Virus record (IMG/VR): IMGVR_UViG_3300042554_001408
Location: 1 to 34,383 of that record
Length of the DNA stretch: 34,383 bases
Source of the DNA: a virus
Reading direction: 5' to 3' (one strand)
The notes below the pieces were generated by a model that was not told the origin of the DNA, did no database searches, and saw only the letters and a program-made list of their open reading frames with translations. The first letter of the stretch is position 1; every line of letters starts with the position of its first letter. This document shows, piece by piece, positions 1-34,383 of this stretch. Position numbers and translations under genes: made by a program.

Positions 1-38
1 TTGTGGGGGATGTGGATCCTGGGGGGAGTAGTCTCGAG

Positions 39-488
39 ATGTGGGTGGATGGCTTGGCGGCCATTGACTATCCCCGGTTTGACAGGAACTTGTTTCCGTA
101 TGGGGAGGTGGCGCAGTTTCTGCACAACGTGGGGGAGGGGATGCCGGTGGTTTTGGCGGCGCCGGCGGCGGGGATTGACGCGCAGCAGGTGGCGTCGTGG
201 CGGAAGGTGGAGCCGCGGTTTGACCAGTTGATTCGCCGGGCGAGGGCGTTGGCGGCGAGGAGGTTGGTCAGGAACATCACGCAGTCGGATGACTGGCGGG
301 CGTCGGCTTGGATGCTGGAGCGGAACGTGGCGAGGGAGGAGTTCCGGCAGGAGGCGGCGCAGGAGAAGCTGGTCATCGAGATCAATGTCAGCCGGGACCA
401 GGCGATCGCGGCGAAGCATGGGGTGATCGATGTGACTCCGGAGGTGGTAGATGGCCAAGTGGTCCCTGGATTACCTGCCAAGCCCTAA
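39..488 (+). CDS. Terminase small subunit (putative)
   Basis: Probable DNA-recognition subunit of the packaging motor, 149 residues from the ATG at 39, which has a purine-rich GGGGGAG ribosome site about 10 bases upstream. An in-frame GTG at 3 is possible, and the gene could also begin left of the window. The N-terminal half ends in a helix-turn-helix-like stretch (IDAQQVASWRKVEPRF). A second helical segment holds DWRASAWMLER, a pattern common in small terminases and terminase-linked helix-turn-helix proteins. Its end overlaps the start of terL by 38 bases, the usual order terS-terL. Codon use is unusually G-rich compared with genes downstream. The assignment rests mainly on position and this motif. 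Confidence 0.72.
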   Translation: MWVDGLAAIDYPRFDRNLFPYGEVAQFLHNVGEGMPVVLAAPAAGIDAQQVASWRKVEPRFDQLIRRARALAARRLVRNITQSDDWRASAWMLERNVAREEFRQEAAQEKLVIEINVSRDQAIAAKHGVIDVTPEVVDGQVVPGLPAKP

Positions 489-1944
489 GCAGCAGGTGCT
501 GCATGCCGTCCGAGCCAGGCAGATCATGTTTGGCGGGGCGGCGGGTGGAGGGAAGAGCCACGCGCTCAGGATGGACGGTCTGATTGCCTGCCTGGAGAAC
601 CCTGGCTTGCAGGCATATCTGTTCCGCCGGACGTACCCGGAGCTGAAGGACAACCATCTGATCCCGATCCAGCAGATGGGGATACCGCCGGGGGTGGCGG
701 TGTGGAAGGAGACGGATCGGAAGTTGTCGTTCTACAACAACGCCTTCCTGCAGTTTTGCTTTGCCGAGGATCTGCAGGACATCTTCAAGTACCAGGGCGC
801 CGAGATGCACTGGCTGGGGATCGACGAGGGGGCGCTGTTCCTGCCGGAGCAGATCAAGTTCTTGCGGACCCGAGTGCGACTGGGCCGGTACGAGGCGACG
901 CAGAAGGACATGTTTCCGCGGATCGTCATTGGGTCAAACCCTGGAGGCCCGAGCCACAATCTGCTGCGCGAGATCTTCATCGATCAGGCGCCGCCGCTGC
1001 AGATGTTCCGGGACCGGACGACCAAGACGAAGAAGAGCGCCGGCTGGACGAGCCTCTACATACCCTCCCGCATGGAGGACAACCCTCACCTGGATGTGGA
1101 TAGCTATGAAGGATCCTTCACCGCCCTGTCTGCCGAGCGAGCCAAGGCCCTGCGGGATGGCGACTGGGATGTGGTGGCGGGAGCTGCCCTCAGCATGCTC
1201 GAACGGGGGAAGCATCTGGTCCGCCCATTCAAGCCCCCAAGACACTGGACACACATCATGGCTATGGACTGGGGGACCGCAAAACCCTTCTCCGTCGGCT
1301 GGTGGGTCCTGAGCGAAGGAGCTACCCTTGCAGGCAAGGATGGGTTCCCGGATCGCCACCTGCCGAAGGGGGCGCTAATCCACTTTGCCGAGTGGTACGG
1401 CTGGTCGGGGGAGGCGGATACCGGGTGCCGGATGTCGTCCGGCGAGGTTGCCCGCGAGATCCTGAAGATGGAGAAGGAGATGGATCTGCCGCCGATCGAC
1501 ATCCGGGTGGCGGATCCGCAGATGTGGGCGAGCCAGGACGGGCCGTCGCCCCAGGAGAACATGCGCCGGGCCACCGATGGGCTGTTCGTGCTGCGGCAGG
1601 GGCGCCGGGACAGGAAGGCCAACTACACCGAGTTCGTCGAGCGGCTCATTGGCAAGCCAAATGATGACGGCGTCGTGGAGCCTATGCTATACGTCACGGC
1701 GAACTGCAGGCACTTCTGGCGCACCGTGCCGGGCCTTGTCCTCGATACGCTGGAACCCGACAAGGGACCGGCGACCAGAACCCAAGAGGACCACATCTAC
1801 GACATGAGCGGCTTCGCGATTGCGACATATGCGAATGTGTCGACGGCGCGGGACCGTTATGACGAGGAAATGAGGGACTTGGCGCGCCAATTTGGTGGCG
1901 GGTCGAGGGATCCATATGCTGTTCGGTCTAGGAGGATGAGATGA
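451..1944 (+). CDS. terL: Terminase large subunit
   Basis: ATPase-nuclease that cuts and pumps phage DNA into the prohead through the portal; 497 residues, a normal length. Walker A is GGAAGGGKS (residues 28-36), Walker B with catalytic Glu is LGIDE (122-126), and a coupling-type SNPGG follows near 160. The C-terminal RNase H-fold nuclease has its metal-binding acidic residues at Asp273 (in AMDWGTA), Asp355 (VADPQMW) and Asp451 (in HIYDMSGFA). A GGAGGTGG ribosome site precedes the ATG. The gene starts inside the small-subunit gene and overlaps the next gene by ATGA, so translation is probably coupled. All key motifs look intact. Confidence 0.97.
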   Translation: MAKWSLDYLPSPKQQVLHAVRARQIMFGGAAGGGKSHALRMDGLIACLENPGLQAYLFRRTYPELKDNHLIPIQQMGIPPGVAVWKETDRKLSFYNNAFLQFCFAEDLQDIFKYQGAEMHWLGIDEGALFLPEQIKFLRTRVRLGRYEATQKDMFPRIVIGSNPGGPSHNLLREIFIDQAPPLQMFRDRTTKTKKSAGWTSLYIPSRMEDNPHLDVDSYEGSFTALSAERAKALRDGDWDVVAGAALSMLERGKHLVRPFKPPRHWTHIMAMDWGTAKPFSVGWWVLSEGATLAGKDGFPDRHLPKGALIHFAEWYGWSGEADTGCRMSSGEVAREILKMEKEMDLPPIDIRVADPQMWASQDGPSPQENMRRATDGLFVLRQGRRDRKANYTEFVERLIGKPNDDGVVEPMLYVTANCRHFWRTVPGLVLDTLEPDKGPATRTQEDHIYDMSGFAIATYANVSTARDRYDEEMRDLARQFGGGSRDPYAVRSRRMR

Positions 1945-2252
1945 CAGATACGGTCTACATGCGATTGTTTGAGATCCTGGTTGATCACGGGGATGATTTC
2001 ACGATCTCGGAACTGGTCAGCGTCTACAGTCTGAACGAGAACAGTACCCGCCAGGCCATTGCCAAGCTCCAGCGGCTCAATATGGTCGTGCCGACGGGTG
2101 AGATTAATGGGCGCGACAAGGTGTACGTCATCGCCAACCAGGCGGCTTCTGGTGTGGATGGGAAAGACCCGGAGGAGATTTTTGCCAGGTTGATGCGGCA
2201 CCGGCGGTACGAGAACTTCACGTTCAAGAAGCCGCAGGTTTTTGCGTCATGA
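1941..2252 (+). CDS. Small winged helix-turn-helix DNA-binding protein
   Basis: A 103-residue protein that looks like a winged helix-turn-helix. It has an N-terminal helix (MRLFEILVDHGDDF), a helix-turn-helix (TISELVSVYSLNENSTRQAIAKL), a recognition-helix end (QRLNMVVPTGEI) and a wing-like strand pair (GRDKVYVIANQ). The charged tail (residues 75-103) is not recognised. It overlaps terL and the following gene by ATGA. Possible roles are a late-gene regulator or an accessory of terminase DNA recognition; neither can be chosen from sequence. The fold is moderately well supported and the function is unknown. Confidence 0.72.
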   Translation: MTDTVYMRLFEILVDHGDDFTISELVSVYSLNENSTRQAIAKLQRLNMVVPTGEINGRDKVYVIANQAASGVDGKDPEEIFARLMRHRRYENFTFKKPQVFAS

Positions 2253-3016
2253 TGCTGAACTTCTTCCTGCCGTGGAACCCGCCGCACAAGGATGGCGAGT
2301 CGATCGCCAACAGCTTCTTCGGCGCCAAGGTTGTCAGGCATGGCCAACCGCTGGCCGACAACAACATGCACTACGGCATCCTGCACGGCGGCACCGACAT
2401 CAAGAACCGCTGCCGAGCAGAGAACAAGCACTGGATCCATGTCGACCATGGCCAGATCGGCGGCGCTCACGGTCCCGGTGACCTGACGGGGTACTACCGG
2501 TTTTCCCGCGGACACCGCAGCAACATCTACCGCGAGCCATCCCCGAGGGACCGGTATCGGCTCAAGAAGCTGCCGGTCAAGCAACTGCCCTGGAGGCAAC
2601 CGGACAAGCGCCGGTTCATTGCCTACCAGCCGCCGAGCCAGTTCATGTTCCACTACTGCCGGCTGCCCCCGGACTTCGATGCCAAGTGGCTCAGGATCGC
2701 CCAGGAGTTCTGGCCCGAGCATGAGGTCAAGGTCATGGACAAGGGCAAGAAGGACGAGTCGTTCTTCGAGGCGATCGACGGGTTCGTTTCGTTCGACAGC
2801 GGACTTGCCTGCGAGTGCCTTCAGCGTGGCATCCAGATTCTGATGACGGCCAAGGAGACCTGGTGGCCAAACCTCAAGTTCACGGACGAGAACCGCGAGA
2901 AGGTTTTGGCCTATCTTGCCGGCCGGAACTTCACCATCGAGGAGATGCAGAGCGGTGAGGCGCTGTTCCACCTGATCGACAACGGCGAGATCGTCGTCAG
3001 CAAGGGGGTCGCATGA
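2249..3016 (+). CDS. Capsule-synthesis-like glycosyltransferase (putative)
   Basis: A 255-residue protein without a signal peptide or membrane segment. The middle is rich in His, Trp and Tyr (HWIHVDHGQIGG near residue 60; TGYYRFSRGHRS). The C-terminal half resembles the nucleotide-sugar end of capsule polysaccharide synthesis proteins with a GT-B-like fold: DGFVSFDSGLACECLQRG (SFDSG at 181-185) corresponds to their NST-GLEALL-G pattern. I therefore infer a glycosyltransferase-like enzyme, perhaps with only part of the normal GT-B fold because it is short. It begins the sugar and methyl-transfer cassette and is joined by ATGA overlaps on both sides. The fold call is tentative; a structure prediction would settle it. 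Confidence 0.5.
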   Translation: MMLNFFLPWNPPHKDGESIANSFFGAKVVRHGQPLADNNMHYGILHGGTDIKNRCRAENKHWIHVDHGQIGGAHGPGDLTGYYRFSRGHRSNIYREPSPRDRYRLKKLPVKQLPWRQPDKRRFIAYQPPSQFMFHYCRLPPDFDAKWLRIAQEFWPEHEVKVMDKGKKDESFFEAIDGFVSFDSGLACECLQRGIQILMTAKETWWPNLKFTDENREKVLAYLAGRNFTIEEMQSGEALFHLIDNGEIVVSKGVA

Positions 3017-3342
3017 TCAAGGCAAAGTCGGCCAAGGCCAAGGGCCGGAAGCTGGAGCAATGGATCGTCAAGCAGTTCGAGGCACTCGGCCTGACTGCCC
3101 GACGCCAGCCCGGCAGCGGCGCGTTCGATGCCTTTCCCCACGATGTCGAGGCCCGGCTGAAGGACGGTCAACCCGTCCTGGTCGAAGCCAAACAGCGGAA
3201 GAAGGACGCCTGGGCAACTGGCGAGCGGTGGATCGGGAGCGCCGACATCCTGGTGGTCAGGATCGACCCCGAGCCGGGCAAGCAGCTCAACGAGCCGCGC
3301 GTCTACATGAAGTGGTCAACCTTTGAAAGGCTGGTCCGATGA
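3013..3342 (+). CDS. Hjc-like PD-(D/E)XK Holliday junction resolvase
   Basis: A 109-residue nuclease-like protein matching the layout of archaeal-type Hjc resolvases and related phage enzymes. A conserved N-terminal helix carries Glu15 (GRKLEQWIVKQF); RRQPGSGAFD follows at 30-39; Asp44 lies in HDVEA; and VEAKQ supplies Glu58-x-Lys60. These form the E-D-ExK metal site. The C-terminal half (WIGSADILVVR) fits the remaining strands. In phages such enzymes resolve branched DNA before packaging (T4 endonuclease VII and T7 endonuclease I do this with other folds). Its place two genes after terL, ATGA-linked on both sides, fits that role. A VRR-NUC or restriction-like role cannot be excluded. Confidence 0.72.
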   Translation: MIKAKSAKAKGRKLEQWIVKQFEALGLTARRQPGSGAFDAFPHDVEARLKDGQPVLVEAKQRKKDAWATGERWIGSADILVVRIDPEPGKQLNEPRVYMKWSTFERLVR

Positions 3343-3920
3343 AGATCAACGACTACGCCAGGGAGCGCAACATCAACCCCATCAGGCTCAATCTTGGATG
3401 CGGCGGCCGACTGTTCGACGGGTGGATCAACATCGACAAGTACCCGCACAATGCACGGGACACCGCCCGCGGCGCTGGCGAACCGGACATCTACGAAGAC
3501 ATCTGCGATCTGCCAGTCCTGGATGGCACCGTCGATCAGATCATGCTGGTTCACGTGGTCGAGCATTTCACCCGCTGGCAGACCATCGACAACCTGAAGC
3601 ACTGGGCCTGCAAGCTTCGGGATCGTGGCCTGCTCATTGTCGAGATGCCCGACCTGGACAAGTGCATCGAGTGGTACCTGAAGGGCAAGGACGCCCCTCA
3701 CATCGACACCGCCATTGGCAAGCAGAACATGGGCAAGACCCAGTTCTACGGCAACCAATGGGATCGGCTGGACTACGAGACGCATCGCTACGTCTGGACC
3801 GTCAGCGAGTTCATCCGCGAGTTGAACCGTGCCGGGTTCTGGATCAAGGAAGCCAGCCACGACGCCAGATTTCACCAGAAGGGCCGCGACATGTGGGTCG
3901 TGGCGGAGAAGGTCACATGA
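3339..3920 (+). CDS. SAM-dependent methyltransferase, class I (first of two)
   Basis: A 193-residue Rossmann-fold methyltransferase. Motif I is LNLGCGG (residues 17-23), followed by an acidic end of strand 2 (WINIDKYP). The post-motif PDIYEDICDLPVLDGTVDQI and the HVVEHF segment are typical of small phage and sugar-modifying methyltransferases in the COG4627-like group. A later strand reads GLLIVEMPDLDKC. No DNA-methylase signature (DPPY or NPPF) is present, so DNA is an unlikely target. The neighbouring glycosyltransferases suggest a sugar or glycan acceptor, which is inference. It overlaps the resolvase and the second methyltransferase by ATGA. Confidence 0.85.
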   Translation: MKINDYARERNINPIRLNLGCGGRLFDGWINIDKYPHNARDTARGAGEPDIYEDICDLPVLDGTVDQIMLVHVVEHFTRWQTIDNLKHWACKLRDRGLLIVEMPDLDKCIEWYLKGKDAPHIDTAIGKQNMGKTQFYGNQWDRLDYETHRYVWTVSEFIRELNRAGFWIKEASHDARFHQKGRDMWVVAEKVT

Positions 3921-4423
3921 GCAACGTCGAACTCTACCGCCAGATGCACAGCCAGGGACACTTTCCGGGCCACAGCACCAAGAAATACAGCGGCATCATC
4001 AAGGGGTTGGTGCAGAAGTACGACGCCAAGACCCTGCTGGACTTCGGCAGCGGCAAGGGGATGCAGTACGACGAGCAGAAACTGCACGAGGAGTGGGGCA
4101 TCCCCAAGCCAACCCTGTACGACCCCGCCGTCAAGGGCATCGAAAGCCTGCCCAACGCGCTCCGGCCGTTCGATGGGGTCATCTGCTGCGACGTTCTGGA
4201 GCATCTTGCAGGCAAGGAACTGGCTGCCGCCGTGTTTGATGCCTCGATCCGGGCCAAGAAGTTCGTGTTCTTCGCGATTTCGACGCGCGCGGCCAAGAAG
4301 ACGCTTCCGGACGGCCGAAACGCCCATCTGACCATCCAGAGTCCTGACTGGTGGCAAGGATTCGTGACCAGTTTGGCCTTTGGAGGCCCGGAAATCGTGC
4401 TGAACTTTGACCCAGGGGGCTGA
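3917..4423 (+). CDS. SAM-dependent methyltransferase-like protein (second of two)
   Basis: A 168-residue protein starting at the ATG at 3917, inside the stop of the previous gene. The open frame extends much further upstream, but that part only shadows the first methyltransferase. Motif I is LLDFGSGKG (DFGSGKG at 42-48). A strand 4 region reads FDGVICCDVLEHL, and FVFFAISTRAAKKTLPDGR follows near residue 116. Phage proteins of this kind begin with a short helical lead such as ELYRQMH and usually sit beside glycosyltransferases. It differs from the first methyltransferase well beyond motif I, so a recent tandem duplication is unlikely. The substrate is unknown. Confidence 0.82.
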   Translation: MSNVELYRQMHSQGHFPGHSTKKYSGIIKGLVQKYDAKTLLDFGSGKGMQYDEQKLHEEWGIPKPTLYDPAVKGIESLPNALRPFDGVICCDVLEHLAGKELAAAVFDASIRAKKFVFFAISTRAAKKTLPDGRNAHLTIQSPDWWQGFVTSLAFGGPEIVLNFDPGG

Positions 4424-4424
4424 A

Positions 4425-5162
4425 ATGGACCCGTTTCCGTATTGGATCGGCTACGACAGCAGGGAGAAGGACGCCTTCGATGTCTGCTCCTTCTCCTGTC
4501 AGCGAAAATCATCCGTTCCGCTCTACATCCGCGCCCTGAAGCACAACGAACTGAGGCATTCCGGCCTGTTCTACCGGGAATGGCGGGTTGACGGGCAGAC
4601 GGGGCGCATGTTCGACACCCTGGATGGCAAGCCGTTCTCAACGGAGTTTGCCTTCACCCGGTTCCTCGTGCCGGCGCTTCAGCGGTACAAGGGCTGGGCG
4701 CTGTTCACCGACTGCGACATCCTCTGGCTGGGCGATGTGGCCGAGCTGATTGGCCTGGCGGACGACAAGTTCGCCGTGATGGTGGTCAAGCACAACTACG
4801 CGCCGCGCAGCCAGGTTAAGATGGATGGCCAGGCCCAGCAGAACTACCCGCGGAAGAACTGGTCGTCCGTGATCCTGTGGAACTGCGGGCATGAGGCGAA
4901 CAAGAAGCTGTCCGCTCAGTACGTCAACACGGCGCCGGGATGGGCCTTGCATGGCTTCTCCTGGCTGCAGGACAACGAGATCGGGGCGCTGCCGGAAAGC
5001 TGGAACTTCCTGGTAGGCCATAGCAACAGGTCGGTGTCGCCCAAGGTCATGCACTTCACCGAGGGCGGCCCGTGGTTCGATCACATGAAGGATGTGCCAT
5101 TCGCCGGCTGGTGGACGAGCGAGTTCGACCACATGCTGGCCTCAGAGGGGAAGTTTGAATGA
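4425..5162 (+). CDS. GT-A glycosyltransferase (GT8-like)
   Basis: A 245-residue protein whose best start is the ATG at 4425, preceded by a GGGGG ribosome site; an in-frame TTG at 4407 would overlap the previous gene. The metal-binding DxD is DCD (residues 96-98) in ALFTDCDILWLGDVAEL, the classic setting for GT-A enzymes that hold a UDP-sugar. TEFAFTRFLVPAL just before it is typical of GT8-like proteins. The C-terminal part has HFTEGGPWFDHM, matching the HF-G-KPW ending that completes the metal site. No membrane segment is seen, so it should be cytoplasmic. The donor and acceptor cannot be read from sequence. Confidence 0.85.
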   Translation: MDPFPYWIGYDSREKDAFDVCSFSCQRKSSVPLYIRALKHNELRHSGLFYREWRVDGQTGRMFDTLDGKPFSTEFAFTRFLVPALQRYKGWALFTDCDILWLGDVAELIGLADDKFAVMVVKHNYAPRSQVKMDGQAQQNYPRKNWSSVILWNCGHEANKKLSAQYVNTAPGWALHGFSWLQDNEIGALPESWNFLVGHSNRSVSPKVMHFTEGGPWFDHMKDVPFAGWWTSEFDHMLASEGKFE

Positions 5163-7102
5163 AAATCATGGTCATAACGAGTTGGTCCGATGCTGGTTTT
5201 GAACTCTACGGCAGGCGGTTTACCGAAACCGCGCACGAGTTCTTCCACGACAGCATGGACCTGACGATCGTCACGGACGAGGATCTGTCGCAGGACCAGG
5301 GGTTCCGCGACTTCATGGCCCGACATGCCAGCCGACGCATGGATGCCTCGGCGCCGGGCTACGACTACCGGCAGGACCTGCTTCGGTTCGCCCACAAGAT
5401 CTTCGCCCTGAAGGTTGGTTTGGCGGCCGCCAATGACTACGACTACCTCGTCTGGCTCGACGGCGATATCGAGACCCGGAAGAAGATCGACGCCGACTTT
5501 CTGATGCAGATCTGCCCGCAGGACAAGGATGGGGCGCTTCTGTCTCGAGCTGGGTCCGCGCCGCATCCCGAGTGCGGGTTCATGTCCTTCAACCTCCGGC
5601 GCAAGGGCGGTCACCTGCTCAGCCGCTACGTCGAGTTCTACGAGAAGGACGAAGTCCTGAAGCTCTCGGAGCTGCACGACAGCCATGTTTTCATGGCGAT
5701 GATCGTGGCGCATGTGCAGGCGTTCCAGTCCGACTGGCACGATCTTTGCCCAGTAGGCGGTGGACCGTATGGCCTGGATGCCTTCGAGAACTCGGTCCTC
5801 AACGACTACTTCGTCCACAAGAAGGGCGCCCGCAAGTCTGCCCTGACGAACGCCGATATCCTCGCCAGACTGCTTGGCGACAAGGTGGCGAAGGTCTGCA
5901 AGCCGGACGCCATCACCGACGACCCGGTGATCGTCCTGGACTGCGACATGCAGCCTGTTGAGCTGCTGCGCGAGGCGGTCAAGAAGCTGGCAGGCAGGAC
6001 GGTGATCTACCGGGGCTGGTACTCGTCCGACGAGCGGGGCGCGCATGTCGATACCACCCGCTACGGCATCAACACCGTCGTGACCGATCTGGTGGCTTTC
6101 GAGAGCATCGAGCTGGCCGCCGGAGGTGGATTCATCCACATGGCGGTGGGGAAGGACTACCCGATCCCGGCTGACCTGCCCGTGTTCCGGCAGCGGGAGC
6201 TTGAGGTCATGACCAAGGAGCAGGCCAAGGCGCTGACGGGTGGGGCCTACTCGACCAACATGCTGGTCAAGACCCAGAACTGCGTCCCAAACGAGACCAT
6301 TCAGGCCAACATCCAGGGCAACCTGGGTCTCATCAAGAAGTGGGTCCGGGCGCTCCTTCCACATCGCCGCCGGGCGATCATCGTGTCAGCCGGGCCGTCG
6401 CTCGATCTGCCCGAGACCATGGACGCCATCAGGATGGAACTAAATTCGGGCGCCGTCCTGTTCTGCGTCAAGCACTCCCATGCCAAGCTCTTGGCAGCCG
6501 GGATCGTTCCCTTCGGATGCGTCCTACTGGACCCGCGCCCGCACGAGGGCATCAGTACCCACGGGGTGCCGCGGGCTGAGCTTCTGCCGAAGGCGCATCC
6601 GGATGTGACCTACTTCGTGGCGTCGATGGTCGACCCTTCGACCACCAAGAGGCTCCTGGACACCGGGGGGAAGGTGGTCGGGTGGCATGCGGCGGTCGGG
6701 GCCAACGAGGCGGAGGTCCTGCCTGACGAACACAAGAAAATGCTCATGGGGGGCGGATCTTCGTCTGCCGGCAGGGCTATGATCCTGGCTTGGCAGTTCC
6801 TGGGGTTCTCTTCGATCGGGTTGTATGCCTTCGACTCGTGCCATTTCGATGAGGGCAAGCTCGACAAGAACGCCAGGCACCAAGACGGGACGGAGAAGTA
6901 CTTCGCCATGGAAGTTGGCGTCGGGGACCTGAAGAAGACGTTCTGGACCGACCGAGACATCCTCTGCCAGGCGCAAGACTTCACCCGGTTCCTGCAAGAG
7001 ACGCCCTGGATTCCGTGGGACGCGCACGGGCCGGGGATGGTGGCTTGGGTGTGGCAGTCTTCCAAGGGGCGGTTGCCCCGGTTCGAGGATGAGTTCGCAT
7101 GA
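5159..7102 (+). CDS. Two-domain protein: GT-A glycosyltransferase fused to DUF115/MptE-like (Maf) domain
   Basis: A 647-residue fusion. The N-terminal domain (about 1-225) is GT-A-like, with a metal-binding DGD (101-103) in VWLDGDIETRKK and a later GGPYGLDAFENSV segment. A linker of about 170 residues follows. The C-terminal domain (about 380-640) matches DUF115, shared by MptE pterin diphosphokinases and Maf flagellin glycosyltransferases: IIVSAGPSLDL (AGPSL at 411-415), then VKHSHAKLLAAGIVPFGCVLLDP, and a GGSSSAGRAMILAWQFLGF helix. Nothing suggests pterin synthesis nearby, so a sugar-transfer role like Maf is likelier. It overlaps its neighbours by ATGA and directly precedes the portal gene. 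Confidence 0.82.
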   Translation: MKIMVITSWSDAGFELYGRRFTETAHEFFHDSMDLTIVTDEDLSQDQGFRDFMARHASRRMDASAPGYDYRQDLLRFAHKIFALKVGLAAANDYDYLVWLDGDIETRKKIDADFLMQICPQDKDGALLSRAGSAPHPECGFMSFNLRRKGGHLLSRYVEFYEKDEVLKLSELHDSHVFMAMIVAHVQAFQSDWHDLCPVGGGPYGLDAFENSVLNDYFVHKKGARKSALTNADILARLLGDKVAKVCKPDAITDDPVIVLDCDMQPVELLREAVKKLAGRTVIYRGWYSSDERGAHVDTTRYGINTVVTDLVAFESIELAAGGGFIHMAVGKDYPIPADLPVFRQRELEVMTKEQAKALTGGAYSTNMLVKTQNCVPNETIQANIQGNLGLIKKWVRALLPHRRRAIIVSAGPSLDLPETMDAIRMELNSGAVLFCVKHSHAKLLAAGIVPFGCVLLDPRPHEGISTHGVPRAELLPKAHPDVTYFVASMVDPSTTKRLLDTGGKVVGWHAAVGANEAEVLPDEHKKMLMGGGSSSAGRAMILAWQFLGFSSIGLYAFDSCHFDEGKLDKNARHQDGTEKYFAMEVGVGDLKKTFWTDRDILCQAQDFTRFLQETPWIPWDAHGPGMVAWVWQSSKGRLPRFEDEFA

Positions 7103-9231
7103 ACGACCGCAAGTGGCGGGGTGACAGCGAGAAGATCAAGCCGAAGCGCCGGCAAGCCCTGTCGGCCTTCCTGGTCAACATCGCCGAGTCCCTGGATGCC
7201 GAGCAACGGCGCCAGATTGCCGCCATCTGCCTGGAGGACTTCAAGTCAGACCGCATGTCCCGGTCTGGCTGGGACGCCATGCATGCCGACTGGGTGTCGG
7301 TCTACAACCAGCAGGACAGCGCCATCTACAAGCCCTGGGAGGGTAGCTCAAGCGAGAGCTTGGGCCTGCTGACCGAGGCCTGCAACTCGTTCCAGGCCAG
7401 GGCCTACAAGTCGTTCTTCCCGTCCCGGATGCCGGTCGCGGCCATCCCGGTTGGCCCCCAGGACCCGGAGACGGCGGCGCGGGCCAAGCGGGTCGGTCAG
7501 TACCTGCAATGGTCGCTGTTCGTGAAGGACCAGTCCTACAAGGAGGACAAGGCGGCGATGCTGCTGCGGGTCGCGGTCCACGGCAGCGACTTCAGCAAGA
7601 CCTACTTCGACCCGGTCCTGAACAAGATCCAGGTGCGGCCGGTCAGGGCCGAGGATCTCTTCGTCGCCTACTCTGCCGGGCCGGTGAACATCGAGGACGT
7701 TCCCCGCAAGACAGAACTGATCCACCTGCAACTGAACGACGGGCGCATCCGGGCCTCTGAGGGCTACTTCCTGGCAGCCCCCGAGCCGATGATGATCGGC
7801 CAACTTCGGTCGCCCATCCAGGACCAAAACGACCAGGACAGCGGCATCGTCCAGATCCAGTCCGAGAGCGACGACTACGCCCAGATCATCGAGCAGCACC
7901 GAGATCTTGACCTGGACGGTGACGGCATTGCCGAGCCCTACAAGGTCTGGGTCGATGTGACCTCGGAGGAGCTTCTCCGAATCGAGGTGCGCTACGAGGT
8001 CGACGAGACCGGCCGCCCGACCAATGGCCGCCTGCCGATCGAGGAATACACCCACTATCGCTTCCTGGTGAACCCGGACGGCTTCTACGGCTACGGCCTG
8101 GGCTTCATGCTGGGCAACACGAACATCGCCATCAACAAGCTCCTGCGGCAGTTCATCGACGCCACGACGCTGTCGATCGCCGGCAACATGTCGGGCTTCA
8201 TCTCCGAGAGCCTGAACATCAACAAGGGGCCGGTGAAGATCGAGCTTGGTTCGTTCAAGTCGGTCTCGGCCAGCACGGACGACATCCAGAAGGGCATCAA
8301 GACGCTGTCGTTCCCGCCGCCCCCGCCGACGGTCATGCAGGCGATCGGGATGCTGGAGGCCAGGGCGCAGCGCATCGGCGCCACCACGGACGCGGCATCG
8401 GGCGATGTGCAGAAGGTCCTTCAGCCCAACACGGTCAGCCAGCTCATCGACCAGGCCCTGGTGGTCTTCACCTCGGTCCAGGAGTTTTTGCTGAACAGCT
8501 GGTCGAAGGAACTGAACAAGATCTACCGCTTGCACGGCCTGTACTTCCGCGGCTACGAGGCGTTCGTCACGCTGACGCCGGACGGGACCGAGCAGAACGA
8601 GATCACGGGCGACGACTTCGCGGCCGACATGATGATCATGCCGGTGGCCGATCCGCGGCTGGCAAGTCAGCAGGCCAGGGTGCAGAAGGCGCAGTTCCTG
8701 TTCGAGTTCGCCACCAAGAACCCGCTGATCGCCAACAACCCGCAGACGCTCCTGGCGGTGTCGCGCAGGCTCCTCGAGGAAATGGAGATCGAGCAGATCG
8801 ACACCCTTCTGCCGCGCAGTCCGGAGGAGATCCCGCCGTCCCCGCCGGATCCGAAGGTGGTTGCCGAGCAGCAGAAGCTTCAGTTCGAGGCGCAGAAGCT
8901 TCAGGCCCAATTGGCCATGGACCAGCAGCGGATGCAGATCGAAGCGCAGATCAACGCGCAGCGCCTTCAGATGGAACAGGCGATGCAGCAGATGCGGATT
9001 GAGAACGAGCGTCTGATCGCCCAGGAGAAGCTGGCCCTGGAGCGGGAGATCGAGCAGATGAAGCTCGCCCTGAAGGCCGAATTGGACCGGGAGAAGCTCG
9101 TCCTGGATGCCCAGACCAAGCGCGAGGAGATGCAGGCTCGTAACTCCCCGCGCGAGGTGAAGATCACCTCCGAGCCACGGGAGATCAAGGTCATGGCTGA
9201 ACCGCGCGAAATCGTACTGAGGAGAGGCTGA
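7099..9231 (+). CDS. Portal protein (head-tail connector), podovirus type
   Basis: A 710-residue protein expected to form the dodecameric ring at the special vertex through which DNA passes. Typical portal features are an N-terminal helical part with WVSVYNQQDSAIYKPWEG, a clip/stem region around DLDLDGDGIAEPYKVW (near 270-290), and the HYRFLVNPDGFYGYGLGF segment near 315-335. PPPPP at about 400 precedes long helices. From about residue 575 the protein is an extended Gln/Glu/Lys-rich coiled coil, like the barrel of long podoviral portals. Heptad-like repeats there (EQMKLALKAELDREKL) are strong. The gene starts inside the stop of the glycosyltransferase fusion, an unusual neighbour for a portal. 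Confidence 0.92.
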   Translation: MNDRKWRGDSEKIKPKRRQALSAFLVNIAESLDAEQRRQIAAICLEDFKSDRMSRSGWDAMHADWVSVYNQQDSAIYKPWEGSSSESLGLLTEACNSFQARAYKSFFPSRMPVAAIPVGPQDPETAARAKRVGQYLQWSLFVKDQSYKEDKAAMLLRVAVHGSDFSKTYFDPVLNKIQVRPVRAEDLFVAYSAGPVNIEDVPRKTELIHLQLNDGRIRASEGYFLAAPEPMMIGQLRSPIQDQNDQDSGIVQIQSESDDYAQIIEQHRDLDLDGDGIAEPYKVWVDVTSEELLRIEVRYEVDETGRPTNGRLPIEEYTHYRFLVNPDGFYGYGLGFMLGNTNIAINKLLRQFIDATTLSIAGNMSGFISESLNINKGPVKIELGSFKSVSASTDDIQKGIKTLSFPPPPPTVMQAIGMLEARAQRIGATTDAASGDVQKVLQPNTVSQLIDQALVVFTSVQEFLLNSWSKELNKIYRLHGLYFRGYEAFVTLTPDGTEQNEITGDDFAADMMIMPVADPRLASQQARVQKAQFLFEFATKNPLIANNPQTLLAVSRRLLEEMEIEQIDTLLPRSPEEIPPSPPDPKVVAEQQKLQFEAQKLQAQLAMDQQRMQIEAQINAQRLQMEQAMQQMRIENERLIAQEKLALEREIEQMKLALKAELDREKLVLDAQTKREEMQARNSPREVKITSEPREIKVMAEPREIVLRRG

Positions 9232-9232
9232 G

Positions 9233-9664
9233 ATGCCGAAGGGTCTTACGTTCACCAACGACTTCCTGAAGCTGTTCTTCAACGGCGGCGCAATCGCCAA
9301 CCTGGCCGATAACGCGGCGTCGTCTCCGCTGACCGGCCTGTTCCTGGCGCTGCACACGGCGGATCCTGGTTCGTCTGGCAACCAGTCCACGAACGAGATC
9401 AGCTATACGTCCTACGCGCGCGTCAGCGTGGCGAGGACCTCGGCGGCGTTCGTGGTGTCGGCCCGGACGGTCAGTCTGGCGGCGCTTCAGGCATTCCCGG
9501 CTTCGACCGGAGGCGCGGCGACGACGGCGGCGTTCTTCTCCGTGGGAACGGTCCTGAGCGGCACGGGGAAGATCCTCTACTCCGGCACTCTGACGCCGAA
9601 TATCGCTGTCAGCAACGGTGTGACGCCGCAGATCAACTCTGGCACGATCATCACGGAGGACTAA
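9233..9664 (+). CDS. Virion protein of a phage tail-fibre-like family
   Basis: A 143-residue, Ala/Thr/Ser-rich, predicted beta protein. It resembles a widespread group of small phage proteins often labelled tail fibre protein, with the signature FLALHTADPG (near 38-47) followed by NEISYTSYARVSVAR. It begins one base after the portal stop, so it is part of the same late transcript. No enzyme motif is present. It is probably a structural or decoration protein; which part of the virion it joins is not visible. Confidence 0.65.
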   Translation: MPKGLTFTNDFLKLFFNGGAIANLADNAASSPLTGLFLALHTADPGSSGNQSTNEISYTSYARVSVARTSAAFVVSARTVSLAALQAFPASTGGAATTAAFFSVGTVLSGTGKILYSGTLTPNIAVSNGVTPQINSGTIITED

Positions 9665-9667
9665 TCC

Positions 9668-11230
9668 ATGGCCGATAATATCGGCATCACGCCAGGCACC
9701 GGGGCGACAGCGGCTGCCGATGATATCGGCGGCGTACTGTTTCAGCGAATCAAGGTGGTGATCGGCGCGGATGGCGTGAACAGTGGCGACGTGTCGTCGG
9801 CAAACCCGCTGCCGGTCACAGATGCGGGGCTGCCTCCGCTAACGACTTCGCACCCGCTCTCCACTGCAAGCGGCGCAACGGTTCGGCAGGCGCCAGCGGA
9901 GATTTGGTCGGCGTCGTTCTCCAAGGTTGGAACCGGCCTGCTCGAAACCGACAAATTCACCCAGCGTCGCCTCGGCACCGGCATGGGCGTGTCGCAGGCG
10001 TCCGGCAACCTCGTCATCACGACCGGCACTACAGCCAACAGCGAATACCTCGCACGTTCGACGCAGTCATTTCGCGGTGCGGCGACGGCGCGATACAAGA
10101 CAATCCTGTCGCAGCGCATAGCGAACAACAATTTCGTGATGTTGTTGGCCGACAGTATTGGCGAAGGACTCACCTACACGAACACCGCCACCACATTGAC
10201 GGTGACCAAGACGGCGCACGGCTTCACTGCCGATAATGTCGGGCAGTCCATGTATGTCGGCGCTATCACCGCGACGAGCGGTGCTGGCGTACCGGGGCGC
10301 TACGCTATCGCGTCGATCACCAACGCGAACACGTTCGTTCTGACCGTGTCGGGCTGGACGACCGGCGGCGGCACTTGCGACTTGTTCGGCTGGAACTTTG
10401 TTCGCGCCGCCTACAGCGGTACGACCGCAACCAATGCGTCGGTCGATGCTCAGCGCAACGGATGGAACAGCGGCGACACGACGGCGACAATCAATACGAC
10501 CGCGTCGTCCGGTCACATGATGCAAATCTACCTTGACGGGCGAAACGTCAACTGGGCAGACGCTCTTGTTGCCAGCTCGACAACGCCGTCCGTAACCTCG
10601 CGCGCTTCTCGCGTTGAAGCGCTTCCCGATGACGATGTCGAGCTATATTGGTTCATCTGGTCCTACAACGGCACAACAAACCCAGCGTCAACGACAACTT
10701 GGACTATCGGATTTGTCGCGGTCGAGGACAACGCCAACGTCCCCTATTACATTGCTGGCATCCGTCCGCTTGGTCAGCAAGCGGCACTGCCAGTCGGCGT
10801 CGTCGGAACGGTCACAACGAGCTTTACCCAGCCCGCGCTTGTCGCTGGCACGGCTGCCATTGGCGACGTTGGGCAACAATACCGCGCGAACGCGACGGGC
10901 GCGGCGAGCGGAACGCATCTTGTAAGCGGCGCGTCAACCAACGCGACGGTAGTAAAAGCTGGCGCAGGTCGCCTGCTTGGGTTCGTATTGACCAATAACG
11001 CGGCGGCGAAGGTCTACGTCAAGTTTCACAATCAGACGACCACGCCAACCGCAGGCTCTGGAGTGGTTCGCTCGGTCGGCATTCCGGCCGGAGGTACAAT
11101 TGCGTTTTCGCTTGAGGGCGGGATTGCTTTTTCGACGGGCATCGCCCTGACGACGGTGACCGGTGCCGCTGATGCCGACACGACGGCTGTCGCAGCCAAC
11201 GATATCGTTGGCGACATTTTCTTCGCGTGA
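9668..11230 (+). CDS. Large beta-rich virion structural protein, possible tail fibre or spike
   Basis: A 520-residue Ala/Thr/Gly-rich protein. The first 45 residues (ITPGTGATAAADDIGGVLFQ, then IKVVIGADGVNSGDVSSANP) match a leader seen in many phage structural proteins, probably an assembly or docking segment. The middle part looks like a beta-sandwich, with FSKVGTGLLETDKF near residue 85, a QIYLDGRNVNWADAL strand, and SYNGTTNPASTTTWTIGFV. The C-terminal 130 residues (LVSGASTNATVVKAGAGRL onward) look like a separate beta domain found at the end of such proteins. Codons are less GC-biased than in the portal and capsid genes, which suggests module exchange. The exact role is not recognised. Confidence 0.6.
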   Translation: MADNIGITPGTGATAAADDIGGVLFQRIKVVIGADGVNSGDVSSANPLPVTDAGLPPLTTSHPLSTASGATVRQAPAEIWSASFSKVGTGLLETDKFTQRRLGTGMGVSQASGNLVITTGTTANSEYLARSTQSFRGAATARYKTILSQRIANNNFVMLLADSIGEGLTYTNTATTLTVTKTAHGFTADNVGQSMYVGAITATSGAGVPGRYAIASITNANTFVLTVSGWTTGGGTCDLFGWNFVRAAYSGTTATNASVDAQRNGWNSGDTTATINTTASSGHMMQIYLDGRNVNWADALVASSTTPSVTSRASRVEALPDDDVELYWFIWSYNGTTNPASTTTWTIGFVAVEDNANVPYYIAGIRPLGQQAALPVGVVGTVTTSFTQPALVAGTAAIGDVGQQYRANATGAASGTHLVSGASTNATVVKAGAGRLLGFVLTNNAAAKVYVKFHNQTTTPTAGSGVVRSVGIPAGGTIAFSLEGGIAFSTGIALTTVTGAADADTTAVAANDIVGDIFFA

Positions 11231-11451
11231 CGCTTATGCCGCTGCTTCGCATGACCCGCGCGGTCGAAATCGATGCGGTCCTCTACGCGCAGGACCAAGT
11301 TGTCCTGGTTGAGCCACCGCGCAGCGACGACGTTTTGGATCAAGCGCACGGGATGATTGTTGCATCGGCCGCCGCATGGGTTGAACATGCTTGCCGCCTT
11401 GCGACCGAGTTCGGCGGCGAACCGCCATGGTTTGGCTGCGTAGCCGCGTGA
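11227..11451 (+). CDS. Hypothetical small protein
   Basis: A 74-residue open frame starting at a GTG that overlaps the previous stop (GTGA); an ATG three codons later (11236) is an alternative. The protein has an N-terminal strand-like part (VEIDAVLYAQDQVVLVEPP) and a C-terminal Ala-rich helix, without signal or membrane features. It fits exactly between two structural genes with coupled starts, which supports it being real. I do not recognise it. Confidence 0.5.
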   Translation: MTLMPLLRMTRAVEIDAVLYAQDQVVLVEPPRSDDVLDQAHGMIVASAAAWVEHACRLATEFGGEPPWFGCVAA

Positions 11452-11465
11452 CAAAGGGGAGCAGA

Positions 11466-11903
11466 ATGACGCTTGCAGACCGCCTCACCCAGCCCGACCT
11501 CGCGGATCTGCCCGACTGGCAGGCTGCAGCGGCGCTGAACCAGCCCGACCCGACGTACCCGGCGGTCGAGACCTGGGAGCCGACGAAGATCGGCATTGGC
11601 GCGATCCTCGACACGCTCGGGCCATCGGCCGGGGCGACGTTCCTGGACGGCCTCGAAACGCTGGCCGAGACGACGCCGGTGGTCAAATGGGGTTTGGAGT
11701 TGATCCGCGGCCCCGGCCTCGACCTCTCGCGCCCATCGGCTCGTTCGCAGCTCGCGACGCTGGTCGCTGGTCGGATCCTGACGCAGGAACAGGGCGATGC
11801 GCTGCTGGCGCTTTCGCGGCGCACCCGGCATCCGTCCTGGGCCGAAGCCAATGGCGTAGTGGTTGACGCGCGGGCGGTTGGCCTGGCGCGCGGAGGCAAG
11901 TGA
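11466..11903 (+). CDS. Conserved phage tail-region protein of unknown function
   Basis: A 145-residue protein starting at the ATG at 11466, chosen because AAAGGGGAG lies just upstream; the open frame extends to 11391 without a better site. The N-terminus (LADRLTQPDLADLPDWQAAAALN) and C-terminus (LALSRRTRHPSWAEANG, then VVDARAVGLARGG) resemble a protein common beside tail and adhesin genes of phages and prophages of high-GC Gram-negatives. It is mostly helical and soluble. The function is not known to me; an assembly or chaperone role for nearby virion proteins is possible from context only. Confidence 0.6.
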   Translation: MTLADRLTQPDLADLPDWQAAAALNQPDPTYPAVETWEPTKIGIGAILDTLGPSAGATFLDGLETLAETTPVVKWGLELIRGPGLDLSRPSARSQLATLVAGRILTQEQGDALLALSRRTRHPSWAEANGVVVDARAVGLARGGK

Positions 11904-11904
11904 C

Positions 11905-12318
11905 ATGGCGGTCGCGAAGTGGTCCAGCAACTCTGGCCGAAGCTCGAACATCCTGTCCTCGGCAGCCGACAGCCTTGCCAACGGCTCGGAGTCGGCGGTC
12001 GTCACCTACGACAACACCTCGCTGCGGAACCTCTACGCGGCGGCGACGATCAAGCTTGGGAACTTCAACTCGACCACCGGCGGGTCTGTTTCGCTGCGCC
12101 TGACGCTGAACGACGGCACGGACACGGGCAACAAGGTTGGCGGCGATGTCTACGTCGTGCCGCTGGTTCCTGGGTCTGCCTCCAAGGTCAACATCATCCC
12201 CATGGTGCGCCTGTACCCGTTCAGCATCCGGTTCAGCCTCGTGAACAACGCCGGTGCTACCCTGCCTGCCTCGGGCAATGAACTGTACATGATCCCGTAC
12301 AACGAGGACGTTTCCTGA
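11905..12318 (+). CDS. Small beta-rich virion protein
   Basis: A 137-residue protein from the ATG at 11905, preceded by GGAGG about 8 bases upstream; the longer frame back to 11863 overlaps the previous gene. The sequence alternates strands and Asn/Thr/Gly turns (NLYAAATIKLGNFNSTTGGS, SLRLTLNDGTDTGNKVGGD) and ends NELYMIPYNED, typical of small phage structural proteins in adhesin blocks. No signal peptide is present. It is probably a tail or head decoration component; no family name can be given. Confidence 0.55.
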   Translation: MAVAKWSSNSGRSSNILSSAADSLANGSESAVVTYDNTSLRNLYAAATIKLGNFNSTTGGSVSLRLTLNDGTDTGNKVGGDVYVVPLVPGSASKVNIIPMVRLYPFSIRFSLVNNAGATLPASGNELYMIPYNEDVS

Positions 12319-12319
12319 C

Positions 12320-13156
12320 ATGCCTCGCGGCATCAACGACTACGACACCGCCATCCTTCAGCGGCGGCTGTGGACGCCGGCGGTGTTGCGGCCGGCTGCG
12401 TGGTTTGATGCGGCGGATCTCAGCACGGTCACGATATCAACCGGCGTTTCCGAGTGGCGCAATAAGGGTGTAAGCGGCGTCAACGTCACGCAGGGAACCG
12501 CAGGCAGTCAACCCGCCTACGTCGCCAATGGCATCAATGGGCGTCCCGTCGTGTCTTTCGATGGCTCCAACGACAGCCTCGACAACACCACCACGGGCCT
12601 GACATCCGGGACCTACAGCGGTCAGATGCAGGTATTCGGCGCGTTGCATCGGCGGAATACGTCTGGCGACGGCGGCATTTGGTTCACCGAGCGTCGTTCG
12701 TCCAAGGATCTCTCGTTTGCGGCGTGGTTTTTTAGTGCCAATTCACAGAATTACGTCTCTTCCAACTCAATCAGCGGCGGCGCGAACATGACAATCGACG
12801 CCACCAGTTATGCAAAAACTGCCTCACCTTACATTATGGCGCAACGGCATAAGGTAGGAGCAAGAGACACGCTTTTCTTTAATGGCGAGCAGCAAACTGT
12901 AAGTCCTCAACCTTTAGAACTTGGGCTCGGTGAGGACATTACCGGCACGGCTGGTCTCGGTCTCGGATACCGTCCCTCCAATGCCTTTGGATTTCCAGGT
13001 TACATCAACGGGTACATCGGCGAGCTGATCGTCACCCTTGACGACGAGTCGGCGCGAGACCGCTGGCTAATCGAGGGCTACCTCTCCCACAAATGGGCCA
13101 TCCCACTCGCCGCTGACCACCCCTACGTTAACCGCCCCCCGCTGATCGGGGACTGA
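12320..13156 (+). CDS. LamG/concanavalin-like virion protein, probable carbohydrate-binding adhesin
   Basis: A 278-residue protein built around a LamG-like lectin fold. AWFDAADLSTVTISTGVSEW near residue 28 starts the domain, GRPVVSFDGSNDSL follows (about 74-87), and the end reads GYINGYIGELIVTLDD and then RWLIEGYLSHKWAIPLAADH. This beginning and end are characteristic of phage LamG-type tail proteins in which the final helix packs on the jelly roll. The likely job is binding sugars on the host surface or on virion glycans. The segment 12700-12920 is richer in A and T than its flanks, suggesting that the variable sugar-binding face was exchanged. It starts one base after the previous stop. Confidence 0.7.
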   Translation: MPRGINDYDTAILQRRLWTPAVLRPAAWFDAADLSTVTISTGVSEWRNKGVSGVNVTQGTAGSQPAYVANGINGRPVVSFDGSNDSLDNTTTGLTSGTYSGQMQVFGALHRRNTSGDGGIWFTERRSSKDLSFAAWFFSANSQNYVSSNSISGGANMTIDATSYAKTASPYIMAQRHKVGARDTLFFNGEQQTVSPQPLELGLGEDITGTAGLGLGYRPSNAFGFPGYINGYIGELIVTLDDESARDRWLIEGYLSHKWAIPLAADHPYVNRPPLIGD

Positions 13157-13157
13157 G

Positions 13158-14264
13158 ATGCTGCGGGTCCGGCAGCCATTACTCGCGGTTGTAGGTGCCG
13201 GCCCATCGACAGCAACGGCCACCGGCAGCAGCACCGTTGACGCGGCATTCTCCGCCCTCGCCACATTCACGGCAGCGGCGACTGGCAGCAGCACCGTTGC
13301 GGCATCGTTCTCAGGCAGCGTTACGTCCACGGCAAGCGCCGCCGGATCCAGCACGGTTGCGGCAATCCTCTCCGCTCTTGCCACATTCGACGCCTCTGCC
13401 ACCGGCAGCAGCACGGTCACGGCAGTTGGCTCTTCCTCTGTTGTTGCCAAGCCAATCCAGGGTCTCACTTTCCTCTTCGGCGCCCTGTACGACGCAGGCG
13501 GGGGCGGAGCGGCCGATGCCTCTGCGACTGGCGTCAGCGTCGTCTCTGCCGGGTTCTCTGCCCTAGCGACGTTCGACGCGGCGGCGGTTGGCAGCAGCAC
13601 GGTCTCGGCAGTCGGGTCCACAGCAGGTAGCGCCGTCACCGCCGACGCTTCTGCCACCGGCAGCAGCACCGTCGATGCGGCCTTCTCCGCGCTTGCTACC
13701 TTCACCGCCTCCGCCACCGGTTCAAGCACTGTCAACGCCACCACCGGCGGCCGAGCCAACGCGCCCTCTGTCGAGCAGAAGTTCGCCCGCTGGGCCTCCT
13801 ATCGACGGGTCGGCAGCAACTACATCCGCCAGGTCTCTCCAGGCGTCTACCTCCGCGTCAGGCCAGAGGAGCGCGTCCCGCAGGTCGTCGTCCAGGAGAG
13901 CGATGTCGGCCGCCTGGACGAGGTGCCGCTGCGCGGGCAGGCGATTGCCCTTGGCCTCACCAAGACCGACCAGCGCAAGCTCAGGAAGGAGCTGCGGCGG
14001 ATCGAGGTCGAGGAGCGGCGCGTCACCCGGATCTGCGGGACGGTCGCGTCGTGTTCCGGGTCGTCCAAAGTTGGCGCCCGCGGGGCCAAGTCGTATAGCG
14101 CCAAGGCTTCCGGCAGGTCGTCGGCTGGCGCCAGGATGTCGGCCAGGGCAACTGCGAACGCGGAGGCCACGAATGGGGGCATCGAACACGCGCTTACGAT
14201 CCGCTATCATGGCATCACGAAGCAGGAACTTGTCGACATCCTTGAGCAACTGGAGATCATCTGA
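13158..14264 (+). CDS. Repeat-containing virion protein (GSSTV repeats)
   Basis: A 368-residue protein in three parts. Residues about 20-195 carry roughly 20-residue imperfect repeats centred on ATGSSTV, seven exact GSSTV cores and one GVSVV variant, several followed by DAAFSALATFTA. Residues about 200-285 are charged and helical (QRKLRKELRRIEVEERRV) and include YIRQVSPGVYLRVRPEER. The last part is Ser/Ala/Gly/Lys-rich and ends in HALTIRYHGITKQELVDIL. No signal peptide or enzyme motif is visible. It is probably a fibrous virion part; the Ser/Thr density makes it a possible glycan acceptor (inference). The strong GC bias of the repeats hides shadow frames on both strands. Confidence 0.6.
   Translation: MLRVRQPLLAVVGAGPSTATATGSSTVDAAFSALATFTAAATGSSTVAASFSGSVTSTASAAGSSTVAAILSALATFDASATGSSTVTAVGSSSVVAKPIQGLTFLFGALYDAGGGGAADASATGVSVVSAGFSALATFDAAAVGSSTVSAVGSTAGSAVTADASATGSSTVDAAFSALATFTASATGSSTVNATTGGRANAPSVEQKFARWASYRRVGSNYIRQVSPGVYLRVRPEERVPQVVVQESDVGRLDEVPLRGQAIALGLTKTDQRKLRKELRRIEVEERRVTRICGTVASCSGSSKVGARGAKSYSAKASGRSSAGARMSARATANAEATNGGIEHALTIRYHGITKQELVDILEQLEII
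13215..13740 (+). repeat. Imperfect ~60-bp coding repeats encoding ATGSSTV units
   Basis: About eight units run between 13215 and 13740 with ACCGGCAGCAGCAC-like cores. The encoded core GSSTV occurs exactly seven times, from residues 23-27 to residues 188-192 of the host gene, plus one GVSVV variant. Unit length is about 20 codons, with a longer insertion (IQGLTFLFGALYD) between the fourth and fifth. The near-identity of unit 1 and unit 7 at protein level indicates duplication or recombination within the gene. Confidence 0.9.
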
Positions 14265-14506
14265 TGCCCAAGACACCGGCATGGCAACGCAAAGAGGGCC
14301 AGAATCCGAAGGGTGGCCTGAATGCCAAGGGGCGCGCCAGCTACAAGGCGGCGACCGGCGGGACGCTGAAGCCTCCGCAGCCGGAAGGCGGGCCGCGCAA
14401 GCGGTCGTTCTGCGCCCGAATGGGCGGGATGGCGAAGAAGTTCCCCGCCGCCGCCAAGGATCCGAATAGCCGTCTTCGGAAATCCCTTCGCGCATGGCGG
14501 TGCTGA
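14264..14506 (+). CDS. Small basic protein of the DUF6321 type
   Basis: An 80-residue, Lys/Arg-rich protein. It has the pattern of a small family known from cyanophages and other aquatic phages (DUF6321): AWQRKEGQNPKGGLNAKGRA at the start, SYKAATGGTLKPP, then KRSFCARMGGMAKKF, and DPNSRLRKSLRAWRC at the C-terminal end. Both cysteines typical of the family are present. The start overlaps the previous stop by one base (TGATG). The role is unknown; the charge suggests a nucleic-acid or virion-packaged protein (inference). Confidence 0.8.
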   Translation: MPKTPAWQRKEGQNPKGGLNAKGRASYKAATGGTLKPPQPEGGPRKRSFCARMGGMAKKFPAAAKDPNSRLRKSLRAWRC

Positions 14507-14507
14507 T

Positions 14508-14666
14508 ATGAAAAAGCCCATCTGGGACCGCGCACGTCCCAAATCCCTTGGCAAGCCCAAGTCCCTCACCCCGTCGCAGAAGGCATCTGCCAAGGCGGCG
14601 GCGAAGAAGGCCGGGCGACCCTATCCAAACATGATCGACAACATGCGGGCCGCGAGGAAGAAATGA
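14508..14666 (+). CDS. Small basic phage protein, 52 residues
   Basis: A 52-codon gene starting one base after the previous stop and ending in an ATGA overlap with the next. The product is Lys/Ala-rich (KSLTPSQKASAKAAAKKAG) and ends RPYPNMIDNMRAARKK. That ending resembles small phage proteins (GRPYPN-DNM-AA) often encoded near DUF6321 genes. With more than a third of its residues Lys, Arg or His it probably binds nucleic acid or lies inside the capsid; this is inference. The exact fit between coupled neighbours supports it being a gene. Confidence 0.7.
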   Translation: MKKPIWDRARPKSLGKPKSLTPSQKASAKAAAKKAGRPYPNMIDNMRAARKK

Positions 14667-14863
14667 CCCTCGACCGAGACGAGATCGAGATGTGGAAGCG
14701 CCACCCGGTGACGCAGGCGCTCGTCAAGGCGCTGAAGAAGGAAGACCCCCTCTTCCGGTTCCGCAGCGCCAACGATCTCATCTCCCTCGGCCGCGCCCAG
14801 GGCTATGACATGGCCCTTCAGTCCATTGGCCGCGCTCTCAATGACCCGCAGGTGCTGACATGA
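14663..14863 (+). CDS. Small conserved structural-region protein
   Basis: A 66-residue, mostly helical, charged protein: IEMWKRHPVTQALVKALKKE followed by DLISLGRAQGYDMALQSIGR. Short proteins with an HPVTQAL-like stretch are common between portal and scaffold genes of podoviruses. The start and stop are both tied to neighbours by ATGA. It could be a head-assembly or ejection accessory; there is no direct evidence. Confidence 0.6.
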   Translation: MTLDRDEIEMWKRHPVTQALVKALKKEDPLFRFRSANDLISLGRAQGYDMALQSIGRALNDPQVLT

Positions 14864-15834
14864 TGCGCCGTCCCAACCGCATGAAGCTCCACGAAGCCCT
14901 TGAGGTCGTCCGCCGCCAGGGCAAGCGCGGGGACACGGAACTCGCCCATGTGAACCCGCGAGAGAAGGCCATCTTGAAGGCCATGGGTGGCGTCGGCACC
15001 CGCAACCCCAAGACCGGGCTTCGGCAGTATTACGACGGGTCTGACTTCGGCGGTTCTCTCGGCGGCTACGGCGAGGGTGCCGGCATGGGCGCGGCGCCAG
15101 ATCCGACGACGCCGGGTGGAGGCGTGGATTACGGCGGCGGGGCGCAGCAGGGGACGATTGAGTACGACGGCAATCTTGGCGCACCGCCGGCTCAGATGGG
15201 GCAGTCCAGGCTTGACCAGATGGTCAGCGACGTAATGGCGCGACCGATGCCTCCAGAGCAGCCGGGGTTCATGCAGCGCACCTTAGAGCAGGTTGACCGA
15301 GCCATACGGAACCCTGCCAGCTTTGAGCGGCCCAGCTTCTTTATCAGTCCAGCTCCCGCTGCCCTATATGGCGTTGCTGAGTTCCTTGGTGGCTTGGCAA
15401 GGGGCGCGGGTATCAAGGGCAGCGCACCGGAGAAGTTCACCGATCCATTCCAGCCTGGCGGCGAGCGGTCGGGTGTAGCCGAAGGCATCAACACCGCCAT
15501 GGCCGCGGCGCCGGATGTCCCGGCCTTTCAGCGCGCGGGCGAAGTCGGCGTCCCAATGGAGATCTCCTCGTTCATGGGTCCTGGCCTGTCGGATCTTCAG
15601 CGTCGGGCGCTCATCTCCACCTACGGCGCAATGGGGACGAACCCAGCCTTCCGCACCCGTCCTGCCCAGCAATACTATGCCTCTCTGCTGTCGCGAGAGC
15701 TGGTCAACCCCAACATGACGCTGAACCAGACGCCGAATTTCCTGCCGATCGAGCAGAGATATCTTGCGGGCGTGATGGGCTTGCCGCAGACTGCCCCCGC
15801 TGACATCTATCAAGGCATCCGCCAGTTCCTGTAA
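14860..15834 (+). CDS. Probable virion-associated protein with conserved phage N-terminus
   Basis: A 324-residue protein. Residues about 25-55 (DTELAHVNPREKAILKAMGG, GTRNPKTGLRQYYDG) match a leader found on many podovirus proteins, where it reads roughly AHINP-EA-LLK-MGG-GTINPKTGLPE. The middle is glycine-rich (EGAGMGAAPDPTTPGGGVDY) and the C-terminal half helical (QRRALISTYGAMGT, QRYLAGVMGLPQ). No catalytic motif is visible. The leader probably marks proteins packaged into the head or ejected with DNA (inference). ATG codons at 14860 and 14863 are alternative starts. Confidence 0.6.
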   Translation: MMRRPNRMKLHEALEVVRRQGKRGDTELAHVNPREKAILKAMGGVGTRNPKTGLRQYYDGSDFGGSLGGYGEGAGMGAAPDPTTPGGGVDYGGGAQQGTIEYDGNLGAPPAQMGQSRLDQMVSDVMARPMPPEQPGFMQRTLEQVDRAIRNPASFERPSFFISPAPAALYGVAEFLGGLARGAGIKGSAPEKFTDPFQPGGERSGVAEGINTAMAAAPDVPAFQRAGEVGVPMEISSFMGPGLSDLQRRALISTYGAMGTNPAFRTRPAQQYYASLLSRELVNPNMTLNQTPNFLPIEQRYLAGVMGLPQTAPADIYQGIRQFL

Positions 15835-15841
15835 AGGAGGT
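15833..15841 (+). promoter_or_regulatory. Very strong Shine-Dalgarno site before a 12-codon ORF
   Basis: AAAGGAGGT overlaps the stop codon of the preceding gene and lies 7 bases before the ATG at 15849. It is the best match to the 16S rRNA 3' end that I noticed in the window, which argues that the tiny ORF is translated. Confidence 0.75.
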
Positions 15842-15848
15842 GGTGTCC

Positions 15849-15887
15849 ATGAAGAAGAAGCCCAAGAAGGGCGGTCGCGGTTGCTGA
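15849..15887 (+). CDS. 12-residue Lys-rich peptide ORF (possible leader peptide)
   Basis: A 12-codon frame, ATG to TGA, encoding MKKKPKKGGRGC. It has a near-ideal ribosome site and correct spacing. Five of the twelve residues are Lys, and it ends in Cys like the 80-residue DUF6321-type protein upstream. The stop codon lies 7 bases before a long inverted repeat, so translation of this ORF could influence RNA folding in the leader of the co-chaperonin/capsid operon. Alternatively it is a very short virion peptide or the remnant of a basic protein. There is no family evidence. Confidence 0.45.
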   Translation: MKKKPKKGGRGC

Positions 15888-15894
15888 TCGTTTA

Positions 15895-15983
15895 GAGAGA
15901 ACTGGTTTCCCCCTCTGTTCCCAGTTCTCTCGGAGGGGGGGTGTGACTTTCCTCCCATACCCCCCTTCCACCCCCTCCTCTCG
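15895..15983 (+). promoter_or_regulatory. Structured intergenic leader with competing hairpins
   Basis: Perfect 11-bp inverted repeat GAGAGAACTGG (15895-15905) and CCAGTTCTCTC (15921-15931). Its loop contains CCCCCTC (15909-15915), which is exactly complementary to GAGGGGG (15933-15939), directly after the stem. The G-run can also pair with GGAGG-complementary CCTCC (15951-15955) or with CCCCCC (15960-15965). The first two pairings are mutually exclusive for geometric reasons, as in an attenuator or switch. No T-tract follows, so it is not a standard intrinsic terminator. This and the rest of 15888-16024 hold no gene and no convincing sigma70 promoter. Confidence 0.5.
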
Positions 15984-16024
15984 CCGGTAGTTTGGCCGGG
16001 CGCATATCGCGCAAAGAGGAGAAC

Positions 16025-16324
16025 ATGAGAGAACTCAAGCCGTTATTCGCGCGGGTGGTGGTCCGCGCAGACACCTTGCAGGCAACGGTTGCCTCCAAGT
16101 ACCAGGGCCTGTCGAAGATGGGATTCAAGATCCCGGAGACGGTCGAGGAGAAGAAGGTCCCCGACGAAGGCACGGTTGTTGCAGTCGGCAGCACCGTCGA
16201 GGTCCTCAAGCCAGGCGACCGTGTCCTGTTCGGCAAGTGGGCCGCCAAGGCCGTGGACTTCGAGCCCGGCCTCTATGTCATGCAGGAAGAGGATGTCATC
16301 GGCCTCATCAAGGAGGCTGCATGA
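16025..16324 (+). CDS. Phage-encoded GroES-like co-chaperonin
   Basis: A 99-residue homologue of GroES, which caps the host GroEL chamber during protein folding. LKPLFARVVVRADT (4-17) matches the family N-terminus, DEGTVVAVG the central strand, and KPGDRVLFGKWAAKAVDFEP and YVMQEEDVIGLIKEA the rest. The mobile loop that binds GroEL is about 8 residues longer than in E. coli, with GFKIPE (33-38) at the usual GIVL position. The roof hairpin between AVG and PGD is almost absent. T4 Gp31 departs from GroES in the same two ways. GAGGAG precedes the ATG, and the stop overlaps the scaffold start by ATGA. Confidence 0.9.
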   Translation: MRELKPLFARVVVRADTLQATVASKYQGLSKMGFKIPETVEEKKVPDEGTVVAVGSTVEVLKPGDRVLFGKWAAKAVDFEPGLYVMQEEDVIGLIKEAA

Positions 16325-17253
16325 GTTCCCTCGCCAACCGAATCGAGGTCTCCGACGACGAGACCCCGCCGCCGGCGCCGAAGCCCGAAGCCAGGGTCGA
16401 GCCCAAACCGGAACCCAAGCCTGAGCCCAAGCCTGTTGCCAAGCAGCAGCAGGACGAGGACGGCACGGACTGGGTGGACATCGATGACCCCAAGCTGAAG
16501 GCCAGGTTCAATCGCCTCTACCGGCACACCAAGGAGGCGAACGCCAAGGCCGAGAAGACCGAGCGTCAGGTCCAGCTGCTGGCTGACCAGAACCTCAAGC
16601 TTCAGACCGCCCTCGAAAAGCTCGTCGGCGGCATGAAGGACGAGGCCAAGAAGAAGGAGCTGGCGACGCTCAAGCAGGAGATGAAGGAAGCTCTTGCTAC
16701 GGGCGACACCGAGACCTTCGTCAGCGTGAACGAGCGCCTGGTGGACATGAAGCGCGAGGTCACGGAGGAGAAGGCACCCCCTCCACCTTCGGCCCCTCCT
16801 CCTCTCCCCGACACGGAGATGAAGGTCCTGCGCTCCTGGCAGGACCAGACCGGCGACGACGGCGAGGATCTGCGTCCCTGGGCCAAGCCTGGGCATCCGG
16901 AGTTCGCTGCCACGCAGGACATGATCCGGCGCGTGGTTGCCGATCCGGAGATGCAGGAGGCCCCGATCCGCGAGATCCTCCGGGAGGTGGACAAGCGGAT
17001 GTCGAAGGCCCTGGATGCCGACGACGAGGACGAACCGCCTCGCCGCAATCCGGTCCAGCGGGCCTTTTCGTCTCCGCGCGGGACTCGTCCTGCGGCGCGC
17101 GAGTCGATGTCTCTGTCAGCCCAGGAGCGGGTGATCGCAGAGGCGATGTTCATGGGTGGACGCGGCGCTCTTGCCCGTTCCGCCAAGGATGCACATGACC
17201 TGTACCTGAAGCAGAAGAAATCTTTGGGTAGGGTAGTTGAGGTGGAGGACTGA
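16321..17253 (+). CDS. Capsid scaffold protein (putative)
   Basis: A 310-residue, highly charged, Glu/Lys/Pro-rich protein, expected to guide prohead assembly and leave before or during packaging. It begins SSLANRIEVSDDETPP, followed by an EPKPEPKPEPKP stretch (near 27-40) and a coiled coil (about 60-150, NAKAEKTERQVQLLADQNLK and KKKELATLKQEMKEAL). PPPPSAPPPLP then leads into a helical C-terminus rich in Arg and Lys (QERVIAEAMFMGGRGALARS), typical of a capsid-binding end. Its place two genes before the decoration and capsid genes supports the call. The start at 16321 is fixed by the ATGA overlap. Confidence 0.82.
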   Translation: MSSLANRIEVSDDETPPPAPKPEARVEPKPEPKPEPKPVAKQQQDEDGTDWVDIDDPKLKARFNRLYRHTKEANAKAEKTERQVQLLADQNLKLQTALEKLVGGMKDEAKKKELATLKQEMKEALATGDTETFVSVNERLVDMKREVTEEKAPPPPSAPPPLPDTEMKVLRSWQDQTGDDGEDLRPWAKPGHPEFAATQDMIRRVVADPEMQEAPIREILREVDKRMSKALDADDEDEPPRRNPVQRAFSSPRGTRPAARESMSLSAQERVIAEAMFMGGRGALARSAKDAHDLYLKQKKSLGRVVEVED

Positions 17254-17256
17254 TCC

Positions 17257-17715
17257 ATGAATGATACCGATATTCCGGCGGGCGATGACTCGCTGGATGG
17301 AGCGATCCAGCGGCGCGGCCGTCCTGCGAAGGCGGTCAAAAAGGGTTCCCGGTCGTGGGCGCCCGCGGCACCGCTAGGGATCAAGAGCAAGGACCCGGCG
17401 TATCGCCTACGGTGGGTTCATGCGGAACCTGCGAACATGCTCCGCAAGCGCGCGGAGGGGTGGGAGCAGGCAGGCCGCAACGATGCCGTCCACGATCGCC
17501 CCAATGGGGTCGAGAGTGGGGCTGGCACTCCGGCCGGTGTGCTGGAGTATCGAGACATGGTCCTGATGAAGATCCCCGAGGAGATGGCGCAGGAGCGAGA
17601 GGTGTACTACCGCACCCAGGCTCAGCAGCAGCTTTCGGGTCTGACGGCCAGGGCCAAGACGGAAATCAACGCCAGGACGGGTGCGCTCGTCGATGGCGAA
17701 ATCAAGATCGACTAA
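17257..17715 (+). CDS. Conserved head-region protein of unknown function
   Basis: A 152-residue basic protein between scaffold and decoration genes. It has a flexible, charged N-terminus with RRGRPAKAVKKGSR and then the conserved-looking YRLRWVHAEPANMLRKRAEG (55-80). MVLMKIPEEMAQEREVYYRT follows near 103-122. Proteins of this form occur beside capsid genes of several podoviruses. A role in capsid assembly or portal-head joining is possible; the sequence gives no mechanism. It follows the scaffold by 3 bases. Confidence 0.6.
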   Translation: MNDTDIPAGDDSLDGAIQRRGRPAKAVKKGSRSWAPAAPLGIKSKDPAYRLRWVHAEPANMLRKRAEGWEQAGRNDAVHDRPNGVESGAGTPAGVLEYRDMVLMKIPEEMAQEREVYYRTQAQQQLSGLTARAKTEINARTGALVDGEIKID

Positions 17716-17733
17716 CCTCAAAGGAGAACCATT

Positions 17734-18327
17734 ATGGCAAACGCGCCGTTCGGGTTCGCTCCTGTCCGCAACGCAGCGGGCGGCGGCGATATCCCGACTC
17801 GCATGTACCGGGTGACGGCCTCTGGGAATACCCAGGGACTTTTCATCGGAGACCCGGTTCGCTTCAACTCGACTGGTGTCGGCATCGTCCGTCTGTCTGC
17901 GAACGCCCTGGCCAATACGCGGTGCCTGGGTGTCGTGGCGCAGATGTTCGATGACAACGGCCGGCCGCTGACGTTCAGCCAGCCTGCCCGTGGCCCGTTC
18001 CTTCCTGCCAGCACCTCTGGCTGGGCGGCGGTCTACGACAACCAGAACATCACGTTCATCTGCCAGGCGGATGGTTCGGCGGCGGAAACGCTCGTCGGCC
18101 AGTACGTCAGCCTGACTTCCACCGGCAACGGCGGGAACACGGCGGCGGGTACGTCGATCATCCAGCTTCGCGTCGCTTCGGCGGACACCTCGGCCAAGAC
18201 CTTCCAGGTTCTGGGCGTGGCGCCGACGGAGGCTCGCGGTCTGGGGTCGTTCGCCAACAACTCGGCGTGGGGCAATACGGACATCGACCTCGAGGTCCGC
18301 ATCGCTCTTCACTCCCTCACTTCCTGA
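17734..18327 (+). CDS. Capsid decoration/cement-like protein
   Basis: A 197-residue beta-rich protein with APFGFAPVRNAAGGGDIPTR at its start, then FIGDPVRFNSTGVGIVRLSA and CLGVVAQMFDDNGRPLTF. This is the general pattern of head structural proteins found directly before major capsid genes in podoviruses. It is also similar in make-up to cement proteins that bind the outside of HK97-fold shells. AAAGGAG precedes the ATG. No enzyme motif is present. Its C-terminus (DIDLEVRIALHSL) ends 15 bases before the capsid gene, so both are probably made at high level from one RNA. Confidence 0.68.
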   Translation: MANAPFGFAPVRNAAGGGDIPTRMYRVTASGNTQGLFIGDPVRFNSTGVGIVRLSANALANTRCLGVVAQMFDDNGRPLTFSQPARGPFLPASTSGWAAVYDNQNITFICQADGSAAETLVGQYVSLTSTGNGGNTAAGTSIIQLRVASADTSAKTFQVLGVAPTEARGLGSFANNSAWGNTDIDLEVRIALHSLTS

Positions 18328-18342
18328 TAGGGAGGTCCTCAC

Positions 18343-19233
18343 ATGACTGTCGGAACGGCAAATTTCCCGGAACTTCTGTGGCCGGGGATCAGCACCATCT
18401 GGGCGGACACCTATCGTCGGTATCCTCCCCTCTGGAGCCGCTTCATGATCCTGCGCCGCTCGACCAAGGCGTTCGAGAAGGAGCAGGGCGTGACGGGCTT
18501 CGGCCTGGCGGGCCAGAAGAGCGAGTCGGCGTCGGTACCCTACGTCGACATGCTCCAGGGCTATCAGCGCGAGTACGTCAACCTGACCTACGGGCTCGGG
18601 ACGATCATCACCCGCGAACTGATGGAGGACGAGCAATACAACGTCATCAACAATGTGCCGCGCATGCTCGCGGAGTCGATGCGGCAGACGGAAGAGACCA
18701 TCTCGGCGTCTGTCTTCAACCTCGGCTTCTCGACCATGAACGGTGCCGATGGCGTCTCGTTCTTCAACTCGGCCCACCCCAACGTCCGCGGCGGCACTCA
18801 GCGCAACACCCCCGCCGTTGCCAGCGACCTGACCCAGGCGTCCCTGGAGCAGGCGTACATCGACATCCACGACTGGCAGGACGACTCGTCGCTCCGCATC
18901 AACCTGATGCCGGAGAAGCTCCTCGTGGCTCCGACCAATCGGTTCGTGGCGGAGAAGATCCTCGGGACGAAGTTCGCTGTTGGCTCGGCCGACAACGACA
19001 TCAACCCGATGGCTGGTCAGCTCGACCTGATCGTCAATCCGTTCCTGACGGATCCCGACGCCTGGTTCATCCTGACCAACTCGAAGGCTGGCGCCACCTT
19101 CTACCGGCGCCGCAATGCCGAGGTCAGCCGTGACAACGAGTTCGACACGGAGAACCTGAAGATCAAGACCACGGCACGGTTCAGCGTCGGAGCCACCGAC
19201 TGGCGATACGCCTACGGGAGCGCCGGGGCCTGA
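18343..19233 (+). CDS. Major capsid protein, HK97 fold (Mu gpT-like group)
   Basis: A 296-residue shell protein. It resembles phage Mu gpT-type capsid proteins in the FFNSAHPNVRGGTQRNTPAV segment (near 146-165) and the preceding helix region (QTEETISASVFNLGFSTMNG). Later parts include LMPEKLLVAPTNRFVAEKIL, VNPFLTDPDAWFIL and a C-terminal beta run ending FSVGATDWRYAYGS. The N-terminus lacks an evident prohead-protease delta domain, in line with a separate scaffold gene. A strong GGGAGGT ribosome site lies 6 bases before the ATG, and an intrinsic terminator follows 23 bases after the stop, as expected for the most highly expressed gene. Confidence 0.9.
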   Translation: MTVGTANFPELLWPGISTIWADTYRRYPPLWSRFMILRRSTKAFEKEQGVTGFGLAGQKSESASVPYVDMLQGYQREYVNLTYGLGTIITRELMEDEQYNVINNVPRMLAESMRQTEETISASVFNLGFSTMNGADGVSFFNSAHPNVRGGTQRNTPAVASDLTQASLEQAYIDIHDWQDDSSLRINLMPEKLLVAPTNRFVAEKILGTKFAVGSADNDINPMAGQLDLIVNPFLTDPDAWFILTNSKAGATFYRRRNAEVSRDNEFDTENLKIKTTARFSVGATDWRYAYGSAGA

Positions 19234-19256
19234 TCTGGTCCACATCAAGTGCGGGA

Positions 19257-19285
19257 GGGCGTCCTTCGGGGCGCCCTTTCCGTTT
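19257..19285 (+). terminator. Rho-independent terminator after the major capsid gene
   Basis: GGGCGTCC, loop TTCG, then GGGCGCCC: an 8-bp stem with one G-U pair and a UUCG tetraloop, followed by TTTCCGTTT. It is the clearest terminator in the window and separates the head genes from the tail genes. Confidence 0.92.
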
Positions 19286-19314
19286 GAGGGGGGCTAGAAG
19301 CACCATATTGCCCT

Positions 19315-19336
19315 GGTAGGATTGCCCCGTCCTACC
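19315..19336 (+). promoter_or_regulatory. Short inverted repeat in the leader of the tail gene block
   Basis: GGTAGGA (19315-19321) and TCCTACC (19330-19336) form a perfect 7-bp stem with an 8-base loop. It lies just before the GAAGGAT ribosome site of the next gene. It could be an RNA-stabilising hairpin at a processed 5' end or a protein-binding operator. No good promoter is seen between it and the terminator: TTGAGG (19284) and CATATT (19304) are too close together. Confidence 0.4.
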
Positions 19337-19350
19337 GAAGGATCTCCGAC

Positions 19351-20787
19351 ATGACCCTGAAAACCCAATTCCTTGGCCCTGTTGCCTCCGGGCTCGATAC
19401 GGGGGCGCCTGCGACGACCACCAAGAGTTTCGGGCGGTTCACCACCTGGACGCCGGTCACGACCCTTCCCGTGACAGCCCAGACGGTCGCCGCCATTCCC
19501 TTCGACGGGATCCTGGAAGAGATCAACGTCTGGAAGGCCGGGTCGTATACCGGCGAGGCGTCATTCCGCTTCGGCACGGGTCTGAACGGCTCCGACAACC
19601 TGGGCGTGGCGACCGTGACTGCCGGCAACGCCATCTACCGGCCCTACATCGCAAGCGCCACGGCACAGGCGACCCTGCCCTATGGCCGCGCCCGTCTGTC
19701 GTCCGAGCCGACGCAGATCTACTTCTCTTCGGCCCTGCTTTCCGGCACCACGGCGAACCTGACCTCGGCCTGCTGGATCGAGGTGGTCTACACCCGCGTC
19801 TCTCTGGTCGACCGGCCCGATCTGACGGCCGCCATGAAGGGCAACGACACCACCTACCAGGGGCCGATCATCAGCGGCGCCCAGGATGTCGGGATCCCTT
19901 CGCGGGCGAGCTTCGGCAACCTCCAGACGGTCCAGCAGGTCACCGCCCTGGCAGCCCCGGTGACGGCTCAGGTGGTCGGTTGCATCCCCTACGGCGCGCA
20001 GCTCGCGGAGATCAACTTCCACTGCCGCACCGCTCCGACTGGTGAGGCGACGGTTCGATTTTCTGCTGGCAGCGATGGCGATAACCTGGGGTCGGTCACG
20101 GTCTCGGGGTCTCGCATCTACTCGGTGGCGCTCACGACGGCTGTCCGCGCGACGTTCCTGCGGGGCATCAATGCCGGATCCGCGCAGCCGGTCCAGATGA
20201 CGATCACGGCGGCGTCCGGATCTGTGGCTGCCCTGGAAGGCATGGCGGAACTCGTCTTCACCCGGCACGGGCAGTCGGAGGCATATCCCGGCGTTGGCCA
20301 GAAGGAGACGACCTTCCAGGGGCCGATTGCTACCGGCCTCGACTCGGGACGCCTGGGCTCCCGGCAGGGCATCGGCTGGGGCCGTCTCTCTCGCCTGACC
20401 ACGACGATCCCCAGCACGAACGGCGTGGTGTCGGGCGCCCTGGTCGGATACATCCCGATCGGTGCCGCCATCGTGGAGATCAACTACTACGCGGCGACGG
20501 CGGCTGCGGGAGAGGCGACCGTCAGGTTCACCACCAGCCCGACGGTGTTCACCTCGAACAACCTGGGGTCGGTGTCGGTCTCGGCGGCCGGCGTCTATGC
20601 GGCGATCGATGCGACCGCGGCGACGCTGTTCAACTGGTCTGGCGTCAACCGGGCATTGTCCGGGGCGACGGCGCAGGCGGTCTACATGAACGTCGCGGCG
20701 GCCTCTGGAAGCATCGCGTCCCTGTCTGCCCAGGCGGCGGTGGAGATCGTCTACACCCGCCTCGATCCCTCGATCTACGGAGTCTGA
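19351..20787 (+). CDS. Virion structural protein made of three tandem homologous domains
   Basis: A 478-residue, Thr/Ala/Ser-rich beta protein consisting of three similar domains of about 155-163 residues. Each begins like TTYQGPIISG and contains a conserved EIN, then GEATVRF (68-74 as GEASFRF, 231-237, 387-393) and NLGSVTVS. Each ends in a strand like VEIVYTR. No signal peptide or catalytic motif is present. It is the first gene after the capsid terminator and belongs to the short-tail or head-decoration block. A pseudo-trimer sitting at a three-fold position of the head or tail is one possible arrangement (inference). I do not recognise the family. Confidence 0.65.
   Translation: MTLKTQFLGPVASGLDTGAPATTTKSFGRFTTWTPVTTLPVTAQTVAAIPFDGILEEINVWKAGSYTGEASFRFGTGLNGSDNLGVATVTAGNAIYRPYIASATAQATLPYGRARLSSEPTQIYFSSALLSGTTANLTSACWIEVVYTRVSLVDRPDLTAAMKGNDTTYQGPIISGAQDVGIPSRASFGNLQTVQQVTALAAPVTAQVVGCIPYGAQLAEINFHCRTAPTGEATVRFSAGSDGDNLGSVTVSGSRIYSVALTTAVRATFLRGINAGSAQPVQMTITAASGSVAALEGMAELVFTRHGQSEAYPGVGQKETTFQGPIATGLDSGRLGSRQGIGWGRLSRLTTTIPSTNGVVSGALVGYIPIGAAIVEINYYAATAAAGEATVRFTTSPTVFTSNNLGSVSVSAAGVYAAIDATAATLFNWSGVNRALSGATAQAVYMNVAAASGSIASLSAQAAVEIVYTRLDPSIYGV
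19351..20787 (+). repeat. Three-fold internal duplication (about 470-490 bp units)
   Basis: GEA(S/T)xRF motifs recur at residues 68, 231 and 387, a spacing of 163 and 156 residues. The flanking EIN, NLGxxxV and VxxTR motifs keep the same order each time. The DNA has diverged, so the duplication is old. Confidence 0.88.
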
Positions 20788-20790
20788 ACC

Positions 20791-21135
20791 ATGGCTCGTC
20801 CCAAGCAGTGGACCTTCTCCCCGGTGTCTGGAGAGACCACGACCATCTACTGGCCCGTAGACACCTGGGTCTCGACGCAGGAATACGCCTTCGTGTTCCG
20901 TCAACTGTCTGGGACCGGTTCGTACATGACCGGCTGCTCAGCGGCATGGAGCATCGATCGTGTCCTGGCAAATGGCGTGGCTTCGGCACAGTTCGTGCAG
21001 ATCACGGCGTTTTCGACCGGGTCCACGTTCACCCACGAAGACCCCGCTTCCTGCTTCCGGTTGACCGTCCGTACCAGCGGTGCGGCTACCGTGGACATCA
21101 TGGCGATGCAGAGCGGGCCTGAACGGGTCAGCTGA
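20791..21135 (+). CDS. Hypothetical small beta-rich virion protein
   Basis: A 114-residue protein with aromatic, strand-forming segments (QWTFSPVSGETTTIYWPVD, YAFVFRQLSGTGSYMTGCSA) and a Thr/Ala-rich end (LTVRTSGAATVDIMAMQSGP). It begins 3 bases after the three-domain protein, with GGAG upstream, and its stop overlaps the next start (TGATG). It is probably a partner of that protein in the virion. No family is recognised. Confidence 0.5.
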   Translation: MARPKQWTFSPVSGETTTIYWPVDTWVSTQEYAFVFRQLSGTGSYMTGCSAAWSIDRVLANGVASAQFVQITAFSTGSTFTHEDPASCFRLTVRTSGAATVDIMAMQSGPERVS

Positions 21136-21506
21136 TGTGGAGCGAGCGTAATCGCTGGCGCCGGGGGCGATGGCTTGTCAAGGATGACGAGTCTGACGAG
21201 GTTCTGTACTCGGATCAGGTCGTTCGTCGCTGGGATGGCATGTATGTGCGCCGTGACCAGGATGAGCCGATCGACCCGCAATGGTTCATCACGAGCGAGA
21301 ACGACCCGGCCCCGCTTCCCTTTGTCCGACCCGACGAGCCTGCTCCCAGGGCATGCAGGACAAGTCTCCCCTACGGCCCAAACAACCAGCCGCTCGATCG
21401 TTTCCCTGGCTACAACCTCTATGTCGGGGCTTCGATAGGATCGATGGAGATCGGCTGCTCATTCATCGTGTTCCCCAACGGGGTCCCTCTGCCGGCGAGG
21501 AGCTGA
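21135..21506 (+). CDS. Conserved small phage protein, DEP-rich
   Basis: A 123-residue protein. Its N-terminal half reads GRWLVKDDESDEVLYSDQVV and then RRWDGMYVRRDQDEPIDPQ. This is a pattern of a small conserved protein found in structural regions of podoviruses and prophages (roughly: GRWLVCDD-GRV-YSDE, WDG-YVR-R-DEP-HPQ). FVRPDEP follows, and the C-terminus (YNLYVGASIGSMEIGCSFIV) could be a beta part. The function is not known to me; tail or connector assembly is a guess from position. Confidence 0.6.
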   Translation: MWSERNRWRRGRWLVKDDESDEVLYSDQVVRRWDGMYVRRDQDEPIDPQWFITSENDPAPLPFVRPDEPAPRACRTSLPYGPNNQPLDRFPGYNLYVGASIGSMEIGCSFIVFPNGVPLPARS

Positions 21507-21507
21507 C

Positions 21508-22197
21508 ATGGCTCAGCAAGACAAGGCAACGCTCAAGCAGTCCTTCCAGACGGGCGACGCGCCCACCGGGAGTGAGTTCGCCAACCTCATCGACAGCCAG
21601 TTGAACCTGGCCGAGAGCGCGGCGCAGACGGTCAACGGGCAGGTCAATTTCGCGGGTGGCGTTGCATTTGCCTCCGTGTCTGCCGCTGTCGTTGGCGGCA
21701 ATCAGGCGACATTCGGCACGGTGGATGCGTCTGGCGGCAATTTCGTCAGGGTTTCCGCCCGTGCCTTGTTCGGCCTGGCGACGGCGGAATGCTGGGCAAC
21801 GTCAGTCGGGCTGATTTCGACCACGGCGATCAACAGTTATGTCGTGACAAATGTCGGGACCAGCGCAGATACCCTGGTCCAGTTCACCCATAACGGGTCT
21901 GGTCGGCTCACCTATACCGGGGCGCTGACCAAGACTTTCCTGGTCGAGGCGGATTACACGGTCTCCTCGCAGAGTTCCGTACAGAATATCGGGGTTCGGA
22001 TCGGCAAGGACGGCGTCAGCCAGGCGAAAAGCACCATCGACGTTCGCACCACCGCCGTCTCCGCGCCGTTCGTCGGGACGGTTGGGTGTCTGGTCTCGCT
22101 GGCGACCAACAGCTACGTCGAGATCATGGCGACGGCTACGCTGAACGTCAGCCCCATTGTGTTCGAGCGGCTGAACCTTCGGGCGCGAGAGGTATGA
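21508..22197 (+). CDS. Virion protein with tail-fibre-type N-terminal docking motif
   Basis: A 229-residue protein. The first 35 residues (ATLKQSFQTGDAPTGSEFAN, then LIDSQLNL) match the short module that starts many phage tail fibres (about LK-LFE-GD-PT-DF-NLIDS) and probably dock them to the tail. The remainder is a beta domain rich in Ser, Thr and Val (VVTNVGTSADTLVQFTHNG; AVSAPFVGTVGCLVSLATNS). The same kind of N-terminus begins the glycine-rich fibre at 30379. It is likely a second receptor-binding or tail decoration protein. Confidence 0.65.
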   Translation: MAQQDKATLKQSFQTGDAPTGSEFANLIDSQLNLAESAAQTVNGQVNFAGGVAFASVSAAVVGGNQATFGTVDASGGNFVRVSARALFGLATAECWATSVGLISTTAINSYVVTNVGTSADTLVQFTHNGSGRLTYTGALTKTFLVEADYTVSSQSSVQNIGVRIGKDGVSQAKSTIDVRTTAVSAPFVGTVGCLVSLATNSYVEIMATATLNVSPIVFERLNLRAREV

Positions 22198-22198
22198 A

Positions 22199-22912
22199 AT
22201 GGCGTCTCCCTACATCACCGTCCTGGAGGCCGTGAACGAGGTCTGCGATCGCATGAACGTGCGGCAGGTCACGACGACCACGCAGAACCTGTTCGTCCGC
22301 AACCTGGTCAACATCATCAACGACCTCTCCGAGGATCTCGCGGACTTCGGGACCTGGAACGAGCTGCAGGCATCGGCTGCGGTCACGATGGTCTCGGGAC
22401 AGTCGGTCTACACCATCCCCACGACGGCCCTGTCCACCGCCAAGCAGTACATCCACTCGGTCCAGGAGGTCTACGTTTCGGGCCGGATTGCCAGCCTGGA
22501 GCCGATCGCTGACAAGAACGAGTTCCGCCTGCTGATGCGGACGCAGTCCATGGGGACGCCGTCGCGCTACGCGATCGATGGCACGGACGCCCTGGGCAAC
22601 CCTCGCCTTGGCCTGTTCCCGCGCCCTGGGGCCACCTACGGGGGCAATACGGCCCGTGTCCGCTTCCAGGTGCTGCCGCCGAAGTACGTGGCGGGGTCTG
22701 ACGACAACGTGGTCATGCCCTACCCTGGGCGGCTGATGGTGGCGGGGCTCTATGCCGGGGCGATCCTGGACGAGAGCGGCGGGGTGCAGACGGATCAGTA
22801 CCGCCAGGCGCAGGCCAAGTACTTCATCCTCCGCAACAACAGCCTTGGCAGGCAGACCGCCAAGACAGGCGAGTTCACCCGGTTCCAGCCCGGCATGACG
22901 ACGAGGACCTGA
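22199..22912 (+). CDS. Head-tail adaptor protein (SU10-adaptor/P22 gp4-like position)
   Basis: A 237-residue protein that probably attaches below the portal ring. It starts with helices (ITVLEAVNEVCDRMN; LFVRNLVNIINDLSEDLADF). A beta part has SGQSVYTIP, then SMGTPSRYAIDG (near 118-129) and GLFPRPGATYGG, a signature of phage adaptor proteins of the SU10 type. YPGRLMVAGLYAGAILDESG is a late helix. It lies directly before the gp10-like hub and overlaps it by one base, the gene order seen for P22-like tail machines. The call is good for role, less so for exact family. Confidence 0.72.
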   Translation: MASPYITVLEAVNEVCDRMNVRQVTTTTQNLFVRNLVNIINDLSEDLADFGTWNELQASAAVTMVSGQSVYTIPTTALSTAKQYIHSVQEVYVSGRIASLEPIADKNEFRLLMRTQSMGTPSRYAIDGTDALGNPRLGLFPRPGATYGGNTARVRFQVLPPKYVAGSDDNVVMPYPGRLMVAGLYAGAILDESGGVQTDQYRQAQAKYFILRNNSLGRQTAKTGEFTRFQPGMTTRT

Positions 22913-24984
22913 TGGGCGAGCGGTTCTACGAGATCGGGAAGCGGGGGCTGGCGACGAACTTTGCCGAGTCCGAGATCCCGCTGGACTACTCGGTCAGGTT
23001 CCGGAACCGCTTCATCAATGCCGCCGGCGCCGCCGAGAAGCGCCAGGGATACACCGCCTTCGACTACGACCTGCCCACCAAGGGCGTCATCACGGGGATG
23101 TTCGAGTACGTGGACGGGCAGGGCAACGAGACCCTGTTCGCAACGTCTGAGGGCCGGGTCTTTCGGGACGATGGGACGGCCTGGACGCAGGTCTACGCCT
23201 TCACGACGGCGGCGAGGATCAAGGCGATTCAGTTCGGCTCCCGTCTGGTCTTCTTCAACGGGGTGGACAGGCAGGTCTACATCGACAGCTCCAGCGGCCA
23301 GTTCCAGACCCTGCAGGCGGTCATGGAGAGCGGCCTGTGCGGGGTGGCGACCTCGGCGGCGGCGCTGACGGATACGGACATCACGGACTGGGTCGGGCAG
23401 ACCTTCGTGACCGATGGCGACATCGTCTTCAATGCCAAGCGCGGGTCCTACGGCATCGTGACCGCTGTCACTTCGGCGCGGGTGTCGCACACGCCGATGA
23501 GCGCCCTGGCGCAGGGGTTCGGCAACACGGTGACGACGCTGAGCGGGACGGGGCCTGGGGGCGATCCGTTGCCTGGGGATGGCTACAAGATCCTGGACAG
23601 CATCGAGCTGAATGTCGTGGATGTCGACGGCATCATGGACAACGTGGCGACGGTGGTCACGACGCAGAACACCGGCTCGGGGACGTACATCACGGTTTCG
23701 GGCGTGGCGAACTGGCTGAACACCGAGACCCGCGAAGGCGACATCGTCCACAACACGACGAAGAACGCTGGCAGCTTCATCAGCCGCATCGTGTCGTCCG
23801 GGGTGTTTCTAACGCCGTCGATCACGAACACCTCTGCCGGCGACGCGCTGGTTTTGTACCGCAGCGCCATGCCGATCGCCTCGTTCATCCATGTCCACTA
23901 CGGCCGGGCCTGGATGGTCGACGCCCGCAACCGCCGGCAGATCGTGGCGAGCGGCGAGAACGACATTGAGGACTTCTCGGTCGACACCGGCGCCCTGGCA
24001 AGCAGGACGCTGGACATCGGCGCCCAGCAGGGCGAGGGCGACCTGGTTCGGGCGATCGCTTCGTTCCAGACCTACCTGGTTGTCGGGACGGAGCATGCGG
24101 TGTTCGCCTACCGCGGCACTTCTCCGGAGGATCTGACGCCGGCCGGTCTGTTCCCGCAGGGCATCGTGTCCCCGGACGGGTTCGTGAACACCGGCAACGA
24201 CCTGGCCTTTGTCGGGTACGACGGTCTGATGAGCGTGAGCTTGCTGGTGAACACGAACAACCTGCAGCGGTCGAATCTGAGTGAACCGATCAAGAATGCG
24301 CTGCGTACAATCATCCGGCAGATCGTGGCGCTGAACCCGCAGGACCCCGAGATCTCGGTGGTCAACTACCAGCGGCGCAGTTGGATCATCCTGAAGATCG
24401 CCAGCAAGCTCTACATCTACAACTACTCGAACTTCCTGGCCGAGGATGGTCGCCTGCTGGCCGGTGCGGCGTGGAGCGACTTCGACGGGCAGATCGGCCT
24501 GCAGAAGGCGCTGCTGGTCAGGGCGAACTCCGACCTGCTGCTGGGTGGCGCCGATGGCCGGGTCTACACCTTCGACCAGAACACCTATACGGATGCCGGG
24601 TCGCTCTACACCACGGAATACACCACCGGCTGGCTGACCCTTGAGGAGCCGCGGCGCACGACGAGGGTCAAGGCCGGGAGTTTCATCATCCCCAACTATC
24701 AGGTGGGGGGTGACGTGGTGTACACCATCGAGGCGACCGGAGATTACGACATGCTCTCCCTCGACACGGTGCAGGTGACGGCGCGCGAGGATATTGGCGG
24801 TCGACCGATCGGGATCTTAACCATTGGCGGGCCGCCGATCGGCACGGCGCAGACGATGGGTCAGAAGACGCCGCTGCGGTGGCGTGGCAAGACGTTTCGG
24901 ATTTCGTTCCGCACGGAGGATGCGGCGGGACCTGATGTCCTGGCCGGGTTCTCGGTCTACGCAGAGATGGTAGGGAGGCGCTAA
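22912..24984 (+). CDS. Tail hub / packaged-DNA stabilisation protein, P22 gp10-like
   Basis: A 690-residue protein of the gp10-like type that forms the hub of the short tail and keeps DNA inside. RFRNRFINAAGAAEKRQGYT (29-48) is the family N-terminus. Propeller-like blades follow (ETLFATSEGRVFRDDGTAW; RLVFFNGVDRQVYIDSS), then HYGRAWMVDARNRRQIVASG near 327 and SFQTYLVVGTEHAVFAYRG. Between about 155 and 310 are two related inserts with GDIVFN (169-174) and GDIVHN (276-281), each preceded by a Trp-containing strand. These help explain a length above that of P22 gp10. The last 200 residues are beta-rich. The N-terminal ATG overlaps the adaptor stop. Confidence 0.82.
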   Translation: MGERFYEIGKRGLATNFAESEIPLDYSVRFRNRFINAAGAAEKRQGYTAFDYDLPTKGVITGMFEYVDGQGNETLFATSEGRVFRDDGTAWTQVYAFTTAARIKAIQFGSRLVFFNGVDRQVYIDSSSGQFQTLQAVMESGLCGVATSAAALTDTDITDWVGQTFVTDGDIVFNAKRGSYGIVTAVTSARVSHTPMSALAQGFGNTVTTLSGTGPGGDPLPGDGYKILDSIELNVVDVDGIMDNVATVVTTQNTGSGTYITVSGVANWLNTETREGDIVHNTTKNAGSFISRIVSSGVFLTPSITNTSAGDALVLYRSAMPIASFIHVHYGRAWMVDARNRRQIVASGENDIEDFSVDTGALASRTLDIGAQQGEGDLVRAIASFQTYLVVGTEHAVFAYRGTSPEDLTPAGLFPQGIVSPDGFVNTGNDLAFVGYDGLMSVSLLVNTNNLQRSNLSEPIKNALRTIIRQIVALNPQDPEISVVNYQRRSWIILKIASKLYIYNYSNFLAEDGRLLAGAAWSDFDGQIGLQKALLVRANSDLLLGGADGRVYTFDQNTYTDAGSLYTTEYTTGWLTLEEPRRTTRVKAGSFIIPNYQVGGDVVYTIEATGDYDMLSLDTVQVTAREDIGGRPIGILTIGGPPIGTAQTMGQKTPLRWRGKTFRISFRTEDAAGPDVLAGFSVYAEMVGRR

Positions 24985-25664
24985 TGGCGCTGTTCGATTT
25001 CATCAAGGACATTGCCGGGATCGGCGCGGCGGGTGTTGGCCTTGCCGGCGCTCTGGGAATGGGACGGAGTCGGGAGGCTCGGCAGGCGGCGGCGCTGGCT
25101 GAGCGACAGGCGAGTCTGGCCGAGGCGCTGGCGAACCCGCAGAGTCCGATGTTCCAGCAGGCTCGGCAGCAGGCAATGGAGCAGTCGAGGATGGCGCAGC
25201 TCCAGAGCATCCGGGATCTGATGACGGCGCAGGCTCGGCAGGCGCGTCGGTTTGGTCCTGGGGGTGGCGGGACGATGATGGTCAGCAACCCCCGGCGCGA
25301 CGAGGCGATTGCGCGCCAGGTGGCGCTGATGGGGCAGAACGAGGCGGCGAGGGCGGATGCGGCAGCGCGGCAGCAGTTGACCGGGGCGATGCAGGGATTT
25401 GGCACGGCAGCGCAGTCGATGGCCGGCGCGGGCCAGCTCATGAACCAGCAGCAGGTCAACCGGATGCTTGGCCTGATGGCTGGTTTGCAAGGCGTCGGCG
25501 ACATTGCTGGCCGACTTCCTGGAACGCTGGAGGCTGGCAGGCGGGTTCTCGGCTTTGAAGCTCCCGTCCAGCAGTCGGTGAACACGCCGAATTACACGAT
25601 GCCGGAGAACGCCGCGCAGCGATACACGAGCCGCAATACGTTCACGCCATTCGGACGGGGGTGA
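24984..25664 (+). CDS. Internal virion / ejection protein 1 (T7 gp14- or P22 gp7-like by form)
   Basis: A 226-residue protein with an N-terminal hydrophobic, Gly/Ala-rich segment (residues about 8-27, IAGIGAAGVGLAGALGMG) that may insert in the host membrane. A long Ala/Gln/Arg-rich helical region (ARQAAALAERQASLAEALAN) follows. The C-terminus is disordered and Asn/Thr-rich. This form and its place after the tail hub fit the first of the ejection proteins that pass into the cell ahead of DNA. No catalytic motif is seen. The call rests on composition and order. Confidence 0.65.
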   Translation: MALFDFIKDIAGIGAAGVGLAGALGMGRSREARQAAALAERQASLAEALANPQSPMFQQARQQAMEQSRMAQLQSIRDLMTAQARQARRFGPGGGGTMMVSNPRRDEAIARQVALMGQNEAARADAAARQQLTGAMQGFGTAAQSMAGAGQLMNQQQVNRMLGLMAGLQGVGDIAGRLPGTLEAGRRVLGFEAPVQQSVNTPNYTMPENAAQRYTSRNTFTPFGRG

Positions 25665-25667
25665 CCT

Positions 25668-27341
25668 ATGGCCGACGACATGATTGATGGGAACGAGCCG
25701 GTCCTGGCAGAAACCCCCATGTCGGGTGCCGATGCTACGGGCGCTGTCATTCCGCCCCCTGCGGCAAATGTTGGGTCAGTCCTCGATATTCTGACGCGCG
25801 TCGGATCTCAGGCAACGCCGGTCCCGTCAAATGCCTTGGAAGCACAGCAGCGGGCAACGGATGTCTCAAGGTTCCTGGCTGGGCAACTCAAGGGACTGAC
25901 GGCAAACCAGGGCGGCTACGGGGACATCGCCAGCGCCCTTGCCGCTACGGTAGCCGGGCAGGGGAAGACGAGCTACGGCCAGGCGATGGAGGGCTTGCAG
26001 AACCAGCGCATCACCCGCGCCTACAACATCGCCAACGCCATGGCGGGGCTTGGCAGGCAGGGCGCCGCCGGGCAGTTGACGGAACGGGACGTACTCAATC
26101 TTCTGCGCGATCAAACCAGAGACGCGGCCACCCGCGGGAACCAGAATGCGGTCCTGACGCAAAACTTTGCCCGTGGGTACATGACGCAGTTCGGGCCGGA
26201 GGGCGAAGCAATCGCGTATGCGGCTGCGCTTGAAGCCGCCCGTGCAATGCCAAACGCATCGCCCCTGGAGACCATTGCCCGCGCATCGCAGATAGCGGAC
26301 GAGCGCATCCGTGGTCAGGGGCTGCCACCTGTCCGGGGCCAGGGCCGCGGCGAAGGCGAGGTCAATGAAGTGACCGGCGGCCCGGTGCGCGATGCGGAAG
26401 GAAAGCTGATCGGCTGGGAGCCGTGGAGAGCAACTCGCGGCAGGTTGACGACAGAACAAAATAGACAAAACAACGCCTGGGAATTGGAGCGCGGCAAGCC
26501 GTTAAAGGAGCGTCTCCAAGTCATGGAGGATGTCATTGAGTCCTCCATTGCCAGCGCAAGCGGAGTGACCGCTGCCAGCCGCGCTCAGGTCGACCGTTTC
26601 CGACAGGGAGAGATCGAGACCAATTCGACTCTATCCCTCATCGAAAAGACGAAGGGCCAGATCAACAGAGGGGCGCCGGTTGGGCTTGCTGGCGCGGCAA
26701 CAATTCTCGGAGCCGGGATCGGAAGTCAGATAAACCAATTCACAAGCATCATTCGGGACCAGCCACTCAAGGTCTCCAGGGAGGCTGGTGGAAGACCCAT
26801 AGATGTGACCGCTGCCGAATTGGGGAGTCAAACCGGAAGGGACCTTTTGTGGAGGCGATTTGCAGAGGATGACCCGGAAATAAAGGGCGTTGTCTCATGG
26901 CTTACCAGCGATAAGGCGGCAGATGCCCAGCGGGTCAGGACCAACATTCTGCTTTTGGCTTTCTCTGTCGCGAGAGCCATCGATCCTGGCGGCAGGTTGT
27001 CAGACCAGGATGTCAAGCATGTGATGCGAGTGCTTGGCACTCAGGGTGTCCTTACAAGCTCAGAGAACATGTCTGCTGCCCTCACCGAAGTTGGCGAATA
27101 TCTAAAGATGAGGAGGAACGCGGCATACGAAGTTCTCGCGCGCACCAATCCGAGATTCCGCAGGGAGTTCCCTGAGCCCCCGACGTTCGGCGCCGCGCAG
27201 CCAGCCGCCGCCCCCGCCGCTGCGCCAACATCTCCAGCAAATGTCTCGCCCCTTACTGAAGAGGAGAAGCGGGAGCTTGAGAAGTTGCGCCAGCAATTTG
27301 GTGAAAAGTTTCGTCAGCAAATTGGGGGAACACGCCCATGA
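25668..27341 (+). CDS. Internal virion / ejection protein 2
   Basis: A 557-residue, mostly helical protein with an Ala/Pro-rich linker (QPAAAPAAAPTSPANVSP, near 510-528) and a C-terminal coiled coil (EEEKRELEKLRQQFGEKFRQ). A possible amphipathic or membrane-active stretch is PVGLAGAATILGAGIGSQI near residue 335. The N-terminal 100 residues hold GGYGDIASALAATVAGQGKT, a pattern seen in other phage internal proteins. There is no lytic transglycosylase Glu motif that I can see. It starts 3 bases after ejection protein 1, and its stop overlaps the next gene by ATGA. Confidence 0.6.
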   Translation: MADDMIDGNEPVLAETPMSGADATGAVIPPPAANVGSVLDILTRVGSQATPVPSNALEAQQRATDVSRFLAGQLKGLTANQGGYGDIASALAATVAGQGKTSYGQAMEGLQNQRITRAYNIANAMAGLGRQGAAGQLTERDVLNLLRDQTRDAATRGNQNAVLTQNFARGYMTQFGPEGEAIAYAAALEAARAMPNASPLETIARASQIADERIRGQGLPPVRGQGRGEGEVNEVTGGPVRDAEGKLIGWEPWRATRGRLTTEQNRQNNAWELERGKPLKERLQVMEDVIESSIASASGVTAASRAQVDRFRQGEIETNSTLSLIEKTKGQINRGAPVGLAGAATILGAGIGSQINQFTSIIRDQPLKVSREAGGRPIDVTAAELGSQTGRDLLWRRFAEDDPEIKGVVSWLTSDKAADAQRVRTNILLLAFSVARAIDPGGRLSDQDVKHVMRVLGTQGVLTSSENMSAALTEVGEYLKMRRNAAYEVLARTNPRFRREFPEPPTFGAAQPAAAPAAAPTSPANVSPLTEEEKRELEKLRQQFGEKFRQQIGGTRP

Positions 27342-30064
27342 ATGAACGGGAGGAGCTTGAGGCTTTACGTCGGCTTGCAGAACTAGAAGCTCGCGCTTCC
27401 GCAACCACTTCCATGCAGCAGCCAGACCGCGTTTCGTCCATGCGCCGGGAGTTGATGGCCCTTGGCCCTGGCATGGCCAATCGAGGCGCTGTCCGCCCAA
27501 GCGAGGAGGCGGCAATGCTCGCGGCGGAGGGAGAGCGGACGCGCCTTCAGGGCGAGCTGCAGTTGCTCGAAGGGAACATCAGGATCGGAGAGGCGCCGCT
27601 TGAAGCTCGGTTCAGATCCGGGCTCGGCATCAACCGACTGTCTGGCTACCAACGGGCTCTCGGCCCTGATTTCGATGTCAAGGAGGTCGAGACCGAAGGC
27701 CCGTACAAGGGGGAGATCATCTTCCGCCGCAAGGGTGGAGAACAAGAGCCGTGGACGACGGTTCGCGACCCGGAGGGCATGTTCAAGCCAGCAGATCTAG
27801 CTGCCCGCGGCAGAGACATTGCTTCCATCACTCCGACAGGAGCGGCGGAGGCTGTTGGGGCGATTGGCGGCGCTGCTGGCGCCCTGTTGCCGCAACTGCG
27901 AGGACCAAGCCTTCTTGCCCGTATGATCCCTGGACCCATCATGGGGACCTTTCTCGGTGGCACCGCAGCTCGCACGGCGGCTGAACGGGCGCGTCTTGGG
28001 TATGGCCGAGAGGCTGGCGTCGTCGCCCCGGATGAGAGCATTGCCGCCGAGGCCGTGAAGCTTGGCATCATGCAGGGTGCCTTCGATGCCGGAGCTGTAG
28101 CCGTCTACAACACCGTCAGGGCGCTTGCTGGCCGAGGGGTTGCCCCGCAGTTGGAGGGCATCACCCAGGGGATGATACGAGACGGGATGCGCCGTCTTGA
28201 GGCCACGCTTGGCCCGGAGCAGGCAAAACTCGCAACGATCGGGGATGTCCTGGCGGCGATTGGCAGAACGAACGAGGCCGCGCTCTACAAGGCGATCGAG
28301 GAGAAGATCGCTAGGGACGCGACGAAGCCGCTGCAGTCAGAGTTTGCAGCGCGGGCTGCTGCGAAGGAAGAGGCTGCGGCCGGGCGACTTGCTGGGGCTC
28401 TGCCAGAGGGCGTGACACGGCCTGAACAAAATGTCGTGGGTATCGGTCGCAGGGTTGAGGAGGCGGCTCCTGGCGTCGAGAGTTTTCAGGCGGAGGCTGC
28501 GGGCGTCGGCGGTCCCGTCGAGATGGCCCGCCGTGATCTTGCCTTGGAAATCAGGGAAAGAGTGAAGTCTGCAGAGGAGGCGGCTAAAGCTCCAATCAAG
28601 GCGGCATACACGGAAATGGAGAGTGTCGCGTCTGGAACGCCTGAGATTGCCCAGACCGCTGCGGCAAAAGTCGCTGACCTGGATGCAGACCTCAAGAGCC
28701 GCATCCTTCCTTCCCTGTCTGACGATAACCGCAAGCTTGTCAACGAGGCCCTTGGCAGCCTCTACACGACGACGATGGACGCCGCCGGGAACGAGGTGCG
28801 GGAACTCAAGCCCCTGAACTACACCCAGTATCAGAAGGCTATCTCTGACCTGCGAACGGCAATCAGAGAGTCGTACCGGGGTGAGTGGAAGGGAGAAACA
28901 CAACAACTCCTGGATCTTGAAAAAGCCTTTGTAGATGATCGCAACAGGCTGCTTCAAGCTGTTGGAGGCGATGATGCAATTAAGCGCATAAATGCGCTTG
29001 ACGCCGAGTGGAGGAAGGTCACAGACAGATTCCGCAGGGCGGACCTCGCGGAGGCGTTTCGCGTGAAATCTGTGGAGGTCGAAGAACTCACGGCCGAAAA
29101 GTTCATGGAGCGCGTGATTCTTGACCGGGACAAAGCAGAGGCGCTTGCTCCTCTTCTTTCGGATCGGGAACGAGCGCAAATGAGGGCTAGGCTCACGGCC
29201 GATTTGTCTGATCTCGCAATGGTATACGGACGGAAGACCGAAAGAGAAATTAACCAGGGGGCTGTTGAGCGGACAATACGTCAAGCCGATTCTCCCTATC
29301 CGGTGTTCTTCACGCCTGCGGAGCTTCGCCAATTGACAAGCGGCGCGCGGCTACAACAAGTCCGCAGGATTATCGGGGTTGCCGATCGGGAGAACTTTGG
29401 GTCCTGGTTCGATGACTTCTACAGCGCGAAGAACATCGACCAGGCGGAAGCCCTGTTTCGGCGGGTTGACAAGGCAGACCCGGCCCTTGGGGATGCCATC
29501 CGGGGCATGGTGCGCCAGCGCCTCTACGATGATCTGTCGAAGGCGCCGACGCAGGGTAAGAAGCCGGTCCTGGATGTGGAAAAGCTGACGGATCTTCTCC
29601 GCGACCCGAGATCAACGCAATGGATGGCCTCGTCTCTTGGGCCGGACTTCGCCGCGCGCATGAGAACCGTAGCAGAGGCTACCAATGCGCTCCTGCCCGG
29701 TGGGCCGCGGCTGCAGCTCGGAACATCGGCGCAGAACGAGCCGACTACCCTGGGCATGATACGCAGGGCTGGCCGCGCCGCGCTTGGTCCGCTGTCTCGG
29801 GAGTCCAGGTTCCTAACCTATGCCCTGGAGAACGCCAACGCCGAAGTCAGAACTCGTATTGGCAGGGCTATCCTCGACCCGGAGTACTTCGGGCAAATCG
29901 TGAACTCGGCCAGGTCTGTGCCGGGCGAGAGGGCGACCGCAGCCACGATCGGAACGCTCTTGTTCGAGGGCGGCGGCATCGCTGACAACGACAGCGAGGA
30001 TTGGGTTTCGACCCTTCCGCAGCGCGTCAACCAACTGAAGACAGACATGGGAGCAGGACGATGA
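27338..30064 (+). CDS. Internal virion / ejection protein 3 (largest)
   Basis: A 908-residue helical protein, the largest in the window. It has an N-terminal coiled region (NEREELEALRRLAELEARAS) and a hydrophobic Gly/Ala-rich part at about 167-215 (AAEAVGAIGGAAGALLPQLR; PGPIMGTFLGGTAARTAAER) that may be membrane-active. Long Glu/Lys/Arg helices run to about residue 800, with DDFYSAKNIDQAEALFRRVD near 690. It resembles the large last ejection protein of podoviruses in size and order. No transglycosylase or polymerase motif was found. Its ATGA overlap with the upstream gene suggests matched expression of the set. Confidence 0.62.
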   Translation: MNEREELEALRRLAELEARASATTSMQQPDRVSSMRRELMALGPGMANRGAVRPSEEAAMLAAEGERTRLQGELQLLEGNIRIGEAPLEARFRSGLGINRLSGYQRALGPDFDVKEVETEGPYKGEIIFRRKGGEQEPWTTVRDPEGMFKPADLAARGRDIASITPTGAAEAVGAIGGAAGALLPQLRGPSLLARMIPGPIMGTFLGGTAARTAAERARLGYGREAGVVAPDESIAAEAVKLGIMQGAFDAGAVAVYNTVRALAGRGVAPQLEGITQGMIRDGMRRLEATLGPEQAKLATIGDVLAAIGRTNEAALYKAIEEKIARDATKPLQSEFAARAAAKEEAAAGRLAGALPEGVTRPEQNVVGIGRRVEEAAPGVESFQAEAAGVGGPVEMARRDLALEIRERVKSAEEAAKAPIKAAYTEMESVASGTPEIAQTAAAKVADLDADLKSRILPSLSDDNRKLVNEALGSLYTTTMDAAGNEVRELKPLNYTQYQKAISDLRTAIRESYRGEWKGETQQLLDLEKAFVDDRNRLLQAVGGDDAIKRINALDAEWRKVTDRFRRADLAEAFRVKSVEVEELTAEKFMERVILDRDKAEALAPLLSDRERAQMRARLTADLSDLAMVYGRKTEREINQGAVERTIRQADSPYPVFFTPAELRQLTSGARLQQVRRIIGVADRENFGSWFDDFYSAKNIDQAEALFRRVDKADPALGDAIRGMVRQRLYDDLSKAPTQGKKPVLDVEKLTDLLRDPRSTQWMASSLGPDFAARMRTVAEATNALLPGGPRLQLGTSAQNEPTTLGMIRRAGRAALGPLSRESRFLTYALENANAEVRTRIGRAILDPEYFGQIVNSARSVPGERATAATIGTLLFEGGGIADNDSEDWVSTLPQRVNQLKTDMGAGR

Positions 30065-30225
30065 AGAAGATGAAAGGCCCGGCCAAGGTCGGGAAGGTCA
30101 TGGGTGAGTACAAGCGCGGGACCCTCCATTCCGGCAAGGGTGGCCCGGTGGTAAAGAAGCGGGGCCAGGCGATCGCCATCGCCCTGTCGGAAGCCGGGAT
30201 GGCCAAGAAGCGGAGGGGCAAATGA
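30061..30225 (+). CDS. Small basic protein, DUF6496-like
   Basis: A 54-residue Lys-rich protein from the ATG at 30061. KVGKVMGEYKRGTLHSGKGG followed by PVVKKRGQAIAIALSEAG is the pattern of the DUF6496 family (VM-E-K-G-L-SG----PVK---QAIAIALSEA), found in phages and bacteria. It overlaps the largest ejection protein gene and the next small gene by ATGA. The function is unknown; a nucleic-acid binding role is suggested only by charge. Confidence 0.82.
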   Translation: MKKMKGPAKVGKVMGEYKRGTLHSGKGGPVVKKRGQAIAIALSEAGMAKKRRGK

Positions 30226-30371
30226 AGGCGAAGATGACGAAGACCGCGGCGGCGAAGAAGACGGCGCCTTGCAAGGTCAACTGCTCGTATCCGACCGGGA
30301 CGACGCCAAGCGCCAAGGTCTCGATGTCGGCGCAGAAGACGAACCCGGCGCGCCGGAACCGCAGCTACTGA
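30222..30371 (+). CDS. Small basic Cys-containing protein, 49 residues
   Basis: A 49-codon frame starting in an ATGA overlap. The product is Lys/Arg/Ala/Thr-rich with CKVNCSYP near the middle (Cys at 17 and 21) and ends NPARRNRSY. It sits 7 bases before the tail-fibre gene, where it could pair functionally with the DUF6496-like protein. Paired cysteines four residues apart could bind metal, but no second pair exists. No family is recognised. Confidence 0.6.
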   Translation: MKAKMTKTAAAKKTAPCKVNCSYPTGTTPSAKVSMSAQKTNPARRNRSY

Positions 30372-30378
30372 GGGTGCC

Positions 30379-31422
30379 ATGACTGCCCTGTCGAAAGCCG
30401 CCTTGCAGGCACTCTGGGTCCAGTTCTTCCAGCCGACCCAGGCCGACTTCGCCAACCTCATCGACTCCTGGACGGACTACAGCCCGGCCCTGGAGGTCTT
30501 TGGGGCGAAGGTGTCTGGCGGCTCGACAGGGGTTCCCAACGTCGTGTCCTCGACCTCTGTGGCCTTCGTGGCGCTCGGGGCGACGGGCTCTCAGATCATG
30601 AGTTTGACCTCGGAGCCTGTCCCGCTGAGCCTTGGCGGAACGGGTCAGACGACCCTGGCGTCAGCGAAGGTTTCCTTCGGGGTTGTTTCTGCGACAGAGA
30701 CGCAGATTGGGGTGGTTGAGATTGCCACGCAGGCAGAGGCGAACACCGGGACCGCTGATGACAAGGTCCTGACCCCGGCCAAGCTGGCAAGCATTTCGCC
30801 GACATCGGTGACGTATGACTCCAGCGACCAGGTTCTCATCCTCGACGCCAGCGACTCGAACAAGCTCAAGCGCGCCACGATTACGACATCTCTATCGCCG
30901 TCGATCGACATCTACTCGGCGTCGGCAACATGGGTGTGTCCGACGGGGGTGTCCAAGGTTGTGCTGACTGCGGTCGGAGGTGGAGGTGGCGGGGCCACCA
31001 CTTACGCCGGCGGGACTGGGGGGTATGGGATTTCCGTCGTAACCGTTTCTGCTGGCGCGACCTATCAAGTCAGCGTGGGTGCTGGAGGGAATGGGGGAGT
31101 TACCGGCATCAATGGCGGCGCAACTTGGTTTGGGGTTAATTCGTCCAGCAAGCTAATAGAAAGCACCGGCGGCGGTGGCGGAGCAGCTGGAGCTGCTGGG
31201 GCCAACGGAACATCGGATGGGACGCTGGTCAAAAGAAACAACGCACCCCTCCATTTCATATTTGGCGGATCGTCTCCAAGAACTGGCGGAACTTCAGCCG
31301 TCGCGTGGTCATCTGCGGCTTCTGCGACAGTCCTACATGCTGGCGCTGCGGGAACAGACGGCGGGGGTGGTCTTGGATCTGGAGCAGTCGGCGGCGTTCT
31401 TATGATCGAATACTGGTCGTAA
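30379..31422 (+). CDS. Tail fibre with glycine-rich C-terminal adhesin domain
   Basis: A 347-residue fibre. The N-terminus (LQALWVQFFQPTQADFANLI, then DSWTDY) is the docking module shared with the 21508 gene. PLSLGGTGQTT (near 75-90) and EIATQAEANTGTADDKVLTP (near 114-137) are typical tail-fibre shaft motifs. From about 193 the sequence is a glycine-rich domain (VGGGGGGATTYAGGTGGYG; GGGGGAAGAAGANG; GAAGTDGGGGLGSGAVGG), a form known from phage receptor-binding tips, where Gly-rich loops pack as polyglycine helices. It should recognise a host surface receptor. It immediately precedes the lysis genes. Confidence 0.82.
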   Translation: MTALSKAALQALWVQFFQPTQADFANLIDSWTDYSPALEVFGAKVSGGSTGVPNVVSSTSVAFVALGATGSQIMSLTSEPVPLSLGGTGQTTLASAKVSFGVVSATETQIGVVEIATQAEANTGTADDKVLTPAKLASISPTSVTYDSSDQVLILDASDSNKLKRATITTSLSPSIDIYSASATWVCPTGVSKVVLTAVGGGGGGATTYAGGTGGYGISVVTVSAGATYQVSVGAGGNGGVTGINGGATWFGVNSSSKLIESTGGGGGAAGAAGANGTSDGTLVKRNNAPLHFIFGGSSPRTGGTSAVAWSSAASATVLHAGAAGTDGGGGLGSGAVGGVLMIEYWS

Positions 31423-31438
31423 CTTTGGAGGCGAGATC

Positions 31439-31696
31439 ATGCCCGATGAAATGAACCGCGATCTCGGCCGCCTTGAAGGCAGGCTCGACGAGTTCATCGC
31501 CGCCCGTGTGGCCAGAGACAAGCGCACCGACGAGCGGTTCGACCGCCTTGAGGAGAAGCTCCAGGGCCTCCTGGACGCAGCCAATATGGGCAAAGGTGCC
31601 TGGTGGCTGTCGGTCAAGGTCGGCGGCGTCATGGTCACGGTCGGCGCCGGCATCACCTGGATCCTGACCCATCTCGCCGCTTTCGTTCCGAGGTAA
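31439..31696 (+). CDS. Small membrane protein with coiled coil, holin-like
   Basis: An 85-residue protein with a charged N-terminal coiled coil (RLEGRLDEFIAARVARDKRT, ERFDRLEEKLQGLL) and one C-terminal membrane segment (about 55-80, WWLSVKVGGVMVTVGAGITW). A GGAGGCGAG ribosome site precedes it. Its place between the tail fibre and the 3-TM holin suggests a second holin, an antiholin, or a lysis regulator; sequence alone cannot choose. A spanin is less likely because there is no lipobox or N-terminal signal anchor. Confidence 0.62.
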   Translation: MPDEMNRDLGRLEGRLDEFIAARVARDKRTDERFDRLEEKLQGLLDAANMGKGAWWLSVKVGGVMVTVGAGITWILTHLAAFVPR

Positions 31697-31698
31697 CC

Positions 31699-32103
31699 AT
31701 GCTCGCAGCCCTGTTGCCGGTCCTGACGCCCATCCTGGGTCAGGTAGCCAAGTCGGTCTTCCCCAACGCCGAGGACGAGATCAAGCGCTTGGAGATCCAG
31801 GCCCGCCTTCAGGAGTCCCTGATCGCAAACCAGGCGCAGATCGAGGCCGCGGCAGCGCAGGTCATCCAGGCTGAAATTGCCGGCGAGTCCTGGCTGCAAA
31901 AGAACTGGCGACCGATCACGATGTTGGTCTTCCTGGCGCTGATCGTCGGCAAATGGCTGGGGTGGACTGCGCCGGGCGTCAGCGAGGCCCTGGAGCTGCG
32001 ACTGCTCGGGCTGATCGAGATCGGGCTTGGCGGCTACGTGATCGGCCGATCGGTCGAGAAGGTAGCCCCAGCGATCGCACAGGCGCTCAGTAGGACCAAA
32101 TAG
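31699..32103 (+). CDS. Holin, GTA 3-TM type
   Basis: A 134-residue protein starting at the ATG at 31699, 2 bases after the previous stop; the longer frame to 31603 overlaps that gene. A charged helical N-terminus (EIKRLEIQARLQESLIANQA) is followed by AEIAGESWLQKNWRPITMLV. Two hydrophobic helices follow (ITMLVFLALIVGKWLGW and LLGLIEIGLGGYVIGRSVEK). SW-Q-NWRP and GGYV-GRS-EK are hallmarks of the GTA_holin_3TM group of alphaproteobacterial phages and gene transfer agents. It should open the inner membrane to release the endolysin. Its last 17 bases overlap the endolysin gene on the other strand. Confidence 0.88.
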   Translation: MLAALLPVLTPILGQVAKSVFPNAEDEIKRLEIQARLQESLIANQAQIEAAAAQVIQAEIAGESWLQKNWRPITMLVFLALIVGKWLGWTAPGVSEALELRLLGLIEIGLGGYVIGRSVEKVAPAIAQALSRTK

Positions 32104-32437
32104 ACGGGACCTCGCGGTTGTCGAGGTGGATGAAGCGGCCGTCGCCGGTCTGCTGCACCCCGATGCCGCCGAAGCCGTGAGCCAGGGCCAGTTTCACGAG
32201 CGTGTAAGCGTCTGAGCCGGTGACGAGGACATCTACCGCCCTGCCCTGACTATGCATCCCAGGGACCTTCTTGGCAGCCTCCGCAGGGTGGGAGGGATGC
32301 CGGTAGGCCGACGAGATCCGCATGGGCTTGCCGTAGGCTTCCCGCAGCCGGTCGAGCTTGGTCATGAACTCGGCGTTCATCTGGCACAGGCCGGTATGCC
32401 GGCAGGACAGTTCGTGCTTGCTGAAATACTGGCTCAT
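32087..32437 (-). CDS. Endolysin, M15 peptidase (L-Ala-D-Glu/D-Ala-D-Ala type)
   Basis: A 116-residue zinc peptidase that cuts peptidoglycan peptides at lysis. The start is the ATG at 32437, because GGAGG lies 5 bases before it and its first bases overlap the previous stop by ATGA. QYFSKHELSC is the usual opening of M15 phage enzymes, and RISSAYR (40-46) the conserved substrate-side segment. MHSQGRAVDV gives zinc ligands His62 and Asp69, and FIHLD gives His104. No signal peptide or cell-wall-binding domain is present, so it needs the holin. It lies on the strand opposite the holins. Confidence 0.9.
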   Translation of the reverse strand: MSQYFSKHELSCRHTGLCQMNAEFMTKLDRLREAYGKPMRISSAYRHPSHPAEAAKKVPGMHSQGRAVDVLVTGSDAYTLVKLALAHGFGGIGVQQTGDGRFIHLDNREVPSIWSY

Positions 32438-32595
32438 GCCAGCCTCCATACTCTGGTGCCGCCGATGACGCGGGCGACGACGAATACGCCTTGCCCCTTC
32501 ACGACATGCCGACTGACGATGCGCTCGACCTCGAGGCGCTTGTTCTCGGCGGCGGTGAAGAACAGGGCTTGCCCGACCCGCAGGCGAGAGAGCAT
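32434..32595 (-). CDS. Small hypothetical protein, SH3-like strand pattern
   Basis: A 53-residue protein from the ATG at 32595, chosen because AGGGA lies about 8 bases upstream; the open frame runs back to 32694 across another gene. The sequence alternates strands (LRVGQALFFTAAENKRLEVE; GVFVVARVIGGTRVWRLA) in a way that suggests a small beta barrel, with many Arg and Lys. Its stop overlaps the endolysin start. It could bind nucleic acid. No family is recognised. Confidence 0.55.
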   Translation of the reverse strand: MLSRLRVGQALFFTAAENKRLEVERIVSRHVVKGQGVFVVARVIGGTRVWRLA

Positions 32596-32635
32596 CAGGT
32601 TTCCCTTTTGCCCCCGCCTGCGAGCCGGGACCAGG

Positions 32636-32836
32636 TCAAGCCGCGAGGGCTCGCCCGGCGATTGCGCGGATGTCGGCTTCGGTGGCCGTGGCACGGATCA
32701 GCTCCAGCGCCGCCGTGGTGATGCCGAGGACCTCGCGGGGGTTTCGTTCGGGCGCAACCGTGGTCTCGATCCGGACCTTCGGCGGTCGACCGCGGCGCTT
32801 CTTCGGGGCTTCGGGGGTGGGAACGACGTCGCTCAT
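32636..32836 (-). CDS. Small protein with AT-hook-like motif
   Basis: A 66-residue protein from the ATG at 32836, with AGGAGA upstream. The N-terminus carries KKRRGRPPKV (12-21), an AT-hook-like minor-groove binding core (RGRP). The C-terminal half is helical (GITTAALELIRATATEADIR). Its start overlaps the end of the preceding gene by ATGA. Likely an early DNA-binding protein; the motif is short, so caution applies. Confidence 0.58.
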   Translation of the reverse strand: MSDVVPTPEAPKKRRGRPPKVRIETTVAPERNPREVLGITTAALELIRATATEADIRAIAGRALAA

Positions 32837-33150
32837 ACTCTTCTCCTGTTTGCGGACATGGTCTGCCAGGCGTCGATCACCCGCTCTCTCCATGCCCTTT
32901 CGTGGCGAAGTCTTTCTGCCAGGGCGACGGCTCGCCGCTTCTCTTCGAGCGCCTCCGCGTATCGTGGCGATGCGTATGCCGCCGCTTCGCGGTCTGCGGC
33001 GCGCGGCAAGTCGCTGGCCAGATACTCGCGGGCATACACGGTCTTCAGGAAGTCGGCCTGAAAGTCCGCGTCGGCCCTGGCAGTCGCAGCCTGAGCGCCA
33101 AGGTCTTCCAAGGCGCCCAGGTGCTTCTCGATGTCCTCGTCCCGGATCAT
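32833..33150 (-). CDS. Hypothetical early protein, helical
   Basis: A 105-residue Ala/Arg/Glu-rich protein with long helices (EDIEKHLGALEDLGAQAATA; YAEALEEKRRAVALAERLRH). It starts in a one-base overlap (TGATG) with the SSB-like gene, so it belongs to the recombination operon. No motif is recognised; a coiled-coil accessory protein is the most that can be said. Confidence 0.6.
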   Translation of the reverse strand: MIRDEDIEKHLGALEDLGAQAATARADADFQADFLKTVYAREYLASDLPRAADREAAAYASPRYAEALEEKRRAVALAERLRHERAWRERVIDAWQTMSANRRRV

Positions 33151-33425
33151 CAGAACGGCATGCTGTCGTCCAGATCATCCCGCCTGGAGTCATCCCGCTT
33201 GGCGGGGGCTCGGTCGCGGGTATTTCCGCGGTCGTCCTCTCGCTCGCGCGGGGGCTTCAGGGCGATCATGACCTTGCCGTCCTCCGATTTCGTCAGGGGC
33301 ATGTAATCGAGATAGAGGGTATATCCCCCGGATTTGGACGGCATGGCAATGCCAATCTTCGTCCAGTAGGTCTTTTCCGTGCGCGGGTTCTTGATCCCGT
33401 GCAGGGCGTCGAGGCGTTCGCTCAT
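33150..33425 (-). CDS. Single-strand DNA-binding-like protein with SSB-type acidic tail
   Basis: A 91-residue protein with two parts. Residues about 10-60 resemble a short strand-rich domain found in phages and alphaproteobacteria (KTYWTKIGIAMPSKSGGYTL, YLDYMPL, then GKVMIALKPP). Residues 60-91 are a charged, disordered linker ending DDLDDSMPF, very like the acidic DDDIPF tip by which bacterial SSB recruits partner enzymes. It is two genes downstream of the ERF annealing protein. The tail is direct evidence of an SSB-like role; the core domain is shorter than a normal OB fold, so DNA binding is inferred. Confidence 0.62.
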   Translation of the reverse strand: MSERLDALHGIKNPRTEKTYWTKIGIAMPSKSGGYTLYLDYMPLTKSEDGKVMIALKPPREREDDRGNTRDRAPAKRDDSRRDDLDDSMPF

Positions 33426-33796
33426 TGGTACTTCTCCTTGACCTGGTTCGTGAACTTCTTGAATGCCTCTGTCGAGAGGACGTTGACCGTCTCCTCCGGC
33501 CAGTTGAACTGCACCGCGCAGATCTCGACATCCTCTCTTCCAAGCCGGCGGAGCTGGTCGGCCAGGATTATGATGCCGTCATCGAAGATCTTCCGGCGCC
33601 GGGCCTTGGCGTCGGCCAGCATGGCTTCGATCTTCTCGATGGTGGCATCGACCTCGTCGCCGGCAGAGACGATCGCCCGCAGGACCAGGACAACCTCGTG
33701 GTCGAACTTGGTCATGTCGAACTGGGTGTTTTCCTTGATCGCCGGCTTGGTGATGTCGATGTCCAGCAGGACCTGGTGATTGCGCTCCTTGGTCAT
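33422..33796 (-). CDS. Unknown protein of the recombination operon
   Basis: A 124-residue protein from the ATG at 33796, which overlaps the ERF gene stop by ATGA. The longer open frame to 34204 only shadows ERF. The product has a strand-rich start (VLLDIDITKPAIKENTQF), a helical middle (DATIEKIEAMLADAKARRRK), and ends CAVQFNWPEETVNVLST with a Lys-rich tail. It lies between ERF and the SSB-like gene, so a role in DNA recombination or replication is likely. I do not recognise it. Confidence 0.65.
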   Translation of the reverse strand: MTKERNHQVLLDIDITKPAIKENTQFDMTKFDHEVVLVLRAIVSAGDEVDATIEKIEAMLADAKARRRKIFDDGIIILADQLRRLGREDVEICAVQFNWPEETVNVLSTEAFKKFTNQVKEKYQ

Positions 33797-34374
33797 TCGC
33801 CGGCCTCCAATTCGGCAAGGCGCTTGTCCTTGGCGGCCAGCAGCGCGTGATAGCCCTCCTCGCTGACTTCCTTGATCATCTTGATGACATCCTTCTCCTG
33901 CAGCAGGACCTCGGCGATCGTGATGCTGTCGTGCGCCGCCTCGATCCGGCCGCGGATGCGCTTGAACTCGTCGCGAGCGCTGGGCTTGGCCGGCGGCTTG
34001 TCCTTGACTGCCTGGACCGTGTTGCCATCGGCGGCGTTGGCGTCGTCGTCCTCCTCCGCTGCCAGGCCGAAGAAGCTGGCGACCTGATATCGGCGGGCGA
34101 AGGTAATGACGCTGCCCATCTCCTGCATCTTGACGACCTTGGCCTGGTCGAGGGGCATGCAGGTGCAGATCATCCCTCCGCCCGAGTGCATCAGCCGCAG
34201 GCACATGACCATGCCCTCGGGGGTGCGCTCCAGCGTCTGCGTCATCGACAGGCCGTTGTCCGCCAGCGGCTTGCGGATGCCGTCGAGGATGGCGTCGAGC
34301 GTGGCGTAGGCGAACTTGTACGCGCCCCGGTCGCTCTTGACCGAGACCTCCCGGTTCTTGATCGGGTTCGACAT
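33793..34374 (-). CDS. ERF-family single-strand annealing protein
   Basis: A 193-residue protein of the ERF family, which pairs complementary single strands in phage recombination. The family core is clear: KFAYATLDAILDGIRKPLAD (20-39), NGLSMTQTLER, CLRLMHSGG, MGSVITFARRYQVASFFGL (about 86-104) and AAEEDDDAN. The remainder (about 115-193) is a charged, helical tail (VSEEGYHALLAAKDKRLAEL). The ATG at 34374 lies 9 bases from the window end with only a weak AGGG site visible, so the true start and promoter may lie further right. It is the first visible gene of the minus-strand operon. Confidence 0.9.
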   Translation of the reverse strand: MSNPIKNREVSVKSDRGAYKFAYATLDAILDGIRKPLADNGLSMTQTLERTPEGMVMCLRLMHSGGGMICTCMPLDQAKVVKMQEMGSVITFARRYQVASFFGLAAEEDDDANAADGNTVQAVKDKPPAKPSARDEFKRIRGRIEAAHDSITIAEVLLQEKDVIKMIKEVSEEGYHALLAAKDKRLAELEAGE

Positions 34375-34383
34375 GGCGCCCTG

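Follow-up and report, generated by a model that had tools for sequence, protein, structure and literature searches.

Virion glycosylation has been described for the mycobacteriophages Che8, Corndog and Myrna (Freeman et al. 2023, as cited in PMC12363180 and PMC12619734). As far as these citing papers describe them, those phages resemble the locus reported here in having phage-encoded glycosyltransferases proposed to act on virion proteins, but the enzyme set of our locus is different and includes a Maf domain, and its place is fixed across a whole lineage. Maf enzymes attach O-linked glycans to Ser/Thr, and CMP-Kdo can serve as their donor; their architecture comprises a degenerate Rossmann N-terminus, a central domain and a helical C-terminus (PMC11339370). 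Compared with Gtr serotype-conversion cassettes, the cassette analysed here has neither a membrane flippase nor a membrane-bound glycosyltransferase. In our literature search, made mostly outside subscription papers, neither the Maf-type module nor its fixed place was found described. Virion glycosylation by phage glycosyltransferases is already known; the Maf-type module and its fixed place would be new, provided that they serve to modify a virion protein.

The window, meaning the whole stretch of DNA that was analysed, is an IMG/VR virus record of 34,383 nt with 63% G+C. Its + strand carries, in order, terS (probably truncated at the record edge), terL, a slot of several genes, an SU10-type portal gene, a long structural run, and tail-fibre-like and holin-like genes near 32.1 kb. 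The features from terL to the portal are as follows.

451 to 1944, + strand: terL, the left anchor of the slot (phrog_979, 7.6e-32)
1941 to 2252, + strand: small HTH-like ORF, ATGA-coupled to terL (weak match to a transcriptional-regulator PHROG, 0.031)
2249 to 3016, + strand: gp4, putative glycosyltransferase with the KpsC/WbbB fold (fold match of the predicted model)
3013 to 3342, + strand: PDDEXK or Holliday-junction-resolvase-like nuclease (phrog_244, 4.5e-7)
3339 to 3920, + strand: MT1, class I SAM methyltransferase (Methyltransf_23, 5e-5, below the Pfam cut-off; phrog_6636, 1.1e-5)
3917 to 4423, + strand: MT2, class I SAM methyltransferase (phrog_24759, 1.1e-18; Pfam matches below cut-off)
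4425 to 5162, + strand: predicted GT-A glycosyltransferase, GT8-like (phrog_28018, 4e-64; Glyco_transf_8, 0.0015; DxD at residues 96-98)
5159 to 7102, + strand: fusion of a GT-A domain with a Maf/MptE (DUF115) domain (PF01973, 7.8e-11; best PDB match Maf 5mu5)
7099 to 9231, + strand: SU10-type portal, the right anchor of the slot (PF23899, SU10_portal, 1.1e-9; phrog_1216, 3e-23)

All junctions from terL to the portal but one are ATGA overlaps (at 1941, 2249, 3013, 3339, 3917, 5159 and 7099), the sole exception being the 1-nt gap between MT2 and the GT-A gene. The near-complete ATGA joining and the coupling to the packaging and portal operon, both claimed in an earlier note made from the sequence alone, are thereby borne out, and Pfam, PHROG and fold matches agree with its glycosyltransferase, methyltransferase and Maf calls. 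The note had counted five sugar- or methyl-transfer genes in the slot; these five enzymes are present, but the slot holds six genes plus the small HTH-like ORF, because positions 3013-3342 encode the nuclease gene that was overlooked. This nuclease probably goes with packaging and not with the sugar enzymes. The HTH-like ORF has a homologue only in the near relative L006, and a promoter scan gave two sites (1969 and 2059) against 1.5 expected. NCBIfam gave no assignments for the cassette proteins. In L006, an insertion of about 510 bases (6365-6879) lies between gp4 and the nuclease gene and ends in a near copy of the gp4 C-terminal residues (VDNGEIVSKGVA). At the far end of the window (32080-34383, - strand), ORFs that by eye resemble an M15-type endolysin and an ERF-type recombinase face the late operon.

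The fusion protein was analysed by profile and fold searches. In its C-terminal half the match to PF01973 (MptE-like / Maf_flag10) scores 42.5 bits, above the cut-off of 34.6, and a GT-A domain with a DxD at 101-103 makes up the N-terminal half. The predicted structure was of moderate quality (pLDDT 64.5), and the PDB fold search with it returned the Maf glycosyltransferase of Magnetospirillum as best match (5mu5, 1.3e-8), with GT6 enzymes and archaeal MptE/HPPK next in rank, in line with the GT-A/DUF115 fusion named in the note. For both the fusion and gp4, sequence-profile searches of the PDB were unhelpful and the matches came from fold searches. The MptE-like (Maf_flag10) domain shared with Maf enzymes makes Ser/Thr O-glycosylation plausible, but the three-domain Maf layout is not seen: a GT-A domain with a DxD occupies the N-terminal half, and the MptE-like domain nearly reaches the C-terminus. 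The GT-A domain, together with a methyltransferase domain in many homologues, thus stands in for the N- and C-terminal domains that Maf enzymes have. The gene surroundings also differ, as the fusion gene adjoins the portal or terS and not flagellin, the acceptor to which Maf enzymes transfer from a CMP-nonulosonic acid donor. In homologues from other phages, a Methyltransf_24 domain (5.7e-12) separates the two halves. The fusion of the window's clade, at about 647-690 residues compared with 726-815 in most others, has a shortened middle without the stretch that aligns to the methyltransferase motif of the other homologues.

The protein encoded at 4425-5162 falls in a PHROG that carries no function label, and its Glyco_transf_8 match scores 18.6 bits against a cut-off of 24.3, while a homologue reaches an E-value of 0.00023. 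D96 and D98 of its DxD are invariant across 17 diverse homologues. These comparisons support its assignment as a GT-A enzyme, tentatively of GT8-like type.

Family searches with gp4 alone (255 aa) gave no matches, and the fold search was made with a model of pLDDT 91.6. The PDB matches were KpsC (8fux, 1.5e-6, probability 1.00, TMq 0.51) and WbbB (2.9e-6), a Kdo transferase fold that backs the earlier glycosyltransferase call. Among 20 gp4 relatives, nine match DUF6716, a putative glycosyltransferase family, and two match Pfam Capsule_synth (best E 0.068), none of them over the cut-off. The overall fold is that of the Kdo transferases KpsC, WbbB and KrkA, but gp4 is shorter than these enzymes and the Capsule_synth match of its family is weak. 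The catalytic aspartate of KpsC is D160, and D66 of gp4 is near-invariant across the gp4 family. The predicted model thus supports gp4 as a putative glycosyltransferase with the KpsC/WbbB fold.

Compared with L006, the nearest relative, the cassette genes have dN/dS values of 0.00-0.16, and terL and the portal 0.02; this purifying selection indicates that the cassette genes are maintained. The fastest-changing among them is gp4 (0.16 against L006, and 0.32-0.39 against more distant relatives). The same gene order recurs in independent contigs, which together with purifying selection argues against a chance arrangement.

To avoid selecting on the cassette, viral contigs were searched with a portal alignment and a terL alignment. 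Both alignments were built from cassette-bearing phages, so the slot result describes one lineage and not phages generally. In all 67 loci holding both anchors, the slot contained a GT-A gene and a Maf-type gene. The 67 loci come from about 40 contigs (counted by name) and form 27, 20 and 12 portal clusters at 95%, 80% and 60% identity, respectively; their portal identity goes down to 35%. The gap between terL and the portal is 4.1-8.2 kb and holds a GT-A homologue plus glycosyltransferase and Maf/MptE domains. Two loci with more distant portals (24-27% identity) had no cassette genes, and nearly all of the more distant loci found with terL only were also without them. Mantel correlations of pairwise identities were 0.89 for portal and Maf-type gene, 0.82 for portal and GT-A, and 0.83 for terL and portal, with none of 999 permutations as high. 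Since the pair was present in 67/67 loci and its divergence tracks that of the portal, the GT-A/Maf-type pair is, on these sequence comparisons, a core and mainly vertically inherited trait of the lineage.

The remaining slot genes are less constant. Genes of the gp4 type are common in the lineage, the nuclease is limited to nearer relatives, and MT1 is seen in near relatives only; MT1, MT2, FkbM, a nucleotide-sugar epimerase, a CmcI/Methyltransf_24-type methyltransferase and a radical-SAM gene vary among relatives. Only the GT-A/Maf pair is fixed lineage-wide. The epimerase, found in the slot of the relative L041, favours a sugar pathway. As for the self-contained pathway suggested in the note, relatives do hold the epimerase and other sugar-type methyltransferases in the slot, but the cassette of the window has no gene for donor-sugar synthesis, which makes self-containment doubtful; the donors would be those of the host. 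One phage of the lineage is a contig that had been assigned to a Myxococcales MAG (SURF_8; L256 5332-14769); its terL-portal slot holds gp4, FkbM-like, MT2, radical-SAM, GT-A, GT and methyltransferase-MptE genes. A terL search among isolated phages reached only about 33% identity at best, so by terL there is no close cultured relative.

Beyond this lineage, a search with the fusion only gave 80 loci, 76 of them usable (not cut by a contig edge). In 74 of the 76 usable loci of other phages, the GT-A gene immediately precedes the fusion gene, and MT2 directly follows in 30 of these 74, which belong to unrelated phages. The module is mostly flanked by ribonucleotide reductase at one end and by terS or holin at the other. 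Versions with separate genes occur in Caulobacter giant phages, Pelagibacter phage Mosig, Stenotrophomonas phage DLP6 and the siphophage contigs L017 and L018, where they lie among genes read as tail genes. In CcrColossus, an MptE-like protein and homologues of gp4, GT-A and MT2 sit between a tail protein and an endolysin; the MptE-like protein there, gp126 (L026 5833-6483), is annotated as an alpha-2,3-sialyltransferase and matches the MptE-like family just under the Pfam cut-off (1.5e-7). By annotation and profile hits, the gene order of CcrSC is the same. These two cassettes differ from that of the window in having a separate, short MptE-like gene and in belonging to an unrelated siphovirus, and CcrColossus has an additional GT9 gene; we found no experimental work on their glycan genes in the literature. 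The cyanophage S-SCSM2R (L029 6992-10517) has annotated KdsB and KdsA genes a few genes from a GT-A homologue. In a Mesorhizobium jarvisii genome (L203 7049-15684), a GT-A homologue and a DUF6716 protein lie near a prohead protease/capsid gene, and the stretch is probably a prophage of this cultured strain. Mycobacteriophages were absent among the tblastn matches of GT-A (18 records) and of the fusion (2 records) in the 50,697 phage records searched.

We consider it an even call that the cassette is a late, lineage-core protein-glycosylation module whose likeliest acceptor is a virion protein. Late expression is suggested by the ATGA coupling of the genes into the terL-portal run, and cytosolic action by the absence of long hydrophobic segments: on the Kyte-Doolittle scale, no segment of the cassette proteins exceeded 1.5, that is, none was of membrane-spanning strength. 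Protein O-glycosylation is suggested by the activity of Maf enzymes on Ser/Thr and their ability to use CMP-Kdo (PMC11339370), and a virion protein as acceptor by the place and retention of the genes. The core status and vertical inheritance of the pair are more in keeping with a late virion function than with an accessory trait that could be lost. The cassette enzymes would be translated together with the packaging and portal proteins; acting in the cytosol, the Maf-type domain would draw on a host nucleotide sugar, with CMP-Kdo as a candidate, to begin an O-glycan at Ser/Thr residues of a structural protein; the GT-A domains and gp4 would lengthen this glycan, and the methyltransferases, which are of small-molecule type, would cap it. 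As the methyltransferases vary among relatives, related phages would bear different coats. A more specific form is rather unlikely in our estimate: an obligatory virion O-glycosylation by the GT/Maf chimera, integrated into the packaging operon of the whole lineage, with an ulosonic acid (Kdo drawn from the LPS precursors of the host) on a structural protein and exchangeable methyl caps, the chimera being shared by many unrelated aquatic phages.

The positions of the module near terS or holin, between tail and endolysin genes in the Caulobacter giant phages and among tail genes in the siphophage contigs count for a virion acceptor. Counted against it, the module of many phages lies beside nucleotide-metabolism genes and not structural ones, and gp4 relatives of known function (KpsC/WbbB-type) normally make surface polysaccharide. 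No Ser/Thr-rich structural protein common to the whole lineage was found. The gene at 13158-14264 of the window contains five imperfect repeats (13206-13739; 99-nt reference, mostly 60-nt register), and its product is rich in Ser, Thr and Ala, with 48% Ser/Thr in one 50-residue stretch. Similar repeats of the ATGSSTV type occur downstream of the portal in some relatives only (L274, L276, L280 and L283), which speaks against this protein as a general acceptor; as a possible acceptor, it is a weak lead.

The fold of gp4 is also what would be expected if the enzymes acted late in infection on the LPS or capsule of the host surface, perhaps so that progeny do not stick to debris or so that other phages are shut out, since it is the fold of surface-polysaccharide builders, and GT-A homologues occur in many proteobacterial genomes. 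However, the cassette has no flippase, polymerase or membrane-spanning glycosyltransferase, its Maf domain indicates protein acceptors, and it is invariably kept inside the structural operon with vertical retention, so we regard a surface acceptor as unlikely. A host protein such as flagellin, pilin or a defence protein, modified late in infection, is suggested by the fusion, whose closest solved structure is a flagellin-modifying enzyme; the late-operon position of the genes and their retention together with the portal agree less well with such an acceptor, the genes called in the window include none related to flagellin, and we give this reading the lowest probability of all.

Glycosylation and methylation of the phage DNA itself would be consistent with the best-known role of phage glycosyltransferases, DNA glucosylation, and with the ribonucleotide reductase adjoining the module of relatives. 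The terL-portal slot of the relative L117 also encodes an XF1762-family protein (8715-9191; 4.3e-60) with a weak Mom match (0.0013). The thymidylate-synthase family is the class of pyrimidine hydroxymethylases, and an enzyme of this family was found in none of the 20 records, mostly fragments, with a positive control; on these records, this sets the cassette phages apart from T4-type DNA glucosylation and makes DNA modification less likely. The top fold matches are moreover Maf, GT6 and KpsC/WbbB, not the T4 DNA glucosyltransferases. DNA as the target therefore appears quite improbable, only slightly less so than a host protein.

In summary, if virion proteins are the acceptors of this module, protein glycosylation would be an ordinary part of phage biology, reaching far beyond the mycobacteriophages. 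The basis for this broader reach is that the pair is never absent from the slot of the lineage and that the GT-Maf(-methyltransferase) fusion occurs in many unrelated aquatic phages. The cultured relatives CcrColossus and CcrSC make the hypothesis directly testable.
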